Positions 1-64,000 of a stretch of DNA of 64,000 bases are shown here, piece by piece. Every line of letters starts with the position of its first letter. Within the stretch, counting starts at the first letter, position 1. This stretch comes from Brevundimonas sp. (lineage in GTDB: Bacteria > Pseudomonadota > Alphaproteobacteria > Caulobacterales > Caulobacteraceae): contig NZ_PNLV01000002.1 of the NCBI RefSeq assembly GCF_013823285.1, positions 1 through 64,000 on the forward strand, read 5' to 3'. Below the pieces are notes generated by a model. That model saw nothing but the letters and a program-made list of their open reading frames with translations. It was not told the DNA's origin and searched no databases. The position numbers were made by a program, and so were the translations under genes.

Positions 1-158
1 GGCTGCTCGCGCACCACGTCCGGAGGATCGGATTCGCCATCTGGCCCCCAGCCTTCGCTGGGGTGAGCGGTGCAAAGGGGCGAACACGCCACGACTGTTT
101 TCGCTGAACAATTCCGCCGCCGTTGCACTCCAGTTGCACTGTTTTTCACGCCGACAGT

Positions 159-860
159 CTAACCGAGCACCTTCTTCAGGAACCCCGGCGGCTGGTAGGT
201 GGAGCGGTTCATGACCACCCCGGCGATGCGGCCGCCCACCGCCTCGATCTCGTCGCGCAGGGCGATGGGTTCGGCGGCGCGGGTGGTCTCCGCGGCGACC
301 ACCAGAACGGTGGCGTCCACATAGGGGGCCAGGTTGACGGCCATGTCCGAGCGGTCGGCGGACGGGGCGTCCACCACCACGGTCTCGGCGTGCTTGCGCA
401 TGGCGTCCCAGTAGGCCGCATCGTGCAGGGCCTCGACCCGCTGGCCGGACTTCAGCACCTCGCCCCGAAACCGGGTGATCCATAGCCGGCCGCCGAGGCA
501 GGGCTGGGCGATCAGCAGCCGGGCGGGCGCCACCGGGCGGCCGTCCTTGGCCGTCAGGCGCGGCGACACGGTGAAGAAGCACGAGCCGTCGGGCGAGGCG
601 TAGGCGGTCTTGCCCAGCTTGCCGAAGCGGTCCGGCTGGGCGCCGACGGCCTCCAGCTGCTGCTGGGCGTTCAGGTCGGCGTCCACCAGCCAGACCGGAC
701 GGCGGGCCCGAACGGCGGCCAGGCGGGCGAACTCGCGCGCCACGGCGGAGGTCCCCTCCCCGTGGTTGGCGGCTACGAACTGGATCACGCGGCCGCGATG
801 GCCCGACGCCGGACCCAGCGCCGCCCAAAGTCCCGCCATTTCCGCAGTGAGGTCGACCAT
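159..860 (-). CDS. hfsB: HfsB-like polysaccharide-export P-loop/BY-kinase-like protein
   Basis: ORF 159..1010(-); likely start is the internal ATG at 860 (MVDLTAEMAGLW...). CpsD/CapB-like fold signatures (FVAANHGEGTSAVAREFA, WLVDADL) next to Wzc-like and Wza-like genes. Confidence 0.7.
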   Translation of the reverse strand: MVDLTAEMAGLWAALGPASGHRGRVIQFVAANHGEGTSAVAREFARLAAVRARRPVWLVDADLNAQQQLEAVGAQPDRFGKLGKTAYASPDGSCFFTVSPRLTAKDGRPVAPARLLIAQPCLGGRLWITRFRGEVLKSGQRVEALHDAAYWDAMRKHAETVVVDAPSADRSDMAVNLAPYVDATVLVVAAETTRAAEPIALRDEIEAVGGRIAGVVMNRSTYQPPGFLKKVLG

Positions 861-905
861 CGAATCGTTACGCGCACCTGTTTGGCCGAAGCTATCACAA
901 CCCCC

Positions 906-954
906 GACCGAAATCGGCTTGGTTGGACGCAGTCCAACCAGGCAGATTTCGGTC
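906..954. repeat. Long nested inverted repeat between hfsB and hfsA
   Basis: gaccgaaatc(906-915)...gatttcggtc(945-954) outer arms; tggttggac(920-928)...gtccaacca(932-940) inner arms. Confidence 0.85.
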
Positions 955-967
955 CAGTTTAAACTGG
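954..967. repeat. Perfect 14-bp palindrome ccagtttaaactgg
   Basis: Self-complementary 14-mer abutting the previous inverted repeat. Confidence 0.85.
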
Positions 968-1039
968 GAGCCTGATTCACGGCATCGGCGGAAACGCGAA
1001 GCGATTCCACCTCAACCGATCAGGCTCTCAGGGGAACAC

Positions 1040-2497
1040 TCAGCGGGCCTTCAGGGGGGCCACCGCCAGCACCGGCAGCTCCAGCGTCCGCCCCGCCGAT
1101 CCGGGCGTGGTGAAGCCGGGCCGCAGGAAGATGCGGATCAGCCCGACGCACAGGGCCGTGAACCCGGCGAACAGGATCACCAGCAGCATGCCGGGCATGC
1201 GCAGGCTCGTCCCCCGCGTGGGCGGCGAGGCGCGTTCCACGATGCGGATGTTGTCCGCCCCGCTCCGGGCCAGGGACGTGGCCGCGCGGCTCTGGCTTTC
1301 ACGCAGGGCGAACTCGCGGATGTTGCTGGTCAGCATCTCCCGGTCCGCCGACAGGGTGGCGTTGCGGGACTCCAGCTCCGTCAGCCGCGACTGGCGCGCG
1401 CGCAGGTCGTTCAGCTGGGCCTCCAGCACCGACCGCCGCCCGATCAGGGAGTCCCGCTCGGCGGTCAGCTGGATCCGCTCGGTGTCCAGCGACACCCAGA
1501 TGGGGTTCGGCCCCGTCTGCACGTCGCGCGGCCCCACCGCCGTGCCGGTGTTCACGAAGGCCTGCATCTGGGCGATGCGCTCCTCGATGTCCCGCACTGG
1601 CTGGGAGTCCGGCTGATAGCGCGCCAGCAGGTTCTCGCGCTCGGTGCGCAGCAGCAGCACCTGGTCCTGGGCCGCCACGTTCAGCTGCTGGTTCAGCACG
1701 ATCTCGGCGGGAACCGAGCCCAGTTCCAGCCGCAGCCGGGCCAGCCGGTTCGACACCTGGGCGAGCTGGGCGTCCACCGCCAGCCGCTCGGCGAAGACGG
1801 TCTGGTAGGACGCCCCCAGGCTGTCGCGGGCCGTGTTGAAGTCGCCGATGTCATTGGTGCGCAGGAAGGCTTCATAGGCGCTGTCCGCGTCCAGCAGTTC
1901 ATCCTCGAACACCTCGCGCTGCTCCTGCAGGGCCGGCGTCATGCGGTCCTGGAACACCTCGCGGCGATAGATCAGGTACTGATCCAGCAGGCCGTTCAGA
2001 ACCGCCGCCGCCGTGTCGGCGTCGCGCGCCTCATAGCTCAGCTGGATCACCCCGCTGAGGGGCGCCGTGGACACTTCAAGGTCGCGAATCATGGTGCGCA
2101 GCGCGCTCCGCTCCGCCGCCTCGGCGCTGGCCGCCCGGGACGCCGCCCGTTCGCCCAGCACGGTCTCCACACCCACCGCCTGGATCACCCGGCGCTTCAG
2201 CTCGCTGCTGTTCAGGATGGCCGCCTCGGCCTGGGCGATCTCGTTGACCTGGGGCACATTGGTGCTGTTCCGCTCGGTCCCCACGGTGGGCTGGTAGACG
2301 TACTCCTGCCCCACTGTGGCGACGATCCCGGCCCGGGCCGTGTAGGTCTTGCTGATGGTCGTCAGAATGAGGATGACGCCGAGAATGCAGATGGCCAGGA
2401 ACACGGCGACCATGACCCACAGTTCGCGGAACAGCAGGGCCGCCAGGTCCAGCAACCCGTATCGCGGGCGGGTCGACAGATAGGCGGACGTGCGCAT
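1040..2497 (-). CDS. hfsA: HfsA-like Wzz/Wzc polysaccharide co-polymerase
   Basis: 485 aa; N-terminal TM (LWVMVAVFLAICILGVILILTTI), long coiled-coil region, C-terminal TM (MPGMLLVILFAGFTALCVGLI); Wzz-type topology beside a Wza-like gene. Confidence 0.75.
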   Translation of the reverse strand: MRTSAYLSTRPRYGLLDLAALLFRELWVMVAVFLAICILGVILILTTISKTYTARAGIVATVGQEYVYQPTVGTERNSTNVPQVNEIAQAEAAILNSSELKRRVIQAVGVETVLGERAASRAASAEAAERSALRTMIRDLEVSTAPLSGVIQLSYEARDADTAAAVLNGLLDQYLIYRREVFQDRMTPALQEQREVFEDELLDADSAYEAFLRTNDIGDFNTARDSLGASYQTVFAERLAVDAQLAQVSNRLARLRLELGSVPAEIVLNQQLNVAAQDQVLLLRTERENLLARYQPDSQPVRDIEERIAQMQAFVNTGTAVGPRDVQTGPNPIWVSLDTERIQLTAERDSLIGRRSVLEAQLNDLRARQSRLTELESRNATLSADREMLTSNIREFALRESQSRAATSLARSGADNIRIVERASPPTRGTSLRMPGMLLVILFAGFTALCVGLIRIFLRPGFTTPGSAGRTLELPVLAVAPLKAR

Positions 2498-2551
2498 GAA
2501 CGGCGAATCCCGGCAAACAGGGTTAACAGACCCACAGTTCGCCGTTCCGCG

Positions 2552-2566
2552 TTAACCATCGGTTAC
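2552..2566 (+). promoter_or_regulatory. Candidate CtrA box TTAACCATCGGTTAC
   Basis: TTAA-N7-TTAC in the divergent hfsA/hfsD intergenic region; differs at one base from TTAA-N7-TTAA. Confidence 0.45.
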
Positions 2567-2609
2567 GATTGCAGGGTCAGCCTGACGCCCGAAGCCGCCG
2601 CACGAGTCG

Positions 2610-3329
2610 TTGATGTCCATGGATCGCCGCCATCTTCTGATCGCCCTGGCCTCCACCGGCGCCCTGGCCGGCTGTTCCGGCGGCGCGGGACTGGGCCGAT
2701 CGGCGCAGACCCCCGGCTTCCCCGACATCGCCTTCGCCGACTGGAGCGACGCCGAGCCGGAGTATCTGATCTATCCCGGCGACGAACTGGACATCCAGAC
2801 GCCCACGGCGCCCGAACTGAACCGGGCGGTGCGCGTGGGCCCCGACGGGCGCATCTCCATGCCGCTGATCGGCCAGGTCATGGCGGCGGACCGCTCCCTG
2901 CCCGAACTGGAGGCGTCGCTGGCGACGGCCTACGCCAGACAGCTGCGCCATCCTATGGTCGAGGTCACCCTGACCCAGGCCGGGCCGCTGAAAGTGTGGG
3001 TGGACGGCGAAGTGCGAACCCCCGGCGTCTACGACATGCCCGGCGACATCGAGGCCTGGCAGGCGATCATCATGGCCGGCGGTTTCCTGCCCACGGGAAG
3101 GCGGTCCCAGGTGGCGCTGGTCCGGCGCGGGCCGGGCAATGTGCGCATGATGCGGGTGGTGGACCTGAGCGGACCGCGCACCACAGCCGTGGCCTTGCGC
3201 CGGTCCGATATCCTGTACGTGCCCCGCACCACCCTGGCGGAGCTGGCGGTGTTCTTCAGCCAGATCCGCGATTCGCTGCCGGTCAGCTTCAGCTATTCGA
3301 TCAACGACAGCGTCTACACACGCTTCTAG
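2610..3329 (+). CDS. hfsD: HfsD-like Wza-type outer-membrane polysaccharide export lipoprotein
   Basis: Lipobox LAGC; Poly_export/SLBB features (YLIYPGDELDIQTP...GQVMAADRSLPELEASL...VWVDGEVRTPGVYDM). Confidence 0.78.
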   Translation: MMSMDRRHLLIALASTGALAGCSGGAGLGRSAQTPGFPDIAFADWSDAEPEYLIYPGDELDIQTPTAPELNRAVRVGPDGRISMPLIGQVMAADRSLPELEASLATAYARQLRHPMVEVTLTQAGPLKVWVDGEVRTPGVYDMPGDIEAWQAIIMAGGFLPTGRRSQVALVRRGPGNVRMMRVVDLSGPRTTAVALRRSDILYVPRTTLAELAVFFSQIRDSLPVSFSYSINDSVYTRF

Positions 3330-3368
3330 AGCCTGATCGCGGTTCTATCCGAAACGATCATGCTCTAG
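3326..3368. terminator. Inverted repeat between convergent hfsD and Sel1 genes, possible bidirectional terminator or dispersed palindromic repeat
   Basis: ctagagcctgatcg(3326-3339)...cgatcatgctctag(3355-3368), 13/14 complementary; both genes' stop codons lie in the arms. Confidence 0.6.
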
Positions 3369-3676
3369 GCGGCCAGATTGACCACGCCCTGATCGATCCA
3401 GCGGCGCGCGGCGCGCTGGGCTTCGGCCAGATCCTCGCGGTCCATCTCGGCGGACAGTTCCTTGCGATAGGCGCGAGCCTCGATCGAGCCTTTCATGGCG
3501 GCCAGATTGAAGATCATGTGGGCGCTGACCCGATCCATGGGCGCACCGCCCTGACCGGTCGAATACATCATGCCCAGGCGGAACAGGGCGTCTCCGTCCA
3601 TGTCCGGAGTGGGCAGCGGCAGGCCGCTGTCCATGGGGGCTTCACAGTCGTGCGCCAGTTCTTGCGCGATCATCAC
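3365..3676 (-). CDS. Sel1-repeat (TPR-like) small protein
   Basis: DALFRLGMMYSTGQGGAPMDRVSAHMIFNLAAMKGSIEA matches the Sel1-like repeat pattern. Confidence 0.65.
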   Translation of the reverse strand: MMIAQELAHDCEAPMDSGLPLPTPDMDGDALFRLGMMYSTGQGGAPMDRVSAHMIFNLAAMKGSIEARAYRKELSAEMDREDLAEAQRAARRWIDQGVVNLAA

Positions 3677-3784
3677 CGTATCTCCTTGCGAAGGCCTTTC
3701 TGGCCTCGTCCTGTGACACGATCAAAGACCGGCGCTATTGAAGTTAAAGTTAACGGCGGAGGGCGCGCAAAATCTTTTGTGTAA

Positions 3785-3822
3785 AGGAGTCCTGAATACT
3801 GAAATGCTGATTCAGGACTCCT
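3785..3822. repeat. Perfect 13-bp inverted repeat, possible terminator of the downstream-facing GST gene
   Basis: aggagtcctgaat(3785-3797)/attcaggactcct(3810-3822), 12-nt loop; minus-strand 3' side reads TTTACACAAAAGATTTT. Confidence 0.65.
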
Positions 3823-3844
3823 CAATCCGGTTGAAAGGTCTTGT

Positions 3845-4564
3845 TTACCGGGCCCGCTGGCCGAACAGCATCTTTCGCGCCTGCTCGGCCTGTTTTCCCG
3901 CCGCGCCGAGATCGCCGCGCAGGTCGTTTCCGACCGCCCTGCCTGCCTGAACCGCCGGCCGGGCGCCGACCCGCTCCATCCAGGCCTTCAGGTGGGGAAA
4001 GGCCTCCAGGTCCTGTCCTTGCGGCCCGGGCAGGATCCACGGCCAGATGGCCATGTCGGCGATGGAGTAGTCCCCCGCCACATAGTCCCGATCCGCCAGT
4101 CGCGTGTTCAGTACGCCATAGAGCCGGTTGGTCTCGTCGGTGTAGCGACGCACCCCGTAAGCGATCTGACGCTGGTCCTTGATCAGGGCGGGGGCGTACT
4201 GGCGGAAGTGATGGGTCTGGCCCGCCATGGGGCCCAGGCCCCCCACCTGCCAGAAAAGCCACTGGTCCACCTCCGCCCGCGCCCGGATGTCCGTCGGATA
4301 GAATTGACCGGTCTTGTTCGCCAGATACTGCAGGATCGCGCCGGACTCGAAGATCGACAGCGGCTTGCCGTCCGGCCCCTCGGGATCGACCAGGGCCGGC
4401 ATGCGGTTGTTGGGACTGATGGCCAGGAACTCGGGCGTGAACTGCTCACCCGCGCCGATGTTCACCGGCTTGACCACATAGGGCAGACCCATCTCTTCAA
4501 GAGCGATGGAGACCTTCCAGCCATTGGGCGTGGGCCAGTACCAGAGTTCCAGGGGCTTGGTCAT
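3845..4564 (-). CDS. Glutathione S-transferase family protein
   Basis: GST N-domain (ELWYWPTPNGWKVSIALEEMGLPYVVKPVNIGAGEQFTPEFLAISPNNRMPALVD...SIFESGAILQYLA). Start at MTKPLE preferred over 4585. Confidence 0.88.
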   Translation of the reverse strand: MTKPLELWYWPTPNGWKVSIALEEMGLPYVVKPVNIGAGEQFTPEFLAISPNNRMPALVDPEGPDGKPLSIFESGAILQYLANKTGQFYPTDIRARAEVDQWLFWQVGGLGPMAGQTHHFRQYAPALIKDQRQIAYGVRRYTDETNRLYGVLNTRLADRDYVAGDYSIADMAIWPWILPGPQGQDLEAFPHLKAWMERVGARPAVQAGRAVGNDLRGDLGAAGKQAEQARKMLFGQRAR

Positions 4565-4743
4565 GATGATCCTTTCCAGCGTCACGGTTCGATTTGGGAA
4601 GGAGCGTGCGCCCTCGCAACAGGCGCGCGGAATTAACCTGAACCGCTCGTTCAGGGTGAATTCATGTCAAGGGCGAGACCTTGGCGACACAGTTAAACGG
4701 CCGCTCGCAAGAAATCCGTCGCGGCCCCTTCGAGAGGATCGCC

Positions 4744-5310
4744 ATGAAAACCCTCGTCAAGGCCGCCGCCGTCGCCATCGGCCTCATCACCGTCTCCGCG
4801 CCCCTGGCCGCCGAGGCCCAGTCGCGTCGCGATGGCCGGGAGTGGCGCCAGGACCGTCGTGAGGACCGACGGGATTACCGCCGCGACAACCGTCAGGACC
4901 AGCGCGAATGGCGCCGTGACCGTCGCGAGGACCGCCGCGACTGGCGCCGTGATAACCGTCAGGACCGCCGCGACTTCCGTCAGGATCGCCGCGCCGATCG
5001 CTGGGAGCGGAGCAATCCCAACTGGTGGCGCGGCCGCCCCGAGTTCCGCGACTATCGCGGCGCCCGCCGGGGGTACTACTACGCCCCCAGCTACGGCTAT
5101 TACCGGGTCGAGCCGCGGTATTATGGCTATCGCTGGCAGCGTGGCCACTCCCTGCCCTACGCCTATCGCAGCTACCATGTGCGTGACCCCTATTTCTACG
5201 GACTGCGGCCGGCGCCGCGGGGGTATCGCTGGGTGCACGCCAATAACGACATCGTCCTGATCGCCCTGGCTACAGGCCTGATCGCGGACATCGTCCTGAA
5301 CGTTTACTGA
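4744..5310 (+). CDS. RcnB family periplasmic protein, Arg/Asp-rich
   Basis: Signal peptide MKTLVKAAAVAIGLITVSAPLAAEA; RRD-rich tract; C-terminal YYYAPSYGYYRV...RGYRWVHANNDIVLI typical of RcnB. Confidence 0.78.
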   Translation: MKTLVKAAAVAIGLITVSAPLAAEAQSRRDGREWRQDRREDRRDYRRDNRQDQREWRRDRREDRRDWRRDNRQDRRDFRQDRRADRWERSNPNWWRGRPEFRDYRGARRGYYYAPSYGYYRVEPRYYGYRWQRGHSLPYAYRSYHVRDPYFYGLRPAPRGYRWVHANNDIVLIALATGLIADIVLNVY

Positions 5311-5333
5311 TCACCTGCCATCATCGAACGTGG

Positions 5334-5361
5334 AGCCCCGCCACCCGGCGGGGCTTTTTCG
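5334..5361 (+). terminator. Rho-independent terminator
   Basis: agccccgcc...ggcggggct followed by TTTTTCGTTT. Confidence 0.8.
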
Positions 5362-5465
5362 TTTCAGAACAGATACAAGGGCGATAGCTGACAACCACGT
5401 TCAGTTAAGGTTCATGGCGAACTGCCCAGTCTTCAATCAACGCCGCCACCCTGGCGGGTACGAGG

Positions 5466-6476
5466 ATGAACAGCATGAAACGCTTCATCGTGGCCACGGC
5501 GATCGCGTCGCTCGTCGTGCCGATCATGGCCAGCGCGGGCGAAGCCTTCGCCCAGGACCGCCGCCCTGACCGCAACAGCGAAATGACCCGTGAACAGACC
5601 CGGCGCCCGGATTCCTCCGGCTCGACCCGCGGCGCAACGCCTCAACGGCAGGAGCGGCAGGAGGCGCGGCAGGAACGCCGCAGTGATCGTCAGGAACGCC
5701 GTGCGGACAGACCGGCGCGCCCTGATCGCCCCCAGACCGACCGCACGCCGCCCCCGCCCCAGACCGGCGGCCCCCGCACGGACCGGCGCGAAGACCGGCA
5801 AGAGCGCCGTGAGGATCGGCGCGGCGACAGACCGAACCGCCCGGACCGTCCCCAGACCGACCGCAGGCCGACCCCGCCTCAGACCGGCGGCCCGCGCACG
5901 GACAGACGAGAAGACCGGCGCGATTGGGACCGGGATCGTCGTCCCAACCCGGACGCCCGGCGCGACGATCGCCGAAATGACCGGTCAGACAGACGCCCGG
6001 ATCGCCGTGACGACCGCTGGGATCGGCGTGACGACCGGCGCGGCGACCGCTGGGACCGTCGTGATGATCGACGGGACGACCGGCGCGAAGCCCGCCGGGA
6101 TCGACGGGAATATCGCGAGTTCCGCCAGCGCTGGAACCGCGACCACTGGCGCCGCGACTGGCAGCGCCGTCAGCAGGCCAACTGGTGGCGTCACCACAGC
6201 TGGTTCCGCGGTTATTCTGGCCTGAGGGTCGGGTTCTACTACGCGCCCAGCTACGGCTACTATCAGGTCCCGCGCCAACATTGGGGCCGCCGCTGGTCCG
6301 AGGGCGACTACCTGCCCAGCGTCTTCTGGCGTTATCAGGTGAATGACTACCGCTTCTACGGCCTGGGTTATCCGCCGGTCGGCACCCGGTGGGTGCACGT
6401 GGACAACCACATCTATCTGATCGACCAGCATGACGGCTACATCATCGAGGTGATCTTCGACGCCTGGAACTGGTAG
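5466..6476 (+). CDS. RcnB family periplasmic protein with expanded Arg/Asp/Pro-rich region
   Basis: Signal peptide; long RxDRR tract; C-terminal YYAPSYGYYQVP...GTRWVHVDNHIYLID matches the adjacent paralog. Confidence 0.76.
   Translation: MNSMKRFIVATAIASLVVPIMASAGEAFAQDRRPDRNSEMTREQTRRPDSSGSTRGATPQRQERQEARQERRSDRQERRADRPARPDRPQTDRTPPPPQTGGPRTDRREDRQERREDRRGDRPNRPDRPQTDRRPTPPQTGGPRTDRREDRRDWDRDRRPNPDARRDDRRNDRSDRRPDRRDDRWDRRDDRRGDRWDRRDDRRDDRREARRDRREYREFRQRWNRDHWRRDWQRRQQANWWRHHSWFRGYSGLRVGFYYAPSYGYYQVPRQHWGRRWSEGDYLPSVFWRYQVNDYRFYGLGYPPVGTRWVHVDNHIYLIDQHDGYIIEVIFDAWNW
5706..5945 (+). repeat. Two tandem 120-bp repeat units inside the second rcnB-like gene
   Basis: gacagaccg...cccagaccgaccgca...cagaccggcggccc..cgcacgga recurs with exactly 120-bp offset (5706 and 5826). 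Confidence 0.75.
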
Positions 6477-6494
6477 ACCCGTTCAGACGAAAAG

Positions 6495-6530
6495 AGGCCC
6501 CGGCGGAGCGATCCACCGGGGCCTTTTTCA
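6495..6530 (+). terminator. Rho-independent terminator
   Basis: aggccccgg(6495-6503)...ccggggcct(6516-6524) then TTTTTC. Confidence 0.82.
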
Positions 6531-6550
6531 TTGTGCGAAGGTGTGGGGGC

Positions 6551-8059
6551 TTACTCGACCCCCAGCCTGGCCTTCAGGATCTCGTTCACGGCCGCCGGAT
6601 TGGCCTTGCCGCCGGTGGCCTTCATGACCTGGCCGACGAACCAGCCCAGGGCCTGGGGCTTGTCCTTCACGGCCTCGGCCTTGTCGGGATTGGCGGCGAT
6701 GATGGCGTCGATGGCGGCCTCGATGGCGCCGGTGTCGGTGACCTGTTTCAGGCCGTGTTTCTCCACCACCTCGGACGGGCTCCCCTGCCCGTTCCAGACG
6801 TGGTCGAACACTTCCTTGGCGATCTTCGACGAGATGGTCCCGTCCTCGATCAGCGCCACCAGCTCGGCCACATGGGCGGCCGGGACCGGGCTCTGGTCGA
6901 AGTCCAGATGGTCGGCGGCCAGCCGGGCCGACAGTTCGTTGGTGACCCAGTTGGAGACCAGCTTGGCGTCGCGCCCCTTCGCCGCCGCCTCGAAATAGTC
7001 CGCCTTGGCCTGTTCGGAGATCAGCACCACCGCATCATATTGCGACAGGCCGTACTGGCTCATCAGCCGCTTGCGCTTCTCGTCGGGCAGCTCCGGCAGG
7101 GAGGCCTTGATCTCGTCGATCCAGGCCTGCTCGATCTCCAGCGGCAGCAGGTCCGGGTCCGGGAAGTAGCGGTAGTCCATGGCCTCTTCCTTGGAGCGCA
7201 TGGACCGGGTCTCGCCGGACGCGGGGTCGTACAGGCGGGTCTCCTGATCGATCTTGCCGCCGTCCTCGAGGATCTCGATCTGTCGGCGCGCCTCGTACTG
7301 GATGGCCTGGGAGATGAAGCGGAACGAGTTGACGTTCTTGATCTCGCAGCGGGTGCCCAGATGGCTGAAGTCCCCGGTTTCCTTGTATTTGGCGTACTGG
7401 CCCTCCCGGCAGACCGACACGTTCACGTCAGCCCGCAGGTTGCCCTTCTCCATGTCCCCGTCGCAGGTGCCCAGATAGATCAGGATGGTCCGGATCTTCT
7501 TGACGTAGGCCACCGCCTCCTCAGGACTGCGCAGGTCCGGCCGGGAGACGATCTCCATCAGGGCCGTGCCCGAGCGGTTCAGGTCCACATAGGATTCGGT
7601 CGGCGACAGGTCGTGGATCAGCTTGCCGGCGTCCTGCTCCAGATGCAGGCGCTCGATGCCCACATTGAAGAAGGACCCGTCCTCGGCCTCAACCTCCACC
7701 ACGCCCTCGCCCACGATGGGGTGATACAGCTGGCTGATCTGATAGCCGGTGGGCAGGTCGGGATAGAAATAGTTCTTCCGGTCGAACTGGCTGAACGTAT
7801 TGATCCGGGCGTTGAGGCCCAGCCCCGTGCGCACCGCCTGCTCCACGCAGAACCGGTTCAGGGTCGGCAGCATGCCGGGGAAGCCGGCGTCCACCAGCGA
7901 CACCTGCTCGTTCGGCCCGGCTCCGAAGCCGACGGCGGCGCCCGAGAACAGCTTGGCCTTCGACGCCACCTGGGCGTGGATTTCCAGCCCCATGACGATT
8001 TCCCACGGGCCGGTCCGGCCCTGGATGAGTTTGGAAGATTCAATCTTGGTGTCGGTCAT
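6551..8059 (-). CDS. gatB: Asp-tRNA(Asn)/Glu-tRNA(Gln) amidotransferase subunit B
   Basis: [21 protein letters not shown]...[17 protein letters not shown]...[19 protein letters not shown]: canonical GatB. Confidence 0.98.
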
Positions 8060-8601
8060 GGCATCGTATCTAGAGCGGCCGCGTCAGCGGGTGAAGGCGT
8101 TTCAGACCTGCGGCGGGGCAAAAGGCGCAATAGGGGAATATTGAGGGCTGCGCCGCCGATCAAAGCAATCAGGCCGGAACCAGCCGTCAGGGCGCCTGCC
8201 CATCGACTGTCCAAAACGCCGTCAGGGTAGATGAGCGCGCCTTCAAGCGCTCCGGGCTCTAGCGCCAACCATAGACCCAGACCTGTCCAGACGAGACCAA
8301 GAAGCATCACGGCCAAGCCCACCAGCGATAGCAGCGCGAGCGGGATGACAACGATGATCCATCGGCGAGGCGACGGAAGTTCTCCAACGTGTCCCATGGA
8401 TCTGGCGATGAGCCAGAGGCGCCAACCAATGAGACCGGCAAGCGCTGCCGATACAAGCGCCGTCCCCAACGAAGGCTGATAGGCGCCGTCCGGACTCATG
8501 GCTGTGAAGGATGCAACGAAGGCAAGCAGGCAGATCGGCAGAGCGACCCAGTAGATGGCCAGGACCGCACGTTTGAAAAGGCGGCTGGACCTCAAGCTCA
8601 T
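8056..8601 (-). CDS. Hypothetical multi-pass membrane protein
   Basis: 181 aa with about 4-5 hydrophobic segments; 4-bp ATGA overlaps with both neighbours. Confidence 0.6.
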
Positions 8602-8846
8602 GGCGTCTTTCTCGGCACTCTCCGATCAGGAGAAGGTTTCCAAAAGACCCATGGCCAGCCCACGAGCAGCACCGCCGCGATGGCGGTGGCCCCTGCGATC
8701 ACATCATATGGATAGGGCGTCACGCCGTAGTCGCGCATTACAGCGGCACCCATCAGCGCGGCTCCTGAAAACAGGAACGCACAGATGCCTGCAGCGACCG
8801 AAAGGCCTTTTATCCACGGCCTCCACCCAGCCTTAGTCACCACCAC
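8598..8846 (-). CDS. Small hypothetical membrane protein
   Basis: 82 aa, hydrophobic; GTG start overlaps the gatA stop by 10 bp. Confidence 0.5.
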
Positions 8847-10315
8847 TTCTCCGGCCGCGCCACGAACCCGGCGGCCTGCTCCAGCGCGTCGGCCACCCGG
8901 AACACCGTCGCCTCGTCCAGCGCCTTGCCGATGACCTGCAGGCCGAGCGGCAGGCCGCCCTTGTCCAGACCGGCGGGGACCGAAATGCCCGGCAGGCCGG
9001 CCAGGTTGGCGGTCACCGTGAACACGTCGTTCAGGTACATGGTCAGCGGGTCCACCTGCTTGTCGCCCAAGGCGAAGGCGGCCGACGGCGTGGACGGCGT
9101 CAGGATGGCGTCGACCTTGCCCCAGACATCGTCGAAGTCCTGGGCGATGCGGCGGCGCACCTTCAGGGCCCGGACATAATAGGCGTCATAGAATCCGGCC
9201 GACAGCACATAGGCGCCGATGGTCAGGCGGCGCTGGACCTCCTTGCCGAAGCCCTCGGCGCGGCTGGTCTCGTACAGGTCGGTCAGAGACTTCGCCTCGC
9301 TGGCCCGGTGGCCGAAGCGCATGCCGTCATAGCGGGCCAGGTTCGACGAGGCCTCGGCCGGGGCGATGATGTAATAGGCCGGCAGGGCGTACTTCGTGTG
9401 CGGCAGGCTGATCTCGACGATCTCGGCGCCGGCGTCCTTCAGCCAGGCCTTGCCCTGCTCCCACAGCGCCAGCTGTTCGGCGGGCATGCCGTCAACCACA
9501 TATTCCTTCGGGATCCCGATCCGCAGGCCCTTCACGCCCTTGCCCAGGCTGGCGGTCCAGTCCGGCGTCTCCACGTCCAGGCTGGTGGAGTCCTTGGTGT
9601 CGAACGAGCACATGGACCGCAGCAGGATGGCCGCATCCGCCACCGTCTTCGTGATCGGCCCGGCCTGATCCAGCGACGAGGCGAAAGCCACCATGCCGAA
9701 GCGGCTGGCGCGGCCGTAGGTGGGCTTGATGCCGACCGTACCGGTGAAGGCCGCGGGCTGGCGGATCGAGCCGCCGGTGTCCGACGCCGTGGCCGCCAGA
9801 CACAGGTCCGCCGCCACCGCCGAGGCCGAGCCGCCGGACGAGCCGCCCGGCGTCAGGTCGGCGTTGGAGCCGCTGGACTTCCAGGGATTCACTACCGGGC
9901 CGAAGGCGCTGGTCTCGTTGGACGAGCCCATGGCGAACTCGTCCATGTTCAGCTTGCCCAGCATCACCGCCCCGTCGCGCCACAGGTTGGCGGTGACGGT
10001 GGATTCATAGGGCGGCACGAAGCCCTTCAGCATGTTCGAGCCGGCCGTGGTCTGGACCCCGTCGGTGCAGAACAGGTCCTTGATCCCCAGCGGCGCGCCT
10101 TCCAGCGCCCCACCCTCGCCTTTCGCCAGCTTCGCGTCGGACGCCCGCGCCATCGCCAGCGCCTTGTCTCCCGTGATCTGGACATAGGCGTTCAGGGTCG
10201 GATTGGCAGCCTCGATGGTCTTGAGGAAGGCGGCGGTGATCTCTTCGGACGAGAAGTCGCGGGCCGTGAGGCCGTCGACGGCGGCCTTGAGGGTCAGTTT
10301 CGTCAGGTCGGTCAT
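8837..10315 (-). CDS. gatA: Asp-tRNA(Asn)/Glu-tRNA(Gln) amidotransferase subunit A
   Basis: Amidase signature [50 protein letters not shown]. Confidence 0.98.
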
Positions 10316-10318
10316 GGC

Positions 10319-10618
10319 TTACTCGACCACCTTGGGCACGACGAAGAAGCCGTCGGCGGATTTGGGAGCGTTGGACAGCACCGCATCCACCTTGCCGCCG
10401 TCGGTGACCACGTCCTCGCGCAGGCGCAGGGGCTGGCGCACATTGGAGGTCATGGGCTCCACGCCCTCCACGTCCACCTCGTTCAGCTGTTCGATCCACG
10501 CGAGGATGCCGTTCAACTCCTGGGCCAGCGGCTCAAGGCGGTCTTCCGGCGTCTTGATGCGGGCGAGGTGGGCGACGCGCCTCACCGTCGCGGCGTCGAT
10601 GGCCATGCGGCCCTCCAA
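10319..10618 (-). CDS. gatC: Asp-tRNA(Asn)/Glu-tRNA(Gln) amidotransferase subunit C
   Basis: MAIDAATVRRVAHLARIKTPEDRLEPLAQELNGILAWIEQLNEVDVEGVEPM: canonical GatC. Confidence 0.96.
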   Translation of the reverse strand: MEGRMAIDAATVRRVAHLARIKTPEDRLEPLAQELNGILAWIEQLNEVDVEGVEPMTSNVRQPLRLREDVVTDGGKVDAVLSNAPKSADGFFVVPKVVE

Positions 10619-10771
10619 ATCACGAAAGAAGTGAAAGTCACCTCGGGATTAGCCGCCCCTTCGCGGTTGCACAAGCGGCGCGCGCCTGGCCGTCCGCGTC
10701 GTCGCACCGGCTGGATTTCGGGGCGGGCCGGACTAAGCTGCCTCCTGCCCCCTGACCATGAGGATCCCGCC

Positions 10772-11074
10772 ATGCCCATCACCGGACCCCAGGCCCGCGC
10801 CGCCCGCGTCCTTGTGGAATGGCCGCGCGATCATGTGGCCCGGCTGTCCGGGGTCGAGGCCGAGGCCCTGGCCGCCTTCGAACGGGGCAAGATCGATCCC
10901 GGCGACGCTGCACGCGGCGCGATCCAGTCTGCGCTGGAAAGCGGCGGCGCCGTCTTCATCCCGGAAGATGGCCGACAGGGCCTCGGCGTCCGGCTGAAAT
11001 TCACCAGAAAGGACGCGAAACAGATCAATCGCATGGAAAGCGAAGGCGGTCCCGTCGGCGACGACGACGTCTGA
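10772..11074 (+). CDS. XRE-like small transcriptional regulator
   Basis: 100-aa protein from ATG 10772: ARAARVLVEWPRDHVARLSGVEAEALAAFERGKIDPGDAARGAIQSALESGGAVFI...GVRLKF. Confidence 0.6.
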   Translation: MPITGPQARAARVLVEWPRDHVARLSGVEAEALAAFERGKIDPGDAARGAIQSALESGGAVFIPEDGRQGLGVRLKFTRKDAKQINRMESEGGPVGDDDV

Positions 11075-11083
11075 CAGCGCCGA

Positions 11084-11617
11084 TCAGCGCGCCGGGGTGA
11101 CGGTGACCCGGTCCGATACGCCGTCTTCGCCCATGCGGAACTCCACGATGAGGCGGCGATCTTCGGTGACGATGTCGCCGTCCTCGCTCATGCGGCTTTC
11201 GCGGGCGTCCAGCACCACGCGGCGACGGCCTTCCTCGGACACGGTCCACTCCTCGAAGTCGCCGATCCGGTAGACGCGCCAGCCTTCGGCGGGACCCGCG
11301 AACAGGCCCAGATAGGTGACGAGACCGTTCATGGCCGGATCGCCGCCCGATACGGCGAACAGCTTGGCGTTCTGGTTCTCCATGGGATGGAGCTGCATCA
11401 CCGAGGCGGCCGACTGCAGGGCGGCGCCCGCCGCGAGCTCGATGATCTCGGGCTCACCCGCAGGCTGGGCGCGGGTGTCGGCGGGCTGGGCCGTTGGCAC
11501 GGCGGCGGCGACAGGTTCGCGCGTGCGGTCCACCGCGTGTTCTTCCTCGGGCAGACCGTCGCAGGCCGAAATCATCAGGCCCAGAGCCGCCGCAATCGCC
11601 AGATTTCTGCTCATCAT
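11084..11617 (-). CDS. Lipoprotein of unknown function
   Basis: Internal start MMSRNLAIAAALGLMISACDG (lipobox) within the longer ORF 11084..12031. Confidence 0.55.
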   Translation of the reverse strand: MMSRNLAIAAALGLMISACDGLPEEEHAVDRTREPVAAAVPTAQPADTRAQPAGEPEIIELAAGAALQSAASVMQLHPMENQNAKLFAVSGGDPAMNGLVTYLGLFAGPAEGWRVYRIGDFEEWTVSEEGRRRVVLDARESRMSEDGDIVTEDRRLIVEFRMGEDGVSDRVTVTPAR

Positions 11618-11690
11618 CCGTCCCTCCGTCAGCCAGTGGAATTCAGTTTCGCCTTTGACACGGCCTTGCGCCAGTCCTACCGCCCGTTTC

Positions 11691-12158
11691 GTGCCTGTTT
11701 TCGATCTTTCAGATCTGTCCGCCGCCTGCCCGCCCGACACCCCTTGGCTGGGGCTGGACCTGGGTGAGAAGACCATCGGCGTGGCCGCGTCCGACGCCAC
11801 CCGCATGATCGCCAGTCCGCTGGAGCTGATCCGCAAGACGAAGTTCACCGCAGACGCAGAGCGCTTGTTCAAGCTGATGGACCATCGGAAGGTCTCGGCG
11901 CTGATCATCGGCCTGCCGGTGAACATGGACGGCAGCGAGGGGGCCCGCGCGCAGTCTGTCCGCGCTTTCGCCCGCAATCTGGAGCGCATCCGCCCGATCA
12001 ATGTGGCCTTCTGGGACGAGCGGCTGTCCACCTCGGCGGTGGAGCGGTTCCTGATCGAGGATCTGGACCTGAACCGGAAACGGCGCGCCGGGGTGATCGA
12101 CCGGACCGCCGCCGCCTGGATCCTGCAAGGCGCGCTGGATCGGCTGAGGCCCGCATGA
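11691..12158 (+). CDS. ruvX: Putative Holliday junction resolvase YqgF/RuvX
   Basis: WLGLDLGEKTIGVAASD...ALIIGLPVNMDGSEGARAQSVRAFA...FWDERLSTSAVE...DRTAAAWILQGALD; likely GTG start at 11691. Confidence 0.9.
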   Translation: MPVFDLSDLSAACPPDTPWLGLDLGEKTIGVAASDATRMIASPLELIRKTKFTADAERLFKLMDHRKVSALIIGLPVNMDGSEGARAQSVRAFARNLERIRPINVAFWDERLSTSAVERFLIEDLDLNRKRRAGVIDRTAAAWILQGALDRLRPA

Positions 12159-13075
12159 ACGCCTTGCTGTCCGGCTTCCTGCCGGTGTTCGCCCTGATCG
12201 CCCTGGGCTGGGGTCTGAAGGCCGCCCGCTTCCTGCCCGAGGACGGCTGGCGGCCGGTGGAGCGGCTGACCTATTTCGTCTTCTATCCGGCCTTCCTGAT
12301 CCCCGGCATCTGGAACGCCGACTTCACCGGCGGCGGTGCGGGCGTTGTGGCGCTTGCGACGCTGGCGGGCGCCATGCTGATGGCCCTGATCACCTTTCTG
12401 GCCAAGCCGCTGATCAAGGTGTCCGACGCCGCCTACACCAGCGTATTCCAGGGGGTGATCCGCTGGAACGGCTTCGTCTTCCTGCCGGTCGCCGCGTCCA
12501 TCTTCGGACAGGAGTCCGTGGGGCTGGCCGCAGTGGCGCTGGGCGCGTTGATCCCCTCCATCAACATCGTCTGCGTGCTGGTGCTGGCCAGATGGGGCGT
12601 GGGCCAGGGCGGCGGCTGGCGCATGGTGGGGCGTTCGCTGTGGGTCAATCCGATCATCTGGTCCTGCGTCATCGGCACGGCGCTGAACCTGACCGGCCTG
12701 CGCCCGCCGGACGTCCTGATGACGCCCTTCGCCATGCTGGGGGGCGCGGCTATCGTGCTGGGCCTGATGGTGGCGGGGGCGGGGCTAAGCTTCCGCGACG
12801 CGGCGGGACGGCCGGTGGTGGTGGGACTGGTCACGGCCGCCAAGCTGCTGGTCCTGCCCCTGATCATGGCCGGGTTCGCCATCGTGCTGGGAGCCGACCG
12901 CACGGCGCTGGGCATCGTCCTGCTGGCCGGATCGGCGCCGGGCGCAGCGGCCTCCTATGTGCTGGCGCGCCAGATGGGCGGGGACGCCCCCCTGATGGCG
13001 GCGGTGGTGGCCTTCACCACCCTGGGCGCCCTGTTCACCATGCCCCTGATGCTGTTCCTGTTCGGATTCCTGTGA
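12155..13075 (+). CDS. AEC family (auxin efflux carrier-like) transporter
   Basis: ~10 hydrophobic segments, AEC permease pattern ([19 protein letters not shown]...), ATGA overlap with ruvX. Confidence 0.8.
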
Positions 13076-13130
13076 CTGGGGCGTCGCAGCGCTGGCGTTC
13101 GGCGGGACTCAGCCCTATAGCGAGGCCTCG

Positions 13131-14105
13131 ATGACCCAGGCCGTCACCGATCTTGTCCGTTCACGGCTGACGCCGTTTCCCCGGGCCCATTTCAATTCCG
13201 CCGGCGATCTGAATCCCGTGACGCTGACCGCGCTGCTGGATCTGGCCGACGCCTGCGTGGATGTGAACCGTCAGGGGGCCAAGGCGCTGGATCTGATGCG
13301 CGGGCGCACGGTGGTCAATCTGTTCTTCGAGAACTCCACCCGCACCTCGGCTTCTTTCGAGATCGCGGCCAAGCGGCTGGGCGCAGACGTGGTCAGCATG
13401 AACCCGCGCACCTCCTCGGTAGCCAAGGGCGAGACCCTGATCGATACGGCCATGACCCTGAACGCCATGAAGCCGGACATTCTGGTGGTGCGCCATTCGG
13501 CGTCGGGCGCGGCGGAGCTGCTGTCCCAGAAGGTGGGCTGCGCCGTGGTCAACGCCGGCGACGGCCGGCACGAGCACCCCACCCAGGCCCTGCTGGACAT
13601 GCTGAGCCTGCGCCGCGCCTTCGGCGACGTGGGGGGGCTGACGGTGGCCATCTGCGGCGACGTTGCCCACAGCCGGGTCGCGCGCTCGAACGTGGCCTTG
13701 CTGTCCATGATGGGGGTGAGGGTGCGCCTGATCGGCCCCCCAACCCTGGTGCCCGGCGACGCGGACCGCTGGGGCTGCGAGGTGTTTCACGACATGCGCG
13801 AGGGGCTGAAGGGCTGCGACGTGGTCATGATGCTGCGCCTGCAGCTGGAGCGCATGGACGGCGCCCTGGCCCCGTCGACCCGCGAATACTACCGCTTCTG
13901 GGGCCTCGACGCCGAGAAGCTGGCCTGGGCGGCGCCCGGCGCCAGGGTGATGCACCCCGGCCCCATGAACCGGGGTGTCGAGATCGACTCCGGCGTGGCC
14001 GACGACCCCGCCGTCTCCCTGATCCAGGATCAGGTGGAGATGGGCGTGGCGGTGCGCATGGCGGTGCTGGCCTCCCTGTCCGCGCGGCAGGAGGCGGAAC
14101 GATGA
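13131..14105 (+). CDS. pyrB: Aspartate carbamoyltransferase catalytic subunit
   Basis: [27 protein letters not shown]...[10 protein letters not shown]...[12 protein letters not shown]. Confidence 0.97.
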
Positions 14106-15403
14106 GCGGCCCATCCTCCAAGGCTTTGGCGATCATCAACGCCCGGCTGGTGGACCCGGCGGGCGACTATGACGGCCCCGGCGCGGTGCTGATCCAGGAC
14201 GGCCGCATCGTCGAGGTCGTCCACGGCGCCGCGACCCGGACCCCGGACGGGGTCGAAATCATCGACGCCGGCGGCATGGTGCTGGCGCCGGGCCTGATCG
14301 ACATCCGGGTCAAGACTGGCGAGCCGGGCGCCGAGCCCAAGGAGACCCTAAAGTCGGCCAGCCTGTCGGCGGCGGCGGGCGGGGTCACCACCATCGTCAT
14401 CCAGCCGGACACCGACCCGGCCGTGGACGACCCGGCCATGGTCGATTTCATCCAGCGGCGCGGCGCGGCCCTTAATCTGGTCAATGTGCGCGCGGCCGGC
14501 GCCGCCACGCGCGGGCTGGACGGCGAGCGCATGGCCGAAATCGGTCTGATGGCCGAGGCCGGCGCCCTGTACTTCACCGACGGCGACCGCATCATCGCCA
14601 ACAGCCGCACCCTGCAGCGGGTGATGAGCTACGCCTCCGCCTTCAACGCCCTGATCGCCCACCGCCCGGCGGACCCGTGGCTGTCGGAGGGCGCCTGCGC
14701 CACCTCGGGCGAACTGGCCACGCGGCTGGGTCTGTCGGGCGCGCCGGCCATCGCCGAGCGTATCCAGCTGGAGCGCGATCTGGCGCTGGTGGAACAAACC
14801 GGCGCCCGGTTCCTGGCCGACCAGATCTCCACCGAGGCGGCGCTGGATTGCCTGGCTCGCGCCCGCGCCAGGGGGCTGGAGGTCGCCGCCAGCGTGTCGA
14901 TCAACCACCTGTGCTTCAACGAGGTGGACATCGGCGACTACCGCACCTTCTACCGGCTGGACCCGCCCCTGCGCGCCGAGAGTGACCGGCAGGCCATGAT
15001 TGAGGCGGTGCGCGAAGGGCTGATCGACGTCATCACCTCGGCCCACACCCCGGCCCCGGCCGAGGACAAGCGCCGTCCGTTCAGCGAGGCGGCGCCCGGC
15101 GCCGTGGGGCTTGAGACCCTGCTGCCCGCCGCGCTGAGCCTGCACCACGAGGCCGGGCTGGACCTGATCGACATCCTGCGGCCCCTGACCAGCGGCCCGG
15201 CCGCCCTGCTGGGGCTGGACGCGGGCGAGCTGCAAGCGGACGCCCCGGCCGATCTGGTGCTGTTCAACCCCAATGCGCCGGTGGTCATCGACGCCGACAA
15301 GCTGCGGTCCAAATCCAAGAACTCGCCCTTCGACGGGCGCGTGCTGCAGGGCAAGGTCTTGCTCACCATCGTCGGCGGGCGCATCGTGCACGACGCACGT
15401 TAA
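14102..15403 (+). CDS. Dihydroorotase-like protein, probably non-catalytic PyrC'
   Basis: Dihydroorotase-like sequence, but the metal motif DxHxH reads DIRVK; ATGA overlap with pyrB. Confidence 0.87.
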
Positions 15404-15415
15404 AGGGGCATTCGA

Positions 15416-16054
15416 GTGCAGGATCTGGTCGGACCGGCGATGCTGACGCTGGGGCTTACGGCCCTTGGGGGATATCTGCTGGGCTCCATTCCGTTCGGGG
15501 TGGTGATCACCCGGGCGGCGGGCGCAGGGGATGTGCGCAACATCGGCTCCGGCAATATCGGCGCGACCAATGTGCTGCGGACCGGCCGCAAGGATCTGGC
15601 CCTGGCCACGCTTCTGCTGGACGCGGGCAAGGGCGCGGCTGCCCTGCTGATCGCGCGCTGGCTGTTCGACAATGAGGCGGCGGCGGTCATCGCCGGCGGC
15701 GCGGCGTTTCTGGGCCACCTGTTCCCGATCTGGCTGGGCTTCAAGGGCGGCAAGGGCGTGGCCACCTTCTTCGGCCTGATCATCGCCGCCGCCTGGCCGC
15801 TGGGCCTGATGGCGGGGGCGACCTGGCTGATCGTCGCCTTCGCCCTGAGATATTCGTCGCTGGCGGCCCTGATCGCCTCGGCCGCCACGCCGCTCTATGC
15901 CCTGCTGCCCCTCGCGGTCCTGGGGCTGCCCGTCCCGGCCCCGATCCTGCTTCTGAGCGTGTTCACCGCCGTGCTGATCTGGATCCGGCACCATGAGAAC
16001 ATCGGCCGGCTGATGAAGGGGACGGAGTCCCGTATCGGGTCAAAGGCCAAGTGA
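15416..16054 (+). CDS. plsY: Glycerol-3-phosphate acyltransferase PlsY
   Basis: [36 protein letters not shown]...[19 protein letters not shown]. Confidence 0.97.
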
Positions 16055-17136
16055 CCCCCGCGGCGGACGAGGCCGAACGCTTCGCCCGCCTGCGTCTGGC
16101 GCGCACCGACCGTGTCGGTCCCGTCGCTTTCTCCCAGTTGATGCAGCAGTTCCGCACCGCGCGGGAGGCGCTGGACGCCCTGCCGGGTCTGGCGCGGCGA
16201 GGCGGCGGCGGACACCCTCTGCCGGACGTGGGTCTCATTCAGGCCGAGCTTGCGGCGGGCGAGGCGGCGGGGGCCCGCCTGATGCTGCTGGGCGATCCCG
16301 ACTACCCCCCGCAGCTGGCCGCGCTGGACCCGCCCCCGCCCCTGCTTTGGACGCGGGGCGACACGACCCTGCTCAACCGCGACAACCTCGCCATCGTCGG
16401 CGCGCGCATCGCCTCGGCGGGCGGCCAGCGGATCGCGCGGGGGCTGGCGACGGGCTTGGGTCAGGCTGGCTTCATCGTAACGTCAGGCATGGCGCGGGGC
16501 ATCGACGGCGCCGCGCACGAAGGCGCCCTGCCGACCGGAACCGTCGCCGTTCTGGGCGGCGGCGTCGACGACATCTATCCGCCCGAGCACGCCGCGCTTT
16601 ACGAAAGTCTGGCCGACCAGGGCTGCGTCGTCTCGGAAAGCCCCATGGGCGCGAAGGCGCAAGCCCGCGACTTTCCCCGTCGCAACCGCATCATCTCGGG
16701 GCTGGCCAGGGGCGTGATCGTGGTCGAGGCCGAACTGCGCTCCGGCTCGCTGATCACCGCGCGGCTGGCGGGCGAACAGGGGCGCGACGTGTTCGCCGTG
16801 CCCGGGTCCCCGTTGGACCCACGTTCGAAAGGTCCGAACGAGCTGCTGCGTCAGGGCGCGGTCCTGTGCGAGGGCGTGGACGATGTCCTGAACGCCTTCA
16901 ACGGCCTGCGCACCCTGCGAGAGCCCGACGTCCCGGCGTGGGAACCTGGCCCGATCGACGCGGACCTGGACCTGATCGAACGCCTGGCTGCCCTGCTCTC
17001 GCCCGTCCCCGCCCCGCGCGACGAACTGGCCCGCGCCGCCGGCGCGTCCATTGGCGAAACCAACGCAGCGCTGCTGGAATTATGTCTGGCCGGCCGCGCG
17101 GTTCTACTGCCGGGGGGCATGGTCGCCACGGCCTGA
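16051..17136 (+). CDS. dprA: DNA processing protein DprA
   Basis: [47 protein letters not shown]...VVSESPMG...[50 protein letters not shown] start overlapping plsY stop. Confidence 0.95.
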
Positions 17137-17231
17137 CCAGAGCAATCAGGGCAAGCGTCAGCCGGCTTGGCGATTGACACCGGCGCCGGACCCCACCACG
17201 TTCGCGCTCCCCTCCTCCAGACTGCGACTTC

Positions 17232-19847
17232 ATGAACCTCGTCATCGTCGAAAGCCCGGCCAAGGCCAAAACCATCAACAAATACCTCGGCCCGGACTTC
17301 CGTGTGCTGGCCTCCTACGGCCACGTGCGGGACCTGCCGTCCAAGGACGGATCGGTGAAGCCGGACGAAGACTTCGCCATGTCATGGGAGGTCGACGCCA
17401 AGGCGTCCAAGCGCCTGAGCGAGATCGCCGAGGCGGCCAAGTCGTCCGACCGCATCATCCTGGCCACCGACCCCGACCGCGAGGGCGAGGCCATCAGCTG
17501 GCACGTGCTGGAGATCCTCCAGAAGAAGAAGGCCGTGAAGGACGCGGTCGTCCAGCGCGTCACCTTCAACGCCATCACCAAATCGGCGGTGCTTGAGGCC
17601 ATGGCCCAGCCCCGCGACATCGACATGGAGCTGGTGGAGGCCTATCTGGCCCGCCGCGCCCTGGACTATCTGGTGGGCTTCACCCTGTCGCCGGTGCTGT
17701 GGCGCAAGCTGCCGGGCGCCCGGTCGGCAGGACGTGTGCAGTCCGTCGCCCTTCGCATCGTCGTCGACCGCGAGATGGAGATCGAGCGGTTCAAGGCGCA
17801 GGAGTACTGGTCGGTCGAAGCGGACCTGACCGCAGACAGCCCGCCGTTCACCGCCCGTCTGGTCAAGCACGCCGGCAAGCGGGTCCAGCGTCTGGACATC
17901 ACCGACGAGGCGACGGCCCAGGCCGCCCGCGCCGCCATCGAGGCCGGCGCCTTCACCATCCGCTCGATCGAGAAGAAGCCGGTCAAGCGGAACCCGTCGC
18001 CGCCCTTCACCACCTCGACCCTCCAGCAGGAGGCCTCGCGCAAGCTGGGCTTCACCGCCCAGCGCACCATGCAGGCGGCCCAGAAGCTGTATGAAGGCGT
18101 GGACGATCAGGGCGGCCTGATCACCTACATGCGGACCGACGGGGTCTATGTGACCCCTGAAGGCATCGCCCAGGCGCGCGAAGTGATCGGCGAACGCTTC
18201 GGCCCGGCCTACGTCCCGTCCGAGCCGCGCTACTACAAGACCAAGGCCAAGAACGCCCAGGAAGCGCACGAAGCCATCCGCCCAACCAACATCACCCGCG
18301 CGCCGGAGACCCTGCGCCTGGATGGCGATCTGCAGCGGCTCTACGAGCTGATCTGGAAGCGCATGGTCGCCAGCCAGATGGAGCAGGCGCGACTGGACCG
18401 CACCACGGTCGACATCGAAACGCCAGACGGCCAGACCGGCCTGCGCGCCACCGGTCAGGTGGTCGCCTTCGACGGCTTCATCGCCGTCTACGAAGAAGGC
18501 CGCGACGAGCGCGTCAAGGGCGCCGAGGACGAGGACGATGACGGGGGCCGCCTGCCCGCGCTGAAGGAAGGCGCTGCGGCCACAGCGGAAGCTATCCGGA
18601 CGGAACAGCATTTCACCGAGCCGCCGCCGCGCTATTCCGAGGCCACCCTGGTCAAGAAGCTGGAGGAGCTGGGCATCGGGCGACCCTCCACCTACGCCTC
18701 GATCCTGACCACCCTGCGCGACCGCGAATACGTCCGCATGGACAAGAACCGGTTCTATCCCGAGGACAAGGGACGGCTGGTCACGGCGTTCCTGGAGCAG
18801 TTCTTCGCCCGCTGGGTGGAATACGACTTCACCGCCGCGCTGGAGACCCAGCTGGACGAGGTGTCGGCGGGCGAACTGGACTGGAAGCTGCTGCTGCGCC
18901 GGTTCTGGGACGACTTCCACGCCGCCACCCAGGCGGCGGGCGAACTGCGCACCACCGCCATCCTCGATCACCTGAACGACGCCTTGGGCCCGCACATCTT
19001 CCCGGACAAGGGCGACGGGACCGACCCGCGCGCCTGCCCGTCCTGCGCCGACGGCCGCCTGAGCCTGAAGACCAGCCGTTTCGGCGCCTTCATCGGTTGC
19101 TCGAACTATCCGGAATGCCGCTACACCCGCCCCGTCGCCTCGCCGGACGCGGGCGAGAACGGCGAGAATGGCGGCGACCGCGAACTGGGGCTTGATCCCG
19201 AGACCAGCCAGCCGGTGCACCTGAAGATCGGCCGCTTCGGTCCCTATGTGGAGACCACCCCGCCGGAGGCCGAGAAGCCCAAACGGTCGTCCCTGCCCAA
19301 GGGGTGGTCGCCGGCGTCCGTGGATCTGGAGAAGGCCCTGCGACTGCTGCGCCTGCCGCGCGAGGTCGGGATACACCCCGAGGACGGCAAGCTGATCACC
19401 GCCGGTCTGGGCCGCTACGGTCCCTTCGTGGCCCACGACGGCACCTATGCGAACCTGTCCGACATCGAGGAGGTGTTCGATGTGGGCCTGAACCGCGCCG
19501 TCGCCCTGCTGGCCGAGAAGCGCGCCAGCCGGGGCGCGGGACGCGGCGGGGCCATGGCGCCGCTGAAGGATCTGGGCGCGCACCCCGAGACGGGTGAGCC
19601 GGTGCACGTCATGGCGGGCCGCTACGGTCCCTATGTGAAGTCGGGCAAAATCAACGCCACCCTGCCCAAGGGAACCGCGCCCGAGGACCTGACCATGGAG
19701 GCGGCCCTGCCCCTGCTGGCCGCCAAGGCTGGAAGTGCGCCCGCAAAGAAGAAGGCGGCGCCGAAGAAGACCGCAACGAAGAAGGCTCCGGCGAAGAAAA
19801 CAGCGGCGAAAAAGCCGGCGGCGAAGAAGAAGGCGGCCGCGGACTGA
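17232..19847 (+). CDS. topA: DNA topoisomerase I
   Basis: Toprim N-terminus (MNLVIVESPAKAKTINKYL), SAGRVQSVALR, Cys4 zinc finger CPSCADGRLSLKTSRFGAFIGCSNYPEC; Lys/Ala-rich C-tail. Confidence 0.98.
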   Translation: MNLVIVESPAKAKTINKYLGPDFRVLASYGHVRDLPSKDGSVKPDEDFAMSWEVDAKASKRLSEIAEAAKSSDRIILATDPDREGEAISWHVLEILQKKKAVKDAVVQRVTFNAITKSAVLEAMAQPRDIDMELVEAYLARRALDYLVGFTLSPVLWRKLPGARSAGRVQSVALRIVVDREMEIERFKAQEYWSVEADLTADSPPFTARLVKHAGKRVQRLDITDEATAQAARAAIEAGAFTIRSIEKKPVKRNPSPPFTTSTLQQEASRKLGFTAQRTMQAAQKLYEGVDDQGGLITYMRTDGVYVTPEGIAQAREVIGERFGPAYVPSEPRYYKTKAKNAQEAHEAIRPTNITRAPETLRLDGDLQRLYELIWKRMVASQMEQARLDRTTVDIETPDGQTGLRATGQVVAFDGFIAVYEEGRDERVKGAEDEDDDGGRLPALKEGAAATAEAIRTEQHFTEPPPRYSEATLVKKLEELGIGRPSTYASILTTLRDREYVRMDKNRFYPEDKGRLVTAFLEQFFARWVEYDFTAALETQLDEVSAGELDWKLLLRRFWDDFHAATQAAGELRTTAILDHLNDALGPHIFPDKGDGTDPRACPSCADGRLSLKTSRFGAFIGCSNYPECRYTRPVASPDAGENGENGGDRELGLDPETSQPVHLKIGRFGPYVETTPPEAEKPKRSSLPKGWSPASVDLEKALRLLRLPREVGIHPEDGKLITAGLGRYGPFVAHDGTYANLSDIEEVFDVGLNRAVALLAEKRASRGAGRGGAMAPLKDLGAHPETGEPVHVMAGRYGPYVKSGKINATLPKGTAPEDLTMEAALPLLAAKAGSAPAKKKAAPKKTATKKAPAKKTAAKKPAAKKKAAAD

Positions 19848-19892
19848 CGCTGCGCCTTGCGGCCGTCACACCGACTTGCCACAACCACCGGC

Positions 19893-22112
19893 ATGAGTGA
19901 CGCCTCTCCCATCGCCGACCGCACCACCGGCCAGGAGGTCCCCTCCTCCCATGCTCGCCCGCTAAAGCTCGACGAGGCGCTGCTGGCTTCGCCCGAGCGG
20001 TTCTTCAACCGCGAACTGTCGTGGCTGGCGTTCAACGCACGGGTTCTGGAAGAAGCAGCCAACCCCGCGCACCCCCTGCTGGAGCGGGTGCGGTTCTTGT
20101 CCATCTCGGCCAACAACCTGGACGAATTCTACATGGTCCGCGTGGCGGGCCTGAAAGGCCAGGTGCGTCAACGGCTGCGCGTGGTCTCGGCCGACGGTCT
20201 CACGCCCGCCGAGACGCTGGAGAGCATCAACACCGCCGCCGGCGCCCTGATGGCCGAACAGCAGGCCCAGTGGCGGGCCCTTTGGCGGGAGTTGAAGGAC
20301 GCCGGCATCGAGGTGGTCGATCCCGCCAAGATCACCAAGACCGAGCGCGACCGGCTGGAGCCGGAGTTCCTCAATCAGCTGTTCGCCGTCCTGACGCCCC
20401 TGGCCATCGACCCGGCGCATCCGTTCCCTTTCCTGCCCAATCTGGGCTTCTCCCTGGCGCTGAAGCTGCGCCGCGAGCGGGACAATCGCATCCTCTACGC
20501 TTTGGTCCCCGTGCCGACCCAGGTGCGGCGCTTCTGGGAGCTGGCCACCGACGGTCGCTCGGTGAAGGGACGGCGGCGGTTCGTGACGCTGGAAGCCCTG
20601 CTGCTGCTGTTCATCGACCACCTCTTCCCCGGCTGCGAGGTTCTGGAGAAGGGCGTGCTGCGCCTGATCCGGGATTCCGACATCGAGATCGAGGAAGAGG
20701 CCGAGGATCTGGTGCTGGAGTTCGAGGAGGCGCTCAAACAGCGCCGCCTGGGTTCAGTGGTGCGGGTCAAGATCGAGGCCTCCATGCCGGAGGACCTCAA
20801 GACCTTCATCATCCGCGAGCTGGACGCTGAGCCCCAGGACGTGGTGATGGTGGACGGCATGCTGGGCCTGGCCCAACTGTCCGAGCTCATACCCGGCGAC
20901 CGGCCCGAGCTGAAATTCCCTCCGTTCGAGCCACGCTACCCTGAGCGGGTCCGCGACCAGGGCGGCGATGTCTTCGCGGCGATCCGCGAGAAGGACATCC
21001 TGATCCACCACCCGTTCGAGAGCTTCGACGTGGTGGTCCAGTTCCTGCGTCAGGCCGCCCGCGACCCTAACGTCATCGCCATCAAACAGACCCTGTACCG
21101 CACCTCCAAGGACAGCCCCATCGTCGCCGCCCTGATCGAGGCGGCCGAAAACGGCAAGAACGTCACAGCCCTGGTGGAGATCAAGGCGCGCTTCGACGAG
21201 GAGGCCAACCTGCGCTGGGCGCGGGCCATGGAGCGGGCGGGCGTCCACGTCGTCTTCGGCTTCGTGGAGTACAAGACACACGCCAAGCTGAGCGTGGTGG
21301 TGCGGCGCGAGGCCGACGGGCTGAAGACCTATGTGCACGCGGGCACGGGCAACTATCACCCGGTCACGGCCAAGGTTTACACCGACCTGTCGCTGTTCTC
21401 GACCGATCCCGGCATCGGGCGCGACGCGGTCAAGGTGTTCAACTACATCACCGGCTATGCCCAGCCCGGCGAGATGGAGCGCCTGATCGTTTCGCCGCTG
21501 CGGATGAAGCTGTCCCTGATCCGCATGATCGAGCAGGAAATGGAGTCTGCGGGGGCCGGCAAGCCCGCCGCCATCTGGGTCAAGATGAACTCCCTGGTGG
21601 ATCCCGAGATTATCGATACGCTCTACCGCGCCAGTCAGGCCGGGGTCAGCATCGACATGGTCATCCGGGGCATCTGCTGTCTGCGCCCCGGCGTGCCGGG
21701 CCTGTCGGAGAACATCCGGGTCAAGTCGATCATCGGCCGCTTCCTTGAGCACAGCCGCATTGTGGCCTTCGCCAACGGCCACGCCCTGCCCAGCGACAAG
21801 GCCCGGGTCTACATCTCATCCGCCGACTGGATGACCCGCAATCTGGATCGCCGGGTCGAGGTCATGGCGCCCGTGACCAACGCCACGGTGCACGATCAGG
21901 TGCTGGACCAGATCATGGTCGCCAACCTGAAGGACGACGCCCAGAGCTGGGTTCTGGATTCTTCCGGGAACTATCACCGGGTCAAACCCGCTGATCCCGA
22001 GCGCCCCTTCTCCGCACACGACTATTTCATCAAGAACCCCAGCCTGTCAGGCCGGGGGCGCAAGGTGAAGGTGCTGCCCAAGGTGATCACGTTTGACCGT
22101 CCCTATCGATAG
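19893..22112 (+). CDS. ppk1: Polyphosphate kinase 1
   Basis: [20 protein letters not shown]...[14 protein letters not shown]...[11 protein letters not shown]...[11 protein letters not shown]. Confidence 0.97.
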
Positions 22113-23616
22113 GCCTCCGCCGGGCAAGGTGGATGGACGCGACGGCCGCGACGACGTGGCGGTCATCGACGTGGGCTCCAACTCGGTTCGCCTGGTCCTG
22201 TACCGGCTCGAGGGCCGGGCCATCTGGACGGTCTACAACGAGAAGGTTCTGGCGGGTCTGGGACGGGACATCGCCGCCACCGGCCGCCTGTCGCCCGAAG
22301 GGGTGAGGATGGCGCTGCCGGCGTTGCGCCGCTTCGCTTCCATCGTCGAGGGGGTGCGCCCGGCCGCCGTTCTGACGGCCGCCACCGCGGCTGTACGAGA
22401 CGCCGAGGACGGCGAAGAGTTCCGTCAGCGCGTGGCCGCCGAGACCAGCCTTCAGGTGCGTGTCCTGACCGGAGAGGAGGAAGCCCGCTATGCGGCCCTT
22501 GGCGTGCTGGCCGGAGCGCCGGACGCCGAAGGGATCGCCGCGGACCTGGGCGGCGCCAGCCTGGAGCTTTGCCGGATCGGGGGCGGCAAGGTCCAGGGCG
22601 GGGTGACCCTGCCATTGGGCCCGTTCTCTCTGGCGACGCCTGACGGGTTTGACGCCGATCACGCCCGCGCCATGATTGCAGAACGCCTGAAACCCATGGC
22701 CAGGGACTATTCCGGCGCCGTGCTGCACGCGGTGGGCGGCGGCTGGCGCAGCCTGGCCCAGATCCACATGTCCATGATCGATCACCCGCTGCGGATCGTG
22801 CACCAGTACGCCATGACGGCCCAGCAGGCTCACGACACCGCCCATCTGGTGGCCCACCAGTCGCCCGCCTCACTGGCGCGCACGCCGGGAGTCTCAAAGC
22901 GGCGGGTGGAGACCCTCCCCTACGCCGCCCTCGTGCTGGAGGGGCTTCTGGAGCATGGCGGATTCAAACGGGTGGAGTTTTCGGCCTGGGGTCTGCGCGA
23001 GGGCCTGTTGTTCGAAAGCCTGGCGCCGTCGCTGGTGTCCGCCGATCCTCTCTTGGCCAGTTGCGAGGCCATCGGGCTGCGTCAGGGCGTGTCCCCCGGC
23101 CTGCCCGGGGCGCTGGAAGGCTGGCTGACGGGCGTCATGGCCGCCCTGCCGACCGCGTTCGGCGAGGAGCGGGACGGCGTCCTGACCGCCGCCGCCTGCC
23201 GCCTGGCCGATGTGGGAGCCCGGCTTCATCCGGACCACCGGGTAGAATTGGCGTTCGATCAGGTGCTGCGTGCGCCCGCGCCGGGCCAGACCCATGCCGA
23301 GCGGGCCTTCCTGGCAAGCACCATCAACGCCAGATACGGCGGATCGGCCGAGACCCCGGCCCCGCGCGTCGTCGAACGCCTGCTGAATGACGACCAGAGG
23401 CTGCGCGCCCGGGCCCTTGGTCTGGCCATGCGGCTGGGCAGCGACATGTCTGTGCGCTCGCCGCAAATCCTGGCCAGCACGGTAGTCAGTCTGAAGGGCG
23501 GCGTCCTGCGGCTGAGGGCGACAGCCGATCACGCCGACGCCCTGCTGGGCGAACAGACCCGGCGGCGCGTCAAGGCGCTGGCCGAAACCCTGGGCGCCAC
23601 ATTCGAAATCGGCTGA
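22093..23616 (+). CDS. ppx: Exopolyphosphatase / Ppx-GppA family phosphatase
   Basis: [31 protein letters not shown]...[13 protein letters not shown]...DLGGASLEL; overlaps ppk1. Confidence 0.92.
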
Positions 23617-23630
23617 CGGAAGGAAAGGTC

Positions 23631-23993
23631 ATGGCGGTGACAGGCATAGGCGGGCTGTTCTTTCGGTCGAAAGATCCGAAGACGCTGGCCGACTGGTATG
23701 TGAAGCATCTCGGCGTGGGCCCCACCGAGGACAATCCCTGGATCTGGCCGCAACAGGCCGGACCGACGGTGTTCGCGCCGTTCAAGGCCGACAGTGACTA
23801 CTTCCCCGCCGACCGCCAGTGGATGATCAATTTCCGGGTTGACGACCTGGACGGCCTCATCGCCTCGCTGACAGCGGCCGGGATCAAGGTGCTGACCAAG
23901 GCGGAATGGGACGCGCCCGAGGTGGGTCGATTCGCCCGCATCCACGACCCCGAGGGCAATCCGATCGAGTTGTGGGAGCCGGCGGCAGAATAG
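23631..23993 (+). CDS. VOC family (glyoxalase-like) protein
   Basis: GIGGLFFRSKDPKTLADWYVKHLGVG...FARIHDPEGNPIELWEP. Confidence 0.9.
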   Translation: MAVTGIGGLFFRSKDPKTLADWYVKHLGVGPTEDNPWIWPQQAGPTVFAPFKADSDYFPADRQWMINFRVDDLDGLIASLTAAGIKVLTKAEWDAPEVGRFARIHDPEGNPIELWEPAAE

Positions 23994-23999
23994 AAGCCG

Positions 24000-25151
24000 T
24001 CAGTTTTCGATCTCGACCACCTCGACCTTGGCCCCGTTCAGGACCAGGGCGATCTCGCCACGCTTGAGCTTGAGCGCGTCCTCGCCGAACAGCTGACGCC
24101 GCCAGCCCTTCAGGGCATCCACGTCGGCGTCGTCGCTGAGCGCGATCTTCTCCAGGTCCGAGACATTGGCCAGCAGCTTGGTGGCCACATTGGCCTGTTC
24201 CGACTTGGCCTTGAGCAGCACCTTCAGCAGTTCCACCACCGAAGCCGGGGCCGGTTCACGCCCGGCAGGCTTCTGGATCTCCGGCGCGTGCTCCTCGGGG
24301 TTTTTCAGAACGTCGCGCAAAACCTCGATCAGATCCTGCCCCAGGCGTGATCCTCCGAATCCCTTGGGCGGGGCGCGAAGACGGCTGAAGGCGTCGACAT
24401 CGGTGGGGGCCTGGGTGGCGATCTCGTCGATGGCGTCATCCTTGAGGATGCGGCCGCGGGGCTGATCCCGCTCCTGCGCCGCGCGCTCGCGCCAAGCGGC
24501 CGTGGCCTGAAACGCGGCCAGATACTTGGCGGAAAACCGCTTGGGTTTCAGGCGCTTCCAGGCGTTCTCGGGACTGGTGTCGTAAAGCGCAGGATCGGTC
24601 AGCGCCTGCATTTCCTGGGAGACCCAGTCCAGCCGTCCTTCACGCGCCAGACGGTCGCGCAGACGGGGATACAACGCCGCCAGATGGGTTACGTCCCCAA
24701 GAGCATAGGTCAGTTGCGACTCCGACAGGGGACGACGCGCCCAGTCGGTGAAGCGGCTGCCCTTGTCCACGTCCTTCTTGAGCATCTGCCGGACCAGCGA
24801 ATCATAGGCCACCTGATCCCCGAAGCCCGCAGCCATGCCCGCCACCTGTGTGTCGAACAGGGGGGTGGGCATGGCGCCCAGCTTGTTGAATATCTCCACA
24901 TCCTGCCGCGCGGCGTGGAAGACCTTGGTGATCGCGGGGTCGCGAAGCAGATCCAGAAACGGCGTCAGGTCCAGGCCCTCCGCCATCGGATCAATGATGC
25001 TCGCATTCACCGATGTGGCCGCCTGGATCAGGCAGAGTTTCGGCCAGTAGGTCGTCTCCCGCATGAACTCGGTATCGACGGTGATGAACTCGGAACCGGA
25101 CAGCTGGTCGCAGAACTGGGCCAGCGCCTCATTTGTGGTGATCGGCGTCAT
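24000..25151 (-). CDS. rnd: Ribonuclease D
   Basis: FITVDTEFMRETTYWPKLCLIQAA...DVTHLAALYPRLRDRL; HRDC-like C-terminal regions. Start MTPITTNEAL at 25151. Confidence 0.94.
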   Translation of the reverse strand: MTPITTNEALAQFCDQLSGSEFITVDTEFMRETTYWPKLCLIQAATSVNASIIDPMAEGLDLTPFLDLLRDPAITKVFHAARQDVEIFNKLGAMPTPLFDTQVAGMAAGFGDQVAYDSLVRQMLKKDVDKGSRFTDWARRPLSESQLTYALGDVTHLAALYPRLRDRLAREGRLDWVSQEMQALTDPALYDTSPENAWKRLKPKRFSAKYLAAFQATAAWRERAAQERDQPRGRILKDDAIDEIATQAPTDVDAFSRLRAPPKGFGGSRLGQDLIEVLRDVLKNPEEHAPEIQKPAGREPAPASVVELLKVLLKAKSEQANVATKLLANVSDLEKIALSDDADVDALKGWRRQLFGEDALKLKRGEIALVLNGAKVEVVEIEN

Positions 25152-25231
25152 GAGGATGCTATAGCCCGGCGCAAGCCGGTCGTGGCAAGAGCACGATCCA
25201 CATCCGACACGAATTCGAAGGCCCGCGTGAC

Positions 25232-26269
<1,038 letters not shown>

Positions 26270-26276
26270 CCCCGGC

Positions 26277-26912
26277 ATGTCCGGCCATGGTCACGATCAT
26301 TCACCGCCGCCTGCGAAAGACGGCAAGACCCGCGTCGCCATCCTGATCTCGGGCGCCGGGTCCAACATGGCCGCGATCATTGAGGCGGCGAAAGCGGCGG
26401 ACTATCCGGCCGAGATCGCAGTGGTCATCTCGAACAACCCCGATGCGCGAGGGCTGGCGCTGGCCCGGGCCGCAGGGATCGAGGCCCTGGCCATCGACCA
26501 TCGCCCGTTCGGAAAGGTCCGCCACGCCCACGAACTGGCCATCGACGCGGCCCTGCGCCTGCGCGGGGTCGAGGTGGTGGTGCTGGCCGGCTATATGCGC
26601 ATCCTGACCGCCTTTCTGGTGCGCGCCTGGGAGGGGCGGATGCTGAACATCCACCCCAGCCTGTTGCCGAAGTATCCCGGGCTGGACACCCACGCCCGTG
26701 CCATCGCATCGGAGGACGCCGAGGCGGGCTGCACCGTGCATCTGGTGACCGAGGGGGTGGACGAGGGGCCGGTGCTGGGTCAGGCCCGTGTAGCGGTTGA
26801 AGCAGGAGACACGGCCGAGACCCTGGCCGCGCGAGTCCGCATGGCGGAACACCGTCTTTACCCGGAGGCCCTGGCTGCCTTCATCCGGCAAAGAAAAACG
26901 GCGTCGGTCTAA
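26277..26912 (+). CDS. purN: Phosphoribosylglycinamide formyltransferase
   Basis: VAILISGAGSNMAAIIEAAKAADYPAEIAVVISNNPDA...HPSLLPKYPGLDTHARAI...GCTVHLVTEGVDEGPVLGQ. Confidence 0.96.
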   Translation: MSGHGHDHSPPPAKDGKTRVAILISGAGSNMAAIIEAAKAADYPAEIAVVISNNPDARGLALARAAGIEALAIDHRPFGKVRHAHELAIDAALRLRGVEVVVLAGYMRILTAFLVRAWEGRMLNIHPSLLPKYPGLDTHARAIASEDAEAGCTVHLVTEGVDEGPVLGQARVAVEAGDTAETLAARVRMAEHRLYPEALAAFIRQRKTASV

Positions 26913-26930
26913 ACCAACGCCGTTTCCTTC
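26898..26930 (+). terminator. Hairpin at the end of purN
   Basis: acggcgt(26898-26904)...acgccgt(26917-26923) followed by TTCCTTCT. Confidence 0.6.
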
Positions 26931-26948
26931 TGAAGATGTATCCGAAAG

Positions 26949-27149
26949 TCAGTCGGGACGGGTCGCCGCTCCGGCCGCGCCGCCGATCACGGCCCCGGCG
27001 ACAGTAGAGGTTGTGTCACCGCCAATAGCCTGACCGGCCGCAGCGCCTGCGATGGCGCCGGTGGCTGCGCGCTGCTCCATCGTCGTGCCGCAAGCGGCCA
27101 GAAGCGCCACGGCGCCCGCGACGGGAATGAATTTGATGATCGTCTTCAT
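26949..27149 (-). CDS. Glycine-zipper small lipoprotein
   Basis: 66 aa; lipobox LLAACG; GAIAGAAAGQAIGG...AGAVIGGAAGAA. Confidence 0.7.
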   Translation of the reverse strand: MKTIIKFIPVAGAVALLAACGTTMEQRAATGAIAGAAAGQAIGGDTTSTVAGAVIGGAAGAATRPD

Positions 27150-27217
27150 GGCCTGTTCTCCGTGAGAGAGGCCAGAAAAACGATCCCCCGACGCGGCGGT
27201 TCCCCGAAAACCGGCGA

Positions 27218-27637
27218 TCAGCCGACGATGTCGGCGTCCGTGAAGAACTGGGCGATCTCGAGCGCGGCGTTCTCCTGGCTGTCCGAACCGTGCACCGAGT
27301 TCTCGCCGACGCTCTCGGCGTACAGGGCGCGGATGGTGCCGGGGGCGGCGTCCTTGGGGTTCGTGGCGCCCATGACTTCGCGGTAGCGGGCCACGGCGTT
27401 CTCGCCCTCCAGAACCTGCACCACCACCGGCGCGGAGGTCATGAACTCCACCAGTTCGCCGTAGAACGGGCGTTCCGCGTGGACTTCATAGAATTTCCTG
27501 GCCTGGTCTTCGGTCATCTGGATGCGGCGCTGGGCGACGATGCGCAGGCCCGCGTCCTCGATCACGGCGTTGACCTTGCCGGTCAGATTGCGACGGGTGG
27601 CGTCCGGCTTGATGATCGAGAAGGTGCGTTCGGTCAT
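27218..27637 (-). CDS. ndk: Nucleoside diphosphate kinase
   Basis: [42 protein letters not shown]...[20 protein letters not shown]. Confidence 0.97.
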
Positions 27638-27815
27638 GGGAGTGACTTCTTGGGTTTGGTGGTTTGAGGGTCGCGGGCTTATAGACGCGCCGCTGCCGGT
27701 TTCCAACTGGAAGCGTTTTCCTTTTTGGCCCTGTCGCCCGGCGCGTCGCGCCTCGCTGTTTGAGGGCGTCGCCGTTTGCCGCTCCACCCCCCTCCTGACT
27801 GATTGTTCGCCTGCC

Positions 27816-29705
27816 ATGCTCCAGATCACCGACCTGACCTTCAACGCCTGGGGCCGCAAATTCCTTGAGGACGCCTCCGTCTCCCTGCCGCCCGGCGCAA
27901 AGGTCGGGCTGGTGGGCCGCAACGGCATCGGCAAATCGACCCTGTTCAAGCTGATCCTCGGCGAACTGGCCGCCGGCGGCGACGAGATCAGCCTGCCCAA
28001 AACCGCTCGCATCGGCTCGGTCGACCAGGAACACCCCGCCACCCCTGTCAGCGTGCTCGAGACCATCCTCGAGGCCGACGAGGAGCGCCACACCCTGCTG
28101 GGCCGCCTCGAGACCGCGGAGCCCGAGGAGATGGGCGAGATCTGGACTCGCTTGATCGAGATCGACGCGGACGCCGCCCCCGCCCGCGCCGCGGAAATCC
28201 TCGCCGGTCTCGGGTTCGATCACGAAAACCAGCAGCGCCCGATGTCGGAATTCTCCGGCGGCTGGCGCATGCGCGTGGCCCTCGCCGCCGCCCTGTTTGC
28301 CGAGCCGGACATGCTGCTGCTCGACGAACCGACCAACTATCTCGATCTGGAAGGCGCGCTGTGGCTGGAGGCGCGGCTGAAGAAATACCCGCACACCGCC
28401 CTCATCATCTCCCACGACCGCGAGATGCTGAACGAGGTCTGCACCCACATCCTGCACCTGGCGAACCACACCCTGACGCTCTACACGGGCAACTACGACC
28501 AGTTCGAACAGGCCCGCGCCGAAAAGGCCCGCCTGCAGATGTCGGCCAAGGCCAAGCAGGACGCCGAGCGCGCCCACCTCCAGGCCTTTGTCGACCGCTT
28601 CAAGGCCAAGGCCTCCAAGGCCGCCCAGGCCCAGTCGCGGATGAAGCGCCTGGCCAAGATGCAGCCGGTCGCCACCACCATCGAGGAGCGGGTCGCCCCC
28701 TTCATCCTGCCGTCGCCGCCGCGCCCCCTGGCGCCGCCGCTGATCCGGCTGGAGCGGGCCAATGTCGGCTATGAGCCGGGCAAGCCGATCCTGCGCAATC
28801 TCAATCTGCGCATGGATCTGGACGACCGCATCGGCCTGCTGGGCGTCAACGGCGCGGGCAAGTCGACCTTCGCCAAGATGATCGCCGGGGCGCTGAACGT
28901 CTCCGAAGGCGAGCTGCACCGCGACCGCAAGATGCGCGTCGGCTGGTTCCACCAGCACCAGATCGAGGCCATGGACCCGACCGACACGCCGCTGGAGATC
29001 ATCCGCCGCGCCATGCCCGACGCGCCCGAGAGCAGCCGCCGCTCCAAGCTGGCGCAATGGGGTCTGGGCTATGAGAAGCAGGAAACCACCGTCGCCAGCC
29101 TGTCGGGCGGCGAGCGCGCCCGCCTGCTGCTCAACCAGGTGGCGATGGATGCGCCGCACATCCTGATCCTCGACGAACCCACCAACCACCTCGACATCGA
29201 CAGCCGCCGGGCCCTGCTCGACGCGCTGAACGACTATTCCGGCGCCGTCATCCTGATCACCCACGATCGCTCGCTGATGGAGATGGTCGCCGACCGCCTG
29301 TGGCTGGCGGCCGACGGTACGGTCAAGCCGTGGGACGGCGACATGGACGACTACGCCAAATTCGTTCTGGACAGGGCCAGACAGTCCGCCGTCAAGCCGA
29401 GTCAGATCAAGAACGAGACTTCGGACGCCGCGCCATCCTCGAACAACAAGGGCAAAAGGAACGACAAGAAATCAGGCCCCTCCCCCTCAACCCTGCGCCA
29501 CGCGGTCAAGAAGGCCGAGGAGCGGATGAGCCAGCTGACCACTGATATCTCCCGTCTCGACGACGAGATGGCGAATGCCTCCGTGAGCAATCCCAAGGCG
29601 CTGGAAGGTCTGACCCGCGCCCGGGCGAAAGCGCAGGCGGACCTCGACGCCGCCGAGGCCGAATGGTTGCGGGCCGAAGAGGCGCTGGCTGAGGCGACCG
29701 CATGA
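27816..29705 (+). CDS. ABC-F family ATP-binding cassette protein
   Basis: Two ABC cassettes ([65 protein letters not shown]...[11 protein letters not shown]), no TM segments. Confidence 0.93.
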
Positions 29706-29953
29706 AACCCGTGGACCTGTCTCGAGAAGCACGAAAGGCAGCGGCCGCGCGGCTGCAGACCTGGCTGAAGGATGAGCTGGATCACGAGATCGGCGGCCTT
29801 CAGGCCGAGAGCCTGCTGGACGAACTGGCTGCGGAACTCGGGCCGCTCTTCTACAATCGGGGCGTCGCTGACGCTCGCGCGGTGGTCGCCGCGCGGGCCG
29901 AGGACCTGGACGAAGCCCTTTACAGCCTGGAGCGTCAAACCAGTCTGCGTTAG
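29702..29953 (+). CDS. DUF2164-family protein
   Basis: LSREARKAAAARLQTWLKDELDHEIGGLQAESLLDELAAELGPLFYNRGVADARAVVAARAEDLDEALYSLE. Confidence 0.82.
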   Translation: MKPVDLSREARKAAAARLQTWLKDELDHEIGGLQAESLLDELAAELGPLFYNRGVADARAVVAARAEDLDEALYSLERQTSLR

Positions 29954-30259
29954 CCGCAACTGACGTTCAATGACGCCGGTTTCCTGATCGAAGAACAGGT
30001 TGAGGCGGTCTTCCTGATAGTCATGCGTCACCGCGCAGGTCGTGCAGGCCATCCGGACATTGGAGTTCTGGGGAAAGGTCACGGCGCCGTGGTGCGACCC
30101 GATGAGCGAACGCGCGCCCTCGGCGTCGCAGCGCCAAGCCATGCCTGCCCCTTCATCAAATCCGGAGCCCGGCGTTTCGGGCGGGGAGTCGGTCTGCGGC
30201 GCGCACGCGGCGATCACCGCAACCGCGCCGGCCAAAACCGACGAAGACATCAGCCGCAT
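29950..30259 (-). pseudogene. I78-like lipoprotein, 3' frameshifted relative to paralogs
   Basis: MRLMSSSVLAGAVAVIAACAPQ... MACTTCAVTHDYQEDRLNLFFDQETGVIE then out of frame; the conserved TTGCGGCTAA end is preserved at 29950-29959 but out of frame, so the open frame runs on to 29402. Confidence 0.5.
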
Positions 30260-30552
30260 TTCACTTCCCTCACCACGCCCGACTGCTGATCATAAAGGAT
30301 ATTCAGGCGATCAGGGCGATAGTCCATGGTCACCGGGCAACTGGTGCAGGTGACCCGCCATGTGGCCCCGGCCGGCGCCGGGGGTATCTGACTGCGGTTC
30401 TGGCCGATCAGGTTCCGATACTCGCTGGCGCGGCACTGGTTCTCCACCGGCGGCGGCACGCCGGGGCCGCCTTCATGGGGCGGCAGGGCGGTGCAGGCGC
30501 CCAGGGTGGCGGCCCCCGCGAGGGTCAGGCTGGCGACAATGGCGGTCTTCAT
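30250..30552 (-). CDS. I78 peptidase-inhibitor-like lipoprotein
   Basis: MKTAIVASLTLAGAATLGACT...CRASEYRNLIGQNRSQIP...TCTSCPVTMDYRPDRLNILYDQQSGVVREVKCG. Confidence 0.7.
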   Translation of the reverse strand: MKTAIVASLTLAGAATLGACTALPPHEGGPGVPPPVENQCRASEYRNLIGQNRSQIPPAPAGATWRVTCTSCPVTMDYRPDRLNILYDQQSGVVREVKCG

Positions 30553-30568
30553 GGAATGGCCTTTCGGG

Positions 30569-30940
30569 TTAGCCGCAACGAACTTCTTCAACGATCCCGG
30601 TTTCCTGATCAAAGAAGATGTTCAGACGGTAAGGCGAATAATCCTCGGTTATCGGACAGGTGGTGCACGTCACTCGCCGGTTGATCACATCCACAGGAAC
30701 GGGAATCGCGGTGCGAGGTTGCCCGACGATGTTCTGCAACTCAGCCGCCCGGCAGAGGTCGCCGTCCATCTGCGGCATGCGTGTGCCGATAGGCTGGGTC
30801 GCCGCGGCGTAGTCAATCACCTCGCTCGCGGGCGTTGACGCGGCGGACGTCTGGATTGGAGCGACAGGGGGCGGGGCGGACGAACAGGACGCCGCCACAA
30901 GCGCCACTGCACCCATCCATGTCAGGCCGCCTTTTCCCAT
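30569..30940 (-). CDS. I78 peptidase-inhibitor-like lipoprotein
   Basis: CRAAELQNIVGQPRTAIP...TCTTCPITEDYSPYRLNIFFDQETGIVEEVRCG; start MGKGGLTWMGAVALVAASCSS. Confidence 0.66.
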   Translation of the reverse strand: MGKGGLTWMGAVALVAASCSSAPPPVAPIQTSAASTPASEVIDYAAATQPIGTRMPQMDGDLCRAAELQNIVGQPRTAIPVPVDVINRRVTCTTCPITEDYSPYRLNIFFDQETGIVEEVRCG

Positions 30941-31386
30941 TTTCCCTGCTCCGTCTGCTTCCAGTAGGCCAGGTTCGCCCCGGCCTCTTTCAAGGTCTTC
31001 CAACGCCCCCGCGCATGCTGGAGCGATTCCTCGTCCCGCCCGTCGAAGATGATGAAACACCGCTCGAACGGTTCGGATGCATCCATGTCTGAGCGGTCGA
31101 CGATGAACAGGGCCTGAGCGCCGTTGCCGTTCGCCGCATCGGAAGTCAGCAGGATGGGCTGGCGATCGGCGTGAGGATGGTCGGCGCGGCCGTGGGCGAG
31201 GAAAGCGTCTTCCCGCCACGCCCACAGCCGCTCGTCCAGAGTCTCCATCAGGCCGGGATCGCTCACGCGGACCAGCGCCCGCCAGCCCCTCTGCAGGGTC
31301 CGGTCCAGCAGTTCCGGCAGCACCTGATCGAGCGTCGAGCGCTCCAGGTGATAGAACCAGATTTCGCCGGACCCCGCCTCGCTCAC
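30922..31386 (-). CDS. holC: DNA polymerase III subunit chi
   Basis: EIWFYHLERSTLDQVLPELLDRTLQRGWRALVRV...LDERLWAWREDAFLAHG...PILLTSD. Confidence 0.92.
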   Translation of the reverse strand: MSEAGSGEIWFYHLERSTLDQVLPELLDRTLQRGWRALVRVSDPGLMETLDERLWAWREDAFLAHGRADHPHADRQPILLTSDAANGNGAQALFIVDRSDMDASEPFERCFIIFDGRDEESLQHARGRWKTLKEAGANLAYWKQTEQGKWEKAA

Positions 31387-31387
31387 G

Positions 31388-32863
31388 TCAGGATTCGTAT
31401 GAATCCGCGACCATGCGGTCCAGCAGGCGCACGCCGAAGCCGACTCCGCCGTCCGGCACCATCGGGTTCTTGGAGTCCTTCACCCAGGCGGTGGGCGCGA
31501 TATCGATGTGAGCCCAGGGCGTCTTGTTGACGTGGCGCTGCAGGTACAGGGCCGCCGTGATCGAGCCGCCAGCGCGGCCGTTGCCCACATTGCGCATGTC
31601 AGCGATCTGGCTGTCCACGTGGCGGTCGTAACGGTCCGGCAGCGGCATGCGCCACACCGGCTCGTCCACCTTGGGGCTGGCGGCGAGGATGGCGTCGGCG
31701 ACCGCGTCGTCGTTGGCGAAGACACCCGCATATTCGTTGCCCAAAGCCACGATCATGGCCCCGGTCAGGGTGGCCAGATCGATCATGAACTTCGGCTTGA
31801 ACGTCTCCTGCACGTACCAGAGGCAGTCACCCAGCACGAGGCGACCCTCGGCGTCGGTGTTGATCACCTCCACCGTCTGTCCCGACAGGGACTTGACCAC
31901 ATCGCCGGGGCGCTGGGCCTTGCCATCGGGCATGTTTTCAACGAGCCCGATGACGCCGATGACATTGGCCTTGGCCTTGCGTCCGGCCAGCGCCTGCATC
32001 AGGCCCGCCACCGCGGCGGCGCCGCCCATGTCCCACTTCATCTCCTCCATGCCGTCAGCGGGCTTGAGCGAGATGCCGCCGGTGTCGAAACAGACGCCCT
32101 TGCCGATAAAGGCCAGCGGTTGGTCGCCCGGCTTGCCGCCATTCCACTTCATGATGGCCACGTGGCTTTCGCGCTCGCTGCCCTCACCCACGGCCAGAAG
32201 GGTGCGCATGCCGATCTTTTCCAGCTCGGCTTCGCCCAGGATCTCGACCTCGAGACCCAGCTTCTCCAGGTCCTTGACCCGGCGCGCGAACTCGGCGGGA
32301 TAGAGGACATTCGCCGGCTCGCTGACCAGATCGCGGGCGAAAATGACGCCGTCGGCCACCGCCGACAGGGGCTGGAATGCGGCTTTGGCCGCCTTGGGAT
32401 CGGCGGCGACCACGCGAACCGTCTGGATGGACGGAATCTTCTCGGGCTTCAGGGTTGTGCGATACTTGTCGAACCGATAGGCGCCCAGCACGACGCCGAA
32501 GGCTGCGCGCGCGGCCTGTTCTGCGGACAGATGCTTCAGGTCCAGCGTCAGGGCTTCGGCGCCTGACATCTTCACGGCGCTATAGGCTTGGGCGGCGGCC
32601 TTCTCGATGGCTTGGTCGTCCAGCTTGGCCTTGTCGCCCGCTCCCACCAGCAGCACCTGTTCAGCGTCCACGCCGGTGGGCGCGGCGACGGCCAGGTGGC
32701 TGAGCGCGCCGCCCGTGAAGCGGCTGGCCTTCATGGCGCGGGTCAGGGCGCCCGAGGCGGCGGCGTCGTATCCCGCCGTCTCGCCCGAGAAGACGCGGCC
32801 CTCGTGCACGAGAAGCGCGAGGATCTCGGCGACGCCGGCGTCGGCGACGAATTCTACTTTCAT
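31388..32863 (-). CDS. pepA: Leucyl aminopeptidase
   Basis: GKGVCFDTGGISLKPADGMEEMKWDMGGAAAV...NTDAEGRLVLGD: M17 signature. Confidence 0.96.
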   Translation of the reverse strand: MKVEFVADAGVAEILALLVHEGRVFSGETAGYDAAASGALTRAMKASRFTGGALSHLAVAAPTGVDAEQVLLVGAGDKAKLDDQAIEKAAAQAYSAVKMSGAEALTLDLKHLSAEQAARAAFGVVLGAYRFDKYRTTLKPEKIPSIQTVRVVAADPKAAKAAFQPLSAVADGVIFARDLVSEPANVLYPAEFARRVKDLEKLGLEVEILGEAELEKIGMRTLLAVGEGSERESHVAIMKWNGGKPGDQPLAFIGKGVCFDTGGISLKPADGMEEMKWDMGGAAAVAGLMQALAGRKAKANVIGVIGLVENMPDGKAQRPGDVVKSLSGQTVEVINTDAEGRLVLGDCLWYVQETFKPKFMIDLATLTGAMIVALGNEYAGVFANDDAVADAILAASPKVDEPVWRMPLPDRYDRHVDSQIADMRNVGNGRAGGSITAALYLQRHVNKTPWAHIDIAPTAWVKDSKNPMVPDGGVGFGVRLLDRMVADSYES

Positions 32864-32956
32864 GGAAACGAACTCCTGGCCGGGTTCCAGTCCCGGTCTT
32901 GGGATAAGCGAACACGCACCGGCTGAGCTTCCCGGCGCGCAAGGATGATGTATTAC

Positions 32957-33004
32957 ATGCCCCCCAAACCGCCGGGCCGCAACCGGCGCCGACGCCGCAA
33001 ATGA
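32957..33004 (+). CDS. Candidate 15-aa leader peptide MPPKPPGRNRRRRRK
   Basis: ATG 32957 to TGA 33002-33004; overlaps lptF ATG as ATGA. Below the ORF track length cutoff. Confidence 0.3.
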   Translation: MPPKPPGRNRRRRRK

Positions 33005-34146
33005 ACCTTATCAGCCGCTACCTCTTCCGTCAGATCGCCCTGCCCGTCGCGGCGGCGTGCGGGGCACTGTGTGGAATCGGCGTGCTGAGCCAGAGCCTCA
33101 ACCAGCTCGAAGTGATCGTGGAACGGGGCCAGAGCGCGTGGATCATGCTCAAGCTGACCGCCCTGGCCACGCCCCAACTCCTGGCCGTCATCCTGCCCAT
33201 CGGCGTGCTGGTAGGGGGGCTGATGGCCCTCACCCGTCTCCAAAGAGAACAGGAGTTGACCGCCTGTTTCGCTGGCGGGGTGACGCGCTGGCGCGTGGTC
33301 GCACCCGGCATGAGGCTGGCGGTCCTCGTCACCCTGCTCAGCATGTTCGTGTCCCTCTACATCCAGCCCGCCGCCCAACGCGAGGCGCGCGAGACGGCGT
33401 TCGCCATACGCACCGACCTGGCGTCGCTGCTGGTCCAGGAGGGACAGTTCGTTCAGGCGGGCGGCGGATTGACGGTCTACGTCCAGCAAATCGAGCAGAG
33501 CGGCCTGATCCGGAATCTGTTCGTCCACATCCAGGATGGAGACAAGGTCACCACCTGGGACGCCACGACCGCTCGATTCACCCGTATAGACGGTGCGCCG
33601 GCGCTGCTGATGGGGCCTGGTTCGATGCAGCAGTTCTCTGATCGAGGGGTCCTGAATTTTCTCTCTTTCGATGAATACGCCTTCGATCTGACGCCCTTCA
33701 CGGGAACCGAAGAGGTCATCGCCTTCCGGGAATCGGATCTGTGGCTGGCGGAGCTGATGCGCCCCAGCGCCGACATGCTGGAGCGGACGGGCAGCCGGGA
33801 GGAGCTTCTGGCCGAAGCGCACGCACGCATCACCTCCCCCCTGTACGCCCTTACAGCCATGGCTCTGGCCCTCGCCGCCGTACTTGGCGGGCAGTTCCGG
33901 CGCACGGGTTATGGAGGGCGCGTTGCGGCGGCTGCAGCGGCCTTCCTCGTCGCGCGCGTCGCCGGATACGGCGTGGTCGCCGCCAGCGCCTGGAATGTGT
34001 GGCTGGCGCCCCTGCAGTATCTGATACCTCTGGGCGTCACAGTCCTGGCGCTGCGCATGGTGTTTCGTCAGTCCAGCCCAGTCGCCAATGTTCGGCGGGC
34101 CCTGGGGGCCCTGCCGCGTCCTCGCCCCGCTGGAGCCGCGTCATGA
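33001..34146 (+). CDS. lptF: LPS export ABC transporter permease LptF
   Basis: YrbG/LptF-type: LISRYLFRQIALPVAAACGALCGIGVLSQSLNQLEVIVERGQ...; adjacent LptG-like gene. Confidence 0.9.
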   Translation: MNLISRYLFRQIALPVAAACGALCGIGVLSQSLNQLEVIVERGQSAWIMLKLTALATPQLLAVILPIGVLVGGLMALTRLQREQELTACFAGGVTRWRVVAPGMRLAVLVTLLSMFVSLYIQPAAQREARETAFAIRTDLASLLVQEGQFVQAGGGLTVYVQQIEQSGLIRNLFVHIQDGDKVTTWDATTARFTRIDGAPALLMGPGSMQQFSDRGVLNFLSFDEYAFDLTPFTGTEEVIAFRESDLWLAELMRPSADMLERTGSREELLAEAHARITSPLYALTAMALALAAVLGGQFRRTGYGGRVAAAAAAFLVARVAGYGVVAASAWNVWLAPLQYLIPLGVTVLALRMVFRQSSPVANVRRALGALPRPRPAGAAS

Positions 34147-35249
34147 CCGGCGGCTACACCTTCACCCGCATCGAGCGCTATGTCCTGTTCCAGGTCCTGA
34201 AGGCCCTGGGCGTTTCGCTTGCGGTGATCGCGGGCCTCGTCCTGTTAATCGATTTCGTTGAGGTGTCCCGCTCCGTCGGTCGTTACGCCGATCTGGGCGC
34301 CGCGCGCCTGTTCGGCCTGACCATGATGAAGTCTCCGGCGGTGATCCTTCAACTTCTGCCTTTCGTGTTCCTGTTCGGCACTCTGGCCGCCTTCGTGGGC
34401 CTGAATCGCCGCAGTGAACTGGTGGCCATGCGCGCCGCAGGCGTTTCAGCCTGGAGATTCGTGTTTCCCGCGGGCGTGGCGGCGCTCATTATCGGGGTGA
34501 CCACTGTGACGATCCTTCATCCCCTGGCCGCGTCTCTGGACGGGAGTTACGAGCGTGAACGCGCCAGAATCCGGGGCGGGACAGGAGGCGCGGAGCAATC
34601 CGCCATCTGGTTGCGGGAAGGCGACGACAACCGACAGATCGTCATACGGGCCGACAGTCGAAATCGCGCGACGGGCCGGCTGAACGACGTGTCCTTCTTC
34701 ATCTACACTGTGGGGCAGGACGGGGCCCGGAGCTTCTCGGAACGGATCGACGCCGCCACGGCCACCCTGTCGTCGGGCAGTTGGCGGCTGACCGATGCAC
34801 GGGGCGCCTCTGTGGGTCAGCAGGCGCGGCCCTACGCCTCCCTGGACCTGCCCTCGAGCATTGCGGATGACGACGCCTTCAACCAGTTCGCCGACCCGGA
34901 CTCCACACCCTTCTGGTCGCTTCCGCCCCAGATCGCGCGAATTGAGGCTGCAGGGTTCTCGGCCACCGAACACCGCCTGAAGTTCCAGCAGTTGCTGGCC
35001 ACGCCCCTGATGTTAGCCGCCATGTCGATCCTGGCGGCGGCCTTCTCACTGCGGTTGATGCGGCTCGGCGATCTGGCCCGCATGAGCGCCGCGGCGGTGA
35101 TCCTCGGTTTCGCCTTCTTTTTCATCAATCAGTTCACGGCGGCTCTGGGCGCGGCCGAGGCGATTCCGCCTTTTCTCGCCGCCTGGCTCCCGCCCATACT
35201 GACGGCCCTGTCCGCCTTCACCTTGCTCTTCTATACCGAAGACGGGTAA
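34143..35249 (+). CDS. lptG: LPS export ABC transporter permease LptG
   Basis: ATG 34143 (MTGGYTFTRIERYVLFQVLKALGVSLAVIAGLVLLIDFVEVSRSVG...); ATGA overlap with lptF. Confidence 0.9.
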   Translation: MTGGYTFTRIERYVLFQVLKALGVSLAVIAGLVLLIDFVEVSRSVGRYADLGAARLFGLTMMKSPAVILQLLPFVFLFGTLAAFVGLNRRSELVAMRAAGVSAWRFVFPAGVAALIIGVTTVTILHPLAASLDGSYERERARIRGGTGGAEQSAIWLREGDDNRQIVIRADSRNRATGRLNDVSFFIYTVGQDGARSFSERIDAATATLSSGSWRLTDARGASVGQQARPYASLDLPSSIADDDAFNQFADPDSTPFWSLPPQIARIEAAGFSATEHRLKFQQLLATPLMLAAMSILAAAFSLRLMRLGDLARMSAAAVILGFAFFFINQFTAALGAAEAIPPFLAAWLPPILTALSAFTLLFYTEDG

Positions 35250-35342
35250 CCGGACGACGGAACCGGAAAGCCGCGTCGTTTCGGCCGGGAGCAAGACTTG
35301 GTAAGCATGCCGCATGCTTGGCGTTTGAACAGCGGATCGACC

Positions 35343-37715
35343 ATGCGTCGACGCCTGCTCACAGGTGCGGCTGTCGTGCTGCTCGGACCCGGCGCCGCCC
35401 TGGCCCAGCAACCGCCATCCGACCGCCTTCCTGACGGCGCCCTCTACATCGAGGCGGAGGACGTCATTCGCGACGGCGACACCGGCGAGGTAGCGGCGCG
35501 GGGCGGAAATGAGCGCGTCCTGGCCCGGTTCGAAGGCCGCAATCTTCGCGGCCGGGAGGTCACCTACAATCTCAACACCGGCGTCGCGACGGCGTTGGGC
35601 GATGTCGAACTGATCGACGTCGACGGCACGGTGGTGACCGCCGATCTGCTGGAGATGAACGAGAATTTGCAGACCGGGGTGGCGGTGAATCTGGCTGTGC
35701 GCAGTGTCGACGGCAGCCACCTGATGGCTGCCACGGCCGTCCGGCGATCGCAGGCCGTCAACGAGCTGAATTACGCTCTGTTCACCCCCTGCCCCATCTG
35801 CGACGACGACGGCCGCCGCAAGGAGCCGACCTGGTCCATCCAGGCGCAGAAGGTGGTGCAGGACGAGAGCCTGCGCGCCATTCTGTACCAGAACGCCCTG
35901 TTCCGCGTAGGCGGTGTGCCGGTGCTGTGGCTGCCCTTCTTCGCGCATCCAGACCCGACGGTGGAGCGGGCCTCGGGCTTTCTGGTCCCCCGCATCGAGT
36001 ACGACGAGGCGCGGGGGCTTTCCTACGAGCAACCTTACCTGATCGTCGTGTCGCCGTCGGAGGACTGGGTCATCAGCCCCCAGTTCAACACCGAGGTGAA
36101 TCCGTTCCTGAACCTGCAGTGGCGCCGACATTTCGGCGACGGGATTGTCGAGGCCCGGGCAGGCTACACATATGCGGACATTCCCGGGGTCGAGGATCAG
36201 GACCATCGCGGCTATCTGCTGGCCCATGGAGCCTTCAATCCGGACGGGCCATGGCGCTGGGGTTTCACCGCAGAGCGTGCGTCAGACAAGACGCTGTTCG
36301 ACCGCTACGGAACGGAAGACCCCTACCAGGACAACGGCCTCTATTACGGTGACCGCCGCCGCCTGATCTCGCAGCTCTACGCCGAACACCAGACGGAACG
36401 ATCCTACCTGTCAGCGGCAGCCTTCACCATTCAGAGTCTGCGTGTCCTGGAGGTCGATCGGGCTAACCCGGCCAACAACGTCTTCGAACGCGACGGCGTC
36501 ACTCCGGTCGCGGCCCCCGTGATCGAGGCCATGTGGGAGCCGCGTCAGGGCATCCTGGGCGGACGGCTTCGCCTGAGCGGGAACGCAGCGGTGCTGATTC
36601 GCGAAAACTATGTGGGTGCGCCTGTCCTGGCGCCGGATCAGGTTCCCTCAGCTGATCCTTCCGACCCGGATTTCTCCGGCTATCCGGGCGTGGACAGCGC
36701 GCGGATTGTGCTGAGCGCGGACTGGCGTCGCGTATTGACGTCTCCCATCGGACTGAGATGGGAGCCTTTCGTGAATCTGCGCGGCGACGCCTATGCGGTG
36801 GACGATCTGCCCTCAACCGGCGATGACGCTGTGACGACGACACGGGTCAGAGCCACCGCAGGTCTCGATGTCAGCTATCCGCTGATCCGAAGGTTCGAAA
36901 ACGGAGCGGATCTGGTTCTGGAGCCGCTGGCCCAGATTTCGATCTCCAATCGCGCCGACCTCGATCCCCGCCTGCCCAACGAGGACAGTCAGGTGACGGA
37001 TCTGGATGAGACCTCCCTGTTCGCTATCGACCGTTTCACCGGCCACGATCTCTATGAAGGCGGGCTGCGCCTTGTGGCGGGCGGCCGAGCCAGTCTGCGC
37101 TGGGACAATGATCGTTCGGCCAGCATCTTCCTCGGACGGGGCTGGCGGGACGAACGGGAGGATCGTTACCTGGTGCCCACCGGCGACGGAACCGGAAGCC
37201 TCTTCGACCCCTCGGGTCTGGCGGATCGGGCCTCGGACTGGGTCGTCTCTGCGACGTTCTCGCCCGGATCTCAGATCCGGGGCTGGGCCCACGCCCAGAT
37301 CGACGACGGCGGCGAGGTGCGCCGGGCGGAAATCATGGTGGACGGTTCATGGGGCGCGCGGAACCTGGCCACGGTCAGCTATATCGTCGACCGTTCAAAC
37401 CCCGTCGATGTCGATCCCACCCTCCCCCTGGCCACCCGAACCTACCGGAACTACGAGTTCGTTCAGTTCAGCGGCCAGCAGTTCGTCAGCGGCAACTGGG
37501 GTGTGGCCAGCCGCGGCATCATGGATCTTCAGGAGGACCGGTTCACCCGGGGCGAAGTCGGTCTCCTGTTCGAGGATGACTGCATCCGCTTCGAGATCGG
37601 ATACCGCCGGGACAACACGCGTGTTGACCCATCCGGACCCCGCACCGGGGCCTATGTGCGCCTAACCCTCGCCACATTGGGCGGTACAGGTTATCAACGC
37701 GATGACATGTGGTGA
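35343..37715 (+). CDS. lptD: LPS-assembly protein LptD
   Basis: Signal peptide; LptA-like N-domain (YIEAEDVIRDGDTGEVAARGGNERVLARFEGRNLRGREVTYN), Cys pairs CPICDD and DDCIRFEIGYRRDNTR. Confidence 0.93.
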   Translation: MRRRLLTGAAVVLLGPGAALAQQPPSDRLPDGALYIEAEDVIRDGDTGEVAARGGNERVLARFEGRNLRGREVTYNLNTGVATALGDVELIDVDGTVVTADLLEMNENLQTGVAVNLAVRSVDGSHLMAATAVRRSQAVNELNYALFTPCPICDDDGRRKEPTWSIQAQKVVQDESLRAILYQNALFRVGGVPVLWLPFFAHPDPTVERASGFLVPRIEYDEARGLSYEQPYLIVVSPSEDWVISPQFNTEVNPFLNLQWRRHFGDGIVEARAGYTYADIPGVEDQDHRGYLLAHGAFNPDGPWRWGFTAERASDKTLFDRYGTEDPYQDNGLYYGDRRRLISQLYAEHQTERSYLSAAAFTIQSLRVLEVDRANPANNVFERDGVTPVAAPVIEAMWEPRQGILGGRLRLSGNAAVLIRENYVGAPVLAPDQVPSADPSDPDFSGYPGVDSARIVLSADWRRVLTSPIGLRWEPFVNLRGDAYAVDDLPSTGDDAVTTTRVRATAGLDVSYPLIRRFENGADLVLEPLAQISISNRADLDPRLPNEDSQVTDLDETSLFAIDRFTGHDLYEGGLRLVAGGRASLRWDNDRSASIFLGRGWRDEREDRYLVPTGDGTGSLFDPSGLADRASDWVVSATFSPGSQIRGWAHAQIDDGGEVRRAEIMVDGSWGARNLATVSYIVDRSNPVDVDPTLPLATRTYRNYEFVQFSGQQFVSGNWGVASRGIMDLQEDRFTRGEVGLLFEDDCIRFEIGYRRDNTRVDPSGPRTGAYVRLTLATLGGTGYQRDDMW

Positions 37716-37807
37716 TCGGACGTCCGTCCGAACCATGATATGGGCGCCATTCATCGGTACGCTCCGCCGAAATGAGCGCTGAGCGGATCCAGGGACAAAG
37801 ACGAAAC

Positions 37808-39154
37808 ATGCTTTTCAAGCGTTACACGGCGGGGGTCGCGGTCGCGGCCATGTTGGCTTCTGCGGCGCCGGGCCAGTTGGCTGTGGCCCAGACCGCGCCG
37901 GATACGCCCGTGGCCGGCCAGGTGGACCCTTCCGCAGAGCAGGCCCCGCAACGCCCGGCCCCGGCTGCGGATTTTGATCTGGCCGAAGGGCTTGTTGTGC
38001 TCGTCAATGATGTGCCGATCACCAGCTATGAGCTTCGTCAGCGCATGCTGTTGCTCATCGCCATGACCCAGGTTCAGCCTACCGCCGAAAACCTGCCGGC
38101 CATTCAGCAGCAGGCCCTGAACACTCTTATCGACGAGAAGCTGCAACGACAGGAGTTGGCGCGTTACGAGGTCAACATTCCCGATGAGGATGTGGACGCC
38201 GAACTCGCAATGATCGCCCAGTCAGTGGGCATCACGTCCGAGGCGTACCTTGCTTATCTGGCGGACGGGGGTGTCCGTCCCGAGACAGTTCGGGAGGAGA
38301 TGCGCGTCCGCATCGGATGGGAGGCCCTCGTGCGGGGCCGGTTTGGTCCCCGCGCCCGTGTCGGTCGGAACCAGGTCGACCAGACCATTCAGCGTATCTC
38401 GGCCGCCGCCAGCCGTCCCCAGTATCTGGTCGGCGAAATCTTCCTCGACGCATCGCGCGTCGGCGGCCAGCAGGCGGCCATGAACGGCGCCAACCAGCTG
38501 GTGCAGCAGATCATTCAGGGAGCGCCCTTTATGGCTGTGGCCCGCCAGTTCTCGGCCGCCCCGTCGGCCGCCAGCGGCGGCGACGCCGGCTGGCTGATCC
38601 AGGGAGAAGTGCCCCCGGGCCTGCAAACCGCCCTGGACAACATGGAAGCCGGTCAGCTCTCGCGGCCCATACCGGTCGAAGGCGGGGTCTACATCATCTA
38701 CCTGCGCGACAAGCGTGACGGCTCGTCCACCAGTCTGGTGAACCTCCGTCAAGTGATGATCGAGGCGGACCCGGACGCTTCCGACGAGGTCATCGCCGCC
38801 GCCACCCAGCGGCTGAACGCCCTTCGCTCCGGCCTGACCTGCGACAACATTCTCGAGCGGTCCCGGCAGGAAACGGACATGCTGGGCGCCGATCTCGGTG
38901 AGTCTGATGTGGATGACCTTGCTCCGCAGTTCCAGCAGGTGGCCCGCTCGGCCGAGGTGGGCTCGATCAGCGCGCCTGTGCGCACGCCGCTGGGGGTGCA
39001 CCTGCTTGCCGTCTGCGATCGTCGCGCGGGCGGCCCCGAAGCCCCGAATTTCAACGAAGTGGAAAACCGCCTGAGGGGGCAGCAGCTTTCCATGCTGGCG
39101 CGTCGCTACATCCGCGATCTTCGGGAAGATGCGCACATCGACTTCAAGAGCTGA
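37808..39154 (+). CDS. SurA-like periplasmic peptidyl-prolyl isomerase/chaperone
   Basis: Signal peptide; SurA N-domain (GLVVLVNDVPITSYELRQRMLLLIA...ALNTLIDEKLQRQEL), parvulin-like segment; lptD neighbour. Confidence 0.88.
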   Translation: MLFKRYTAGVAVAAMLASAAPGQLAVAQTAPDTPVAGQVDPSAEQAPQRPAPAADFDLAEGLVVLVNDVPITSYELRQRMLLLIAMTQVQPTAENLPAIQQQALNTLIDEKLQRQELARYEVNIPDEDVDAELAMIAQSVGITSEAYLAYLADGGVRPETVREEMRVRIGWEALVRGRFGPRARVGRNQVDQTIQRISAAASRPQYLVGEIFLDASRVGGQQAAMNGANQLVQQIIQGAPFMAVARQFSAAPSAASGGDAGWLIQGEVPPGLQTALDNMEAGQLSRPIPVEGGVYIIYLRDKRDGSSTSLVNLRQVMIEADPDASDEVIAAATQRLNALRSGLTCDNILERSRQETDMLGADLGESDVDDLAPQFQQVARSAEVGSISAPVRTPLGVHLLAVCDRRAGGPEAPNFNEVENRLRGQQLSMLARRYIRDLREDAHIDFKS

Positions 39155-39157
39155 GCC

Positions 39158-40186
39158 ATGACGGGGGCGCCCGCCGCAACCATGCGCGCGCCCTTGGTCA
39201 TGACGCTGGGCGAACCCGCCGGAGTCGGTCCGGAGATCATCCACAAGGCTTGGGCGGCTCTCAGGAATGATCCGGAAATGGCCTTCGTCGTCATCGGCGA
39301 CAGCGAGGCCCTCGCGGCGGCAGGACCGTCGCCGCTAGCCTCTATCCAGGATCCCGCCGAAGCGAGGGGCCGGTTCGGCCACGCCCTGCCCGTCCTCGAC
39401 AGACCCGCGCCTGCTTCCGTCACGCCGGGCCGCCCCGACGCGGCCAACGCCGTCGCTGTGGCCGACTGGATAGAACAGGCCGTCAATCTGGCGCTGACCG
39501 GCGAAGCGGCGGGATTGGTCACCGCGCCCATCGCCAAGGCGCCGCTCTACGCCGCCGGCTTCCGCTTTCCGGGTCACACCGAGTTCATCGCCGAACTGAC
39601 CGCCGATATGCCCTATTCAGGGTCGCGGGGGCCGGTGATGATGCTGACCGCCAGGGATCTGCGCGCCTGTCTGGTCACCATCCATGTCTCACTGGACGAG
39701 GTGCCTGAACTGGTCACCGACGCCCGGATTCGCCGCACGGCCCGGGTTGTACATGAGTGCCTCAACCGTGATTTCGGCATCGCCCGCCCCCGTCTGGCCA
39801 TGGCGGCTCTGAACCCCCACGCGGGCGAAGGGGGCGCTCTGGGCCTGCAGGAGATCGAGATTCTGAAGCCGGCCGCCGAGGCCCTGCGCGCCGAGGGGAT
39901 ACAGATCACCGACCCCCTGCCCGCTGACACCCTTTTCCACGACGAGGCGCGCCGCGCCTATGACGCGGCCATATGCATGTATCACGATCAGGCCCTGATC
40001 CCGGTCAAGACGCTGGACTTCTGGGGCGGGGTCAACGCCACCCTCGGCCTGCCCATCATTCGCACCTCGCCCGACCACGGCACCGGCTTCGACATCGCGG
40101 GCAAGGGCGTCGCCCGTCCCGACAGCCTGATCGCCGCCGTCCGTCTGGCCGCAACCATGGCCGACGCTCGCCACGCCGCCTCATGA
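39158..40186 (+). CDS. pdxA: 4-hydroxythreonine-4-phosphate dehydrogenase
   Basis: LVMTLGEPAGVGPEI...GLVTAPIAKAPLYAAGFRFPGHTEF...MYHDQALIPVKTLDFWGGVNATLGLPIIRTSPDHGTGFDIAGKG. Confidence 0.97.
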   Translation: MTGAPAATMRAPLVMTLGEPAGVGPEIIHKAWAALRNDPEMAFVVIGDSEALAAAGPSPLASIQDPAEARGRFGHALPVLDRPAPASVTPGRPDAANAVAVADWIEQAVNLALTGEAAGLVTAPIAKAPLYAAGFRFPGHTEFIAELTADMPYSGSRGPVMMLTARDLRACLVTIHVSLDEVPELVTDARIRRTARVVHECLNRDFGIARPRLAMAALNPHAGEGGALGLQEIEILKPAAEALRAEGIQITDPLPADTLFHDEARRAYDAAICMYHDQALIPVKTLDFWGGVNATLGLPIIRTSPDHGTGFDIAGKGVARPDSLIAAVRLAATMADARHAAS

Positions 40187-40992
40187 CCGACCTCCCCTCC
40201 CTGCGCGAATCGCTGGACGCCCACGGGCTGTCGGCCAAGAAAAGCTTTGGCCAGCACTTCCTGCTGGACCTGAACGTGACCCGAAAGATCGTCCGGCTCG
40301 CCGGGCCATTCGAGGGCCGCGCGGTGATCGAGGTCGGCCCCGGCCCCGGCGGTCTGACCCGCGCCCTGCTGGAAAGCGACGCGGGCAAGGTCGTGCTGGT
40401 CGAGAAGGACCCCCGCTTCGTCCCCCTCCTGAACGAACTGGACGACGGTTCGGGCCGCCTTGAAATCATCCAGGCCGACGCCCTGAAGGTGAAGGAAGCC
40501 GAACTGGTCGACGGCCCGGCGCATCTGGTGTCGAACCTGCCCTACAATGTGGGCACGCCTCTGTTGATCAAGTGGCTGACCGGCCCGTGGACGCCCCACG
40601 CCCTGACTCTCATGTTCCAGAAGGAGGTGGCCCAGCGGGTCGCCGCCGAGGCAGGCGATGACGCCTACGGCCGTCTGGCGGTGATCAGCCAGGCGGTGTG
40701 CGAGGCGCGCGTGGTCATGGACCTGCCGGCCCGCGCCTTCACCCCGCCGCCCCGGGTGGATTCCGCCGTCGTCCATCTGACGCCCCGGGCCGACCGGCCA
40801 GAGCCTGCCGTGCTGAAGCGGCTGGAACAGGTCACCGCCGCCGCGTTCGGCCAGCGCCGCAAGATGCTGCGGTCCAGCCTCAAGACCCTCGGCGGCGCGG
40901 CCCTTTGCGAGGCCGCCGGCATCAATCCCGACGCGCGGGCCGAGACCGTGGACGTGGCGGGCTTCCTGCGAATGGCGCGCGCCCAGATCTAG
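40183..40992 (+). CDS. rsmA: 16S rRNA dimethyladenosine transferase
   Basis: AKKSFGQHFLLDLNVTRKIV...VIEVGPGPGGLTRALL...LVSNLPYNVGTPLLIKWL...FTPPPRVDSAVVHL. Confidence 0.97.
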   Translation: MTDLPSLRESLDAHGLSAKKSFGQHFLLDLNVTRKIVRLAGPFEGRAVIEVGPGPGGLTRALLESDAGKVVLVEKDPRFVPLLNELDDGSGRLEIIQADALKVKEAELVDGPAHLVSNLPYNVGTPLLIKWLTGPWTPHALTLMFQKEVAQRVAAEAGDDAYGRLAVISQAVCEARVVMDLPARAFTPPPRVDSAVVHLTPRADRPEPAVLKRLEQVTAAAFGQRRKMLRSSLKTLGGAALCEAAGINPDARAETVDVAGFLRMARAQI

Positions 40993-42227
40993 TCGTCGAT
41001 GCGCGCCAGGGACGGGCGCTGGTCCGCGATGCTGACCGCCGTCGCTTCCGCCGCCCGCATGACGCGCAGCACGTTCTCGCCGGCCAGCTTGCGGATATCC
41101 GCCTCGGACCAGCCGCGCCGCATCAGTTCGGCCAGCAGGGCCGGATAGGTCTCCACGCCGGTCAGGCCCTCGGGCAACGAGCCGACCCCGTCGAAATCAC
41201 CGCCCAGACCCACATGATCCACGCCCGCCACCCGACGAATGTGGTCGATGTGATCGGCGACGTCCGAGAGGGTGGCCACCGGCGCCGGGTTCGACTCACG
41301 CCACGCAGCCAGGCCACCGGTAACCGCATCCGGATCGCCAGGGTTCAGTGACTGCAGCCGCGCCCGCTCGGCCGCCATGGCCGCGCCATGGGCGCGCACC
41401 GTTTCATTCACGAAGCCGGGCACGAAGGTCACCATCACCACCCCGCCATCCTCGGGCATCAGGCGCAACACGCTGTCGGGCACATTCCGGGGGTGGTCGG
41501 TCACGGCGCGGGCCGATGAATGGGAGAAGATCACCGGCGCCGCAGACACACGCATGGCGTCCATCATCGTGGCCTCGGACACATGGCTGAGGTCCACCAG
41601 CATCCCGAGGCGGTTCATCTCGCGCACCACCGCCTCCCCGAAGGTGCTGAGGCCGTTGTGACGGGGCGCGTCGGTGGCCGCGTCGGCCCAGCTGGTGGTC
41701 GCTGAATGGGTCAGGGTCATGTAGCGCACGCCTGCGTCGAAGAACTGGCGCAGCAGGCCCATGGAGTCCGCGATTGAGTATCCGCCCTCGATGCCGATCA
41801 GGGACGCGATGCGGCCCTCGCGGTGGAGACGCTCCACATCGTCGGCGGTGGCGGCGAATGCGAACGCGTCCGGGTGCGCGGCCAGCATCCGGTTGACCAC
41901 ATCGATCTGCTCGAAGGTCGCCCGCGCGGCCTCCAGCGGCTCCATGCTCGCGGGCACATATACGGACCAGAACTGCGCCCCCACCCCGCCGGCGCGCAGG
42001 CGCGGGATGTCGGTGTGCAGCGGCGGCGTCAGGCCCGACTGATCCTGCGTCAGATCCACGCCATGCACGTCCGACCCGAATCGCTGGCGCAGGGCCCAAG
42101 GCAGGTCATTATGACCGTCGATCAGCGGCGTGGTCTCCAGGATCGCGCGCGCCTGTTCAGGCGTCTGGGATGCGGCGGGCACAGCCATCATGAGGCTGAC
42201 AACGGCGGCGGCGGCGAAACGGTTCAT
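40989..42227 (-). CDS. Membrane dipeptidase (M19 / renal dipeptidase family)
   Basis: Signal peptide MNRFAAAAVVSLMMAVPAASQ; PLIDGHNDLPWALRQ...RYMTLTHSATTSWADAATD...LVDLSHVSEATMMDAM...VIFSHSSARAVTDHPRN. Confidence 0.94.
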   Translation of the reverse strand: MNRFAAAAVVSLMMAVPAASQTPEQARAILETTPLIDGHNDLPWALRQRFGSDVHGVDLTQDQSGLTPPLHTDIPRLRAGGVGAQFWSVYVPASMEPLEAARATFEQIDVVNRMLAAHPDAFAFAATADDVERLHREGRIASLIGIEGGYSIADSMGLLRQFFDAGVRYMTLTHSATTSWADAATDAPRHNGLSTFGEAVVREMNRLGMLVDLSHVSEATMMDAMRVSAAPVIFSHSSARAVTDHPRNVPDSVLRLMPEDGGVVMVTFVPGFVNETVRAHGAAMAAERARLQSLNPGDPDAVTGGLAAWRESNPAPVATLSDVADHIDHIRRVAGVDHVGLGGDFDGVGSLPEGLTGVETYPALLAELMRRGWSEADIRKLAGENVLRVMRAAEATAVSIADQRPSLARIDD

Positions 42228-42340
42228 GAAGCGACTCCCCTGATCGGATGGCGTCAGAGTGTCCGCCACAGTCCTGCGACACAAGCGCCCGCGATCGCCG
42301 GGTCTGTTGCGCGGCCTCCAACCGTGGTTTCAATCGCCCC

Positions 42341-43228
42341 ATGACCGAGACCACCGAGACCACCGATCCAGCCATGGAAGACCGCAAGGCCCGCGCCCGC
42401 GCCTGGTTCGAAGAGCTGCGCGACCGCATCTGCGCCGCCTTCGAGGCGCTGGAGGACGAAGCCCCCGCCGCTCTCTATCCCGGCGAGCCGGGCCGGTTCG
42501 TGCGCACCCCCTGGAACCGCGAGGCGGGCGGCGGCGGCGTCATGGGCATGATGCACGGCCGTCTGTTCGAGAAGGTGGGCGTGCACGTCTCCACTGTCCA
42601 CGGCGAGTTTCCGGCAGACTACGCCAAGCAGGTGCCGGGCGCGGCGGAAGATCCCCGTTTCTTCGCCACGGGAGTCAGCCTCATCGCCCATATGAAGAAC
42701 CCGCGCGTGCCTGCGGTGCACATGAACACCCGCTTCATCGCCACGACAAAAAACTGGTTCGGCGGCGGCGCAGACCTGACCCCGCTGTTGGCGTATCAGC
42801 GCGAGCAGGACTTCCCGGACGCCGTCGCTTTCCACGCGGCGATGCAGGCGGCCTGCGACGCCCACGACCCGGACTGGCACGCCCGGTACAAGGCGTGGTG
42901 CGAGGAGTATTTCTTCCTGCCCCATCGCAACGAGCCGCGCGGAATCGGCGGCATATTCTACGATCACCACGACAGCGGCGACTGGGACCGGGACTTCGCC
43001 TTCACACGCGACGTGGGTCTGGCCTTCCTGGACATTTATCCCCGGCTGGTGCGCGAGCGGATGGGCGAAGCGTGGACAGAGGCCGAACGCGAGGAACAGC
43101 TCATAAGACGCGGACGATACGTGGAATTCAATCTGCTGTACGACCGGGGCACCACCTTCGGCCTGAAGACCGGCGGGAATGTGGACTCCATCCTCAGCTC
43201 CATGCCGCCCGAGGTGAAGTGGCCATAG
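42341..43228 (+). CDS. hemF: Oxygen-dependent coproporphyrinogen-III oxidase
   Basis: [28 protein letters not shown]...[15 protein letters not shown]...[37 protein letters not shown]. Confidence 0.98.
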
Positions 43229-43307
43229 GATCCGGCGGCCCTGTGATGACCCGCGCGGCTTCGCGCTCTAGCCTGCGCAACGCGCCCCGGATTGATGGGA
43301 CCCTGCC

Positions 43308-43538
43308 GTGTCGACCCTGAAGAAACGCTCCGTCCTGCTCGCCGGCCACGCCACCTCCGTGGCGCTGGAGCCGGAATTCTGGGCGGTGCTGGATGAGATC
43401 GCGGCCCATGACGGCCTGACCGCCGCAGGCCTTGTGGCGCGCATCGATGCAAACAGGGGACGCCGGCCGCTGGCGTCGGCCTGCCGTCTCACGGCTCTGG
43501 ACTGGCGATCACGACACTCTGTGCGACCGGGGGATTGA
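43308..43538 (+). CDS. Ribbon-helix-helix domain protein
   Basis: LKKRSVLLAGHATSVALEPEFWAVLDEIAAHDGLTAAGLVARIDANRGRRPLASACRLTALDW, RHH_4-like. Confidence 0.8.
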   Translation: MSTLKKRSVLLAGHATSVALEPEFWAVLDEIAAHDGLTAAGLVARIDANRGRRPLASACRLTALDWRSRHSVRPGD

Positions 43539-43588
43539 AGCCTTGCCGTAACAGGCAGATCATCACCGCACCATCCGGGAGCCCCAAA

Positions 43589-44308
43589 ATGAGCGATAGC
43601 CGCCTGATCCCCGCCGCCGTTTTCGGAGGCTTGCTGGCCGCAGGCCTGATCGGGGGCGGCGCCCTGATCGGCAACGGGGTCGTCAACGCAAGGGTCGGTG
43701 ACCGGGTTGTCACCGTGCGCGGTCTGGCGGAGCAGGATGTTCACGCAGACATAGCGGTGATGCCTTTACGTTTCACCGCTTCCGGCGACAGCCTGTCCGA
43801 GGTCCAGTCCCGCATCGACGCGGACCTTGCGATCGTGACACGGTTTCTGGCCGCGCAGGGCTACAGCGAGGACGAAATCAGCCTCGGGCGGCTTGAGGTC
43901 ACAGACCTGCTGTCGCGGGAATATTCACCTCAGAACATCCGCGCCCGTTTCATACTGGCCCAAAGCGTCAGCGTGCGGACTGACGACGTGAGCAAGGTCC
44001 AGACGACGACGCGGGCGTTGAACGAACTGGTTCGGCAGGGAGTCGTTCTGCAGGACTTTCAGGGACCTTCCTACATCTTCACCGGTCTGAATGACGTACG
44101 CCCCCGGATGATCGCCGAAGCCACTGCGTCGGCCCGCAGCGGCGCCGAACAATTCGCCCAGGACTCTGGCGCGCGTCTGGGTCCCATCAAGCAGGCGACC
44201 CAGGGATCGTTCCAGATTCTTCCACGCGATGAGGGGGACGGGGACGAGTCCTCGACCCCCAACAAGCGCGTTCGAGTGGTGACGACGATCAGCTACCAAC
44301 TGCGCTGA
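43589..44308 (+). CDS. SIMPL (DUF541) domain protein
   Basis: VVTVRGLAEQDVHADIAVMPLRFTASGDSLSEVQSRIDADLAIVTRFLAAQGYSEDEI; ends RVRVVTTISYQLR. Confidence 0.85.
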   Translation: MSDSRLIPAAVFGGLLAAGLIGGGALIGNGVVNARVGDRVVTVRGLAEQDVHADIAVMPLRFTASGDSLSEVQSRIDADLAIVTRFLAAQGYSEDEISLGRLEVTDLLSREYSPQNIRARFILAQSVSVRTDDVSKVQTTTRALNELVRQGVVLQDFQGPSYIFTGLNDVRPRMIAEATASARSGAEQFAQDSGARLGPIKQATQGSFQILPRDEGDGDESSTPNKRVRVVTTISYQLR

Positions 44309-44311
44309 TCG

Positions 44312-44623
44312 TCAGTCCGGCGAAGGCGCCGGTTCGGGCGCCGGCGGGGCCGGGACCGGGTTGGCTGGCGGCTCCACATTGGGCAACTCTGGCAACTGGA
44401 CGTTGATGTCCACGTCGCGATCCTGCGGCGTCGGGGTCATGGCGCCGCCGGACCACAACACCCAGGCGATGATCGCCACCAGAACCACCAGGCCGCCGAT
44501 GATAAACGCCAGACCCGCGCCGCCTGACTTCTTGGGGGGCGGCGGCGGATTGTGGTTGTGGACCGTGGTCTGGGCCCGCGGCTCTTCGGGAGGCGGGGCC
44601 GGAGGCATGTTCGGATCAGTCAT
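44312..44623 (-). CDS. Single-pass membrane protein with Pro-rich flanks
   Basis: KKSGGAGLAFIIGGLVVLVAIIAWVLWSGG...DRDVDINVQLPELP. Confidence 0.6.
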   Translation of the reverse strand: MTDPNMPPAPPPEEPRAQTTVHNHNPPPPPKKSGGAGLAFIIGGLVVLVAIIAWVLWSGGAMTPTPQDRDVDINVQLPELPNVEPPANPVPAPPAPEPAPSPD

Positions 44624-44634
44624 TGGATATTTCC

Positions 44635-44817
44635 TTACTCAGCATTGGGCGCGGCAGGCGCCTCAGGCAGGCTGACATCGACGTCCACGTCCCTTTCGCC
44701 GCCGGGCATGCCGCCGCCCGCGAACAGGAACCAGGCGATGACGATCACCACCACGACCAACCCGCCGACGATGAACGCCAGGCCCGAGTTGCCGCCTCCC
44801 TTACCGTCTTCCGCCAT
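44635..44817 (-). CDS. Small single-pass membrane protein, paralog of the adjacent gene
   Basis: GGGNSGLAFIVGGLVVVVIVIAWFLFAGGG...ERDVDVDVSLPEAP. Confidence 0.6.
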   Translation of the reverse strand: MAEDGKGGGNSGLAFIVGGLVVVVIVIAWFLFAGGGMPGGERDVDVDVSLPEAPAAPNAE

Positions 44818-44955
44818 GATCGAATCCTCCCATTGTTATCTGATGGAGCCGAAACGGAATCGAAGCCTTGCGGTTCCCTGTGGTCGCGCTGGCGCGTGAG
44901 CGCGTGCTACTTATGTTCTCCCCTTTCGAATCCGCATCAGGCAGCCTTTCGTTTC

Positions 44956-47286
44956 GTGACCGATCTTCCGTCTCCCCGCATTTCCGACCTGGCCCGCGCC
45001 CGTCCGCCCGAGGGCGCCCCCCAGGGCGCTGGCGACTACATGGCCGGGCTCAATCCCGAACAGCGGCTGGCGGTCGAAACCACCGAAGGGCCCGTGCTGG
45101 TGCTGGCGGGCGCCGGCACGGGCAAGACGCGGGTCCTGACCACGCGGCTGGCGCACATCCTGGCCGCCGGCAAGGCGCGGCCGTGGGAGCTGCTGGTGGT
45201 CACCTTCACCAACAAGGCCGCGCGCGAAATGCGCGAGCGGATCACCCACCTTATCGGCCCGTCGGCCGAGGGCCTGCGCTGGCTGGGCACCTTCCACAGC
45301 GTGGCCGCCCAGATCCTGCGTCGCCATGCGGAGCTGGTGGGGCTGAAATCCAGCTTCACCATTCTGGACATGGATGATCAGGAGCGGGTGCTGAAACAGC
45401 TGCTGGAAGCAGCCAACATCGACACCAAGCGGTGGACGCCCCGGTCCCTGTCCGGGATGATCGACCACTGGAAGAACCGCGGCTGGACGCCCGACACCCT
45501 GCCGTCGGGCGAGGACTTCGCCAACGGCAAGGGCAAGGGGTTGTACGCCGCCTATCAGGCGCGGCTGGTTTCGCTGAACGCCTGCGACTTCGGCGACCTG
45601 CTGCTGCACAACCTGACCATCCTGGGCAAGAACCCGGATCTGGCCGAGGAGTACCGGCGGCGGTTCAAATACATCCTGGTGGACGAGTATCAGGACACCA
45701 ACGTGGCCCAGTACCTGTGGCTTCGCCTGCTGTCGTCCTCCACCGGCAATGTCTGCTGCGTCGGCGATGACGACCAGTCCATCTATGGCTGGCGCGGCGC
45801 CGAGGTGGACAACATCCTGCGCTTCGAGCGGGATTTCCCGGGTGCGAAGGTGATCCGGCTGGAGCGGAACTATCGCTCCACGTCCCACATCCTGGGCGCC
45901 GCCTCGGGCCTGATCGAGGCCAACAAGGGCCGTCTGGGCAAGACCCTGTGGACCGAGGCGGACGGCGGCGAGAAGGTGCGGGTGCAGGGCGTCTGGGACG
46001 GCGAGGCCGAAAGCCGCCTGATCGCCGACGAGATCGAGACCCAGCGCCGCGCCGGACGCAAATACAGCGACATCGCCATTCTGGTGCGCGCCTCGTTCCA
46101 GATGCGGGCGTTCGAGGAGCGCTTCGTCCTGCTGGCCATCCCCTACACCGTCGTGGGCGGGCCGCGCTTCTTCGAGCGGGCCGAGATTCGCGACGCCCAC
46201 GCCTATTTGCGGCTGATCCAGTCCGAGGACGACGATCTGGCGTTCGAGCGCATCGTCAATACGCCCAAGCGCGGCATCGGCGACACCTCGGTGCAGAAGA
46301 TCCTGGCCATCGCCCGCCAGCACAATCTGTCCGCCCTCACCGCCGTGCGCGGCCTGATCAACACGGACGAACTGCAGGCCCGCACCCGCACGGCCCTGTC
46401 CAATTTCGTGCGCGATCTGGACCGCTGGCGGGCCATGGCGGCGACCGTGACCCATGGCGAGCTGACCGAGACCATTCTGGAGGAAAGCGGCTACACCGAC
46501 ATGCAGCGCGCCGACCGGGCCAGCGGCCAGACCCGCCTGGACAACCTCAAGGAGCTGACCCAGTCCATGCAGGCATTCGACAGTCTGCAGGCCTATCTGG
46601 AGCACGTCTCGCTGGTCATGGATCTGGACCGGGGCGCGGGCGAGGACGCCGTGCAGATCATGACCCTGCACGCCGCCAAGGGGCTGGAGTTCCCGCTGGT
46701 GTTCCTGCCCGGCTGGGAGGAAGGGGTGTTCCCGTCCCAGCGCAGCATCGACGAGAAGGGCGAAAAGGGCCTCGAGGAGGAACGGCGCCTGGCCTATGTG
46801 GGCGTCACCCGGGCCCGCGAGGACGCGCGCATCAGCTTCGCCGCCAATCGTCTGGTCTATGGGCGCTGGACCAGTCAGCTGCCCAGCCGCTTCGTGGACG
46901 AACTGCCCATCGACCATGTGCAGGCCGAAAGCGACACCGGCTACTACGGCGCCGGGCCGGGTCTGAAGGAAGCCAGGTCCCGCTGGGACGACACGCCGGT
47001 GTTCGGCGCGGGGTACTCCAGCCCCGGCTGGAAGCGGGCCCAGAGCTTCACCGCCTCGACCACGCCCCGCGACCGCATAGCCCGCAACGCCGTCATCGAG
47101 GGCAAGGGCCGCCTGATCGCCACGGGGGACCCGAAGGCCTCGTCCAACTGGGCGCGTGGCGAGCGCGTGTTCCACCAGAAGTTCGGCTATGGCGCGATCC
47201 GCGCCATCGAGGGCAACAAGCTGGTGGTGGATTTCGAGAAGGCCGGCGAGAAGAAGGTGATCGATACGTTCGTTGAGAAAACGTAG
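44956..47286 (+). CDS. UvrD/PcrA-family DNA helicase
   Basis: LNPEQRLAVETTEGPVLVLAGAGTGKTRVLTTR...VDEYQDTNVAQYLWLRLL...GDDDQSIYGWRGAE; probable GTG start at 44956. Confidence 0.93.
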   Translation: MTDLPSPRISDLARARPPEGAPQGAGDYMAGLNPEQRLAVETTEGPVLVLAGAGTGKTRVLTTRLAHILAAGKARPWELLVVTFTNKAAREMRERITHLIGPSAEGLRWLGTFHSVAAQILRRHAELVGLKSSFTILDMDDQERVLKQLLEAANIDTKRWTPRSLSGMIDHWKNRGWTPDTLPSGEDFANGKGKGLYAAYQARLVSLNACDFGDLLLHNLTILGKNPDLAEEYRRRFKYILVDEYQDTNVAQYLWLRLLSSSTGNVCCVGDDDQSIYGWRGAEVDNILRFERDFPGAKVIRLERNYRSTSHILGAASGLIEANKGRLGKTLWTEADGGEKVRVQGVWDGEAESRLIADEIETQRRAGRKYSDIAILVRASFQMRAFEERFVLLAIPYTVVGGPRFFERAEIRDAHAYLRLIQSEDDDLAFERIVNTPKRGIGDTSVQKILAIARQHNLSALTAVRGLINTDELQARTRTALSNFVRDLDRWRAMAATVTHGELTETILEESGYTDMQRADRASGQTRLDNLKELTQSMQAFDSLQAYLEHVSLVMDLDRGAGEDAVQIMTLHAAKGLEFPLVFLPGWEEGVFPSQRSIDEKGEKGLEEERRLAYVGVTRAREDARISFAANRLVYGRWTSQLPSRFVDELPIDHVQAESDTGYYGAGPGLKEARSRWDDTPVFGAGYSSPGWKRAQSFTASTTPRDRIARNAVIEGKGRLIATGDPKASSNWARGERVFHQKFGYGAIRAIEGNKLVVDFEKAGEKKVIDTFVEKT

Positions 47287-47347
47287 ACCAGCGGCCAACC
47301 GGTCCCGGTAAGCCAATCCTTAACGCCCCGCGCGCAACCTTCGGCGC

Positions 47348-48700
47348 GTGACTCACGCACCCGCCCCGCCCCCGCACAGGACACCGCCGCCCGGCTATCG
47401 GGAGCCGGCCATGTGGGAGCGCGTGGCCTCGATTATCCTGCTGATCATGCTGTCAGGTGCCATTCTGGGGCCGGTGTTCGCGCCGTCCAGCGGCGGGGGC
47501 GCGGACTCCAGCCTGCTGCGGCTGATGTGGCTGCCCGCCTATGGGGCGATACTCGGCCTGATGGCTAGCCGTTACGAAGCCATGGCGCGGCTGTGGTTTC
47601 CGCTGTTGTTGCTGCTTCTGCTGGCTTTGCTGGCCTATGCCTCGCGCTACTGGTCGCTGGCGCCGGACATCACCATCCGGCGGGTGATCGCCCTGGTGAT
47701 GAGCACCTTCTTCGCGGTCTATCTGGCCGCGGCATGGCCGGGGCGACGGCTGCCGATCCTGCTGACCCAGACGGCGCTGATCCTGGCGGTGCTGAGCCTG
47801 ATCTTCGTGGTGGCCCTGCCGTCCATCGGCATCCACCAGGACGTCAACGCCGGGCTGTGGCGCGGCGTCTGGTACGAGAAGAACACCATGGGCTGGGTCA
47901 TGGTGGCGGGCGCGGTGTCCGCCGCCGCCGTGCTGGCCTCGCCGGGGCCGCACCGGCGGCTGGCCATGGTCGCCTTTCCGTTCTGTGTGCTCATGATCCT
48001 GGGCACCCAGTCCAAGACCGCCCTGCTGTGCCTGATGGCCGCCTGCGGGGTCATCGGCGGCCTGTGGGTGCTGAGAAAGATCGGCCCGGCCTTGGCCGTA
48101 GCCGGGGTCTGGACCGGCGTGGTGGCCGTGGCGGCGCTGGCGGGCATTCTGTTCGCCGCGCCGGAGTTCATCCTCGAAGCGCTCGGCAAGGACCCGTCCC
48201 TGACCGGCCGCACCGAGATCTGGGAGGCCATCGGCCGATTCAGCGAGCAGCGGCCCATGACCGGCTACGGCTACGCCGCTTTCTGGGGCCTGCACTCCGA
48301 CCCCGCCAACTATATCCGCGTGCAGAACCAGTGGGACGTGCCCTCGGCCCACCAGGGCTGGCTGGAGGTGCTGATCCAGCTGGGCTGGATCGGCGTGTGG
48401 TCGGTGGGCGCGGTGGTGGTGGTCGGCGTCATGGGCAGCTTCCTGCGACTGCCGGTGGCGGGCCGTCAGGAAGGTTTCTGGGCGGCGGGCTATCTGGCGG
48501 CTTTCCTGCTGCTGAGCCTGTCGGAAAGCGTGCTGCTGCGGCACCAGGACCTGCCGTGGGTGCTGTTCATGGCGGTTCTGGCGCGGGCATTTGCGCCCCT
48601 GACGCCGCCGGAAGCGATCGCCGAGCCGAGGCGGCGCGCGGCCGCCAGACGTCCCGCGGCGAGGCCCCTGCCCGCCCATGCCGGGGTGGTGAACCGCTGA
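47348..48700 (+). CDS. O-antigen ligase/polymerase (Wzy-like) family membrane protein
   Basis: ~10-12 TM segments; large-loop region with GLWRGVWYEKNTMGW, GTQSKTALL, LTGRTEIWEA, AHQGWLEVLIQLGWIG typical of the family. Confidence 0.86.
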   Translation: MTHAPAPPPHRTPPPGYREPAMWERVASIILLIMLSGAILGPVFAPSSGGGADSSLLRLMWLPAYGAILGLMASRYEAMARLWFPLLLLLLLALLAYASRYWSLAPDITIRRVIALVMSTFFAVYLAAAWPGRRLPILLTQTALILAVLSLIFVVALPSIGIHQDVNAGLWRGVWYEKNTMGWVMVAGAVSAAAVLASPGPHRRLAMVAFPFCVLMILGTQSKTALLCLMAACGVIGGLWVLRKIGPALAVAGVWTGVVAVAALAGILFAAPEFILEALGKDPSLTGRTEIWEAIGRFSEQRPMTGYGYAAFWGLHSDPANYIRVQNQWDVPSAHQGWLEVLIQLGWIGVWSVGAVVVVGVMGSFLRLPVAGRQEGFWAAGYLAAFLLLSLSESVLLRHQDLPWVLFMAVLARAFAPLTPPEAIAEPRRRAAARRPAARPLPAHAGVVNR

Positions 48701-48763
48701 CGCTTGCTACCCGGGGCGTGGGAGCTTAGCTGATCGCTCCCCGAATCGCGGCAAGACTGGCGC

Positions 48764-50839
<2,076 letters not shown>

Positions 50840-50877
50840 GCTGAACCGACCCTGACCCTTCCTCCCGGAGATCAGCC

Positions 50878-51741
50878 ATGAAGACCCTCGCCCGTCTCGC
50901 CCTGCCCGCCGCCCTGGCCTTCGCTGCGCCGGCCACCGCCCAGCAGGTGATCGCCGACGTCGGCTTCCAGAACTCCGAGGCGGTCCGCTACGACGCGGCC
51001 GATGATCGCTACATCGTCGCCAACCTGGGGCCGCGCGGGCCCGGCAACGACGGCTTCGTCTCGCTGGTGTCGCCCGAGGGCGAGGTGGTGGAACTGAAGT
51101 GGATCGAAGGCGGCGTCGACGGCGTCAGCCTCCATGAGCCTTTGGGCCTGTTCATCCGGGGCGACGAGATCCATGTGGCGGATCAGAAGGCCATCCGGGT
51201 GTTCGACCGGCGCACCGGCGCGCCGCTGCGCACCATCGACGTGCCGGACGCGGTGCGCCTGAACGACCTGTACGTCAACGAGGCGGGCGTCGCCTATGTC
51301 ACCGATTCCGGCACCGACACCGACCCCGGCGCCCTGTACCGCATCCAGCCGGACGGGACGGTGGAGGCCTTCGTCTCGCGGTCGGCCGACCTGAACCGGG
51401 TCAATGGCGTCGCGGTGACGGCCGAGGGCCTGGTGGTGCACGGGGGCCTGCTGTCGGACGTGCTGACCTTCCGCGATGCGCAGACCGGCGCGGTGGTGCG
51501 GGAACTGACCCTGCCCACCGGCCGCATCGACGGCATTGTTCCCCTCGCCGACGGCGGCCTGCTGGTGGCCAGCCAGAACGGTCACAACGTCTATCACGTC
51601 AGCGCCGGGGGCGAGGCCCGCGCGGTGGCGGCCGACATCCCCGTGCCCGCCGCCATCGGTTACGACACCCGCCGCGGCCGCCTGCTGGTCCCCCAGATCG
51701 TCGCCTCGTCCGTGACGATCTTCGAGATCGAGGTGGACTAG
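50878..51741 (+). CDS. Secreted SMP-30/gluconolactonase-like beta-propeller protein
   Basis: Signal peptide; NSEAVRYDAADDRYIVANLGPRGPGNDGFVSLVSPEGEVVELKWIEGGVDGVSLHEPLGLFI... Confidence 0.75.
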   Translation: MKTLARLALPAALAFAAPATAQQVIADVGFQNSEAVRYDAADDRYIVANLGPRGPGNDGFVSLVSPEGEVVELKWIEGGVDGVSLHEPLGLFIRGDEIHVADQKAIRVFDRRTGAPLRTIDVPDAVRLNDLYVNEAGVAYVTDSGTDTDPGALYRIQPDGTVEAFVSRSADLNRVNGVAVTAEGLVVHGGLLSDVLTFRDAQTGAVVRELTLPTGRIDGIVPLADGGLLVASQNGHNVYHVSAGGEARAVAADIPVPAAIGYDTRRGRLLVPQIVASSVTIFEIEVD

Positions 51742-52346
51742 CCCTGGTCCTCGAGCGGCTCGGTCAGGGCGAAGGCGACGCGCAGCAGGCGGTTCTCGCG
51801 GGCCAGTTCATAGACATAGGTGTCGCCGGGGTTCACCTCGACGGCCCAGACATTGGTGGTCGAGACCTGGGCGTCGGTCCGGTTGAACAGGTCGATGGAG
51901 AACTGATCCACCGGGAATTCCTGGCGCGTGGCCGTGCCCTCGGTCTCGGTGTCGCCGCCGTACCAGTGCAGGGTGTGCTCCGTGCCGTCCGGGTCGCGAT
52001 GATCGTGCTTCAGGGTCAGGCCGCCGTCGTCGTTGCGGGTGATGACCCAGGTGCGGCTGTGGTCCTCGCCGACCCAGAACGGGATGCGGATCTCGCTGTC
52101 GGAACAGTCGCGCACGTGCATCAGCAGGCGCTGGGCGCGGAAATCATCGTCCACGGGGTCGTCGGTGATGACCTGCCCCTCGAACCGCTGGCCGCACAGC
52201 TCGGTCAGATTGGCGAAGAAGGCGTCCTGGGCGTCGGCGGTTTCAGCCGTTGCGGCATCGTCATTGGCAGGCTGCGAGCAGGCGGCGATGGCCAGGGCGG
52301 ACAGAATGGCGACGGGGGCGCTGAAGGCCTTGAGGGTCATGTTCAT
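51738..52346 (-). CDS. Lipoprotein of unknown function
   Basis: Internal start MNMTLKAFSAPVAILSALAIAACSQ (lipobox). Confidence 0.68.
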   Translation of the reverse strand: MNMTLKAFSAPVAILSALAIAACSQPANDDAATAETADAQDAFFANLTELCGQRFEGQVITDDPVDDDFRAQRLLMHVRDCSDSEIRIPFWVGEDHSRTWVITRNDDGGLTLKHDHRDPDGTEHTLHWYGGDTETEGTATRQEFPVDQFSIDLFNRTDAQVSTTNVWAVEVNPGDTYVYELARENRLLRVAFALTEPLEDQG

Positions 52347-52408
52347 GACCTTCAGCCTAACGGCCAAGCCGCCCGGCACAAGCAAAACCGGTCATGCCCA
52401 ACCCGCCG

Positions 52409-52436
52409 TTGACTTTGGCGCGGGCCTGAGTATGTT
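52409..52436 (+). promoter_or_regulatory. Candidate sigma70 promoter for rpmG
   Basis: TTGACT (52409-52414), 16 bp, TATGTT (52431-52436). Confidence 0.45.
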
Positions 52437-52501
52437 CCGCCGCTCCGATTTCTGCGGCCGGGACCGATCCGTTCCGGCCGTTTGCACTAAGGTAATCCCC
52501 G

Positions 52502-52669
52502 ATGGCCAAACCGGCATCCATCAAGATCCGCCTGAACTCCACGGCGGACACCGGCTTCTTCTACGTCACCAAGAAGAACGCTCGCACCATGACCGAGAAG
52601 ATGGTCGTTCGTAAGTACGACCCGGTCGCGAAGAAGCATGTCGAATTCAAGGAAGGCAAGATCAAGTAA
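52502..52669 (+). CDS. rpmG: 50S ribosomal protein L33
   Basis: Direct translation [55 protein letters not shown] (55 aa); absent from the ORF track because it is short. Confidence 0.97.
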
Positions 52670-52697
52670 TTCCTTGATCTGCTAATCGAATTGAAAG

Positions 52698-52724
52698 CGC
52701 CCGGTCGCCCGACCGGGCGTTTTG
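52698..52724 (+). terminator. Rho-independent terminator after rpmG
   Basis: cgcccggtcg/cgaccgggcg followed by TTTTGCTTT. Confidence 0.85.
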
Positions 52725-52742
52725 CTTTGCCTGACCCCCGGC

Positions 52743-53393
52743 TCAGGCGGGCTCGTTCGCCTTGAACGGCGCCATCTGTTCGGCCAGCGCCCGCCTGAAT
52801 GCCGGCCGCGCCGTGCACCGCTCCAGATAGGCCGACAGCGCCGGATAGTCCGTCAGGATGTCCAGGTGCCGCAGGTTCCTCAGCACCGTGGCCATCAGGA
52901 TGTCGGCGGCGCTGAACTGGTCGCCCACGAACCACAGACGCTCGCCCAGCGCCGTCTGAAGATCATCCAGACGGCGGCGCAGGGCGGCCTCGACCTGCGG
53001 ACGGCGCTCCACCGTCCAGCTCTCACCCGCATAGAACAGGTCGATCAGCACCAGATTGGTGACGAAGGGCTCCACGCTGTTCAGGGCCGCGAACATCCAG
53101 GTCATGACCATGGCCCGCCCGGCTTCATCCCGAGGCATCAACTGATCGGACTTCTGGGCCAGATAGAGGACGATGGCGCCGGACTCGAACATCTCCACCC
53201 GGTCGTCGCGAAAGGCCGGCACCTGACCGAACGGCTGCCAGGCCCGGTACGTAGGCGACGCCTGATCCTCGGGCCCCAGCAGGTGGTCGTCATAGCCGAA
53301 CCCCGCCTCCTCCAGAGCCCACCGGACCCTGAGGTCGCGCACCAGCCCTTGGGCGAAAGGCGGGACCCACTTAAACGCGGACACCTGCATCAT
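52743..53393 (-). CDS. Glutathione S-transferase family protein
   Basis: VRWALEEAGFGYDDHLLGPEDQASPTYRAWQPFGQVPAFRDDRVEMFESGAIVLYLAQ...FSAADILMATVLR. Confidence 0.9.
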   Translation of the reverse strand: MMQVSAFKWVPPFAQGLVRDLRVRWALEEAGFGYDDHLLGPEDQASPTYRAWQPFGQVPAFRDDRVEMFESGAIVLYLAQKSDQLMPRDEAGRAMVMTWMFAALNSVEPFVTNLVLIDLFYAGESWTVERRPQVEAALRRRLDDLQTALGERLWFVGDQFSAADILMATVLRNLRHLDILTDYPALSAYLERCTARPAFRRALAEQMAPFKANEPA

Positions 53394-53429
53394 GACGCAC
53401 TCCTCTCCGTTTCACTGCTTGCATTTTAC

Positions 53430-53441
53430 GTTGATATCAAC
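53430..53441. promoter_or_regulatory. Perfect palindrome gttgatatcaac, candidate MarR operator
   Basis: 12-bp self-complementary site between divergent GST and MarR genes. Confidence 0.6.
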
Positions 53442-53453
53442 ATAATTGCCGCC

Positions 53454-53903
53454 ATGTCAAAGACGATTCCCGCCGCGTTCCAGACCACCCTGCACATCCG
53501 CGACCATTGCCTGTGCCTGCACGCCCAGCGGGCGGCGCGGCGGCTGGCGCGGCGATTCGACGAGGCGTTCCGCCCTCTCGGCATCACCAGCGGACAGTTC
53601 TCGCTGATGAACGGCCTGAACCGCCCCACACCGCCGCCCATCAGCGCGCTGGCGACCCTGCTGGCCATGGACCGGTCCACCGTGACTGCCAACCTCAAGC
53701 CGCTGGAGCGTCAGGGGCTGGCGACCGTTTCAATCGATCCCGAGGACCGGCGCAGCCGCCGCGCGACCCTGACCGACGAGGGCCGCGCCCTGCTGGCCCG
53801 CGCCACCCCCATCTGGATCGCCGTGCACGGCGCGCTCGAGGCCGAACTGGACGGCGGTGGGGACGCGTTGCGCGCCGGCCTGAACGCGGTAGGGCGCCCC
53901 TGA
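53454..53903 (+). CDS. MarR family transcriptional regulator
   Basis: LARRFDEAFRPLGITSGQFSLMNGLNRPTPPPISALATLLAMDRSTVTANLKPLERQGLATVSIDPEDRRSRRATLTDEGRALL. Confidence 0.9.
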   Translation: MSKTIPAAFQTTLHIRDHCLCLHAQRAARRLARRFDEAFRPLGITSGQFSLMNGLNRPTPPPISALATLLAMDRSTVTANLKPLERQGLATVSIDPEDRRSRRATLTDEGRALLARATPIWIAVHGALEAELDGGGDALRAGLNAVGRP

Positions 53904-53915
53904 TCCGCGGTGCTC

Positions 53916-55610
53916 TTACCCCAACACCAGAGACACGATCAGGGCGATCAGCAGGATCAGGCTGACCCCCTTCCAGAATCGCACCGGGTCGCGCTCCAGC
54001 AACGACATCTCGCGCGGCGGCTCCACCGCCAGCGCCCCGCCGCTCTCCAGCGCCTGCACCAGATCCTGCACGTCGGCCCAGCGGTGCGCCGGGTCCGGCG
54101 CGATGGCCCGCATGATCGCCGCCTCCAGCCAGGCTGGCGCGTCCGGCCGGCGCCGCGTCAGGGGCGTCGGCCGCTCGTACGGCAGGCGGCTGTCCGGATC
54201 GACCTCGCCCCACGGCGCCTCGCCCGCGAACAGCCGGTACAGCGTCACCCCCAAGGCGAACTGGTCGGTCTTCTCCTCCCCGTCGCTGTCGCCCGCGAAC
54301 ATCTCCGGGGCCACGAAGCCGGGCGTGCCGGGCGCCCGGGCGCCGGTCTCCTCCACCCGCTCCACCCGGGCCACGCCCAGGTCGATCAGCTTCACCCCGC
54401 CGCCCGGGCTCAGGATCACATTGTCCGGCTTGATGTCGCGGTGCACGACCCCCTGCCGGTGCAGGGCCATGACCGCCCGCGCGAGACAGGCGGCGATGCG
54501 CACCCCCTCGGCCATGGGGATCGGCTCGCCCCGCGACAGCCGCCCGTGCAGGGTGCCGCCCTCATGGAAGGGCTGGACGTTGTACAGCCGGCTCTGGCGC
54601 GCCGGATCGACCGGAAGCGTCCGCCCCAGATGGGGGCTGTCCACATGCTGGCCGATGAAGGCCTCGCGCAGCAGGATCGCGCGCAGGTCCGCTTCCGACA
54701 GGCCGCCCGGCTTGGGAAATTTCAGCACCACGGGGTCACCCCCCTGCCGATCCCGCGCCACGAACAGCCGCGTGTGCCGCCCGTCCGCCAGTTGCCGCTC
54801 CAGTCGCCAGTCGTCCACGATCTCGCCGGCCTTCGGCGGCGGCGGCATGGGCAGGGCCTCGCTCTGTGCGCCCAGCGACGCCCAGTCCAGCGCCCCGGTG
54901 CGGATCACGTCGATGACGATGGCGGTGGCGTTGTCCTGCCCGTCCGCCGCCAGCGCCGCCTGCACGATGGCCTGCGCATCGGCGTCGGGCGAGGCGCGGC
55001 GGCCCAGGATGCGCCCGATCTCCCCCTCGTTCAGCGCCCGGTGCGCCCCGTCGGTGGTGAGCAGCAATCTGTCGTGCGGCTCCAGCGCCTGCACCCGCAC
55101 GTCCAGCTTCACATCGGACTCGATGCCCACGGCGCGGAACAGCATGTGGTCCTGCCCCGGCCGGTTCAACACATGGTCGTCGGTCAGCCGCGTCAGAACC
55201 CCGTCGCGCCAGTGCCAGGCCCGGCTGTCGCCCACATGGACCACCGTGGCCTCGCGCCCGCGCAGGATCATGGCCGTGAAGGTCGCCGCCGCGCCCTCCA
55301 TCTTCGGATCGCTGCGCCCGGTGGCGTGAAGCCAGCGGTTGAACCCCCGCAGCGCCGCTGTCGCCGACGCCGCCACCCCCGACAGGGGCTTCTGGTCCAG
55401 ATAGCCGTCGATGAAACTGCGCACCGCCAGCTCGGCCGCCACGCGCCCGCCCCGGGCCCCGCCGACGCCATCGGCGATGGCCGCGATCACCCCATGCAGG
55501 CGCTGCTCCTCGGGCGACCCCAGGTGCACCCCGCCGAAATCCTGATTATCCGCCCGCGGCCCCCGCTCCGTAGCGAACCCCGCCGCGACCTCCAGCCTGT
55601 CGTCCGGCAT
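53916..55610 (-). CDS. Fused PP2C-type phosphatase / Ser-Thr protein kinase with C-terminal TM
   Basis: N-terminal PP2C (AADGVGGARGGRVAAEL, HVGDSRAWHWRDG, LTTDGAHRALNEGEI, ADGQDNATAIVID); kinase HRDIKPDNVIL and DLG; C-terminal TM. Confidence 0.93.
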   Translation of the reverse strand: MPDDRLEVAAGFATERGPRADNQDFGGVHLGSPEEQRLHGVIAAIADGVGGARGGRVAAELAVRSFIDGYLDQKPLSGVAASATAALRGFNRWLHATGRSDPKMEGAAATFTAMILRGREATVVHVGDSRAWHWRDGVLTRLTDDHVLNRPGQDHMLFRAVGIESDVKLDVRVQALEPHDRLLLTTDGAHRALNEGEIGRILGRRASPDADAQAIVQAALAADGQDNATAIVIDVIRTGALDWASLGAQSEALPMPPPPKAGEIVDDWRLERQLADGRHTRLFVARDRQGGDPVVLKFPKPGGLSEADLRAILLREAFIGQHVDSPHLGRTLPVDPARQSRLYNVQPFHEGGTLHGRLSRGEPIPMAEGVRIAACLARAVMALHRQGVVHRDIKPDNVILSPGGGVKLIDLGVARVERVEETGARAPGTPGFVAPEMFAGDSDGEEKTDQFALGVTLYRLFAGEAPWGEVDPDSRLPYERPTPLTRRRPDAPAWLEAAIMRAIAPDPAHRWADVQDLVQALESGGALAVEPPREMSLLERDPVRFWKGVSLILLIALIVSLVLG

Positions 55611-55706
55611 ATCCCCTCGCTGGCGACGTCAGGGGAGCGAGCATGGATTGTGCAGTGCGGGATGGCAATGGGGAGCAGTTCGCAAGCACCGACGGAGCCA
55701 ACCTAG

Positions 55707-55754
55707 CCCCTTGTCATCCCGGAAGCGCCGCCAGGCGCTATCCGGGACGGGACG
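55707..55754. repeat. REP-like palindromic repeat, copy A
   Basis: ccccttgtcatcccggaagcgccgccaggcgctatccgggacgggacg; near-identical to copy B. Confidence 0.85.
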
Positions 55755-56061
55755 GCAGCGCCCCACCACCCACCAGTGCAGGGTAAAGGTCCCCCCACTG
55801 CGGGTTCCCCGCCTCCACCAGCGCGAACTTCCACGCCCGCCGCCACCGCTTGATCCGCTTCTCCCTCAGGATCGCCTGATCCACGTATTGGTGCGGCTCG
55901 TACCAGACCAACCCGTCGATGCCGTTCTCCCGCGTATAGCCGTCAACCTGCCCGCGCCTGTGCTCCTCCACCCGCCGCACCAGATCGTTGGTCATCCCCA
56001 CAGACAGCCACCCGCACGGCCCGCTGGCGAGAATGTAGACCCAGTAGCTGTGCGCCCGCAT
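55738..56061 (-). CDS. GIY-YIG nuclease family protein
   Basis: MRAHSYWVYILASGPCGWLSVGMTNDLVRRVEEHRRGQVDGYTRENGIDGLVWYEPHQYVDQAILREKRIKRWRRAWK: classic small GIY-YIG protein. Confidence 0.9.
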   Translation of the reverse strand: MRAHSYWVYILASGPCGWLSVGMTNDLVRRVEEHRRGQVDGYTRENGIDGLVWYEPHQYVDQAILREKRIKRWRRAWKFALVEAGNPQWGDLYPALVGGGALPSRPG

Positions 56062-56144
56062 GTCCGCCTCCCTCAAAGGAACATAACAAGAACAGCGATA
56101 TGTGAAAAGCCCCGTCGTGCAACGCGACGGCGGCGCAGAACCAC

Positions 56145-56191
56145 CCCCTTGTCATCCCGGAAGCGCCGCAGGCGCTATCCGGGACGGGACG
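56145..56191. repeat. REP-like palindromic repeat, copy B
   Basis: ccccttgtcatcccggaagcgccgcaggcgctatccgggacgggacg; 1-nt indel versus copy A. Confidence 0.85.
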
Positions 56192-56344
56192 CCACGCCCT
56201 CCTCTCCCAGGGCCCGGACGGCGCCCCGCGCCGATCCGGGCCAACGGCGGCCCTTCGCCCGGCTCAGCCTCCCGGCTGTCCGGGCGGCAAAATCAGCGCC
56301 CCTTCGTCCCGGCTCTCTGCGTCGCTCCGGCCGGGATGACAAGG
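56145..56344. mobile_element. BIME/MITE-like non-coding element with terminal inverted repeats
   Basis: ccttgtcatcccgg on the left and ccgggatgacaagg (56331-56344) on the right; intergenic, GC-rich, many secondary hairpins. Confidence 0.45.
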
Positions 56345-56351
56345 TGGCCCT

Positions 56352-56684
56352 TTATCGGAGGCCGGAAGGAAGAAACCGCCCCACCCGCTTCTCCAGCAGC
56401 GCCACCAGCTCCGGCTGCATGAAGGCGTAATCATCCGGGATGTCGAGGCAGATGACGCGGGCGCGCTTCAGATGCGCCCTGAACCGGCGCTGGAGCTTGG
56501 CGCGGTGGGCGCGCTCCATGACGAAGATGATGTCGGCCCATTCCACCAGTTCAGCGGAGCAAGGCTCCTCCGCATCGGGCGCCAGCCCGGCGGAGGCGGT
56601 CTCCACGCCGGGCCTATTGGCGAACACCTGCTCGGCCGTGGGCGAGCGCAGGCGATTGCGGGCACAGAGGAAGAGGAGGTTGGT
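56352..56684 (-). pseudogene. Low-molecular-weight protein tyrosine phosphatase-like gene lacking a recognisable start codon
   Basis: Frame continues upstream of the track's MFANRPG start: TNLLFLCARNRLRSPTAEQVFANRPGVETASAGLAPDA..., containing CX5RS; first residues abut the preceding gene's stop. Confidence 0.5.
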
Positions 56685-57232
56685 TAGGATCCAACTCTGT
56701 CTGTGGCAATAAGGGCCTGCTTGATGACGGGGATCAAATTATCCACAGCAGTAACCAATTCTTGAATATTGAATTCATCGCCTCTGAAAATGTAAACATT
56801 TTCCTCAGTTACGTACTGCCGGATTATATCTTTCGCAGCAACGCCGCCGATCATGTTTCGTGGCCCAAGAAGATGATCGACATATATTCGATTTGGCGAC
56901 TCCGCAGCCCAAGCATCAAGACGTTCATCGAAGTGCTCGAGGTGATGCCGAAGCGTCGCATTGTATAGTGGATGATCGTCCGAAACTTCTAGCTCAGCGC
57001 GGAGGGCCTCGCCCCGCTCTTGAGCGGCTCTCCTCGTAGGCCAAAGCATCAGACGAATTCTCGCAGCGTCGCCCAAGAAGTCGTCCACCGCTCTTAGCAC
57101 ACCAGGCACTCGGTTGGCCGGAGGGAGATCAGCAGCCCGCAGATAATGATTCAGCTCTTGCACCGACGCCAGCGCGTTCTCGGCCTGTCGAAGTATCTCT
57201 GAAAGATAAACTCTGCGAACGAAATCATCCAC
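56684..57232 (-). CDS. AT-richer orphan hypothetical protein (182 aa)
   Basis: GTG start with AGGAG Shine-Dalgarno overlapping the pccB-like stop; MDDFVRRVYLSEILRQAENALASVQELNHYLRA...; no family recognised. Confidence 0.62.
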   Translation of the reverse strand: MDDFVRRVYLSEILRQAENALASVQELNHYLRAADLPPANRVPGVLRAVDDFLGDAARIRLMLWPTRRAAQERGEALRAELEVSDDHPLYNATLRHHLEHFDERLDAWAAESPNRIYVDHLLGPRNMIGGVAAKDIIRQYVTEENVYIFRGDEFNIQELVTAVDNLIPVIKQALIATDRVGS

Positions 57233-57241
57233 GAACTTCTC

Positions 57242-58774
<1,533 letters not shown>

Positions 58775-58832
58775 GGGGTGTCTCCTTGAAGCGCGAGGCT
58801 TAAGGAGGCGCGCGCCGGGTGGCAAGTCGTCG

Positions 58833-59438
58833 TCAGGTCGCCGGGCAGCCGTCATAATGAGTCCGCGCCCGCGCGATCAGGACTTCCGCGTCGGACCAGT
58901 CAAAGCGCGCACTGGAGACGATGCGGTCCGGTTCCTCGCTGTCGGGCGCAATCAGGTCGACCGTCAAGGACCCGCCGGAGCGAAATCGCCGCACCGCGTC
59001 CGGCCCCTCCCGCCCCAGGCGCGACCAGCCGGTCCACGCCTCGACCTGGTCGCCGCCCTCGAGCCAGTAGAAATCCAGCCGGGGGCTCCGGTTTGTCCGG
59101 GCCCGCCGGTCCGCGCCGAAGCGGATGCGCGTGTGCAGCCGGCCCCGGGACAGGGGAACGCGCGGCGGCGTAAGGCTCAGCCCAGCCTCGGGCGGCGCCC
59201 ATGGGCCCACTTCGCCGATCAGGCCCGCGACTCCGGCGCTCAGAACCAGCCGGCCGCGGTCAGCGCCCCCATCGCCGTCCCGACGAGGCGGCGTCAGCTC
59301 AAGCCGCACCAGATCGCTTTGCGGATCCACCTGAACCGCGCCGACATCACCTTCCCAGTAAAACAGCTCCCCACAGACATCACCGACGAGGGCGTCACCC
59401 TGGACCGCCAAGGCCATGACCACCAACAAAAGGCTCAT
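58833..59438 (-). CDS. Secreted hypothetical protein
   Basis: 201 aa, hydrophobic N-terminus [23 protein letters not shown]. Confidence 0.5.
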
Positions 59439-59511
59439 TCGGAACGCCTTTCCTCTGTTTCAATGAACGCTATTCAGCATCCCCGGGACCGGCAAGGAAA
59501 CGGAAGCTGAC

Positions 59512-59808
59512 TCAGCCCGCCATCCCCGCCAGCCGCGTCAGCTCCGCCACATGGGCGGCGAAGGCCTTGCGTCCTGCGGGCGTCAGCGACAGCCAGGTGC
59601 GCTGGCGCCCGTCCACCGCCGCCTTGCGGGGCTTCAGATAGCCGGCCTCCTCCAGCTGCTTCAGATGCTTGGACAGCACCGAGTCCGACACCTTGATGGC
59701 GTCGCGGATCATGGCGAACTCGGCCTCGTCGATGCGGGACAGGATGGCGCAGATCTGCAGCCGCCCCGGCGCGTGGATCACCGGATCGAAGACTGGAACG
59801 GCGGTCAT
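59512..59808 (-). CDS. Winged-helix transcriptional regulator
   Basis: FDPVIHAPGRLQICAILSRIDEAEFAMIRDAIKVSDSVLSKHLKQLEEAGYLKPRKAAVDGRQRTWLSLTPAGRKAFAAHVAEL, HTH_34-type. Confidence 0.9.
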   Translation of the reverse strand: MTAVPVFDPVIHAPGRLQICAILSRIDEAEFAMIRDAIKVSDSVLSKHLKQLEEAGYLKPRKAAVDGRQRTWLSLTPAGRKAFAAHVAELTRLAGMAG

Positions 59809-60251
59809 CCCGCCGTCTCCGCCAGCTCACGCTTCCACACCGCCATCCAGATGCGGCCGCCGACGATGGCGGCGACGAAGCCCGCCGCGCCGGTGGCCAG
59901 CGGCGTCCAGGCGATCCCGGCCGTCTTGCCCCAGAGGGACAGCCCCATCAGGCCGATCAGCACCACGGCCAGGCCGATGGCCGCCCAGCGGGCCCGCTTC
60001 GGTGAATAGCCGCTGACCCACCAGCCGTATTTCTGCTTCCACCAATGGATCAGGCCCACCAGCCCCACGATGGACACCACCAGCACGAGGGCCGACCACG
60101 GGGTCGGCAGCCCCTGCCCCGCCACCAGCAGGCCGCAGCAAAGCCCATAGGCGATATCGTAGCTGAAAGGATACTTCATCTCGCCCGGCACGGCCTGGCG
60201 GGCATTTGCGATGGCGTCCAGCGCCTCTCGCGGGTCGGGTTGGTTGGTCAT
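59805..60251 (-). CDS. Multi-pass membrane protein cotranscribed with the winged-helix regulator
   Basis: MTNQPDPREALDAIANARQAVPGEMKYPFSYDIAYGLCCGLLVAGQ... with 4 hydrophobic segments; ATGA overlap with regulator. Confidence 0.75.
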   Translation of the reverse strand: MTNQPDPREALDAIANARQAVPGEMKYPFSYDIAYGLCCGLLVAGQGLPTPWSALVLVVSIVGLVGLIHWWKQKYGWWVSGYSPKRARWAAIGLAVVLIGLMGLSLWGKTAGIAWTPLATGAAGFVAAIVGGRIWMAVWKRELAETAG

Positions 60252-60265
60252 GGCGAACTCCTCAC

Positions 60266-60330
60266 TTTCCATACTGGAAAATGAGACTGACTTTCCACTT
60301 CGTCAAGTGATAATTTTCCAAATTGGAAAA
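60266..60330. promoter_or_regulatory. Tandem TTTCCA/TGGAAA operator-like palindromes
   Basis: tttcca-tac-tggaaa (60266-60280); half-site tttcca (60292-60297); ttttccaa-a-ttggaaaa (60314-60330). Confidence 0.6.
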
Positions 60331-61080
60331 TCAGCGCAGCGCCGCGAACCACCGCTCCAGCATCACCGCCTCGGCGCGCAGGCCCTCGGTCCGCTCGGCC
60401 GCTTCCGCGTCCACGCCCCAGCGCTCCTCGGTGAAGGCCTCGTCCAGCCGCGACAGGTCGAACGCCTCTGCGCCCGACAGCGCGCCCCGCTGCACCGCGA
60501 AGGCCAGCACGGCCGAGCCCAGCAGCGGCGTGGCCATGGCCAGTCCGGTCAGGGCGTAATCATCCAGCGCCAGCGCCTGTTTGCGCACCGCCGCCAGCGA
60601 CTCATCAGCCTGGGACCGGTGAACGATGCCGGCCACCGGAACCAGCACGCAGCCCAGATCCCGCTCGGCCCAGTCGCGCCAGGGCGTCCAGTCCCGCGCC
60701 TGCCGCTCCACCAGGGTGTCCGGCGTCTCGGCCAGATAGCAGATCGCATCCGACCCGGCGTAGGCGGCGATCTCATCGGCCACCGCCTCGCGCACCTCGC
60801 GCACCCGGTCGATGGCGGTAAAGGCCAGACGCGTGGGGGGCATGGTGGCGGGGATGAGGACATCGCCCTGCCCGGCCCATTCCTCGGCCACCAGCTGGGC
60901 TGCGGCCTGCGTCGGCAGCACCAGACTGTGGCCCGCCGGAGATTTCGGCATCTTGCCGTCCAGCCTGACGGCCCAGCCCTGCCCGTCCGGCTCGACGCTG
61001 ACGGCTTTCCAGAACCGGCGGACCTGATCCGGCGCGAAGTCGACAAAGCCCGCGGGGCGTTTGGACGGCGTGTCAGCCAT
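60331..61080 (-). CDS. ATP12 family F1-ATPase assembly chaperone
   Basis: VDFAPDQVRRFWKAVSVEPDGQGWAVRLDGKMPKSPAGHSLVLPTQAAAQLVAEEWAGQGDVLIPATMPPTRLAFTAID. Confidence 0.93.
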   Translation of the reverse strand: MADTPSKRPAGFVDFAPDQVRRFWKAVSVEPDGQGWAVRLDGKMPKSPAGHSLVLPTQAAAQLVAEEWAGQGDVLIPATMPPTRLAFTAIDRVREVREAVADEIAAYAGSDAICYLAETPDTLVERQARDWTPWRDWAERDLGCVLVPVAGIVHRSQADESLAAVRKQALALDDYALTGLAMATPLLGSAVLAFAVQRGALSGAEAFDLSRLDEAFTEERWGVDAEAAERTEGLRAEAVMLERWFAALR

Positions 61081-61150
61081 CGGCTCATCCGATCAGAAGA
61101 AAGACGGTAGCGGCTTCAACGCTCGGGCGCCGCATTCGGCGCCGTGGGAA

Positions 61151-61227
61151 TGGTGAGCCCCCTCGGGTTCGAACCGAGGACCCTCTGATTAAAAGTCAGA
61201 TGCTCTAACCAACTGAGCTAGGGGCTC
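61151..61227 (-). tRNA. tRNA-Lys(TTT)
   Basis: Minus strand GAGCCCCTAGCTCAGTTGGTTAGAGCATCTGACTTTTAATCAGAGGGTCCTCGGTTCGAACCCGAGGGGGCTCACCA; cloverleaf, anticodon TTT, encoded CCA. Confidence 0.97.
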
Positions 61228-61307
61228 CCACACCTTGAAGCGGCGCGGACCATACGGATGTCGCCCCGGCAGGGCAAGACGGATGGGGGCCTCTTTTTTC
61301 GCGACGC

Positions 61308-63059
61308 TCAGGCTGCGACTTCGGCGGCGGTTTTGGCGGTCTGGCGCGGTTCGGCGCAAGCCTCGCCCAGGGTGCGGGCCAGCAGGGGCGCGTCGATGGG
61401 CTTGGTCAGGAAGGCGTGAACCCCCGCCGCGTCCCAGGCCGCCTTGTGCACATCCATGGCGTTGGCGGTCAGGGCGATGACCGGCGTGGCGACGTTCGGT
61501 CCGCCGGCGCGGATGCGGCGCGTGGCCTCCAGCCCGTCCATCACCGGCATCTGCATGTCCATCAGGATGGCGTCGAAGGGTTCGACTCCCGCCGCCTTCA
61601 CCGCCTCGGCCCCGTTCTCCACCAGGGTCAGGCGACAGCCGTGGGGCTCCAGCAGCAGGGCCAGGATGCGCCGGTTCACTTCGTGATCGTCCACCGCCAG
61701 GATGGACCGGCCCTGCAGCGAGACGGTCGCGGCGCGCGCGACGGGCGCGGGCTCGATAGCATCGGCCGGGCCCACCGCCTCGACCCGCACGGTCAGGGTG
61801 AAGGTCGAGCCCTCTCCCGGCGCGCTGGTCGCTGTCAGGTCCCCGCCCATGGCCTGGGCAAGGCGGCGGCTGATGGCCAGGCCCAGGCCCGTACCGCCGT
61901 ACCGCCGCGTGTCGCCCGCCGACGCCTGCTCGAAGCTGTCGAAGATGCTGTCGATCTGATCCGTCGCAATACCGCATCCGGTGTCGTGGACCTCGGCCGT
62001 GAGGCTCGAGGTCGCGTCGTCCCAGCCGACGTTCACCCGGATCGCGCCGTCACGGGTGAATTTCACTGCATTGGACAGCAGGTTGAACAGGATCTGCTGG
62101 AACCGCAGGGGATCGGTGCGGATCGCATCGGGCACGGCCTCATCCACCACCACGCTGAAGCGAATGCCACGGGAGGTAGCCTTGGGCTCCCACAGCCGGC
62201 GCAGGGCGGCCAGCTTGTTGCGCACGTTCATCTCGGTCGATTCCAGCCGCATCTTCCCGGCCTCGATCTTGGAGAAGTCCAGCACGTCGTTGAGCAGGCC
62301 CAGCAGCATGTCCCCGCCGTCCAGCAGCATGGAGACATGCTCGCGCTGCTGGCTGTCCAGGCGCGTGCGGCGCAGCAGGTTCGCCGCCGAGATGACGGCG
62401 TTCAGAGGCGTCCGGATCTCGTGGCTGATGACGGCCAGGAATTCGGACTTGGCGTCGCTGGCCTGTTTGGCGCGGTCTCGCTGCATCAGCGCCTCGATCT
62501 TGGCCGCCCGCATGTCGCCGGCCGTCCGCATGGACTGCCGCACCGCCACGACCAGATGCGCCACGTACAGCAGCGCCGCAATGAGGATGGCCACAGCCGC
62601 GGGATCGCGGGTCGTCACGATGGTCAGAAGAGGCAGCCCGAGAAAATAGGTCGCATGGGGGATCACAGAGGCGATCAGCAGGGGCCGTACATGATGCATG
62701 TGCAGGCTGACATGCAGCAGCCCGCCCGCCACCTGGATCATGGCGAACAACGGCCCGAACTCCCCGCCCCGGAACCACAGATAAACCGAGATGGACGAAT
62801 AGATTGCCGTATTCAGGGCCGCAACGCCGACGCACAGGACCCGCCGCGCCCGCGTGGACTCGCCCGCGCCGAGGCGCATCGATCGGAACGCGATCCAGTC
62901 AAGAGCCTGCCCCGCCAGCATCGCCGCGAACCAGATGACGGGCCAGATCGAGGGCGACATCACCATGGCGGCTCCGCCGATGAACAGGGCGAGGCCGAGG
63001 CGGGTGGGCAATTCCCTGCCCCGCGCCGTCGCCACCGCTGCGTATCCGGATGTGCCCAT
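61308..63059 (-). CDS. Hybrid sensor histidine kinase/response regulator
   Basis: N-terminal TM sensor; HisKA FLAVISHEIRTPLNAVISAANLL; HATPase VHDTGCGI, GGTGLGLAISRRLAQAMGG; REC ILAVDDHEVNRRIL...DAILMDMQMPVMDGLE. Confidence 0.94.
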   Translation of the reverse strand: MGTSGYAAVATARGRELPTRLGLALFIGGAAMVMSPSIWPVIWFAAMLAGQALDWIAFRSMRLGAGESTRARRVLCVGVAALNTAIYSSISVYLWFRGGEFGPLFAMIQVAGGLLHVSLHMHHVRPLLIASVIPHATYFLGLPLLTIVTTRDPAAVAILIAALLYVAHLVVAVRQSMRTAGDMRAAKIEALMQRDRAKQASDAKSEFLAVISHEIRTPLNAVISAANLLRRTRLDSQQREHVSMLLDGGDMLLGLLNDVLDFSKIEAGKMRLESTEMNVRNKLAALRRLWEPKATSRGIRFSVVVDEAVPDAIRTDPLRFQQILFNLLSNAVKFTRDGAIRVNVGWDDATSSLTAEVHDTGCGIATDQIDSIFDSFEQASAGDTRRYGGTGLGLAISRRLAQAMGGDLTATSAPGEGSTFTLTVRVEAVGPADAIEPAPVARAATVSLQGRSILAVDDHEVNRRILALLLEPHGCRLTLVENGAEAVKAAGVEPFDAILMDMQMPVMDGLEATRRIRAGGPNVATPVIALTANAMDVHKAAWDAAGVHAFLTKPIDAPLLARTLGEACAEPRQTAKTAAEVAA

Positions 63060-63213
63060 GGCCTGACGGCCTCCCTTGCATCTGAGAACAAGGGTATCTC
63101 TCACAGTGCAAACGATTGGTTTCCAAGCCTTGACGGATGTCTCCCCCTCACGGATGGAACAGGGGCGAGGGTCAGGCGTTGCCTGTGGCGACGGGGCCTG
63201 ACCGGGTTGGGGA

Positions 63214-63480
63214 ATGATGATGAGCAAATTCAGACTGATCGTGGCGATTTCCGCCGTTGCGGCCCTGGCCGCCTGTGACGATGAGGCCTATCGCGATCCG
63301 GCGCAGGGCGACCTGCCTCCTCCCCCCGCGATGGAGCCAGCCCCCGCAGCCGGAGATGAGGGCGTGGATGCTGCAGCCACGACGCCGGAAACCCCGCCGA
63401 CGGACTACTCCCAGCTTCCCCCGCCGCCCGCGAGCTCCGAAGAGACGGTTCAACCGGAAAGCGAGACCCTGTTCTATTGA
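63214..63480 (+). CDS. Small Pro-rich lipoprotein
   Basis: MMMSKFRLIVAISAVAALAACDDEAYRDPAQGDLPPPP (lipobox LAAC). Confidence 0.65.
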   Translation: MMMSKFRLIVAISAVAALAACDDEAYRDPAQGDLPPPPAMEPAPAAGDEGVDAAATTPETPPTDYSQLPPPPASSEETVQPESETLFY

Positions 63481-63568
63481 GGCCCGGTTCCCGCCGCGAG
63501 GCCGACACATGGAGATGCTTGACGGCGGTCACGCCCGGCCTCCTCGACTTCCCGGCGGGCCGGAGAGA

Positions 63569-64000
63569 TTGCGTTTGAAACGTCCGTTTCCCCTCATTGT
63601 CGTCGTTCTGACGGCCCTCGGCGCCGCGACGGCCGTCCAGGCCGAGCCTCGCGCCGTCGTGAGGGGCGAGGTGGACGGCGATCTCTTTGAAGCGCTCGAA
63701 CGCGCCGTGGGCGAGACCGACGCCCGCATCGAAAACCGTTTTCAGGCGCGCCGCCGCGCCGCCGCCGCCGCCGAAAACGCCGAGGCCCTGCTTCGCTCCG
63801 AGGGCTACTATCAATCGGTGATCGAGGAAGTCGTCGAGGGCGAAAGCCCGCCGCGCGCCGTCATCATCGTGACGCCCGGCCCGCGCTTCGCCCTTGATCA
63901 ACCACGCGTGGACTGGCTGCAGACCCCGCCCGACGAGCAGACGGCCCAGGCTGTGCTCGGCGCGGTGGAGACCAAGCCGGGGGCGCCCGGCAGGGCCGCC
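63569..64000 (+). CDS. TamA/BamA-like outer-membrane assembly factor, N-terminal part, runs off window
   Basis: TTG start MRLKRPFPLIVVVLTALGAATAVQAEPRAVVRGEVDGDLFEALERAVGETDARIENRFQARRRAAAAAENAEALLRSEGYYQSVIEEVVEG...VIIVTPGPRFAL (POTRA-like), open to window end. Confidence 0.7.
   Translation, partial: MRLKRPFPLIVVVLTALGAATAVQAEPRAVVRGEVDGDLFEALERAVGETDARIENRFQARRRAAAAAENAEALLRSEGYYQSVIEEVVEGESPPRAVIIVTPGPRFALDQPRVDWLQTPPDEQTAQAVLGAVETKPGAPGRAA

Follow-up and report, generated by a model that had tools for sequence, protein, structure and literature searches.

Stand-alone GIY-YIG nuclease genes bracketed by REP-like palindromes in Brevundimonas and its relatives: a probable counterpart of the REPIN-RAYT system

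REPs are in general known as partners of RAYT transposases (PMC3733652, PMC3116915). One of their two large superfamilies, the CGTC REPs, was described by Di Nocera, De Gregorio and Rocco in 2013 as repeats that 'apparently lack a dedicated transposase', and none of the transposase genes checked by these authors was flanked by them (PMC3733652). The same paper includes the CGTC-1 repeats of Neisseria, and GIY-YIG proteins go unmentioned in it (PMC3733652). A search of the literature outside subscription journals and preprints retrieved no paper linking GIY-YIG proteins with REPs, REPINs or RAYTs and, to our knowledge, the system proposed below would be the first in which the enzyme serving REPs is not a Y1 HUH transposase.

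The locus described here lies in a window of 64,000 nt (the whole stretch of DNA analyzed) from a Brevundimonas draft genome (G000). A previous sequence-only reading of this DNA had noticed a small gene placed between two near-identical palindromes (copies A and B, Table 1) and had put forward, as a hypothesis on the pattern of REP-RAYT, a partnership between the encoded nuclease and the repeats. The coordinates of both copies, their shared orientation and the single 1-nt indel between them proved to be as claimed, their folding into hairpins was corroborated (z about -3.7, with none of 200 shuffles folding as well), and the gene between them was confirmed as a member of the GIY-YIG family (PF01541; 36 bits for a cut-off of 22.6), with its TAG at 55738-55740, inside copy A, from which the C-terminal residues PSRPG* are read. 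Extension of nuclease ORFs into the downstream REP was observed often, yielding the recurrent C-terminal tails PSRPG, DPRVKPEDDG and VPACAGMSG in the window protein and in those of the F2 clade (F2 being one of the palindrome families). The sequence-only reading had overlooked a third, inverted palindrome, which makes up with copy B an inverted (HH) mosaic unit of about 200 nt, and comparable units are found elsewhere in the genome (L018, L021). When the window was searched with an 18-nt seed, allowing up to 3 mismatches, 3 sites were obtained versus 0.08 expected from shuffles; the third of these sites (8334-8351, minus strand) is a partial match to the head of the palindrome, TTGTCATCCCGCTCGCGC, with 3 mismatches. 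The window repeat folds as a bulged 13-pair stem with a loop of 3-4 nt and a CGG tail, carrying the tag TGTC in both copies, and on account of this stem, loop and tail it is taken to be a divergent relative of the CGTC REPs.

Table 1. Positions of the features discussed (window coordinates unless a locus or contig is given)
Feature	Position	Strand	Basis and remarks
Stand-alone GIY-YIG nuclease gene	55738-56076	-	ORF; 112 aa from TTG 56076; likely start ATG 56061, 107 aa
Codon TCT (Ser) in place of the YIG tyrosine codon	56002-56004	-	Alignment of 100 proteins; Tyr in the other 99
REP-like palindrome, copy A	55707-55754 (48 nt)	+	TGTC-tagged; includes the nuclease stop codon; hairpin z -3.8; dispersed family
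REP-like palindrome, copy B	56145-56191 (47 nt)	+	Within the gene's 5' leader; hairpin z -3.7
Third palindrome, diverged and inverted	56305-56344	-	CCTTGTCATCCCGGCCGGAGCG...GGGACG; hairpin alone not significant, z -1.2
Interior of the HH unit (copy B to third palindrome)	56192-56304		Many short inverted repeats; like the spacers in L018 and L021
DUF559 genes	L358-L387 (relatives); G000:C6:6900-7214, C6:9706-10020, C76:2-307		23/29 bracketed, by another palindrome superfamily, CCTTCTCCCC...GGGGAGAAGGTGGC..GGATGAGGGG

The active site of the family is strongly conserved. In an alignment of 100 proteins, Y18 was present in 99/99 sequences, Y29 in 99/100, R39 in 99/100, H43 in 100/100 and E76 in 99/99, while N95 was found in 90 sequences; dN/dS values ranged from 0.04 to 0.21 across 15 pairs, denoting purifying selection. 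The window gene represents the family poorly, as its product is without an active-site tyrosine that all the other aligned proteins have: it may encode an inactive or weakened enzyme, or be a dying copy, or the base in question may be a sequencing error. The AlphaFold model of its product reached a pLDDT of 79, from 7 sequences only, and its nearest folds were UPF0213, Slx1 and the UvrC N-domain, with weak Foldseek E-values; the best PDB matches were the UPF0213 proteins 1zg2 and 1ywl. Searches of the NCBIfam, Rfam and PADLOC models, the latter covering known anti-phage defence proteins, gave no match.

A whole-genome search for the window repeat, a check suggested by the sequence-only reading, returned about 20 copies in the 2.8-Mb assembly (15 strong and several weaker ones), many of them at contig ends, and TTGTCATCCCGG occurred 18 times in the genome, compared with 0 occurrences of its reversed control. 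The genome holds four PF01541 matches, one of them uvrC-sized and the remaining three stand-alone, and all three stand-alone genes are bracketed by palindromes, each by a different family, those of the other two being CGCTCATCCCCGCGCACGCGGGGACCCAG (contig C84) and CGTCATGGCCGGGCTTGTCCCGGCCATCCAT (contig C16). Contig ends often consist of these repeats (C7, C72, C93, C118 and C139 of G000; C127 of G013; the start of NZ_BATC01000002.1), so draft assemblies undercount the repeats and break at GIY-YIG cassettes.

The association was then considered in relatives, for which 100 stand-alone GIY-YIG genes of Brevundimonas and its order were retrieved with their surroundings. A gene was counted as flanked when a matched direct or inverted repeat, scoring at least 18, lay within 350 bp on both sides. 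This held for 72 of the 100 GIY-YIG genes, versus 9 of 1309 control intervals (0.7%) of equal length taken from these regions. With a gene-matched control, 62 of 99 GIY-YIG genes (63%) were flanked, versus 3 of 230 small ORFs (1.3%; Fisher p = 8e-37). The outcome that the sequence-only reading had named as a refutation, repeats with no enrichment near GIY-YIG genes, was checked and did not occur. Scorable genes were flanked in 54/76 cases within the genus and in 16/22 cases among the order's other families. All eight relatives from outside the genus taken as named records, that is, seven Sphingomonadales and one MAG (Novosphingobium, Sphingobium, Qipengyuania and Sphingomonas are among them), were also flanked. 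In a phylum-wide sample divided at a subfamily score of 65, a cut chosen after the scores had been seen, palindromes flanked 17 of 25 REP-type proteins, which resemble the order-level set, and none of the 44 YhbQ-type ones, which fall below that score. Several distant GIY-YIG proteins (L268, L298, L302, L310, L316 and L317) have flanking palindromes of the form CTTCGA..CTCAGG / CCTGAG..TCGAAGG, which are not CGTC-tagged.

Genes encoding DUF559 proteins served as a specificity control. Of these, 23/29 were bracketed as well, mostly by CCTTCTCCC...GGGAGAAGG palindromes. When the type of palindrome on both sides was compared, GIY-YIG genes had 62 of CGTC type and 1 of CCTTCTCCC type, whereas DUF559 genes had 5 and 21, respectively (p = 1e-14). 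Since the palindrome types of the two gene families differ, it can be argued that the nuclease-REP pairing is specific and that it has arisen more than once. These data bear on the notion that the arrangement is accidental, or that REPs tend generically to adjoin small accessory genes, which could appeal to the abundance of REPs between genes in these genomes and to the flanking of DUF559 genes too. Given the scarcity of flanks around small ORFs, their absence around YhbQ-type GIY-YIG genes and the different type beside DUF559 genes, we regard this notion as the least credible of those considered; at the level tested, these three controls rule out chance and generic gene-end REPs.

The general partnership of REPs with RAYTs, documented in the works cited above, would favor another possibility, namely that a RAYT or some other Y1 transposase mobilizes the REPs, which would gather beside uninvolved GIY-YIG genes. 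However, PF01797 (Y1 HUH) was not found in 40 of the 41 genus genomes, the sole match being in G018, which is not REP-rich. The genomes G008 and G032, with 28 and 31 F2 copies, respectively, gave no PF01797 match, and the search worked in the positive controls, E. coli and Caulobacter. The window protein belongs to PF01541 and not to PF01797, the RAYT domain, and the palindromes carry GTC after C or T as their tag, the GTAG/GGAG tag of RAYT-associated REPs being absent. Mobilization by RAYTs is disfavored by the lack of PF01797 in all but one genome, and we judge it very improbable.

Further evidence came from the correspondence between nucleases and palindromes. On the GIY-YIG protein tree, the palindrome families group by clade: CCTAGGC-CTTGT-GCCTAGG accompanies the L129/L135/L145 clade, and CCTCGGG-CTTGA-CCCGAGG accompanies the L104/L116/L121/L143/L140/L106 clade. 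The correlation of protein with palindrome was r = 0.52 in a Mantel test, with 0 of 2000 permutations as high, the test being restricted to non-orthologous pairs from different genomes, which lowers the contribution of shared ancestry and leaves part of it. Among 18 distinct CGTC/TGTC-tagged palindromes, 95.7% of the stem cells are paired, double changes are observed at 8 of the 9 stem pairs, and the covariation amounts to 0.63, versus 0.16 for shuffles and at most 0.21 for slid versions. The letters GTC of the tag, the first A of the stem, the CTTG of the loop and the first C of the tail are invariant in all of them. Such co-varying stems, together with a fixed GTC tag and a fixed CTTG loop, fit the recognition of a hairpin with a clade-specific stem. 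In 39 distinct variants with a 9-bp stem and a CTTG loop located beside the GIY-YIG genes, the tag in that register was CGTC in 19 cases and TGTC in 2; F1 and F3 repeats mostly have a stem with AT first and a CCA tail, and F2 tails are CGA or CGG.

The palindromes also exist without the gene. A survey of pairs in the 41 genus genomes revealed that they are dispersed genome-wide as inverted pairs, mainly 77-81 nt apart and also 100-108 nt apart (for F2, 34 of 47 pairs at 70-83 nt and 8 at 100-108 nt), while the arms of the inverted pair that forms a gene cassette lie 360-361 nt from each other. Cassette leaders and the inner arms of pairs lacking the gene are alike in the sequence adjoining the REP, as exemplified by TCGGGTTGTCCGC in G008, and the mean best identity between leaders and arms, with five leaders scored, was 14.2, a narrow excess over the maximum of 14.0 in 500 shuffles. 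The number of F2 copies matches the presence of the gene, with a median of 15 in genomes bearing an F2-clade gene versus 1 in those without it (p = 1e-5, kinship ignored; G009, which has 25 copies and only a gene remnant, was left out of the comparison). That remnant (L338:606-918, contig C1) consists of a REP pair 278 nt apart around a decayed, truncated GIY-YIG gene, in which residues 60-100 are readable, and it appears to be an intermediate between the gene cassette and the gene-less REPIN. REPIN pairs have inverted ends, one of the two marks of MITEs and insertion sequences, the other being a target-site duplication. A solitary REPIN could be set against an empty site in one case (L201 of G001 and L238 of G026, about 93% identity), and the near flanks had diverged, with neither a precise insertion junction nor a target-site duplication readable. 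One REPIN of G001 corresponds to a single collapsed palindrome in G026, and one intergenic site is occupied in G001 by a REPIN whose family differs from that of the REPIN found there in G026 and G023 (L202 compared with L264 and L240), hinting at preferred landing sites.

Some of these features might be explained by a homing-type nuclease that cleaves REP pairs and whose gene inserts there, having no part in making the repeats. In the F2 clade the gene does lie inside a REP pair, with one arm to each side of it, and a comparison of neighbors (tblastx, strict limits) assigned the F2-clade genes of 14 genomes to no fewer than 8 distinct loci, with one side of the cassette conserved and the other one different between L121 and L116. 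However, homing does not account for the larger number of repeats where the cognate gene is present, nor for the sub-terminal sequence common to REPIN arms and the gene leader, and outside the F2 clade an entire REP unit is found on either side of the gene. The window gene itself is free-standing and intergenic, and not inside an intron, an intein or a conserved gene, the settings by which homing endonucleases are recognized. We consider this explanation unlikely.

GIY-YIG genes often occupy one and the same position across a number of genomes, which denotes vertical persistence at orthologous loci. At the site of the window cassette, 14 genus genomes have the neighboring kinase gene (about 60-63% protein identity) with no GIY-YIG gene there, the intergenic DNA being too diverged for a junction to be read, and the closest genome (95% DNA identity) possesses the gene, its contig ending within it. 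Vertical persistence, the strong purifying selection and the structural kinship with the structure-specific nucleases Slx1 and UvrC would suit a domesticated enzyme that removes or processes REP hairpins in repair, at the replication fork or in the control of recombination, the ability to mobilize them having been lost or never possessed. By itself, such a role leaves unexplained why each clade has its own palindromes and why gene-less deletion derivatives exist, and we hold it to be a doubtful, if somewhat less remote, possibility.

Taken together, the enrichment, the co-divergence of clades and palindromes, the matching copy numbers and the coexistence of gene-bearing and gene-less forms strongly support the partnership proposed by the sequence-only reading. 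The observations are best integrated by assuming that the GIY-YIG gene and the palindromes quite probably constitute one system, that is, a REP element with a dedicated enzyme, similar to REPIN-RAYT, in which a GIY-YIG nuclease replaces the Y1 HUH transposase. We infer that this nuclease would cut and mobilize the palindromes, cleave next to the tag and spread them in trans. In the proposed model, the autonomous form would be a nuclease gene enclosed by two inverted palindromes, or by one REP unit per side, and the gene-less, REPIN-like pairs of about 100 bp would be non-autonomous derivatives served in trans. The nuclease would recognize its cognate palindrome, probably when replication extrudes it as a hairpin, by means of the loop, clade-specific bases of the stem and the GTC tag, which is invariant and unpaired, and would nick beside the tag; repair of the break, or copying, would then seed new pairs in intergenic DNA. 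GIY-YIG enzymes form no covalent intermediate with DNA, and therefore the transposition step would need other host functions. Against this model stand the frequent location of the genes at one locus, the single REPIN/empty-site comparison, in which no insertion junction could be read, the 28% or so of the sampled genes without matched flanks, the gene-less genomes rich in F2 copies (14 in G007 and 13 in G035, from incomplete assemblies or past presence of the gene) and the Ser variant of the window.

GIY-YIG nucleases are probably the missing spreaders of the CGTC REPs. Whether the whole amounts to an undescribed class of mobile elements, whose GIY-YIG nuclease works on hairpin ends, propagates both itself and many gene-less pairs and would be responsible for most proteobacterial CGTC REPs, including the dRS3-like ones (the CGTC-1 repeats of Neisseria, which we take to be those named dRS3), with a parallel DUF559 system, is a proposition to which we give an even chance. 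If true, 'nuclease plus cognate REP' would be a general kind of element, invented repeatedly, and a function would be provided for the very common, unnamed 'GIY-YIG nuclease family proteins'. Each palindrome family having its own nuclease, the spread of CGTC REPs becomes directly testable using small, readily purified proteins.

As to the known systems, stand-alone UPF0213/YhbQ-type GIY-YIG proteins share the fold and the size with the enzymes considered here, in contrast to which none of the 44 YhbQ-type genes sampled has flanking palindromes. The REPIN-RAYT system likewise comprises a small REP-flanked enzyme gene, co-divergence of enzyme and REP, gene-less inverted pairs and often vertical inheritance, although there the enzyme has the HUH Y1 fold and the REPs are of the GTAG type, while here the fold is GIY-YIG, the tag is another one and Y1 proteins are absent from all but one of the 41 genus genomes. 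Most of the palindromes appear to be the same kind of repeat as the alphaproteobacterial CGTC REPs, with which they share the unpaired CGTC/TGTC tag, a predominance of HH dimers, represented here by the inverted pairs at 77-81 nt and by copy B with the third palindrome, and, for the larger part, a 9-bp stem starting with AT, a 5-nt loop and a CCA tail, from which the window repeat departs by its longer, bulged stem and its CGG tail; the difference is that no enzyme gene was associated with CGTC REPs in their description (PMC3733652), whereas the majority of those described here accompany GIY-YIG genes. The likeness extends to the neisserial dRS3-like repeats, as CGTCATTCCCGCG...CGGGAATCCAG palindromes bracket GIY-YIG genes in other proteobacterial families, outside Neisseria (L279, L280, L307 and L308).
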